A stretch of DNA of 34,608 bases from Verrucomicrobiota bacterium (GTDB lineage: Bacteria > Verrucomicrobiota > Verrucomicrobiia > Chthoniobacterales > UBA10450). A program made the translations under genes and the position numbers. Positions 1 to 34,608 of this stretch are shown here, piece by piece; the first letter of the stretch is position 1, and each line of letters begins with the position of its first letter. A model generated the notes under the pieces. It did no database searches. It had not been told where the DNA came from and saw only the letters and a program-made list of their open reading frames with translations. Where the stretch lies: assembly GCA_003219265.1 (NCBI GenBank), contig QHQE01000105.1:1-34608 (forward strand), read 5' to 3'.

Positions 1-98
1 AGTTGAAATTCGCGATCGAATCATGAAAGATCGCGAAATGTTTCGCCTGGGATTTTTCTCGCGTTCGGCAAATAGCCAGCGCGCTGCTGTTTTTTATT

Positions 99-392
99 TT
101 GTCAGTTTTCGCAACGGCCAATGTGTTGACCTGGCACAACGACGACGCGCGCACCGGCCGGAATTTGAGCGAAAAGATGATCCTCACGCCGTCGAACGTC
201 AACTCGGCTGGCGCGGTGAATGCACTTGTCGATCCAACGTTGGAGTTGCACGACATTAGCGGGACGCTCATTGCGTCAAACGATAATGCCGCTATCCTGG
301 CGAGATTACAACCGGGGGATTACACTGCGATCGTGCGCGGCTCCGGTGGGACAACGGGCGTCGCACTGGTGGAAGCTTACTCGCTGCATTGA
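99..392 (+). pseudogene. Remnant or chimeric secreted surface protein (start uncertain; coding may begin further upstream)
   Basis: Signal-peptide-like LLFFILSVFATA, then WHNDDARTGRNLSEKMILTPSNVNS (typical N-terminus of one extracellular family) running directly into DPTLELHDISGTLIASNDN...AAILARLQPGDYTAIVRG (C-terminal module of a different family). Only about 100 aa in total. Confidence 0.4.
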
Positions 393-451
393 GTCTAATG
401 CCCGCCGTGATCGGAGATCTGCACTGAGCGAAGTCGAACTGGCGCGCCGGT

Positions 452-1702
452 TCAGCCGGCAAATTGCGTCGCGACCAGAGTGGCGTTGTGGCCGCCGAAG
501 CCGAACGAGTTGTTTAACACGACACGCACTTTCTTTTCCCGCGCCACATTTGGCGTGTAATCGAGGTCGCATTCCTCGCTCGGATTCTCCAGATTGATCG
601 TAGGCGGAATTACGGAATCGCGGATGGCAAGCGCGCAGGCCGCCATCTCTACACCGCCAGCGCCGCCTAACAAATGGCCAGTCATCGATTTGGTGGAGCT
701 GATCGAAACTTTGCGGGCGTGATTGCCGAAGACCTTCTTGATCGCTCGAGTCTCGCAAAGATCGCCGATGTCCGTAGAGGTGGCGTGGGCGTTGATGTAA
801 TCAACTTGGTCTGCGGAAATGCGGGCATGTTCGAGCGCGAGTTGCATGGCGCGCGCGGCGCCTTCGCCATTCGGTGGCGGAGCAGTCATGTGGTAGGCGT
901 CTGCAGTAAGTCCGTAGCCCGCGAGTTCGCAATAAATCTTCGCGCCGCGCGCTTTCGCGTGTTCCAGCTCTTCCACGACAACAACACCGGCGCCTTCGCT
1001 CATAACAAAGCCATCGCGATCGCGGTCGAACGGTCGCGAAGCGCGCTCGGGCTCGTCGTTGCGCGTGCTCAGCGCTCTCATGGCGGAGAATCCTGCAAGA
1101 CCAATCGCGACAATCGAAGCCTCGGAGCCTCCAGCGAGAAAAATATCGGCGTCGCCGAACTTAATCATCCGCCATGATTCGCCGATGGCGTTGTTCGAGG
1201 TCGCGCAGGCGGTAACGATGCACATGTTTGGACCATGCAGCCCGTACTCCATTGAGATGAGACCGCTGGCCATATTGCTGATCAACATCGGAATCGTGAA
1301 AGGGGAGTTTCGGGATGGCCCCTTGGTTACCAGGACCGTGTATTGATCCTCCAACGTTTTTAGTCCGCCGATGCCACTGCTGACAATCACGCCAAAGCGA
1401 TCTCGATTGAGCTTTTCAAGATCGATTCCACTGTTCTCCAGCGCCATCTTTGCCGCGGCCAGCGCGAGTTGCGCAAAACGATCGGTTCGCCGTATATCTT
1501 TCGGGTTGCGGAAAAATGGTTTCGGGTCGAAGTCGCGCACTTCACCGCCGATCTGGCAATCGTAGTCGGTCGTGTCGAAAGCCTCGATTTTGCGAATGCC
1601 GCTGACGCCCTTTTTAAGATTCGACCAGAATGTCTCCACGTTGTTTCCGACCGGTGTGATCGCGCCCAGACCGGTGATGACGACTCTTCGATCCGTATTC
1701 AT
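452..1702 (-). CDS. fabF: 3-oxoacyl-[acyl-carrier-protein] synthase II
   Basis: 416 aa; RRVVITGLGAITPVGN start, active-site VTACATSNN, SEGAGVVVVEELEHAKARGA, INAHATSTDIGD, GHLLGGAGGVE, NNSFGFGGHNA. Confidence 0.95.
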   Translation of the reverse strand: MNTDRRVVITGLGAITPVGNNVETFWSNLKKGVSGIRKIEAFDTTDYDCQIGGEVRDFDPKPFFRNPKDIRRTDRFAQLALAAAKMALENSGIDLEKLNRDRFGVIVSSGIGGLKTLEDQYTVLVTKGPSRNSPFTIPMLISNMASGLISMEYGLHGPNMCIVTACATSNNAIGESWRMIKFGDADIFLAGGSEASIVAIGLAGFSAMRALSTRNDEPERASRPFDRDRDGFVMSEGAGVVVVEELEHAKARGAKIYCELAGYGLTADAYHMTAPPPNGEGAARAMQLALEHARISADQVDYINAHATSTDIGDLCETRAIKKVFGNHARKVSISSTKSMTGHLLGGAGGVEMAACALAIRDSVIPPTINLENPSEECDLDYTPNVAREKKVRVVLNNSFGFGGHNATLVATQFAG

Positions 1703-1708
1703 TTAGGG

Positions 1709-1816
1709 AAGTGACGAGTGATGAGTGAGAAGTGAAAGACAAAAAGTGAAAGGTGAGAGGTGGAAGGGCAATTTGCTCTTGGACGCTTATCGGTTATTCC
1801 TCATCACTTGTCACTT
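1709..1816. repeat. Intergenic inverted repeat with AGTGA-rich arms
   Basis: AAGTGACGAGTGATGAG (1709-1725) pairs with CTCATCACTTGTCACTT (1800-1816), 16/17 matches; GTGA/AGTGA-rich sequence between. Confidence 0.7.
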
Positions 1817-1819
1817 TCT

Positions 1820-2998
1820 TCACCCGCTGCCCATTCCAACGCTCTGGACAGTTTGAAAAAGTTTCCCTTCGGTCTTAATCGATGGCGCAATGATGATTTC
1901 CGTTTGCTGCAACTCTGCTATCGTGCGCGCACCCACGTTTCCCATGCAGGTCGTGATTGCACCAACCAGATTTTGGCTGCCATCGTCCACTTCAGCCGGG
2001 CCGAAGAGAATTTGTTTTAACGAGCCAGTCGCGCCGACCTTGATGCGCGTCCCGCGCGGAAGGTTCGCATGCGGCGTAGCCATTCCCCAGTGGTAGCCGC
2101 AGCCGGGCGCTTCCTGCGCTTTGGCAAACGCGCTGCCGACCATTACAGCATCCGCGCCGCAAGCGAGCGCTTTGCAAACATCACCGCCCTTGCTCATGCC
2201 GCCGTCGGTGATGATCGGCACATAGCGCGAAGTTTTTTTGAAATAAGCGTCGCGCGCCGCCGCGCAATCGACTGTCGCCGTAACTTGCGGGACGCCCAGC
2301 CCGAGCACCCCGCGCGAGGTGCAGGCCGCTCCCGGCCCGACGCCGATCAAGACCGCGGCTGGCCCGCACTCCATGATCTCGAAAGTGACATCATAGCCGA
2401 CGGTATTGCCGACGATTACGGGAATGCGCATCTCACGGCAAAATTTTTCCAGGTCGAGCGATTTATATTCCGATGAAATATGCCGGACTGTGGAAACCGT
2501 GCTTTGGACAACAAAAACATCGGCCCCTGCCTCTTCTGCAATCTTGCCGAATTCGGCCGCGCGCTGCGGAATGGAGCTGACCGCCGCCAGCGCGCCACCG
2601 TCTTTGATCTGGCGAATTCGTGCCGCAATCAAGTCTTTCTGGACCGGCTCCTGATAAATTTTTTGCAGCAGCGCCGTGATTTCAGATTTGTCCGCCTCGA
2701 CAATTTTTTGCAGGACCTCCTGGGGATTCTTGTAGCGCGTTTGCACGCCTTCCAGATTGAGCACCGCTAGTCCGCCCAATTTGCTCATGGCGATGGCGAA
2801 CCGGACGTCGACCACTCCGTCCATCGCGCTGGCGAGAATTGGAATTTTTAACACGAGCGGGTCCGCTTCTTTGCGCGGCCAGCGGCAGGTAATGTCGACC
2901 TCGTTCGGATTGATCGTCACGCGACCAGGCACGAGCGCGATTTCATCGAAGCCGTAGGTGACGCGGGCTTTGCGATTGCGGCCGATCCACATTCCCAT
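1820..2998 (-). CDS. guaB3: GuaB3-family IMP dehydrogenase-related protein
   Basis: 392 aa; IGRNRKARVTYGFDEIALVPG...ASAMDGVVDVRFAIAMSKLGGLAVLNLEGVQTRY; GVGPGAACTSRGVLGLGVPQ, ITDGGMSKGGDVCKALACGADAVMVGS; no CBS domains. Confidence 0.9.
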   Translation of the reverse strand: MGMWIGRNRKARVTYGFDEIALVPGRVTINPNEVDITCRWPRKEADPLVLKIPILASAMDGVVDVRFAIAMSKLGGLAVLNLEGVQTRYKNPQEVLQKIVEADKSEITALLQKIYQEPVQKDLIAARIRQIKDGGALAAVSSIPQRAAEFGKIAEEAGADVFVVQSTVSTVRHISSEYKSLDLEKFCREMRIPVIVGNTVGYDVTFEIMECGPAAVLIGVGPGAACTSRGVLGLGVPQVTATVDCAAARDAYFKKTSRYVPIITDGGMSKGGDVCKALACGADAVMVGSAFAKAQEAPGCGYHWGMATPHANLPRGTRIKVGATGSLKQILFGPAEVDDGSQNLVGAITTCMGNVGARTIAELQQTEIIIAPSIKTEGKLFQTVQSVGMGSG

Positions 2999-3000
2999 TT

Positions 3001-3240
3001 TTAAATTCGCTCCATTTTAAATCGTTCGTTTAGACTTCCGCAGCGCGGACACCGCGGAAGCAGAGCGTCGGTCTGATCTTCAAATTCGAACGCGCACATG
3101 ACGCAACGCAGCCGATACTGTAACGCTCGGCGTTCGCGGCGGCGCCGATTCCACTCTCCCAATATCCAGAAGAGAAAAACCGCCGCAAGGAAAAGCAGCA
3201 GATAAATCGTAACGAGCGCGGCCAGACTAACCCGAATCAC
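3001..3240 (-). CDS. Small membrane-anchored zinc-ribbon protein
   Basis: 79 aa; N-terminal TM helix then CVMC...CPRC; overlaps the upstream tonB-like gene by 4 nt and abuts guaB3. Confidence 0.65.
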   Translation of the reverse strand: MIRVSLAALVTIYLLLFLAAVFLFWILGEWNRRRRERRALQYRLRCVMCAFEFEDQTDALLPRCPRCGSLNERFKMERI

Positions 3241-4034
3241 GGTGCACCTGTGGTTGTCGGTGTTCCCGACGGACGCGCGACATCAGTGTCCCACTCGATC
3301 GTCGCGATGCCCCAAATGAGAGACTGATCGCTTTTCTCCCCGGCTGTCGGTCTTCCAGGAAAACGACAGAGCATGAGATAATGCCTGGCTTGCTCATCCA
3401 GGGCCGGATCGCCTGACGAATTCAGTGGAAAGCAATAGCGGATTTCTCCCCGGTCGCCGACCGCAACGCGAAAACGGACGCTCTCTGGTGCCTCGTTGCT
3501 CGATGCGGAAAAATTTGGCGCCGGCAAATTCGGAGCGCCCAAACCATCGAGCTCCTTTGAAAACGAAACGGATGTCGGCGTTGCACTCATGGCGGGGGCA
3601 GCTTGCTGGTGGACAATCGGCACGGCGGCTGGCGGCTGCGAACTCGGCGTGCGAAGATCGGTAACCAGCGGCGGAATCTCTTTCAGGGCGGGCTCCGTCG
3701 CGAGATAGGATGGAATGTGGCGCACTTTCGGCAACGCGTGCAGCCTTGCCTCAGGCGGACGTTGCGTGGCGAAGGCGAGCGCGGGGTCCTCCGCATCAAC
3801 CCAGCGAAGCACCGTGCGGCCTTCTTCAGAATTGGGCGCGATCAAACTGACGCGAGCTGGTGGCGGCAGAAGTGAGACCGTCGGCGGATAAACAATTTGA
3901 AAAATGTAGAAGCAAAGAGCGTGTGCGATCAAGGACGCAATGAGAAAAGCTGTGATCGCCGCTTTCCGGCGCCGCGGCGGCTCCCAATTAAAAAGAAGCG
4001 ATGTGGGCGCAGGCGCAGACAAGGAAGTGTTCAT
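3237..4034 (-). CDS. TonB-like energy transducer
   Basis: 265 aa; cytoplasmic start, single TM (AAITAFLIASLIAHALCFYIF), Pro-rich linker, C-terminal VAVGDRGEIRYCFPLNSSGDPALDEQARHYLMLCRF resembling a TonB_C fold; overlaps exbD by 4 nt. Confidence 0.65.
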   Translation of the reverse strand: MNTSLSAPAPTSLLFNWEPPRRRKAAITAFLIASLIAHALCFYIFQIVYPPTVSLLPPPARVSLIAPNSEEGRTVLRWVDAEDPALAFATQRPPEARLHALPKVRHIPSYLATEPALKEIPPLVTDLRTPSSQPPAAVPIVHQQAAPAMSATPTSVSFSKELDGLGAPNLPAPNFSASSNEAPESVRFRVAVGDRGEIRYCFPLNSSGDPALDEQARHYLMLCRFPGRPTAGEKSDQSLIWGIATIEWDTDVARPSGTPTTTGAP

Positions 4035-4435
4035 CGCGGCGGAGTTGTGGCCAGCGCGACGGACGTGATCCCATGTTCGAGCGCGGCGTTTGCCACCTCA
4101 ACAACCGTTTCATAGGGAGTCAAGCGGTCCGCTTTAATGATGATCGAGCGACCTTCGCGCTTGGCTGCGTCCAGTGCCGGCCCGAGCTGATCGAGTGTGA
4201 TTTTTTGATCCCGGAAATAAATCGCGGGAGCTGCGCCAGCGGTGATGCTGATGATTTGTTGATTGATCTGCGGACCAAGCGTAAACCGCGAGAACGGCAT
4301 CGAAACGGAAATTCCGGGCTGCAAAATGAAATTCGAACTGAGTAACAGAAAGAAAACCAGGAGAAAAACGACGTCGAGCAGCGGGAAAAGGACGAGCCAG
4401 CCGAAGTTATATTCCTTCGTCCGGCTGAGCTTCAT
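4031..4435 (-). CDS. exbD: Biopolymer transporter ExbD/TolR family
   Basis: 134 aa; N-terminal TM LFPLLDVVFLLVFFLLLSS with conserved Asp, and periplasmic ExbD domain; adjacent to exbB. Confidence 0.8.
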   Translation of the reverse strand: MKLSRTKEYNFGWLVLFPLLDVVFLLVFFLLLSSNFILQPGISVSMPFSRFTLGPQINQQIISITAGAAPAIYFRDQKITLDQLGPALDAAKREGRSIIIKADRLTPYETVVEVANAALEHGITSVALATTPPR

Positions 4436-4475
4436 GCGCGCGCTGAACTGATTGTCGACCTCAGAAATTGTCGAT

Positions 4476-5159
4476 CTAGCGATCGAGACCTGCTTCCCGA
4501 TCGGCGGCGGTTGTTTCCGCGGGCTGTTGGAAGCTGATGATCCCGCTGATCGGCCGGCTCTCCGTCAACATATGCACAATCTCAATGCCGGCGCGTTCCA
4601 TTTCGTGCAGCATCGTGTTCACGCGCGCTGAGAGATAACTGTAAGCGACGAAGGTGGGCGTGGCGACGACCAGGCCCGCCGCAGTTGTCAAAAGACTTTT
4701 GTAAACCCCGCTGGAAAGTTCTGTCACCGTAGCATACCCGCCGTGCGACGCGATTGTGCCGAACGCATCGATCATTCCGGCGACCGTTCCAAGCAACCCG
4801 AGCAATGGCGCGAGAAAAGCGAGCGTGGCGAGCACGCCGAGAAATCGCTCCAGTTTCGGCACCTCGAGCTGTCCGGCTTCCTGCACAATCTCGCGCAGCT
4901 CCGATCGCGGCGCATCGTGCCGGATAATGGCAGAATGAATCACGCGCGCGACTGGGCCAGGTGTGCCGGCCGATTCGTGTAACGCTTCGGCAAAGTTGCG
5001 GCGCTGGATGAGATTGGAAAGCCCCTTCAAAAATTCACCGACGTGGATCGTCGCTCGATGCAAGTAAAAAAGGCGTTCGGCGAAGACGGCGATCGAAATA
5101 ATGCTGCAAGCCAGAATTGGCCACATCAGCAAACCGCCCTTCTGAATGTAGTCGATCAC
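4476..5159 (-). CDS. exbB: MotA/TolQ/ExbB proton channel family protein
   Basis: VIDYIQKGGLLMWPILACSIISIAVFAERLFYLHR...FLGVLATLAFLAPLLGLLGTVAGMIDAF...LLTTAAGLVVATPTFVAYSYL. GTG start at 5159 preferred over the ORF-track start at 5282 because AGAGGA lies upstream. Confidence 0.85.
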   Translation of the reverse strand: MIDYIQKGGLLMWPILACSIISIAVFAERLFYLHRATIHVGEFLKGLSNLIQRRNFAEALHESAGTPGPVARVIHSAIIRHDAPRSELREIVQEAGQLEVPKLERFLGVLATLAFLAPLLGLLGTVAGMIDAFGTIASHGGYATVTELSSGVYKSLLTTAAGLVVATPTFVAYSYLSARVNTMLHEMERAGIEIVHMLTESRPISGIISFQQPAETTAADREAGLDR

Positions 5160-5508
5160 GTCAATTCCTCTAGACCTCTTTGCCGACGCTGGCAAGCCAT
5201 CAGCGACGGTGCGGCCCGTTATTTGCGCCCTTTTCGGTGAAACAGAAGCGCTCGGTAACGGCGCCGATGTCCAGCCGATCAATTTGCCGGAGGCATCAAA
5301 AATCGAGTAGCCGGTCTGCTTTCCTGCTGAAACGTAACTGTAAACGATTTCCCGGTTTTGGCCGCAGCCTGGCTGGAGGCGATCTGCGCAACGGAAAGGC
5401 TGAAGGCGCAGGCGATTGTCGATCTTGCATACCCGGGCCCAAGCTCACGGCGAAGGCAGGGTTTAACGGGTCGGGAGAGTGGCTGCAAAATGGGGCTTTA
5501 TTTTTTTA

Positions 5509-5538
5509 TTGACACCTTGGCACGGGAAGTGGTTAAAA
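5509..5538 (+). promoter_or_regulatory. Candidate sigma70-type promoter of the dcw operon
   Basis: TTGACA at 5509-5514, 18-bp spacer, TTAAAA at 5533-5538 (weak -10), upstream of mraZ. Confidence 0.5.
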
Positions 5539-5562
5539 GTGGAGGAAAGTGGATCGAAATGG
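5527..5562 (+). promoter_or_regulatory. Four phased MraZ-box-like direct repeats
   Basis: AAGTGG (5527), AAGTGG (5537), AAGTGG (5547), AAATGG (5557), exactly 10-bp period. Confidence 0.75.
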
Positions 5563-5581
5563 ACCAATTCTCCACTTACCC

Positions 5582-6037
5582 ATGGAGCCTCTTTCTCAAA
5601 CTCAACTCCTCTACGCCGGCGAATTTCGTCACTTCATCGACGATAAAAATCGCATCACCGTTCCCGCACGCTGGCGTCGCGACGAAAGTGGAGAGTTCAT
5701 CATTTTGCCGGAAGCGAGTCATCAATTTCTCCTCGTCATGTCGCCGGAGGAGTTTGCTCGCATGAGCTCAGCGGCGGAATCGAACCCAAACGTCTCCGCG
5801 CGCGATCGTCGCGTTTTTTTGCGCCAACTGCATTCGCGCGCGCAGCACGGCGCGGCGGATCGACAAGGTCGTCTCGTTTTGTCCGAGGAGCTTTGCAAGA
5901 AAGTTGGATTGAAAGGCGAAGTGGCGCTCGTGGGTGGCCGCGGGCGTTTTGAAATTTGGAATTTGCAACGCTGGAAGCGCGCGCATGAAGAGGAAACGCC
6001 CACTTACCAGCATGTCGCGAATGTGATCGGTTTGTAA
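5582..6037 (+). CDS. mraZ: Transcriptional regulator MraZ
   Basis: MEPLSQTQLLYAGEFRHFIDDKNRITVPARWRRD; repeated AbrB-like halves; first gene of dcw cluster. ATG at 5582 preferred over the GTG at 5549 that lies within the repeat boxes. Confidence 0.88.
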   Translation: MEPLSQTQLLYAGEFRHFIDDKNRITVPARWRRDESGEFIILPEASHQFLLVMSPEEFARMSSAAESNPNVSARDRRVFLRQLHSRAQHGAADRQGRLVLSEELCKKVGLKGEVALVGGRGRFEIWNLQRWKRAHEEETPTYQHVANVIGL

Positions 6038-6135
6038 GCGGCTTATCGGCCAGGAAAAATATGAACGCATTACTGTTTGAGCGGCCGGTCTGGTTCGCAT
6101 CCGGTCCGCTCATTCTCGAAGAGGAGGCGCAGGAA

Positions 6136-7062
6136 ATGGAGGACTTTACTTATCACCGCCCGGTGCTCGCGGCTGAAGTAATGGAATTGCTCGCGCCGCG
6201 GCCGAGTTCTCTCGTGGTCGACGCAACCTGCGGGGGCGGCGGCCACACGGAAGCAATCTTGAAAAGTGGTGCCGACGTCTTGGCTTTGGATCAAGATCCC
6301 GAAGCGATCCAACATGCGACCGATCGACTGGCCAGGTTCGGCGGGCGGGTCACGTTGCGGCAGGCGAATTTTCGCCACGCGGATACAGTTCTCGACGAGC
6401 TCGGGATCACAACAATCGGTGGTGCGCTTCTCGATCTTGGCGTCTCGTCGCGGCAACTCGAAAATGCGGAGCGCGGTTTCAGCATGATGCGCAATGGGCC
6501 AATCGATATGCGCATGGATCCGCGCAACGTGCTGACCGCCGCCGATATCGTTAACAATTACAGCGAAGAGCAACTCACTCGCTTATTTCGTGATCTCGGT
6601 GAGGAACCGGCCGCACGTCGCATCGCCAGTTTGATTGTCAAGGCGCGCAAGAGTGCGCCCTTCCGTGAAACCCTCCCGCTCGCGCGCGCGATCGAAAAAG
6701 TCGTCGAGCGGCACGGGCGTCGTCATCCGGCCACGCAGGTTTTTCAAGCGTTGCGCATGGAAGTAAATGATGAGCTCGGCGCACTCACAGAGGGCCTGCG
6801 TGTTCTGACGGGCCGACTGGAGACCGGTGGGCGCATTGCCGTTATCACATTTCATTCTCTGGAAGATCGGATCGTCAAAAATTTCTTCCGTGATCGCAGT
6901 CGGCAATGGCTCGACCGGCCGGAATGGCCCGCGCCGCGGCGCAATCCTGAATACGATCTGAAGTTAATTACGCCGAAACCGGTGGAACCGGGCGAAGACG
7001 AACAACGCGCCAACCCACGCTCCCGCAGCGCAAAATTGCGCGTCGCCGAAAAAATCGCATGA
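6136..7062 (+). CDS. rsmH: 16S rRNA (cytosine(1402)-N4)-methyltransferase
   Basis: YHRPVLAAEVMELL, VDATCGGGGHTEAIL, DLGVSSRQLENAERGFSM, ALRMEVNDELGAL, VITFHSLEDRIVKNFF; ATG at 6136 follows GGAGGCGCAGGAA. Confidence 0.97.
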   Translation: MEDFTYHRPVLAAEVMELLAPRPSSLVVDATCGGGGHTEAILKSGADVLALDQDPEAIQHATDRLARFGGRVTLRQANFRHADTVLDELGITTIGGALLDLGVSSRQLENAERGFSMMRNGPIDMRMDPRNVLTAADIVNNYSEEQLTRLFRDLGEEPAARRIASLIVKARKSAPFRETLPLARAIEKVVERHGRRHPATQVFQALRMEVNDELGALTEGLRVLTGRLETGGRIAVITFHSLEDRIVKNFFRDRSRQWLDRPEWPAPRRNPEYDLKLITPKPVEPGEDEQRANPRSRSAKLRVAEKIA

Positions 7063-7427
7063 ACCGGTCGCGTCACAGAAATTGGAACAGAGTCGATGCG
7101 GCGTCGTTGGCGCGTTGGATCGTGCTGACCGCGTTTCTCGCACTCGCCGGCCTGAGTTACGTCTATTTGACGCTGCAACTGTACCATCTCGGCGACCGTA
7201 AAAAGGCGCTTGAGAACGATTTGGCCAGTCTCCGCACGCAGAACGATGTCGCCAGCGTTCAAATTGCGGCGCTGACCTCACGATCCGCTTTGCAGCGCCG
7301 CCTGAAGGAAGGCTATTTGAAAATGATCCCAATTTCTGAGCATAACATCGTGCGACTCACGATGCCCGCGCCGCCCAATGGCGAAGATGCGATCCAACCT
7401 GTAGCCAATCAACCCGCCGGCCGATGA
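7059..7427 (+). CDS. ftsL: FtsL-like cell division protein
   Basis: 122 aa; short bitopic protein with coiled coil after the TM, between rsmH and ftsI; ATGA overlaps on both sides. Confidence 0.75.
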   Translation: MNRSRHRNWNRVDAASLARWIVLTAFLALAGLSYVYLTLQLYHLGDRKKALENDLASLRTQNDVASVQIAALTSRSALQRRLKEGYLKMIPISEHNIVRLTMPAPPNGEDAIQPVANQPAGR

Positions 7428-9187
7428 AGTGGAACAGCCGAATCCGTTGCGCGCTGGCGTGCCTCGCCTTCACCGCCGTCTTCAGCGGTTTTTCTTTTCG
7501 ATTGATCTATCTCCAGATGATCAAGCACGACGAGTACGCCGGGCTGGCTGCTGAAAAACACGTTTACAAACAAATCATTTATGCGGAGCGCGGCGCAATT
7601 TTCGACGCAAACAACGAAGTCCTCGCGCACAATGTGCCCGTCGAAACTGTCGTGGCCGACGCGACCCATCTGAACAATCTCGATGCGATTGTCGATCTGG
7701 TCGGCGATGAGCTGAAAATTTCGGCTCGTGAGCTGGCGGCAAAATTACGCGGTGACCGCCGTTACATCGTCATCAAGCGCGAAGTGCCGAAAGCCCTGGC
7801 CGCGGTGCTGCGCGAGAAGCTACGGGCGCGAAACTTACGCGGCATCTATTTCGAGCACGACGCCACCCGCATTTATCCGAATGGCTCCATGCTTTGCCAC
7901 GTCATCGGATTCACGGACTTCGATCATCGCGGCATCCAGGGTGTGGAAGCTTCTATGGAAGAATATCTGCACGGGCAGGATGGCTACCGTTACATCGAAC
8001 ATAATTGCGCCGGCCAGGAAATCGTCCTCTATCGCGGGCAGGAACGCGCCCCGCGCAACGGTTATCAGGTGCATCTGACTGTCGATCTTAACCTGCAGAA
8101 TATCGTCGAAAACGAAATCGACTCCGCCATGCGCGAATACACGCCGCAAAAGGCCACCATCATTCTGATGCGACCGCAGACGGGCGAGATTCTGGCGATG
8201 GCTAACCGCCCTAATTTCGATCTCAATCTGCGCGCGGACGCCAAACCGGAGCAAATGAAAAACCGCGCCATCATCGACATGATGGAGCCGGGTTCCACTT
8301 TCAAGATTGTGACCGCGGCCGCCGCGCTCAATGAGCGCACGGTCCGTCCTGACTCGATGATTTTTTGCGAGAATGGCGTCTGGAATTTCGGAGGAAGCGC
8401 GCTGCACGATCATCGGCCTTTCGGGGAGTTGAGCGTGCAGGACATTCTCGTGAAATCGAGCAACATCGGCGCGGCCAAACTCGCCTGTAGCGTCGGCGAG
8501 CAAAAATTCTATGAGTACATTCGCCGCTTCGGTTTTGGTGAGCGCACCGGGATCGAGCTTCCCGGTGAGATCAGCGGTCTGATTCGCCCGCCCCAATCCT
8601 GGAGCAAAATCTCGATCACACGGATTCCGATGGGCCATGAAATCGGAGTGACGCCATTGCAGATGACCGTGGCGATGGCGGCGATCGCCAATGGCGGCAA
8701 ATTGATCACTCCGCGCATGGTGAAATCGATCACTAGCGACGACGGCAAAACTCTTAGCTCGCTTTCGCCGGTCGTTTTGCGCCAGGCCATTTCTCCCCAG
8801 ACAGCCAGACAAATCGGCGATGCGCTGCGCGGTGTCGTGAGTGATCGCGGCACCGCCGCCGCCGCCGCCGTCCCCGGCTTTACCATTGCTGGCAAAACGG
8901 GCACCGCCCAAAAAGTCGATCCGAAAGGTGGCTACGAAAAAGGAAAGTATGTCGTTTCCTTCAGCGGCTATCTGCCCGCCGACCATCCGGAGTTTGTCGG
9001 CCTTGTTGTGCTGGACGATGCGCACACGAACAAGCCGGAGTTGAACTACGGCGGGCTCGTCGCCGGCCCGATCTTTTCCCGAGTCGCTGAGCAAGCGGCG
9101 CGTTATCTCGATCTTCAGCCGCACGAGGAAATTCGCAAAGCCTTGCCAGTGGAGCGAGTTGCCCTAACCAATGTCCCGCCCCGTTGA
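7424..9187 (+). CDS. ftsI: Peptidoglycan D,D-transpeptidase FtsI (PBP3-like)
   Basis: 587 aa; TM, dimerisation domain, EPGSTFK (SxxK), SSN, AGKTGTAQK (KTG). Confidence 0.95.
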   Translation: MKWNSRIRCALACLAFTAVFSGFSFRLIYLQMIKHDEYAGLAAEKHVYKQIIYAERGAIFDANNEVLAHNVPVETVVADATHLNNLDAIVDLVGDELKISARELAAKLRGDRRYIVIKREVPKALAAVLREKLRARNLRGIYFEHDATRIYPNGSMLCHVIGFTDFDHRGIQGVEASMEEYLHGQDGYRYIEHNCAGQEIVLYRGQERAPRNGYQVHLTVDLNLQNIVENEIDSAMREYTPQKATIILMRPQTGEILAMANRPNFDLNLRADAKPEQMKNRAIIDMMEPGSTFKIVTAAAALNERTVRPDSMIFCENGVWNFGGSALHDHRPFGELSVQDILVKSSNIGAAKLACSVGEQKFYEYIRRFGFGERTGIELPGEISGLIRPPQSWSKISITRIPMGHEIGVTPLQMTVAMAAIANGGKLITPRMVKSITSDDGKTLSSLSPVVLRQAISPQTARQIGDALRGVVSDRGTAAAAAVPGFTIAGKTGTAQKVDPKGGYEKGKYVVSFSGYLPADHPEFVGLVVLDDAHTNKPELNYGGLVAGPIFSRVAEQAARYLDLQPHEEIRKALPVERVALTNVPPR

Positions 9188-9215
9188 GCGCCTTGCGCCC
9201 GCATGCTGAACTCTC

Positions 9216-10691
9216 ATGCAGCTCAAAACTCTTGCCGGTGCGATTCCAGTCCGCCAGGTCATCGGGCCACTTGATCGCGCAGTCGAAAGCATCGCGTATG
9301 ACTCGCGGCGAGTGCAAAGGAATGGCCTGTTCGTGGCGCTGCGTGGAGAGAAAAACGACGGGCACGAATTCATCGGCCAGGCCATTGAAAACGGTGCTTC
9401 CGTGATCGTCGCGGAGCGCGAAGAGAAAAATCCGCGCGCCACCTGCCTTCTCGTGGAGAACACGCGCACCGCGCTCGCCGATCTGGCTGCAACTTTTTAC
9501 GGACTGCCGGCGCGGCGATTAAAACTCGCGGCCGTCACCGGCACCAATGGAAAAACCACCACCACCTTTCTCATCAAACACATCTGTGAAAAGGCCGGCT
9601 TGCGTTGCGGTTTGATCGGGACGGTGCGCTATGAAATCGGTGAGCGCGTTTTGCCAGCCGCGCGGACGACGCCGGAATCGCTCGACCTGCAAGAGTTGCT
9701 CGCGCAAATCGCGAACGCCGGTTGTCGCGCCGCGGCCATGGAGGTTTCTTCCCACGCGCTGACGCAGGAGCGCGTACGCGGCCTCGAGTGGGACGTCGCT
9801 GTCTTCACTAATCTGACGCAAGACCATCTCGATTATCACGGCACGATGGAAAATTACTTCGAATCGAAGGCGAAATTGTTCGCTCAGCTGGCGCAGCAGA
9901 AGAAACGAAAGCCCATCGCAGTCGTGAACATGGACGATCACTACGGCGAGCAATTGCTCGATAAGATCGACACGAAGATTTCCGTGATCACGTTTGGAAT
10001 GGGCGTGCGCGCAGATTTTCGCGCCTCAAATTACCGCATGGAATTTGGCGGCACATCGTATCAGCTCGACGCGCGGGGCAAAAGTTATCTCGTGCGCCTG
10101 CCGTTAATCGGCCGGTTCAACGTCGCCAACTCGATGGCGGCGCTGGCCGCAGCGAACGCGCTCGGCCTCAACCTGCGCGAAGCAGTTCTCAGCCTCGGTA
10201 AATCGCCGCAAGTTCCTGGCCGGCTCGAGATGGTCCCGGCAAAGCGCAAATTTCAGGTGTTTGTTGATTACGCGCACACGCCGGACGCGCTCCTCATCGT
10301 TCTCAAAACATTGCGTCAACTCGAGCCGGGTCGCGTGATTGTCGTGTTCGGTTGCGGCGGCGATCGCGACCGGCAGAAGCGACCGCTCATGGGCCGCATC
10401 GCCGATCAAAATGCGGATTACTCGATCATCACTTCCGATAACCCGCGCAAAGAAGACCCCAACGCGATTATCTCCGAGATTGAAAAAGGCTTTGGCTCGG
10501 ATTGTTACGAAAAAGTGACCGGACGCGCCGAGGCGATTGTCCGCGCGATTGCGGTCGCTCAACCGCGCGACATTATCTTGATCGCGGGCAAAGGGCACGA
10601 AACTTATCAGGAATTCGCCGATCACACCGTGCCATTCGATGATATTCAAGTCGCGCGCCGCGCAATCGAGGACCGCCCTGTGGAATTCTAG
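9216..10691 (+). CDS. murE: UDP-MurNAc-L-Ala-D-Glu--2,6-diaminopimelate ligase
   Basis: AAVTGTNGKTTTTFLIKHI; TPESLDLQ; TNLTQDHLDYHGTMENYFESKAKLF; SDNPRKEDP (DNPR motif typical of meso-DAP specificity). Confidence 0.97.
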   Translation: MQLKTLAGAIPVRQVIGPLDRAVESIAYDSRRVQRNGLFVALRGEKNDGHEFIGQAIENGASVIVAEREEKNPRATCLLVENTRTALADLAATFYGLPARRLKLAAVTGTNGKTTTTFLIKHICEKAGLRCGLIGTVRYEIGERVLPAARTTPESLDLQELLAQIANAGCRAAAMEVSSHALTQERVRGLEWDVAVFTNLTQDHLDYHGTMENYFESKAKLFAQLAQQKKRKPIAVVNMDDHYGEQLLDKIDTKISVITFGMGVRADFRASNYRMEFGGTSYQLDARGKSYLVRLPLIGRFNVANSMAALAAANALGLNLREAVLSLGKSPQVPGRLEMVPAKRKFQVFVDYAHTPDALLIVLKTLRQLEPGRVIVVFGCGGDRDRQKRPLMGRIADQNADYSIITSDNPRKEDPNAIISEIEKGFGSDCYEKVTGRAEAIVRAIAVAQPRDIILIAGKGHETYQEFADHTVPFDDIQVARRAIEDRPVEF

Positions 10692-12086
10692 ATGAATAAA
10701 TTATCGATCTTTCAAATTGCTGAGTTTGCGAGCGCTTCCGTCTCGGGCGGAAATGGAAATGTTTCCATCGACAAGATCAGCACCGATTCGCGCACGTTAA
10801 AACACGGCGAATTGTTCGTCGCCTTGCGCGGGGAAAATTTCGATGGACACAAATTCGTCGAAGCCGCTGTGAAAACCGGCGCCGTGGGCGCGATTGTCGA
10901 TCTTGGCTGGAAGGGAAAGGTTCCAGACAACTTCACGGTCATTCGCGTCGAAGACACTTTGCAAGCCTACCAAACCGTTGCCGCGAACTACCGGAAATCG
11001 CTTCCGCTTCGAGTCCTGGCGATCACCGGAAGCAATGGCAAGACGAGCACGAAAGATTTTGCAGCAGCGGTCCTCGGTCGCCGTTTCCGGGTGACCAAAA
11101 CTCAAGGCAACTTCAATAATCACGTCGGCCTTCCGCGCACCATGCTGGAGGCGACCTCGCAAGATGAGGTCGCGGTTTGGGAGATTGGCATGAATCATCC
11201 CGGTGAAGTTGCCGCGCTCGCGAAAATCGCCGCGCCGGATGCGGCGCTCATCACAAACATCGGTATTGCGCACATCGAGTTCATGGGTTCGCGCGAAGCG
11301 ATCGCGGCCGAGAAAGGCGCGCTTGCGGAAGCCATCGGGCCACAAGGCTCGATTATTTTGAATGCGGATGATCCGTTTAGTAAAAACATCGCGGCGCGCA
11401 CGCACGCCAAAGTCATTTTTGCTGGGACAACTGCGGGAACAATTCGCGCCGGCGAAATTACCCAGAGCGCGCATGGATCGGATTTTACCATTCTCGAGGG
11501 CGCGCATCGCTGCCGCGCGCAATTGCCCGTACCGGGTTTGCACATGGTGCAAAACGCCATGCTGGCCGTCGCTGCCGGTCGCCTCTTCGGTCTTTCCCTC
11601 GAGGAAGCCGCTGCCGGTCTCGTCGCCGCGCCGCTGGCCAAGGCGCGTTTGCAGATCAGACAAATTGGCGGCGTGCAATTCATCGATGACAGCTACAACG
11701 CGAATCCCGATTCGATGAAAGCGGCGCTGCGCACGCTAGTGGAGTTGGATGCCGATGGAAAACGGATCGCCGTGCTCGGGGAAATGCGTGAGCTGGGTAA
11801 AGAATCTGCGCGCGGTCATCGCGAAGTTGGCGAAACAGCGGCCGAGCTTGGCGTTGATCAACTGATTGCGATTGGCGACATGGGCGCGGCGATTGCGGAG
11901 GCCGCGCAGCAGGCCGGCTTGGAAAAAACTGCCGCGGTCGGGTCGATAAGCGAAGCCGCTGAGATGTTAACCGAAATCACGGCGCCGGGTGATCTGGTGC
12001 TGATCAAAGGAAGCCGGACCGCGCGGACTGAGCGTGTGCTCGAGGAATTCGCAAAGCGGCAACCGACGGAGGGCGTTCCCTCATGA
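10692..12086 (+). CDS. murF: UDP-MurNAc-tripeptide--D-Ala-D-Ala ligase
   Basis: LAITGSNGKTSTKDFAAAVL, WEIGMNHPGEVAALAKIA, FIDDSYNANPDSMKAAL, VLGEMRELG. Confidence 0.97.
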   Translation: MNKLSIFQIAEFASASVSGGNGNVSIDKISTDSRTLKHGELFVALRGENFDGHKFVEAAVKTGAVGAIVDLGWKGKVPDNFTVIRVEDTLQAYQTVAANYRKSLPLRVLAITGSNGKTSTKDFAAAVLGRRFRVTKTQGNFNNHVGLPRTMLEATSQDEVAVWEIGMNHPGEVAALAKIAAPDAALITNIGIAHIEFMGSREAIAAEKGALAEAIGPQGSIILNADDPFSKNIAARTHAKVIFAGTTAGTIRAGEITQSAHGSDFTILEGAHRCRAQLPVPGLHMVQNAMLAVAAGRLFGLSLEEAAAGLVAAPLAKARLQIRQIGGVQFIDDSYNANPDSMKAALRTLVELDADGKRIAVLGEMRELGKESARGHREVGETAAELGVDQLIAIGDMGAAIAEAAQQAGLEKTAAVGSISEAAEMLTEITAPGDLVLIKGSRTARTERVLEEFAKRQPTEGVPS

Positions 12087-13183
12087 TGTATTACCTCCAT
12101 CGGTTCAGTGATCAGTTCATCGGCTTTAACGTCTTCTATTATGTAACGTTCCGTTCGGTCGCGGCCGCGGTCACCGCTTTCGCAGTTTCACTGATCTTCG
12201 GGAACCTCGTCATCCGCAAGCTGACGGCGCTCAAGTTGGGCCAACCGATTCGCGCGGCGGAAGAAGTCCACCGGCTGGCAGAATTGCACTTCGGCAAGCA
12301 AGGAACGCCGACCATGGGTGGCGTGCTCATCATCGGCGCCGTTTTTCTTTCCAGCTTTTTGTGGGCGCGTCCGGACAATCGCTTCGTCTGGCTCGCTTTG
12401 TTCAGCATGCTTTATCTGGGTGCGCTCGGATTTGCGGACGACTACCTGAAGGTTACGAAGAAAAAATCGGCCGGCATCAGTGGCCGATTCAAGCTGTTGT
12501 TCCAAATCATTCTCGCGGTTATCGTCACCGCCGTTTTTCTTACCAGTCCGCTGCTCGAGGTGCAGGCGCGTTCGCTTTACCTGCCATTTTTCAAGGCGCC
12601 GGTCATCACGAACATGGGATGGTTTACCTTTCTGTTTTTTGCGCTCGTCATTGTTGGATCGTCCAATGCGGTCAACCTGACCGACGGCCTGGACGGTCTC
12701 GCCATCGGATGCACCGTGACGGTAGCGTTTGCCTATGCGCTGCTTTCTTATGCGGCCGGAAATTTTCGCATCGCGGAATACTTGCAGGTTCCGTTCTATC
12801 CATTCACCGGCGAGCTGACGGTTGTTTGCGCAGCACTGGTTGGCGCCGGTTTTGGATTTCTTTGGTTCAACTGTCATCCAGCGAAAGTTTTTATGGGCGA
12901 CACCGGATCGCTCGCCATCGGCGGCATGATCGGTGTGGTCGCGATCTGTTGTAAGCAGGAGCTGCTCTTGATGGTGGTGGGCGGAGTTTTCGTGATCGAA
13001 GCGGTCTCGGTGATTTTGCAGGTGCTGAGTTTCAAACTGACCGGCCGCCGCATCTTTGCCATGTCGCCCATTCATCATCATTTCGAACTGGTCGGTTGGA
13101 AAGAAAACACCGTCATCGTGCGGTTCTGGATTCTCTCTGGAATCTTCGCCTTGCTCGGCCTGGCGACGCTGAAGTTGAGGTAG
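12083..13183 (+). CDS. mraY: Phospho-N-acetylmuramoyl-pentapeptide-transferase
   Basis: KQGTPTMGGVLII, FADDYLKVTKKKSAGISGRFKLL, SSNAVNLTDGLDGLAIG, MGDTGSLAIGG, HHHFELVGWKE. Confidence 0.97.
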   Translation: MMYYLHRFSDQFIGFNVFYYVTFRSVAAAVTAFAVSLIFGNLVIRKLTALKLGQPIRAAEEVHRLAELHFGKQGTPTMGGVLIIGAVFLSSFLWARPDNRFVWLALFSMLYLGALGFADDYLKVTKKKSAGISGRFKLLFQIILAVIVTAVFLTSPLLEVQARSLYLPFFKAPVITNMGWFTFLFFALVIVGSSNAVNLTDGLDGLAIGCTVTVAFAYALLSYAAGNFRIAEYLQVPFYPFTGELTVVCAALVGAGFGFLWFNCHPAKVFMGDTGSLAIGGMIGVVAICCKQELLLMVVGGVFVIEAVSVILQVLSFKLTGRRIFAMSPIHHHFELVGWKENTVIVRFWILSGIFALLGLATLKLR

Positions 13184-13187
13184 AAAC

Positions 13188-14513
13188 GTGCGCTACAAAA
13201 ATCAGAAGGTCGCGGTTCTCGGGGCAGGTCTGAGCGGAACGGCCGCTGCGCTTCTGCTCAAAGCGGAAGGCGCTCAAGTCACCGTTCTCGATAACGCCGA
13301 GGAAAAGAATTTACTCAAGTCCACCATCGACAATCTGCGCGCGCAAGGCATTCACGTGATTTGCGGACCGGCGGCAGACGAAGATTCAACCACTTATCAA
13401 CTGGCGGTCTTGAGTCCGGGAATCGATCCGGCGGCTCCGCTGGCGCGCAATTTTTCTTCGCGCAACATCGAGATGATTGGCGAGCTCGAGCTCGGCTGGC
13501 GATCCTGTGAACTTCCGATCATCGCCGTAACCGGCACAAACGGCAAAACAACTACCACTGAATTGCTCGCGCAGATGCTGGACGCCTGCGGCCAACGGAC
13601 CATCGCTTGCGGCAACATCGGCAAACCGCTTTCAGAAGTCGCGCGGGAGAAAAACTCGTTCGACGCGCTCGCCGTCGAAGTGAGTTCGTTTCAACTGGAG
13701 ATGATCCAAACTTTCCGGCCATCGATTAGCCTTTGGCTCAACTTTGCTCCCGACCATCTCGATCGTTATCGCTCCGTCACCGATTATCGCGCGGCCAAGC
13801 TGCGCATTTTTGAGAATCAAACCAAGGACGATGTCGCGATCGTCAATGCGAGTGAGACTCTGCCGAAAATTCGCCCGCGCCAAATTACGTTCAGTGCTTA
13901 TACCGATCGCGCCGATTTTCGTTTGGCCGAAGGGGCGATCGTTTATCAAAACCAAATCGTTTTGCGTCTGGCCGAGACCAAACTGCGCGGCTCGCACAAC
14001 ATCGAGAATTTGATGGCGACGCTGGCCGCGGGCCTGGCGCGCGGTTTGTCGTTTCAGCAAATGGTCCCGCCGCTCTGCGCCTATGAGCCGCGCCCGCACC
14101 GCTGCGAATTTGTGCGCGAAGTTGGCGGCGTCGGTTACGTCAACGATTCCAAGGCGACAAATCTCGATTCCGTCGAAAAGGCGCTGCGCGCGCAAACCAA
14201 ACCGATCGTTCTCATCGCCGGCGGCAAGGACAAAGGTTTCACCTTCGATCCGCTCCGGCCGCTCGTGAAAGAAAAAGTTCGATCGACAATTTTGATTGGC
14301 GAAATGGCCGGGAGCATCGCGCGCGCCTGGAGCGGCGCGGTCAAATCCGAAATCGCCAACTCCCTCGCCGACGCGGTCGAGCGCGCGCACGCCATCGCCA
14401 GGCCGGGCGACGTCGTTCTTTTCTCACCAGGCACATCTTCCTTCGACATGTTCAAAAGCTACGCCGATCGCGGCGATCAATTTCGCGCCCTCGTCCAAGC
14501 TCTTCCGAAATGA
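13188..14513 (+). CDS. murD: UDP-N-acetylmuramoylalanine--D-glutamate ligase
   Basis: GTG start; VAVLGAGLSGTAAALLL, IAVTGTNGKTTTTELLAQML, NFAPDHLDRYRSVTDYRAAKLRIF, NDSKATNLDSVEKAL, LIAGGKDKGFTFDPL. Confidence 0.96.
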   Translation: MRYKNQKVAVLGAGLSGTAAALLLKAEGAQVTVLDNAEEKNLLKSTIDNLRAQGIHVICGPAADEDSTTYQLAVLSPGIDPAAPLARNFSSRNIEMIGELELGWRSCELPIIAVTGTNGKTTTTELLAQMLDACGQRTIACGNIGKPLSEVAREKNSFDALAVEVSSFQLEMIQTFRPSISLWLNFAPDHLDRYRSVTDYRAAKLRIFENQTKDDVAIVNASETLPKIRPRQITFSAYTDRADFRLAEGAIVYQNQIVLRLAETKLRGSHNIENLMATLAAGLARGLSFQQMVPPLCAYEPRPHRCEFVREVGGVGYVNDSKATNLDSVEKALRAQTKPIVLIAGGKDKGFTFDPLRPLVKEKVRSTILIGEMAGSIARAWSGAVKSEIANSLADAVERAHAIARPGDVVLFSPGTSSFDMFKSYADRGDQFRALVQALPK

Positions 14514-14517
14514 AATC

Positions 14518-15090
14518 ATGAAACTCCCCAAACTGCTGCGACGCAAAAAACTTCGGGCCACGGCCGGGCGCCCATCCCTGCGGGCATCCGCTCAAACGGA
14601 CTACGAGGAAATGTCCGAACCGAACATGAAGTTGTCGCGCGCATTGCTGATTGTTCTGGTTCTCCACGTCGTGGCCGTTTCCGGAATCATCGCTTTCAAC
14701 GCGATCAAAACGCGCCAGGGATCGATTGCTCCGGCGCCCGCATCGACAAAGAACACTGCGGTTGCCCCGAAAGCTTTCGGGGTTGGATCGACCATCAAAG
14801 CTGCCGCTGCCAGTTCACGGCCGCCAGTTGTCCAAAAGGATTCCGCGGCGGCCAAGCAGGCCGCGAAAGACGGAGGTAAGTCAAAACAAAGTGTGAACGC
14901 AAAGAGCGCAGATGCGGGAAAAGTTTACGTTGTCGCAAAAGGCGATAACCCGGTGATGATCGCAAAGAAATTCAAAGTCTCTTATGACGACTTGATCGCG
15001 CTCAACCACATCGAAGATCCGCGCAAATTGCAAATCGGACAAAAGCTGCTGATCCCAAAAACAACAAAACCAAGAAAATCCGACGAGTGA
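14518..15090 (+). CDS. LysM-domain membrane-anchored protein (NlpD-like position)
   Basis: Start at ATG 14518 (MKLPKLLRRKK); TM LSRALLIVLVLHVVAVSGIIAFNAI; C-terminal LysM YVVAKGDNPVMIAKKFKVSYDDLIALNHIEDPRKLQIGQKLLIP. Confidence 0.85.
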   Translation: MKLPKLLRRKKLRATAGRPSLRASAQTDYEEMSEPNMKLSRALLIVLVLHVVAVSGIIAFNAIKTRQGSIAPAPASTKNTAVAPKAFGVGSTIKAAAASSRPPVVQKDSAAAKQAAKDGGKSKQSVNAKSADAGKVYVVAKGDNPVMIAKKFKVSYDDLIALNHIEDPRKLQIGQKLLIPKTTKPRKSDE

Positions 15091-15123
15091 ACTCTGAGGT
15101 GAGTCTGCAAAACGGGAAAGATC

Positions 15124-15163
15124 GTTGCGGCGAGATGCCGCAACCAGCACGCGAGACGCGTGC
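15124..15163. repeat. Tandem intergenic hairpins upstream of ftsW
   Basis: GTTGCGGC-gagat-GCCGCAAC (15124-15144, perfect 8-bp stem) followed by GCACGCG-aga-CGCGTGC (15147-15163, perfect 7-bp stem). Confidence 0.75.
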
Positions 15164-15184
15164 GCTCCGCAATCCGAGAACCTA

Positions 15185-16327
15185 ATGCATCGTAAAAGCG
15201 CTTACATCCTGTTTCTGGCCGTGCTCGGCATGCTCGTCATCGGCATCGTCATGCTTTTCAGCACGAGTGCCTTTGCGCGCGACAGTCATGGCGATGTTTA
15301 CTTTTTCATCAGACGCCAGGCGATTTGGCTCGGAGTCGGGCTGGCCGTCTGCACGGTCGCCGCGCTCATCGATTACCATTTTTGGCAGCGGACATGGTGG
15401 CTTTGGTTTGGTCTCGCATTCATTGCGCTGGCGCTTTGCTTCGTTCCGCATCTCGGAATGCGCATTAACGGTTCGCGCCGGTGGGTTGGCCTCGGTCAGT
15501 TCGGTTTTCAACCCTCTGAGATTGCGAAGATCGCTGCGGTGTTTTTTCTCGCCGCTTGGTTTTCGCGTTATGAAAAGGCAACCAGTAGTCTGCTCCGCGG
15601 CTTTGTTCTTCCGCTCGCGATCGTCACTTTGCTGCTCGCGCTTATTCTCACCGAGGTGGACCTCGGAACGACCGTCCTGCTCGGCGCGACCGCATTTGTC
15701 GTGATGTTCGTTGCCGGAGTGAATCCGATGTTGCTCAGCATGGTTTCGCTTGCCGGAGTAGGTGGCATTCTCTTTCTCGCCACGCAAATGTCAGAACGAA
15801 TGGGCCGGCTGGCCGCGTTTCTCGATCCGGAACGCTTCAAACAAGATGCCGGCTTGCAGCAGATGCAGGCGTTGATCGCCTGGGGCAGCGGCGGAATGGA
15901 AGGACTTGGCCTCGGCAACGGCCGGCAAAAAATGCTTTATCTGCCCTACGCCCACACGGATTTCATTTTCCCGATTATCGGTGAAGAGCTCGGTCTACGG
16001 GTCAGCTTGCTCGTGGTCTTTTTGTTCGTGGTCATCATTGTTTGCGGAATGATGATCGCGCTGCACGCCAAAGACCGGTTCGGTTTGCTGCTTGGCTGCG
16101 GCGTTGTTTCGCTGCTGGCTTTGCAGGCGGCGGTGAACATTGGCGTGACCACTTCGCTTTTGCCGAACAAAGGTCTGCCGCTGCCCTTTATCAGCTACGG
16201 AGGTTCGAACCTCGCCGCGTCTTTGTTCGGGATTGGTTTACTCCTGAATATTTATCGCCAGGGGGTTCTCGAACCGTTGCACAAGAAACGGACGATGATG
16301 CCGGCTCGGATGACACCGCGGATTTAG
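15185..16327 (+). CDS. ftsW: SEDS peptidoglycan glycosyltransferase FtsW
   Basis: Multi-TM; INGSRRWVGLGQFGFQPSEIAKIAAVFFLA, LGLGNGRQKMLYLPYAHTDFIFPIIGEELG, LLPNKGLPLPFISYGGSN. Confidence 0.95.
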   Translation: MHRKSAYILFLAVLGMLVIGIVMLFSTSAFARDSHGDVYFFIRRQAIWLGVGLAVCTVAALIDYHFWQRTWWLWFGLAFIALALCFVPHLGMRINGSRRWVGLGQFGFQPSEIAKIAAVFFLAAWFSRYEKATSSLLRGFVLPLAIVTLLLALILTEVDLGTTVLLGATAFVVMFVAGVNPMLLSMVSLAGVGGILFLATQMSERMGRLAAFLDPERFKQDAGLQQMQALIAWGSGGMEGLGLGNGRQKMLYLPYAHTDFIFPIIGEELGLRVSLLVVFLFVVIIVCGMMIALHAKDRFGLLLGCGVVSLLALQAAVNIGVTTSLLPNKGLPLPFISYGGSNLAASLFGIGLLLNIYRQGVLEPLHKKRTMMPARMTPRI

Positions 16328-16351
16328 CTCCAACATCCACAATTCATTTCC

Positions 16352-17407
16352 ATGAACACAGTGATCGCATGCGGTGGAACCGGCGGACATCTTTTCCCCG
16401 GCATCGCCGTGGCCGAGGTGCTGCGTGATCGCGGCCACGAAGTCATGTTGTTGATCTCGGAAAAGGAAATTGATACACTCGCGCTTTCCGGAGGCGCACG
16501 TTTCCGATTCGAAAAGTTGCCCACAGTCGGATTGCCTTCGCCATTCTCGCCTGCGATTCTGGGTTTTATCCGGCGATTCGGCGCAAGCCTTTCGCTTTGT
16601 CGATCCATCTACCGCAAGTTCAAACCACAAGTTGTTCTCGGCATGGGCGGCTTCACCTCCACCGCGCCCGTCCTCGCTGGGCGCATGCGCGGCGTTTCCA
16701 CTTTTATTCACGAATCGAACGCCGTTCCCGGAAAAGCCAACCGGCTGACCGCGCGGATGGTGCGTGCCGTCCTGCTCGGATTCAAGGAATGCGCGCCCTT
16801 TTTTCCAAAAGCGCGCACTGAAGTCACCGGCACGCCCATTCGAACCGAGCTCAAACGCTTGGATCGACATGTTGCGCGTCAAAGACTGGGCCTGCGCGAA
16901 GACCTCACGACGCTGCTCGTGATGGGCGGAAGCCAGGGCGCGAGTGGGATCAACCAGGCCATCATCAAATCGCTGCCCTCATTGCATGATGTCCGTCTCC
17001 AGGTCATCCATCTCTCCGGTGGGCGCGATGAGCGTCTGGTTGCGGATAATTATCGCCGCGAAAATATTCCGGCTTTTGTCGCCGCTTTCCACCATCGGAT
17101 GGAGGAAGTTTATAGTGCCGCCGATCTTATTGTTTCGCTGCCGGGCATCTTAATTCCCTTTCCTTATGCGGCCGATGATCATCAATCGCGCAACGCGGAA
17201 ATCTTTGCGCGCGCTGAGGCCGCGATTCTCCTGAAGGAATCAGAGCTTTCCGGCGAATTACTGGCGGGCAAAATCAAGGAATTGATCGGCGACGCGCAGA
17301 AGCTTCGGTGCATGTCCGAAAACTGCTCGCGCCTGGCGCCGGAAAACGCCGCTGGGCTGGTGGTTGCAACCATGGAAAAATATAGCACTCATGACGCGCG
17401 CCTCTGA
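16352..17407 (+). CDS. murG: UDP-GlcNAc transferase MurG with apparent internal deletion
   Basis: ACGGTGGHLFPGIAVAEVL, GMGGFTSTAPVLAGR, HESNAVPGKANRL, VMGGSQGASGINQAI; but ...YSAADLIVS|LPGILIPFPYAADDHQ lacks the usual R-x-G-A-x-x-x-x-E segment. Confidence 0.9.
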   Translation: MNTVIACGGTGGHLFPGIAVAEVLRDRGHEVMLLISEKEIDTLALSGGARFRFEKLPTVGLPSPFSPAILGFIRRFGASLSLCRSIYRKFKPQVVLGMGGFTSTAPVLAGRMRGVSTFIHESNAVPGKANRLTARMVRAVLLGFKECAPFFPKARTEVTGTPIRTELKRLDRHVARQRLGLREDLTTLLVMGGSQGASGINQAIIKSLPSLHDVRLQVIHLSGGRDERLVADNYRRENIPAFVAAFHHRMEEVYSAADLIVSLPGILIPFPYAADDHQSRNAEIFARAEAAILLKESELSGELLAGKIKELIGDAQKLRCMSENCSRLAPENAAGLVVATMEKYSTHDARL

Positions 17408-19007
17408 AATAGACCTGACGAAGCTGCTCATAAGTGAGCACCACAAGATTCATCTGATCGGCGTGGCTGGGAGCGGAATGAGCGGGATCGCCGCGCTTTT
17501 GCTCGAGCTCGGGCACGAGGTTAGCGGTTCGGATAAAGTCAGCACCCTGGAGACGGATCGATTGCAGCGTCTCGGTCTGCGTTTTCGTGAAGAACATCGC
17601 GCGGAGGATGCGAGTGACGCCGAGCTCGTCATCTTTTCTTCCGCCATTAAGATCGACAATCCGATCCTGCTAAGCGCACGCGACTCTGGAAAGCCGGTCG
17701 TGCGCCGGGCCGAGGCGCTCGCTGCCATCATGCGCGGCAAGCGCGGCATCGTCATCGCTGGAATGCACGGAAAAACGACGACCTCGGCAATGGCCGCGCA
17801 CGTTCTGCGCGAAGGTGGACTGCATCCGTCACATTACGTCGGCGCGGAAATCCCGATTCTTGGGACCAACGCGCACTGGGACCCGCGTGGCGAATATTTT
17901 GTCGCGGAAGGCGACGAAAGCGATGGGACGCTCCAGTATTTTCATCCCGAACTCACCCTCATTTTGAACATTGAAGAAGAGCATCTCGATTTTTATGCCG
18001 ATCTTGCCGCCATCGAAAAAGTTTTCGCTCAGCTCATCGCGCAAACGAGCGCAACTGTTTTTTACAGCGCCGATGACGCGAACACTGCGAAATTATGCGC
18101 CGAGCGAAAAGCCGCCATCTCTTATGGTTTTTCTGAAAAAGCGGACTATCGCGGCGCCGATGTTGAGTTGCGCGATTTCGCGTCCGTTTTTCGCGTTTAT
18201 CGTCAAGGCAAACAACTTGGCGAAGCGGTGCTGAATGTTCCCGGCCAGCACAACGTCCACAATGCCATCGGCGTGATCGCGCTCGCCACCGAACTCGGGA
18301 TTGCCTTTGAAAAAATTGCCGCCTCGCTGCGCAAGTTCGAGCACGCGCGTCGTCGTTTTGAAATCAAATACGCGAGCGATCGTTTTCTCCTGGTCGATGA
18401 TTACGCGCATCATCCCACGGAAATTCGTGCCACGCTTAAGACGGCGAAATCAACCAGGCGCAAGCGTGTGCTGACCATGTTTCAGCCACATCGTTTTTCA
18501 CGAACGAAAGCGCTGTGCAAAGAATTCGGAAGCGCGTTCGATGATGCTGACCGCGTCGTGGTAACGGATATTTACGCGGCAAGTGAGGCGCCGATTCCCG
18601 AAATCAGCGGTCAAACCATCGCGGATGAAATTGTGGCGCACGGTCATGGGGGCGTGAGTTACCAGCCGCGTTTGGAATGGATGCATCGAAATGTCGGAAA
18701 CATGCTGAACTCCGGCGATCTCGTGCTGAGCCTTGGCGCGGGCAACATTCACGAGCAATTGTCGATCCTGGCCGCAGATCTCGTGATCGCAGAAAAGTTG
18801 AAAGCGATCGTCGGGGAAGAGGGCGATGTCCGCCTATACGAGCCGCTCTCTAAACACACCACTTTGCGCGTCGGCGGTCCGGCGCAGTTTTGGGTTGAAC
18901 CGCGCAATGAAAGCGCCTTCGCAGAATTGATTCGCTTTTGCCGGCACGAAACTCTTTCGCTTTTCGTCATCGGCTCGTGCGCGACGGTGGCATCCGCGGG
19001 GTGGTAG
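17391..19007 (+). CDS. murC: UDP-N-acetylmuramate--L-alanine ligase fused to N-terminal part of MurB (frameshifted)
   Basis: IHLIGVAGSGMSGIAALLLELGHEVSGSD, IAGMHGKTTTSAMAAHVL, VDDYAHHPTEIRATLKTAK; after the MurC domain the same frame continues into MurB start VRLYEPLSKHTTLRVGGPAQFWVEPRNE before terminating as SCATVASAGW*. Confidence 0.93.
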   Translation: MTRASEIDLTKLLISEHHKIHLIGVAGSGMSGIAALLLELGHEVSGSDKVSTLETDRLQRLGLRFREEHRAEDASDAELVIFSSAIKIDNPILLSARDSGKPVVRRAEALAAIMRGKRGIVIAGMHGKTTTSAMAAHVLREGGLHPSHYVGAEIPILGTNAHWDPRGEYFVAEGDESDGTLQYFHPELTLILNIEEEHLDFYADLAAIEKVFAQLIAQTSATVFYSADDANTAKLCAERKAAISYGFSEKADYRGADVELRDFASVFRVYRQGKQLGEAVLNVPGQHNVHNAIGVIALATELGIAFEKIAASLRKFEHARRRFEIKYASDRFLLVDDYAHHPTEIRATLKTAKSTRRKRVLTMFQPHRFSRTKALCKEFGSAFDDADRVVVTDIYAASEAPIPEISGQTIADEIVAHGHGGVSYQPRLEWMHRNVGNMLNSGDLVLSLGAGNIHEQLSILAADLVIAEKLKAIVGEEGDVRLYEPLSKHTTLRVGGPAQFWVEPRNESAFAELIRFCRHETLSLFVIGSCATVASAGW

Positions 19008-19672
19008 TTCATCCGTGCGGCGGCGATTTCGACCGGATCGAGATCAACGGAACCGAAATCACAGCGGGCGTCGGCGCAAAACTAAAAGAACTTGCATACG
19101 CCGGAAAAGCGGCCGGCTTGACTGGCCTCGAATGGATGGAAGGAATTCCCGGCGCGATTGGCGGCGCGTTGCGCATGAACGCGGGCGCGATGGGCGCGCA
19201 AACTTTTGAAAACGTGGTGCGTCTTCGTTATCTTGATGCCAACGGCGAAGCGCACACGAAAAACCGCGACGAACTGGAAGTGCACTATCGCAACGTGCCG
19301 ATCTTGGAACAAAACTACGCGGTCCGCGCGGTTTTTCGCGGCCAGGCGGCGCCGGCCGAGGAGATCGTGCGCAAACTGAAAGCGTCTCAGGAAAAGCGGC
19401 GCTCTTCGCAGCCGATGGCCAAAAGCGCGGGCTGCATTTTCAAAAATCCAGGCCCTTGTCCGGCGGGGAAACTTATCGATGAGCTGGGGTTGAAACATTC
19501 GCGCGTGGGAAATGCGCGCGTCTCCGAAGTGCACGGCAATTTCATCGTCAACGATGGCGGCGCGACCGCATCGGAAATGCTTGAGTTGATTGACAAGATC
19601 AAAGCGACCGCGCGCGCAAAGCGTGGGATCGAGCTGGAGACGGAAGTTAAAATCGTGGGAGAACCGGCATGA
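18975..19672 (+). pseudogene. murB: UDP-N-acetylenolpyruvoylglucosamine reductase, C-terminal part (out of frame with its N-terminus)
   Basis: LVRDGGIRGVVVHP...GLTGLEWMEGIPGAIGGALRMNAGAMGAQTFENV...SAGCIFKNPGPCPAGKLIDELGLK...VSEVHGNFIVNDGGATASEM; ORF track starts it at 18938 with non-homologous residues. Confidence 0.85.
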
Positions 19673-19703
19673 TTGAGGACGCGCAACGCTGGAGGGCGAT
19701 GTC

Positions 19704-20639
19704 ATGACGTCCGAAATTTCCGGCCAGAAAATTGCCGTGCTCATGGGCGGGCCGGGGTTGGAACGCGAAGTTTCGCTCGCGACTGGTCGCGGTGTCTCAA
19801 AAGCACTGCGCTCGTTAGGCGCCGAGGTCGTGGATATCGATGTCCAGGATAAAAATTTCAAACTCCCGGAGGATGTCGATCTTGCCTTCGTCGCGCTGCA
19901 CGGGACCTTCGGCGAAGACGGGCAGGTGCAAAAAATTCTCGAAGATCGCCGCGTCCCCTACACCGGTGACGGCGTTGAAGAAAGCCGGCTTGCTTTCGAT
20001 AAGATTCGCTCCAAAGAAGAATTCCGCGAGCACGGTGTGAACACGCCGGAGTGGGAGACGTTGCAAGTTTACCGGCATCCACGCATGGAACCGCCGTTTG
20101 TGGTCAAAGCGCCGCGACAAGGATCGACCGTCGGTGTTTATATTGTCAAGGCGTCCGACGAGATCGAAAACGCGGTTGTCAAGGCAGCGGAATACGATTG
20201 GGAACTGTTGATCGAGAAATTTATTTCGGGCCGCGAGCTGACCATCGGCATTCTAGGTAATCAAGCATTGCCCATTCTCGAGATCATTCCGAAGGGCGGT
20301 TTCTACGATTTCTCGAACAAGTACCCGTTTCTGAATCCGCAAGCCGGCGGCGGCGCGCAGCACGTTTGTCCGGCGAAAATTCCAGACGAGCAAACGTGCG
20401 CCATTCAGGAGCTCGCTTTGCGCGCGCATCGCGCGCTCGGTTTGCAAGTTTATTCGCGCGTTGATGTGATTTTGTCCGAAACCGGTGAGCCGTTCGTGTT
20501 GGAAGTAAACACGATTCCCGGGATGACCGAAGCGAGTCTGCTACCCGAAGCGGCCGGGGCCGCGGGAATCAATTATGTCGATCTTTGCGTGCGCATCATC
20601 GCACTCTCACGTGCGCGGATGGGGAGGAGTGCGAAATGA
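19704..20639 (+). CDS. ddl: D-alanine--D-alanine ligase
   Basis: IAVLMGGPGLEREVSLATG, HGTFGEDGQVQKILE, PYTGDGVEESRLAFDK, FVVKAPRQGSTVGV, YSRVDVILSETGEPFVLEVNTIPGMTEASLLPEAA. Confidence 0.96.
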   Translation: MTSEISGQKIAVLMGGPGLEREVSLATGRGVSKALRSLGAEVVDIDVQDKNFKLPEDVDLAFVALHGTFGEDGQVQKILEDRRVPYTGDGVEESRLAFDKIRSKEEFREHGVNTPEWETLQVYRHPRMEPPFVVKAPRQGSTVGVYIVKASDEIENAVVKAAEYDWELLIEKFISGRELTIGILGNQALPILEIIPKGGFYDFSNKYPFLNPQAGGGAQHVCPAKIPDEQTCAIQELALRAHRALGLQVYSRVDVILSETGEPFVLEVNTIPGMTEASLLPEAAGAAGINYVDLCVRIIALSRARMGRSAK

Positions 20640-21709
20640 GACGCCGCCCGGAACCTCCTCGCGCCCGCAATCGGCGCGTCTCGAATTGGCGGCAGCGACG
20701 CCAGCAACATTTGCTCGATGTGAAGGTCCGCTCGCGCAAAGCGACGCAGCACCGGAATCGGCGCGTGCTGGTGGTCGTTTCCAAAGTCGTGCTGGCATGC
20801 GTGCTGTGCATCGGCCTCTATATTGGCGTGCGGTGGGGAGCGGAGCGTTTGTTCTTTGAGAATCCGGATTACCAAGTGAGCACGATCGAAGTGCAGACAG
20901 ATGGCACCCTGCAACGGGAGCAGATTTTGAAAGTGGCCGATGTGCGTGAGGGCGAAAATATTTTTCGCGTGAACCTGGCCCGCGTACACAATCAGCTCCA
21001 GCAGCTTCCGCAAGTCGATGAGGTGCAAGTGATGCGCAAATTGCCGGGCGAAATAGATATTCATGTGATCGAGCGAAAGCCGGTGGCCTGGATCACGGAT
21101 GAAAAACAAATTGTCGATCCGTTTGCCTCCGGCGCCGCTTTTCTGGTGGACGCGCGCGGAGTTTTGATGAAAGAAAAGAAATTGCTGCCAGAATATCTGG
21201 GACTGCCGCTCATTACCGGATGCGCGAGCGAGCCGCTCGAGGCCGGCAAAGTCGTCGAATCGTTTGAAGCAAAAGCGGCGCTGGAACTTCTGCGCCTGAG
21301 CACGCGCAGCTTTATGCAGACGCGTTTCCAGATTCGCGAGATCGATGTTTCCAAAGGTTACTGCCTGCTCGTGACGGACAAAAATCATACGCGCGTCACC
21401 TTCGGCTTTGAGAATCTCGAGGCGCAGTTGCAGCGATTGGAGCAGTTTCTGGTTTACTCGGATGATTCGAAGCGCGAACTCGCGACCGTGACCTTGCTCG
21501 TGCAACGGAACATTCCGGTGACCTTTACCAAATCGGCCGCCACGATCATCAATGACACGATCGACCCCGATGCGGCGCCGCGCATTTTCAAGGCGATGCC
21601 GGTGCAGTCGACGGCCAAGAGTGCGCCCTCTTCGGCGAAAGCACATGCGAATCCGAAACCGGTTCCGGTGCGACGCGCCATTCCGGTCGAACAGCGGAGG
21701 AAGGACTAA
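20636..21709 (+). CDS. ftsQ: FtsQ-like cell division protein (POTRA)
   Basis: Basic cytoplasmic N-terminus, TM VVSKVVLACVLCIGLYIGV, POTRA-like STIEVQTDGTLQREQILKVADVREGENIFRVNLARVHNQLQQLPQVDEVQVMRKLPGEIDIHVIERKPVAW; ATG at 20636 overlaps ddl stop, GGGGAGG upstream. Confidence 0.88.
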   Translation: MRRRPEPPRARNRRVSNWRQRRQQHLLDVKVRSRKATQHRNRRVLVVVSKVVLACVLCIGLYIGVRWGAERLFFENPDYQVSTIEVQTDGTLQREQILKVADVREGENIFRVNLARVHNQLQQLPQVDEVQVMRKLPGEIDIHVIERKPVAWITDEKQIVDPFASGAAFLVDARGVLMKEKKLLPEYLGLPLITGCASEPLEAGKVVESFEAKAALELLRLSTRSFMQTRFQIREIDVSKGYCLLVTDKNHTRVTFGFENLEAQLQRLEQFLVYSDDSKRELATVTLLVQRNIPVTFTKSAATIINDTIDPDAAPRIFKAMPVQSTAKSAPSSAKAHANPKPVPVRRAIPVEQRRKD

Positions 21710-21714
21710 CCAAC

Positions 21715-22923
21715 ATGGCGACCAGTGATTTGATGGTCGGTCTCGAAATTGGCACGTCGAAAATTTGCGTGGTCGTCGGCGAAAGCCGGACCGATGGCAC
21801 GATTAAGCTCCTTGGTGTCGGCCAGGCGCCTTCGCGTGGCGTGCGCAAAGGCGAGATCGTCGATTTTGAGACAGCGATGAAATGCGTGCACGAAGCTGTG
21901 GTCGATGCAGAACAAAAAAGCGACGTCATGATTCGGAGCGTTTACGTCTGCGTGGCCGGGGCGCACATTCAAAGTTTCAATAACCGCGGCTGCGTGACAC
22001 GTCCGGAAGACCATGATGAGATCGATGAGCAGGACGTCGAGGATGTAAAAATCAGCGCGCGCGAAGTAAGCATCCCCGCGCAAAACGCCTTCCTCCATTC
22101 AATCATCCAGCATTACCATGTCGATGGACAGGATGGCGTTCTCAATCCGATCGGGATGCTGGGCGAAAAACTGGAAGCCGATTTTCACATCATCCACGGA
22201 GTGCGCACCCGCATTCAAAACACCATCCGGTGCGTGAAAGAGCTGCCGCTCGATGTCGAGGACGTGGTCTTCAGCGCGCTTGCTTCGGCGCAGGTTGTGC
22301 TCACCCAGCACCAAAAAAATCTCGGCGCCCTTGTCATCGATATTGGCGGAGGCACGACCGATTACATTCTTTATGTCGATGGAGCGGTGAAGCAGAGCGG
22401 CGTCTTCGCCGTGGGCGGCGATCACATTACCAACGACATCTCGATGGGGCTGCGCATTCCCATGACCCGCGCCGAAAAATTAAAGATCGAGGAGGGAAGC
22501 GTCGTTCTCGGTAATTGTTTGCCGGGCGAAACGATCCTGTTGAAAGACGATTCCGGTTTCGCCGGCAAAGAAGTCGAACGCGAAACGCTCAACACGATTA
22601 TTCATTTGCGTCTGCGTGAAACCTTGGAACTCCTCAAACGCAAACTCGAGGAGGAATCGTTCATCAATTACCTCGGCGCGGGCATTTTCATTACCGGCGG
22701 ATGCAGTCTTCTTAACGGCATCGATCATCTGGCGGGAGAGGTCTTCGAAATGCCGGCGCACGTGGCGCACGCGCAAACCATGTCGGGACTCACTTCCGCG
22801 TTCGAGAACCCGCAATTCTCCACCGCCATCGGACTGATCAAATACGCGCAAGCGGTGCAAGCGGACCGGCCGCGGCGCGGGATCGGTCGAATTTTCGGGA
22901 AATTTTTCAGCGGCATGCGATGA
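21715..22923 (+). CDS. ftsA: Cell division protein FtsA
   Basis: VGLEIGTSKICVVVGE, ALVIDIGGGTTDYILY, GAGIFITGGCSLLNGI; C-terminal amphipathic GIGRIFGKFFSGMR. Confidence 0.95.
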   Translation: MATSDLMVGLEIGTSKICVVVGESRTDGTIKLLGVGQAPSRGVRKGEIVDFETAMKCVHEAVVDAEQKSDVMIRSVYVCVAGAHIQSFNNRGCVTRPEDHDEIDEQDVEDVKISAREVSIPAQNAFLHSIIQHYHVDGQDGVLNPIGMLGEKLEADFHIIHGVRTRIQNTIRCVKELPLDVEDVVFSALASAQVVLTQHQKNLGALVIDIGGGTTDYILYVDGAVKQSGVFAVGGDHITNDISMGLRIPMTRAEKLKIEEGSVVLGNCLPGETILLKDDSGFAGKEVERETLNTIIHLRLRETLELLKRKLEEESFINYLGAGIFITGGCSLLNGIDHLAGEVFEMPAHVAHAQTMSGLTSAFENPQFSTAIGLIKYAQAVQADRPRRGIGRIFGKFFSGMR

Positions 22924-22941
22924 GCAAACGAGGTTCTATTT

Positions 22942-23002
22942 TGGAGGGACGCACGCCGTGGCGTCCCACTATTTCAGGGACGGGACAGCGCCCGTCCCTC
23001 CA
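22942..23002. repeat. Nested palindromic intergenic element between ftsA and ftsZ
   Basis: Outer arms TGGAGGGACG (22942-22951)/CGTCCCTCCA (22993-23002); inner hairpins GGGACGC...GCGTCCC (22946-22967) and AGGGACGGG-acagcg-CCCGTCCCT (22976-22999). Confidence 0.8.
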
Positions 23003-23021
23003 GGTTTAGAATGAACAATCA

Positions 23022-24425
23022 ATGATTCAGCTCAGCAAAAATTACAGCTTGCCCGAACGCGAGGAAGAAATCGTCCCGATCAAAGTCGTGGGCGTGGGCG
23101 GCGCCGGTTCGAACGCGCTCGATCGCATCCTTCTCGATGGCTTGGAGCGAGCCGACCTGATTGCGGTCAACACCGATGTGCAATCGCTGGCCAGTTCGGT
23201 GGCGGCGCACAAAGTGCAACTCGGTCGCTCGGTTACGCGCGGCCTCGGCGCGGGCGGCGATCCGGAACTTGGTTATCAATCGGCGGTGGAATCGGCCGAC
23301 GAGATCCGGCAGGCGCTGGTCGATGCGCGAATGATTTTTATTTGCGTGGGGCTCGGCGGTGGAACTGGTTCGGGCGCTGCGCCGTTTGTCGCGCAGCTCG
23401 GGCGGGAAGCCGGTTCACTCGTCATTGCTTTTGCGACGCTGCCATTTTCCTTCGAGGGCAAACGCCGCGGCGCCCAAGCCCAGGAAGCGTTTGCGCGGTT
23501 AAACGAAATCGCTCACGCCGTTATCTGTTTCGAGAACGATCGCATGGCCGACATGGTCGCGCCGAAAGCGGGCATTCATCAAGCCTTTGCCATTGCCGAC
23601 ATCACCATTAGTCAAAGCGTGCGCTCGATTGTAAATCTAATCCAGCGGCCCGGACTCATCCGCATCGGCTTCGATGATTTGCTGGCCGCGTTGCGCAGTC
23701 GCGACGGTCGCTGCCTCTTTGGTTTCGGTGAATCAGATTCCGATAACCGCGTGCATGACGCGCTTGCGCAGGCGCTCAAAAATCCGCTGCTGGATCGCGG
23801 CCGCGCGTTGGCGAACGCGGCGCACGTGCTCGTTCAGATCGCGGGAGGGCCTGGCATGACGTTATCGGAAGTGGAAATCTTGATGCACGAGCTCGGGCGC
23901 CACGTGAACGACCAGACACAGATTCTTTTTGGAACGGCGGTGGACGGGCGAATGGGAAACCGCTTGAGCGTCACCATCATCAGTTCGCTCGCCGGAGATA
24001 GTGATTCAATCCAGCAGACCAAGCCGGCGAAGAGCAGCGTTTCGATGCCACCGGTCTGGGAACAACCGGCGGAGCCGTCGCCGAAGATTGAGATCATGCC
24101 GGAACCAGTTGTCACTGAAACGCACTCGAAGCCTGCTCATCTCATTGCGTTTGAGCAACCGGCGACGGCTGACGTCGAACCGCCACCGCCAGTGTCCGTA
24201 GCGAAAAAAACTGCAAGCGCGCCGCGATTGATCGTGCCAAAGAAAAAGCCGTTGCCCATAGAGGAAGCGAAGCCAGCCGCGGAAAAATCCGTCCAAGCCA
24301 AGCAGGAGGTCTTGCAATTCGAGCCGGTCACGCGCGGTCGTTTTGAAAAAAGCGAGCCGACGATTGTGGAAGGTCAGGACCTGGATGTCCCGACCTTCTT
24401 GCGGAAAAAGGTCCGCGTGAAATAA
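23022..24425 (+). CDS. ftsZ: Cell division protein FtsZ
   Basis: VVGVGGAGSNALDRIL, VGLGGGTGSGAAPFVA, PFSFEGKRR, FENDRMADM; long linker; conserved C-terminal peptide DVPTFLRKKVRVK. Confidence 0.96.
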   Translation: MIQLSKNYSLPEREEEIVPIKVVGVGGAGSNALDRILLDGLERADLIAVNTDVQSLASSVAAHKVQLGRSVTRGLGAGGDPELGYQSAVESADEIRQALVDARMIFICVGLGGGTGSGAAPFVAQLGREAGSLVIAFATLPFSFEGKRRGAQAQEAFARLNEIAHAVICFENDRMADMVAPKAGIHQAFAIADITISQSVRSIVNLIQRPGLIRIGFDDLLAALRSRDGRCLFGFGESDSDNRVHDALAQALKNPLLDRGRALANAAHVLVQIAGGPGMTLSEVEILMHELGRHVNDQTQILFGTAVDGRMGNRLSVTIISSLAGDSDSIQQTKPAKSSVSMPPVWEQPAEPSPKIEIMPEPVVTETHSKPAHLIAFEQPATADVEPPPPVSVAKKTASAPRLIVPKKKPLPIEEAKPAAEKSVQAKQEVLQFEPVTRGRFEKSEPTIVEGQDLDVPTFLRKKVRVK

Positions 24426-24445
24426 TCGCGCGTCGCGCGATTATT
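24421..24445. terminator. Perfect palindrome, candidate bidirectional terminator
   Basis: AATAATCGCGCG-T-CGCGCGATTATT (12-bp perfect arms), spans stop codons of ftsZ (+) and the M20 gene (-). Confidence 0.75.
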
Positions 24446-25781
24446 TCTTCATCAGTTCGAGCACCGCGCTCGTCATGCCGATAATGCCGACGCGAATCGT
24501 TGGCTCTGGAACAGGCGCGAATTTGCTTGAGTGCAAGCTTGGCAGCAGCGTGCCGTTCTTTTTGCTGTCGGCAATTTTTGCCGGATCGACCGCGCCGATC
24601 CAGAAATCGCATGCCGGGATCGAGTGATCGGGCAGGCTGTATTCGGAAAAATCTTCACCGCCCATCGTCGGATCGCTTGCTTCGACATTGTTGGCGCCTA
24701 ATTGCTTTTTCCACACGGCGACGAGACGCTTCGTCAGATCGGGATTGTTGTAAGTCGCGGGCGTAAATTGATCTTTTAGTAGATCGACAGTCGGTGCGCG
24801 CTCGGGCGGAATTCCCGCAGCGACGGCGCAGCCTTTCGTGATCCGATCAATTGCCGCCAGGACGCGATCGCGCACGTCGGATTTATAAGTGCGCACGGTC
24901 AGCTGCATTTTCACTTCATCGGGAATGATGTTGTGTTTGGTCCCGCCCTGAATCGATCCCACGGTGACAACGATTGGATCGATCGGATTATTTTCGCGGC
25001 TGGCAATGGTTTGCAGCGCCATGATGATTTCCGCCGAAAGCACGATCGGGTCTTTCGTTTTGTGAGGATAGGCGCCGTGCCCGCCCACGCCGCGCACGGT
25101 GATGTTTACCGAATCGACATTTGCGTAGGTGTAACCCCCCGTGACGCCGATTTTTCCTGTTTCCAGAAACGCGTTGTCGTGATACCCGAGCGCGAAATTC
25201 GGTTTCCCAAACCGTGTATAAAGTCCCGCTTTCAGTAGCGCTCTCGCGCCGTTACCCGTTTCCTCGGCCGGTTGCCCGACAAACATGATCGTGCCTTGCC
25301 ATTGATCCCGCAGTCGTTGCAATACGCGCACTGTGCCGATGAACACCGCCATGTGCGCATCGTGCCCGCACGCATGTGCTACGTGCACCTCTTTGCCTTC
25401 GTCATTTTTCGTGACGACTTTGCTCGCGTAAGGCAAGCCGGTTTCCTCTTCCACGGGCAACGCGTCCATGTCCGTGCGCACGAGAACGGTCGGGCCCTCG
25501 CCATTTTTCATTAGGCCAACGACGCCATAACCTTTCATCGCCGGATTGTCGTACTTGCCGAAATGGTCAGTCACTTCGCAACCGGCAGCGCGCAATTCCT
25601 TCGCAATTAGCGCCGATGTCTGCTCTTCGTGTCCCGACAATTCCGGATGACTGTGAATGTCCTTGTAAATTGCGAGCAACGAGGGCAGCTCACTCGCCGC
25701 GATGTTTTCGAGCGACGGCTGTTGCGCGAACGCGGATACCGAAAAGATCAGACACAAGATCGACAACGAACAAATCTTCAT
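24441..25781 (-). CDS. M20-family amidohydrolase/peptidase, secreted
   Basis: Signal peptide MKICSLSILCLIFSVSAFAQ; HSHPELSGHE, VRTDMDALPVEEETGLPYAS, HACGHDAHMAVFIGT, QPAEETGNGARALL, HNIIPDEVKMQLTVRT, GGEDFSEY. Start at 25781 rather than 25871. Confidence 0.92.
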   Translation of the reverse strand: MKICSLSILCLIFSVSAFAQQPSLENIAASELPSLLAIYKDIHSHPELSGHEEQTSALIAKELRAAGCEVTDHFGKYDNPAMKGYGVVGLMKNGEGPTVLVRTDMDALPVEEETGLPYASKVVTKNDEGKEVHVAHACGHDAHMAVFIGTVRVLQRLRDQWQGTIMFVGQPAEETGNGARALLKAGLYTRFGKPNFALGYHDNAFLETGKIGVTGGYTYANVDSVNITVRGVGGHGAYPHKTKDPIVLSAEIIMALQTIASRENNPIDPIVVTVGSIQGGTKHNIIPDEVKMQLTVRTYKSDVRDRVLAAIDRITKGCAVAAGIPPERAPTVDLLKDQFTPATYNNPDLTKRLVAVWKKQLGANNVEASDPTMGGEDFSEYSLPDHSIPACDFWIGAVDPAKIADSKKNGTLLPSLHSSKFAPVPEPTIRVGIIGMTSAVLELMKK

Positions 25782-25865
25782 CCCGCACTTATAACAGAAC
25801 GGTTGAGGTAGCGCACGCGTATCGCGTCTGGTTCGGCATCCCGCCGAAACGAACGTTTCTGATTT

Positions 25866-25953
25866 ATCCACAGATTACAGAGATTAACGCAGATTATTTT
25901 CAGGCTTTGGCCTTCCGATTTTGAATCTGTGAAAATCTGCGCAATCTGTGGAT
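25866..25953. repeat. Intergenic inverted repeat upstream of polymerase gene
   Basis: ATCCACAGATT (25866-25876) / AATCTGTGGAT (25943-25953), with additional CAGATT/AATCTG copies inside. Confidence 0.75.
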
Positions 25954-25958
25954 GACTC

Positions 25959-28169
25959 ATGGATTTCGAGAAGAACACGATGCTCTTCGGCGCGGATTCG
26001 ACGCCGCGCATTGTTGCAATCGAACTGGGGGAAGCCGGCACGGTAAAAGTTTACCGGCGTGGAAAAGATGGTTCGACAATCGCCGACATCGAGCCGTTCC
26101 ATCCATTCGTTTGGTGCGACTCCGATATTGTCGATCTTGGCATCGAGGCTGAAAAACTCGCCGGCGATCTTAAATACGGTTGGCGCGTCACCATCGACAG
26201 CTGGAAGGAATTGATCGCGCTGCGTAACGGGCTCAAAAAAGCCGGGCGCAATTTCTTTGCGTTCACCGATCCCGTCCAACATTATCTCACCGCGACTGGC
26301 CGGACGCTTTTCAAAGAGTTGCCGTTCGAGGAACTCAAGCGGATGCAACTCGAAGTCCTGTCATTCGCCGAGCCTATAACCGGGGTCGCTGACCCTGGCC
26401 CCACCGACCATCTCATGAGCATCGCCCTCTCCGACAAATCTGGCTGGGAGGAATTGATAATTGTCGATCAAAAAAACGCCGAGGAATCGGAGAGAAATGC
26501 GCTCAAGCGCTTAACGAGTCTCATCGAGGAACGCGATCCGGATGTGATCGAAGGTCACAACTTGTTCCGCTTCGATCTGCCGTATCTGGTTACTCGTGCG
26601 CGTAGAGCAAAAGCGAAGCTCAATTGGGGGCGCAGCGGCGGATTTTTACGGTCGCGTCCGTCGCGACTCCAGATCGCGGAGAAAACCATCGATTACCCGA
26701 AGTTCACGATCGATGGCCGGCATTTCGTCGATACATTTTTGCTCGCGCAATTTTACGATGTCGGAATGCGCACGTTATCGGGCTTCGAGCGTGTCGATGT
26801 GGCGCGGCATTTCGGTTTTTGCGATAGCGAAGAGCTTTCGTCGCTCACCGGGAAGGAATTGCAACGTGCCTACATCGAGAATGACGAAAAGTTTCGGCAA
26901 CGTGCGCTTTGCGCCGTACGCGAAACGCGCGCCGTCGCCGAGCTTCTCAGCCCGAGTTATTTCGTCCAGGCGCAGATTTTCCCCTACAATTATCAGGACG
27001 TGATCGTGCGCGGCAACGCTACGCGGATCAACGCGCTTTTCCTGCGTGAATATTTCCGGCAGCGTCATTCCATTCCGGAGATGCCGATGGTGCGCACGTT
27101 CGAGGGTGGTTACACCGACATCTTCTTCACCGGTGTCGCGCGCAACGTCTGGCATTGCGACGTGGCGTCGCTTTATCCGTCGGTCATGTTGCAGTTCGAT
27201 TGCTTTCCCGCGACTGATCGACTCCAGATTTTCCGGCATCTGCTGAGTGACCTGCGCACTTTCCGACTCGAAGCGAAAGCAAACATGCGCGCGGCGTCGA
27301 ACGATCCGGCGCGGCAACGCTATTTTCATGCGCTTCAAAACACATTCAAAATTCTGATTAACAGCTTTTACGGCTATCTCGGATTCGCGCAGGGACATTT
27401 CGCCGATTTCGACGCCGCTGCGCGCGTCACGCAGATCGGGCGCGACCTGTTGAAAAAAATGATCGACTGGCTGAACGCGCGCGGCGCGCAAGTGATCGAG
27501 GTGGACACAGACGGCATTTATTTCACGCCGCCGCCGAAGATCGACATCGACAAATTACGCAGCGGCCTGGCGAAAGAATTGCCACCGGGCATCGAGGTCG
27601 AGTTCGACGAGCAGTTCGACGCCATGTTCAGCTACAAGGCGAAAAACTACGCGCTGCTCACGCGCGACGGCGACGTGATCGTCAAGGGTGGCGCGCTCAA
27701 GTCGCGCGGGCTTGAGAAATTCCAGCGCGTCTTCCTCGAGGAAATGATCAAGCTCATCATGGATGGAAAACCGGAAGAGATTTTCGATCTTCGAGAAAAG
27801 TTCAAAAACAAAATCCGCAATCGTGAATGGAACATCGACATGTTGATGAAAACCGACACGCTCCAGGATTCACTCGACAAATATCGCCGAAAGATCGCCG
27901 GCTCAGCGCGCAACCGCGCCGCTGCTTACGAGCTAGCCCTCGCGAGCGGCCGCAATTATTGCCCCGGCGACCAGATCAGTTATTACATTACCGGCTCCGG
28001 AAAGAAGGTCGCCGCGTATGAAAACGCCAAGCTCGCTTTAAGCTTCGATCCGCAAAACCGCGACGAAAACATCGATTACTACGTCGCCAAGCTCGACGAG
28101 CTGGCGAAGAAATTTGAAGGACTCGCTGCTGTTACATGCAACGAGAAACAGGAGAATCTGGCCTTCTAA
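25959..28169 (+). CDS. Family B DNA polymerase (exonuclease motifs degenerate)
   Basis: Pol motif A CDVASLYPSVML, motif B NTFKILINSFYGYLGF, motif C VIEVDTDGIYF, KNYAL; Exo II-like IEGHNLFRFDLPYL; Exo I and Exo III positions not canonical. Confidence 0.92.
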   Translation: MDFEKNTMLFGADSTPRIVAIELGEAGTVKVYRRGKDGSTIADIEPFHPFVWCDSDIVDLGIEAEKLAGDLKYGWRVTIDSWKELIALRNGLKKAGRNFFAFTDPVQHYLTATGRTLFKELPFEELKRMQLEVLSFAEPITGVADPGPTDHLMSIALSDKSGWEELIIVDQKNAEESERNALKRLTSLIEERDPDVIEGHNLFRFDLPYLVTRARRAKAKLNWGRSGGFLRSRPSRLQIAEKTIDYPKFTIDGRHFVDTFLLAQFYDVGMRTLSGFERVDVARHFGFCDSEELSSLTGKELQRAYIENDEKFRQRALCAVRETRAVAELLSPSYFVQAQIFPYNYQDVIVRGNATRINALFLREYFRQRHSIPEMPMVRTFEGGYTDIFFTGVARNVWHCDVASLYPSVMLQFDCFPATDRLQIFRHLLSDLRTFRLEAKANMRAASNDPARQRYFHALQNTFKILINSFYGYLGFAQGHFADFDAAARVTQIGRDLLKKMIDWLNARGAQVIEVDTDGIYFTPPPKIDIDKLRSGLAKELPPGIEVEFDEQFDAMFSYKAKNYALLTRDGDVIVKGGALKSRGLEKFQRVFLEEMIKLIMDGKPEEIFDLREKFKNKIRNREWNIDMLMKTDTLQDSLDKYRRKIAGSARNRAAAYELALASGRNYCPGDQISYYITGSGKKVAAYENAKLALSFDPQNRDENIDYYVAKLDELAKKFEGLAAVTCNEKQENLAF
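26380..26398. repeat. Palindrome within polymerase coding sequence
   Basis: CCGGGGTC-gct-GACCCTGG, one mismatch, encodes TGVADPG next to the Exo I position. Confidence 0.55.
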
Positions 28170-28176
28170 GACTAAT

Positions 28177-30081
28177 TTATCTCTCGATTAGAATGTCCGG
28201 CCGAGGTGTATGCGGAGTAAAAATATTTTCGATATAACGCCTGGACCACGGCACGTCGACGGTCCGCGTCCAATTCACAAAATTCCGGACGGTTAGCTGA
28301 TCCTGTTTGGACAAAGCCTCAAACTCTGCCCGCAGTACTGCCGGAATCGATTTACCGCCACCGATGTACCCGCTCAACATGATATCGAGTTTCGTTTTCG
28401 TTAGCGGGTCGTATTCCCGCCACGCCATCAGAATGACGCGAGCCTCGTGGAACCGGTTGCCCGATTGATCGGCTGTATCTTTGCCCGGCGGAGGCGATGT
28501 CCCCGCGAGTTGTTCGAGAGACGGTGTTAAGTCGCGGAGATCCGCACGCCAAGTCGCTTCGAGTAAATAGGACGGTAATTCGGATTTGTCGGCGAAAGCC
28601 GAAAGCTCCGATTTGAGAAATTCGATGAGGCTGGGCCGCAATTCAGGATGTCCGCCTGCAAGCGATGCAGCACCAATTAATGGACCATTCCACCGAAAAT
28701 TCGGTGGATCATTCCACGGAAATTTCGCGAGAACGGACTCTTTTCCTAGGCTGAGGAGCTCCGGGAAGGCGTCTAGTGCATCATGGGAGCCGAGCTTCTC
28801 TGCGGCTGTCATCGCCGTGATTCGTAGATCATCTATAAGTCGCTCCTCATCGCTCTCTTTCTTTCGCTTCTCCTCACGTAGTTTTAGTTCTTTCTCGAAA
28901 CTCGCCTGATCGGGAAATCTGCTTGGGTCGAGTTCTTGCATCTCGGGCATCGGTTTGAAGTTGGCCGCGGCTTCTACTCCGCGATGCAGCACTTCGAGTA
29001 AGGCGCCGTCGATGCGTGCATCCTTGTAGCGCAGCGGATTTGAGATTGGAACTAGCATGTCCATCACATCGGAACACAGGTACTGCCGCTTCGGATTGCG
29101 AAGAATGTCTGCCAATCTGCCGATCCAGCGCTTGACGGCTTCGGGATCATCGCCGTCTGGAGGTGGTGCGTGCAGGAACTTCGCGTCCGGGTCCGGGGCA
29201 ACGTACCGGCCGATTTTTGGAACGGGATACCGTCTTTTGATTCCGCTTCGCTCGATCAATCGTCGAATTAAAGTCGCCGCAAATGTGTCACAGGATTCTG
29301 CCACGTTTCCGGCGGCGCACTCACCGCAAGGTTCACCGAAGACTGCTTTCTCGATTACCGGCCCGTCCGGTTTCATCCAAAGACGTCCGAAGTCGTCAAC
29401 CGAAGAAAACGCTGCACTACGCCCCGATCTGGGCTCAACTACTGGATGCACGTGGCGCAGCCACCAGAGGATCTCATAAGTTTGCTGCGCCACGAGCCGC
29501 GGAAGCGGGTGAGAATCGGTTTTCATCACCGCGCGCTCGATCTCCTCTTTCGATGGCCGACCGACGATCTCGACCTCTGAAACTAACAGCGTCGAGTTGT
29601 AGCCATCGTGTTTCAGAATCGTTACGCCTTGCTCGGGAGCGGCGTAATAGTTTCCGCTGATCCACTGTATCCCGATCTCGCCACGCTTGGGTGGGTGAGC
29701 GTCTCGATTATCGATTTTGAAAGTGAGACCTTTTGCCTCCTTACTGACATAATCGGAGACGAACGCGACCGCCGCGTCGCGAGGATCCATTTCCCAAAGG
29801 CGGTCTAAAGAAGAGAATCTCACACGATCCTCCTCATATTCCTGTGAAAGTTGCTGGTCGACCGAACTCTTGCGCCCAACCACCAATTGCAGTAGCTCTT
29901 CATCAGTTTTGTCTTTCAGAGAGCCAAGCGTTGCTGGCGTTGCAGCTCGAGAAGCGATTGGGGATGGAGAATTACCGCCGAGTGATGAAATGCCGTTAAT
30001 GAGAATTGCGGCGCCCGCGACCGCGGCGAGCAGATATCGACGGCGAACTTTTGTCATACTCCCCTCGTCAGGTGTTGCCAT
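28177..30081 (-). CDS. Uncharacterised exported/membrane-anchored protein
   Basis: Long ORF; N-terminal RRRYLLAAVAGAAILINGI hydrophobic anchor; CGECAAGNVAESC cysteine cluster; no family recognised. Start likely MATPDEGSM (30081), because the ORF-track N-terminus (30150) is antisense to the duplicated polymerase tail. Confidence 0.7.
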   Translation of the reverse strand: MATPDEGSMTKVRRRYLLAAVAGAAILINGISSLGGNSPSPIASRAATPATLGSLKDKTDEELLQLVVGRKSSVDQQLSQEYEEDRVRFSSLDRLWEMDPRDAAVAFVSDYVSKEAKGLTFKIDNRDAHPPKRGEIGIQWISGNYYAAPEQGVTILKHDGYNSTLLVSEVEIVGRPSKEEIERAVMKTDSHPLPRLVAQQTYEILWWLRHVHPVVEPRSGRSAAFSSVDDFGRLWMKPDGPVIEKAVFGEPCGECAAGNVAESCDTFAATLIRRLIERSGIKRRYPVPKIGRYVAPDPDAKFLHAPPPDGDDPEAVKRWIGRLADILRNPKRQYLCSDVMDMLVPISNPLRYKDARIDGALLEVLHRGVEAAANFKPMPEMQELDPSRFPDQASFEKELKLREEKRKKESDEERLIDDLRITAMTAAEKLGSHDALDAFPELLSLGKESVLAKFPWNDPPNFRWNGPLIGAASLAGGHPELRPSLIEFLKSELSAFADKSELPSYLLEATWRADLRDLTPSLEQLAGTSPPPGKDTADQSGNRFHEARVILMAWREYDPLTKTKLDIMLSGYIGGGKSIPAVLRAEFEALSKQDQLTVRNFVNWTRTVDVPWSRRYIENIFTPHTPRPDILIER

Positions 30082-30130
30082 CGGTGTATGAGATTTCAAT
30101 GATAACGGAAAGATGAATCGGAGAACAGCC

Positions 30131-30283
30131 GCCGCCTCCGAAAATGCCAAACTTAGCTCGAATTCCGATACGCAAAACCGCGACGAAAACGTCGATTACT
30201 ACATCGCCAAGCTCGACGAGCTGGTGAAGAAATTCACGAATTTGAAGGACGCTTCTGCTAAACAGGAAACGCTCGCGTTGTAG
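30131..30283 (+). pseudogene. Duplicated 3' tail of the family B polymerase gene
   Basis: AASENAKLSSNSDTQNRDENVDYYIAKLDELVKKFTNLKDASAKQETLAL* parallels polymerase C-terminus AAYENAKLALSFDPQNRDENIDYYVAKLDELAKKFEGL...KQENLAF*; 61/65 nt identical in the core. Confidence 0.85.
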
Positions 30284-30414
30284 GTTAATTATGGCCGCTT
30301 TGCCGCGAGAAACTTTTGGGCATCGAGCAAGCAACCTTCGCTGCGCTCCGGCGCGCGATGGACTGCTCGATCCACTTAAGGCGGATCAGCTGTCGGCGGT
30401 TTCTTCGCTGCGAC

Positions 30415-30729
30415 TTATATCATCATTCGCATCAGCTCGCCCATCATCACAGTGACGGGCCAGGCTGCTACGCATGCGATCCAGGCGAAGAATATTGCTT
30501 CTTTGAGATATTCGCCGGCTGCTTCGGCACCGAAGTATTCGCGGCTGATCTTGCGGAACGTGCGCAGCTCGGCGATGCCCTTTTCCGCAATCGCAGAGGA
30601 GCGGCTGAGTGCTTCCGCGGTCGATTGAAAGGAGTAATCCGTTAATGGACAACTCCGGTGATCGCGGTATGCGCTACTATCGCCACGGGGGTGGCGCTGA
30701 TTTGAACTGACTTGAGGTGTTGGTTTCAT
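30415..30729 (-). CDS. Small membrane protein of unknown function
   Basis: From M at 30729 (MKPTPQVSSNQ...); TM AIFFAWIACVAAWPVTVMMG at C-terminus. Confidence 0.45.
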   Translation of the reverse strand: MKPTPQVSSNQRHPRGDSSAYRDHRSCPLTDYSFQSTAEALSRSSAIAEKGIAELRTFRKISREYFGAEAAGEYLKEAIFFAWIACVAAWPVTVMMGELMRMMI

Positions 30730-31100
30730 AAGTTTTTTTCTAATAATTGGGTGCTTTCGATTCGGGAAGACCCGGCGCAAAGCGTCGAGTGATTCAGCCA
30801 CTGGGGTGCCGCGAAAGCGGGCTCCAACTTGGCGAGACCTAAAACGCGTGTTATGCAGCCTGCCCGCCGCAGCGGGCGGCACAAATTGACGCGTTGGTCG
30901 TTTTCATCTCATGCTGCTTACAGCCGTTTTCATGCCTGTCCAGGAAGCCGGGACGATCAAAGTCATAAGTCACTCTAGAACTGGACTTTAGCAGATATCG
31001 TCGCTACGGCGAACGGACCGAGGTGCCTGGAAAAAAAACTAGGTTTTTCTCAAATACCGGTTGCGGCGGCAGCCGTCCTGCTGCATAAGAGGCGACTTTT

Positions 31101-31655
31101 ATGCGGAACTTCGCCGCTCTTTCTGTCGTCATCGCTGGTTCGGTTCTGCTCGCTGCCACGGCCGTTGGAGCCGATGGTTTGGCCTCTTCGAAGCCGCGCT
31201 TTGTCTTCAAAGACGCGCAAGGAAAAATGCAGTCGGCCGAGATCGTCACGAAATATCAGTCGAAGAAGATCGTTTACCCACTTGCGAAGGTTGATCCGAA
31301 GGTCGATCCGAAGCTGCGCCGCGCCGCAACGATCGCGGAGGAACGCTCGCATGCGCACTCACGCTCGCAGTGCTGGCATTACGTGAAGGCGGCGCTGGTC
31401 GCCGCCGGCGTGGTCAATTCGCGGCCGAAGAGTGAACTGGCCAAAGAGGCCGGGCAAGAGCTGGTGACCAGCTACGGATTCAAAAAACTGGCGGTGCGCG
31501 ATCCGTTCGCAGCGCCGGTGGGCGCGGTGCTCGTTTACGGCGCCAAGCGCGCGGCGGGTCACGTGGAAATCCGCACCAAAGATGGTTTCGTGAGCGATTT
31601 TCGCTCGAAGAAACCGTCGCGGCGTCCGCTGCTTGGCGTTTACGCGAAGTCGTAG
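31101..31655 (+). CDS. Exported papain-fold (CHAP/NlpC-P60-like) putative cell-wall hydrolase
   Basis: Signal peptide MRNFAALSVVIAGSVLLAATAVGA; SQCWHYVKAALVAAGVV (candidate Cys) and GAVLVYGAKRAAGHVEIRTKDGFVSDF (candidate His). Confidence 0.6.
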   Translation: MRNFAALSVVIAGSVLLAATAVGADGLASSKPRFVFKDAQGKMQSAEIVTKYQSKKIVYPLAKVDPKVDPKLRRAATIAEERSHAHSRSQCWHYVKAALVAAGVVNSRPKSELAKEAGQELVTSYGFKKLAVRDPFAAPVGAVLVYGAKRAAGHVEIRTKDGFVSDFRSKKPSRRPLLGVYAKS

Positions 31656-31714
31656 CCCCATTCAGTCGCCAAGGTGACGGTCAAAGTCAGCCCCGGTCAT
31701 CCGCATAGGCGGCG

Positions 31715-33067
31715 CTAGGCAGCGGATGGTTTGTCGAGTGGTGCAGCGATGTCGCTGATGTCCGACGTGCCGATGTGCTGTTGCACGCGAGCAAACACGA
31801 CTTGCTTTCTCCCGAGCCAAAGGCTGAGGGCGCACCAGAGCGCAGCGAGGGGGGCGGCGACGAACGAGATGCCGGTCAGACCGAGACCGAGCCAGGTCAG
31901 TAGGGGATATGACCATGCGCCGATCTGGTCCCCGGCGCGGTAAACGAACGTGTCGATGAAGCTCTTGGCTTTGTATTTGTCCTCGCGCCGCAGCACCGTG
32001 TAGAGCACTTCGCGCGCGGGACGCGCCATAGCGTAATCGGCTGCGCGCCGCAACACCTGGAAGACGGCGAGTAAGCCCAGGATCGGCATCAGCCCCATCC
32101 CAATAAAGCCAATCATGCTCAGCAGCGGCAGCATCGCCAGCGTCATCCCGACGCCGAGCCATTTGAGCAACCGGCCGGTGAGAAAAATCTGAACGAGGAT
32201 CGTCAGCGTGTTTACCGAACGGTCCAGATTGGCGAAGAACGCGGTGCGCGCGGCGCGGTCGCTGAATTGGTGGGCGGTAATGTCGGCCTGTTGGAAATAA
32301 ATAAGCGTAGCAGTGATCGCGTGCAGCAGAATGAACCCGCAGATGCCGAGCAGATAAGGCGAGCGCACGACGTGCGTGATTCCCGCCCAAAGGCTTCCGC
32401 CAACCGGCTTCTCGGCTCCGATTTCGGTCGCGGGTAATTGTCGATCTTGCCTGAAATCGGCCGGAAAGAATCGAACGCACCATGTGCCTGCTTCCAGCAT
32501 GACGGCGGAGACAAAGAGCAGGTTCGCCGTGCCGATATGTCGTACGAGCGAGGCAGTGATGGTGCCGCCCAGGATTCCGCCGAGCGTTCCGCCCACGGCG
32601 ATGAAACCGAAAAGACGTTTTGCCTGGTCGGTGCTGAAGACATCCGTCATGAACGCCCAAAAGACGCTGATGACGAAAAGGTTGAAGACACTCACCCACA
32701 CAAAGAACACACGCCCGATCCACGGCTGCTGTGCGGGCGCAAGTGTGCGCATGAGCACGTAAAAGATGATCAAGTTCGCGATGAAAAAGCGGTAGGCGAT
32801 CGGAATAAATTTCCGGCGCGACATGCGGGCAACGATGGCGGAAAAGAGCGCGTTCCCGAGCAGCATGGTCGCGAGCGTGGCAGTGAACAGCCAGGAAAGA
32901 TTTTCGCGTCCGGCCGCGCCGATCTCGTCGCGGATCGGGCGGATGACGTAATAACCGCCGAGGACGAGGAAGTTGAAAATGAATCCAAGCCAAAGCGCGC
33001 GGATTTCGTCCGGGCGAACATCGACAATCTTGTCGAAGATGCGGTTTACTTTTGTTGCTTGTGCCAC
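31715..33067 (-). CDS. MFS transporter, Npt1/Npt2 (ATP/ADP translocase-like) family
   Basis: About 12 TM; FLVLGGYYVIRPIRDEIGAAGRENLSWLFTATL, AFMTDVFSTDQAKRLFGFIAVGGTLGGILGG. Confidence 0.8.
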   Translation of the reverse strand: MAQATKVNRIFDKIVDVRPDEIRALWLGFIFNFLVLGGYYVIRPIRDEIGAAGRENLSWLFTATLATMLLGNALFSAIVARMSRRKFIPIAYRFFIANLIIFYVLMRTLAPAQQPWIGRVFFVWVSVFNLFVISVFWAFMTDVFSTDQAKRLFGFIAVGGTLGGILGGTITASLVRHIGTANLLFVSAVMLEAGTWCVRFFPADFRQDRQLPATEIGAEKPVGGSLWAGITHVVRSPYLLGICGFILLHAITATLIYFQQADITAHQFSDRAARTAFFANLDRSVNTLTILVQIFLTGRLLKWLGVGMTLAMLPLLSMIGFIGMGLMPILGLLAVFQVLRRAADYAMARPAREVLYTVLRREDKYKAKSFIDTFVYRAGDQIGAWSYPLLTWLGLGLTGISFVAAPLAALWCALSLWLGRKQVVFARVQQHIGTSDISDIAAPLDKPSAA

Positions 33068-34176
33068 GCAGCAAGGACCTCAGCTTCGCGTTCGGGGGTG
33101 ACTCCGGCTTTCAAATGCGATTGTCGACCTCGCGGTTGAGATTTGAACCAGGCGAGTGCCTCGCTCGCGGTATCGGCGAGTGAACGAAACGTGAGTCCTT
33201 TCGCGAGCGCGCGGCTAATGCTCGTGCGGGCCATTCCGCTTTCATCGCCCGTCCAAACGGGCATGTCCGACCAGGCATCGACTTTTTGTTGCTTTAGAAA
33301 ATCGGCCGGTGCCCAGGTGAATTTTGCATTCGAATTAAGCGCGCCCTTGATTCCATCGAGCATCCCGCCAATTCCGAGCGGCTTGGCTGGTCCGGTCGCG
33401 TTGTAGATTCCGGTCTCGCGGTTCTCGACCACGCGAACCGTCCATTCGGCGAGATCGCGCGCGTCGATAAACTGCACGGGATCGGTGGGCGCGCCAGGCG
33501 CCAGCACTTCGCCACCGCGATCGATGCGGACCGGCCAGTAGGTGAAGCGGTCGGTCTCATCGCGCGGGCCGACGATCAGTCCTGGCCTAACGATCAACGT
33601 TTTCCCTGGAAACCACTTTTCCGCTTCCTGCTCCGAAAGCGCTTTTAGTGGCCCATAGGTTTTGTAGCCGGACGCTTTCATCGCTTCGAGCGTTTCCTTG
33701 AATGGATCGGAGCCATCGTATTTCGCCAGCGGCGCAGTTTCATCGACGCCTTTGCTAGTGTCGGCGTAAACCGAAATCGTCGAGACGAAAACGTAACGCT
33801 CGACATTTCCCTTGAGAACTTGCGCAGCGTCACGTACCCAAGCCGGCAGCGTCGTCGGGTTATCGATCGCAACATCCCATTGTCGATCTTTCAACGCGTC
33901 GAGCTTTCCGTTGCGATCGCCGACCAGTTGCTCGACTTCGTTAGGCAACTCGCCGGGATGCGTTTTGCCCCGATTGAATGTCGTCACTTTGTGCCCGCGG
34001 CTGAGCGCGTAACGAACTTGGTACGGTCCCGTGAATCCGGTCCCGCCGAGGATGAGAATACGCAAAGACTTGACCGATTTCTCCGCGAATAAACTTGTCG
34101 ATCTTAGGGCAAAGCCAAGCCCGCTGCCGACGGCGATGGAAGTCTTTATAAAGTGACGGCGAGTCGTCTTGTTCAT
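33046..34176 (-). CDS. NAD-dependent epimerase/dehydratase family protein, Tat-type signal
   Basis: MNKTTRRHFIKTSIAVGSGLG (twin-Arg); LRILILGGTGFTGPYQVRYALSRGHKVTTFNRG Rossmann motif; FVSTISVYA; overlaps the next gene by 22 nt. Confidence 0.85.
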   Translation of the reverse strand: MNKTTRRHFIKTSIAVGSGLGFALRSTSLFAEKSVKSLRILILGGTGFTGPYQVRYALSRGHKVTTFNRGKTHPGELPNEVEQLVGDRNGKLDALKDRQWDVAIDNPTTLPAWVRDAAQVLKGNVERYVFVSTISVYADTSKGVDETAPLAKYDGSDPFKETLEAMKASGYKTYGPLKALSEQEAEKWFPGKTLIVRPGLIVGPRDETDRFTYWPVRIDRGGEVLAPGAPTDPVQFIDARDLAEWTVRVVENRETGIYNATGPAKPLGIGGMLDGIKGALNSNAKFTWAPADFLKQQKVDAWSDMPVWTGDESGMARTSISRALAKGLTFRSLADTASEALAWFKSQPRGRQSHLKAGVTPEREAEVLAAWHKQQK

Positions 34177-34216
34177 GGTTGGCGATTACGAACGCAGGTT
34201 TATTCTCCTCTTCAAC

Positions 34217-34608
34217 ATGAACTCGATGACACGACGTGAGGCCGCGCGATTAATCGGCGGGACAACCGCCAGCTTGCTGTTGCCGATTAGTGCATCGCGT
34301 GCGCAATTGGCAAGCAAATCATTAACCGTGCTTACGCGCGCGATCCCTTCATCGGGCGAGAAGCTGCCAGTCATCGGACTCGGAACGTGGCGAACGTTCG
34401 ATGTCGATCTTACGGCGGACAATCGGAAGCCACTCGCAGAGGTGCTCTCGCTGTTCGTGAAACTGGGTGGACGCGTGATCGATTCATCGCCGATGTACGG
34501 ACGTTCAGAGCAAGTCATCGGCGAACTCGCGACCCAGCTCGGCCTTCACGAACAGCTTTTTCTCGCGACCAAAGTTTGGACGCGCGGAAAACAAGCGGGC
34601 ATTGAATC
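34217..34608 (+). CDS. Aldo/keto reductase, Tat-type signal (truncated at window edge)
   Basis: Not in the ORF track because no stop is reached. MNSMTRREAARLIGGTTASLLLPISASRA (twin-Arg), then LPVIGLGTWRTFDV...RVIDSSPMYGRSEQVIGELATQLGLHEQLFLATKVWT, a classic AKR signature. Confidence 0.88.
   Translation, partial: MNSMTRREAARLIGGTTASLLLPISASRAQLASKSLTVLTRAIPSSGEKLPVIGLGTWRTFDVDLTADNRKPLAEVLSLFVKLGGRVIDSSPMYGRSEQVIGELATQLGLHEQLFLATKVWTRGKQAGIE

Follow-up and report, generated by a model that had tools for sequence, protein, structure and literature searches.

MurG, the UDP-GlcNAc:lipid I GlcNAc transferase (TIGR01133; GT28), is represented by the structures 1f0k/1nlm, 3s2u, and 7d1i, and its alpha/beta/alpha motif is reported to be indispensable for binding UDP-GlcNAc (PMC8256705). 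The locus analyzed here resembles these GT-B enzymes in carrying GGTGGH, HESN, GGSQGA, and PFPYAADDHQ, and differs from them in that 14 donor-binding residues are missing, in this assembly only. It also bears a likeness to a second system, the collapsed or under-sized scaffold gaps of short-read MAGs, here the soil MAGs named 14_xxxx_scaffold_curated (PMC6784897), where private deletions of 14–164 nt lie in conserved genes and are mostly frame-blind, being either N-less or located at N-runs that are too short. The window, that is, the whole 34,608-nt stretch of DNA that was analyzed, belongs to a draft Verrucomicrobiota soil MAG (GCA_003219265.1, here G000) that is 84% complete and of which 389 kb was sampled. 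The window contains no N letters, and the following features are relevant.

16352–17407, plus strand: murG, 351 amino acids, without 14 internal residues (ORF, TIGR01133, and PDB matches)
17136–17144, plus strand, position ambiguous by a few nt: junction of a private 42-nt deletion, ...GATCTTATTGTT / TCGCTGCCGGGC... (DNA alignments; no N)
17364–19672, plus strand: murC-murB fusion gene, split by a frameshift into ORFs 17364–19007 and 18938–19672 (comparison with the intact ORF of G012)
18974–18982, plus strand: junction of a private 16-nt deletion in the MurB part (alignments with relatives; no N)

The murG gene lies in a dcw cluster arrangement, with ftsW, murG, and murC following one another in ORFs 15125–16327, 16352–17407, and 17364–19672. 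Its GGTGGH (N-terminal), HESN (HEQN in E. coli), and GGSQGA loops all align to 3s2u and 1f0k, and the protein is 71–86% identical to MurG of family relatives. At the gap the plus-strand ORF is translated as ...EEVYSAADLIVSLPGILIPFPYAADDHQ..., the flanks being EEVYSAADLIVS-LPGILIPFPYAADDHQ. The preliminary description had proposed an in-frame loss of about 14 residues that removes the GAxxxxE donor-binding segment between two well conserved flanks, and the alignment with 54 intact relatives bears this out for the flanks and for the gap, which spans exactly 14 columns absent in the window MurG alone (consensus ARAGAASLAELAAF) and is a clean 42 nt in the DNA alignments, which put the junction at about 17138–17142. 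The R, G, A, S, L, E, and F of ARAGAASLAELAAF do not vary in any of the 54 intact relatives, so that the lost segment takes with it the Arg, Gly-Ala, and Glu that are invariant in the donor-binding motif. A phmmer search against PDB chains opened the same 14-residue gap against the MurG structures 3s2u and 1f0k (E. coli), which places the missing segment in the donor-binding domain; this RSGAxxxxE segment of the C-domain is present in both structures as well as in 54/54 relatives. The whole-protein score of 222.2 bits falls under the curated cut-off of 250.25 bits for TIGR01133 (NCBIfam murG), which we attribute to the absence of the 14-residue segment.

MurG was detected in 55 of the 58 genomes searched, and GTDB genomes supplied 72 loci. 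The 42-nt gap is absent from all aligned loci of relatives (54 intact MurG), and highly contiguous assemblies, G012 and G006 among them, have the segment intact. Of 39 genomes searched for the junction sequence with up to 3 mismatches allowed, the window's own was the sole one to contain it (0/38 others). Close relatives sharing the shortened protein, which would have made it a conserved variant, were sought without success both among the 54 aligned proteins and in the 38 genomes, and a conserved short MurG is rejected. At the 91 columns that are otherwise invariant the window MurG has no private changes, and its dN/dS against relatives is 0.07–0.11, the same as for pairs of intact relatives, indicating that the remainder of the protein is under normal purifying selection. 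Decayed or re-purposed genes should look different from the constraint seen here, which disfavors both; with purifying selection unchanged, pseudogene decay of murG is rejected. Rescue by a second intact copy was also considered and rejected, as the window MurG is the sole one found in its genome and no other MurB copy was found there.

The second deletion lies 1.8 kb downstream, in a gene that relatives such as G012 carry as one fused murC-murB ORF. The 16 missing nt, at about 18976–18979, remove the Gly-rich GRGSNLL segment of MurB and shift the frame; the MurB gap that the preliminary description had placed less than 2 kb downstream is thus real. Like the murG junction, this junction is N-less.

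In the same 3.3-kb murG-murC-murB region, similar defects are found in the sibling soil MAGs of the 14_xxxx_scaffold_curated series. N-less private deletions occur in AV51 (40 nt), AV106 (72 nt), AV72 (164 nt), AV86 (78 nt), and AV82 (14 nt), the last of which also bears a private 19-nt insertion without N. Under-sized N-runs are present in AV112 (N57 for 62 nt and N44 for 68 nt, and on a second contig N183 in place of ~230 nt) and in AV21 (NNN in place of 107 nt), and AV48 contains a single over-sized gap (N194 for 165). The siblings' deletions lie at other positions than those of the window, and most of their lengths are not multiples of 3. By comparison, N-less private deletions were found in these coding regions in none of 17 MAGs from other projects, two of which have mis-sized N-runs (300 for 76 and 100 for 263) that look like nominal lengths. 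The contrast between siblings and other projects in N-less deletions (5/~43 versus 0/17) involves few events and is suggestive only. The siblings' sample names match those of an IDBA-UD study of grassland soil, in which the samples were assembled with IDBA-UD, one of them with megahit and the IDBA-UD scaffolder, and the bins were corrected for scaffolding errors (PMC6784897; BioProject PRJNA449266).

Loci of three of these siblings deserve separate description. The N-less 40-nt deletion of AV51 (locus L097) breaks the frame of murG ~463 nt from the gene start. The 19-nt insertion of AV82 (L075), ~181 nt from the start of murG, produces a near-perfect inverted repeat, TTGCCCACCGTGGGGC...GCCCACGGTGGGC, and is probably an assembly or chimeric-read artefact. 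AV112 has two divergent murG loci (L106 and L107, on G024:C100 and C204), both of them interrupted by N-gaps, a sign that the bin may be mixed.

Seven N-runs are present in the 389 kb sampled from the window's own genome. When ORFs of G012 were aligned to G000, frame-breaking deletions of 16, 32, and 22 nt were obtained in ~61 kb of coding sequence, together with one weak −1 call in a short gene of 60% identity, and with the roles of the two genomes swapped there were no frame-breaking deletions in ~59 kb. The 32- and 22-nt events correspond to under-sized N-runs (71 and 21) in one gene on another contig.

L197 (G000:C26), ~59–1591, minus strand: exosortase-like gene with N-runs 71 and 21, which are 20–32 and 22 nt shorter than the corresponding G012 sequence (G012 comparison)

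We take this gene to be exosortase-like from inspection of its sequence. An independent estimate makes its N-run of 71 too short by 20 nt, compared with 32 nt above. The window's MAG therefore does contain scaffold gaps of under-estimated size, and the two on C26 are close together, like the pair of deletions in the window. For the other window genes with at least 8 relatives, length falls inside the relatives' range or near it (checked against G012); from 28177 onward, the fetched stretches offered few homologues of the window genes, or none, for a length comparison. Among these is a 657-amino acid ORF (28177–30150, minus strand) that matches nothing in Pfam or NCBIfam and lacks homologues in the relatives' fetched stretches; it may be specific to the lineage, or no gene at all. 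Near the cell-division cluster, the window also encodes a Family-B DNA polymerase with an exonuclease domain (25959–28169, plus strand; PF00136, PF03104), which scores well under the NCBIfam cut-offs for Pol II and is found in relatives too.

Taken at the level of the locus, the deletion is private to one assembly in a MurG that is otherwise constrained, and further gap-size errors occur in the same assembly (N71 and N21 of G000:C26) and in its siblings. It is very probable that the shortened MurG is an assembly artefact produced by scaffold gap closure, and slightly more probable yet that we are dealing with an artefact of one kind or another. The 42 nt in murG and the 16 nt 1.8 kb downstream would never have been assembled, and the flanking contigs would have been linked by paired reads. 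Naive gap estimates are biased downward by paired reads that span the gap, and a literature search on gap-size bias in scaffolders yielded nothing directly usable. Were the scaffolder's estimate to drop to zero or below, the contig ends could be fused without an N-run, leaving private deletions regardless of reading frame; we propose that the ends were joined without N because the gap size was estimated in this way. The window's two junctions differ from the gaps in C26, and since only the latter contain N, the tie between them is one of analogy. The N-less junctions are inferred to derive from gap closing rather than from contig-level graph simplification or later curation. The in-frame state of the MurG deletion has a chance of about one in three under an artefact, which counts against this explanation. 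The preliminary description had suggested a common process behind the MurG and MurB gaps, either assembly collapse or slippage at GC-rich microrepeats; the link to MurB and the assembly collapse are retained here, and slippage is not.

Real, recent deletions in the sampled population by slippage at short repeats or GC-rich hairpins, breaking both murG and murC-murB, are unlikely. The 42-nt segment in relatives indeed has a higher GC content (0.67, against 0.57 for the window), and the deletion offsets do have short direct repeats of 1–5 nt; however, in relatives the repeat matches at these offsets are 3 nt long at the median, compared with 2 in the background (95th percentile 4), and the missing segments show no advantage in folding over shuffled sequences (z of −1.1, −1.1, and +0.7). 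With microhomology and hairpin potential near background, an origin by slippage or hairpins is not favored. A walled bacterium should not survive the loss of MurG and MurB function, and a real deletion would imply a dead-end lineage or rescue by copies outside the 84% complete MAG. Against it stand the constraint on the rest of MurG, the failure to find another MurG or MurB copy, and the similar defects at unrelated positions in sibling MAGs.

Less probable still is another kind of artefact, in which deletion molecules from the library or PCR, or simplification of de Bruijn graph tips or bubbles between strains, gave rise to the junctions. The N-less state of the window junctions and of several sibling deletions would fit such a process, but most N-gaps in this MAG and the siblings are too short, and this accounts for a collapse to zero without a second process. 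The practical conclusion is the same for both kinds of artefact. A true variant of MurG, still functional after conserved or adaptive in-frame loss of the GAxxxxE segment, agrees with the reading frame and with the good conservation of both flanks, but is scarcely credible, as it is shared by no relative, shows no compensating changes at invariant sites, has a frame-shifting deletion next door in MurB, and would lack a segment of the donor-binding domain, whose alpha/beta/alpha motif is described as essential to the binding of UDP-GlcNAc (PMC8256705). We consider it just as far-fetched that the deletion is real and that the lineage's UDP-GlcNAc site functions without GAxxxxE or the lineage dispenses with the MurB-MurG route.

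A short MurG would be striking biology if true, but the gap is almost certainly a routine error in the data rather than the mark of a novel enzyme. Because the window junctions hold no N, the defect is invisible unless the locus is compared with relatives. In soil MAGs, scaffold gaps of the wrong size, or closed with no N, can delete catalytic motifs in frame, and ORFs with such losses can pass as intact; any claim that an essential gene of a single MAG has lost a motif must therefore be backed by relatives or reads. Most likely, both MurG and MurC-MurB are ordinary in the organism itself.
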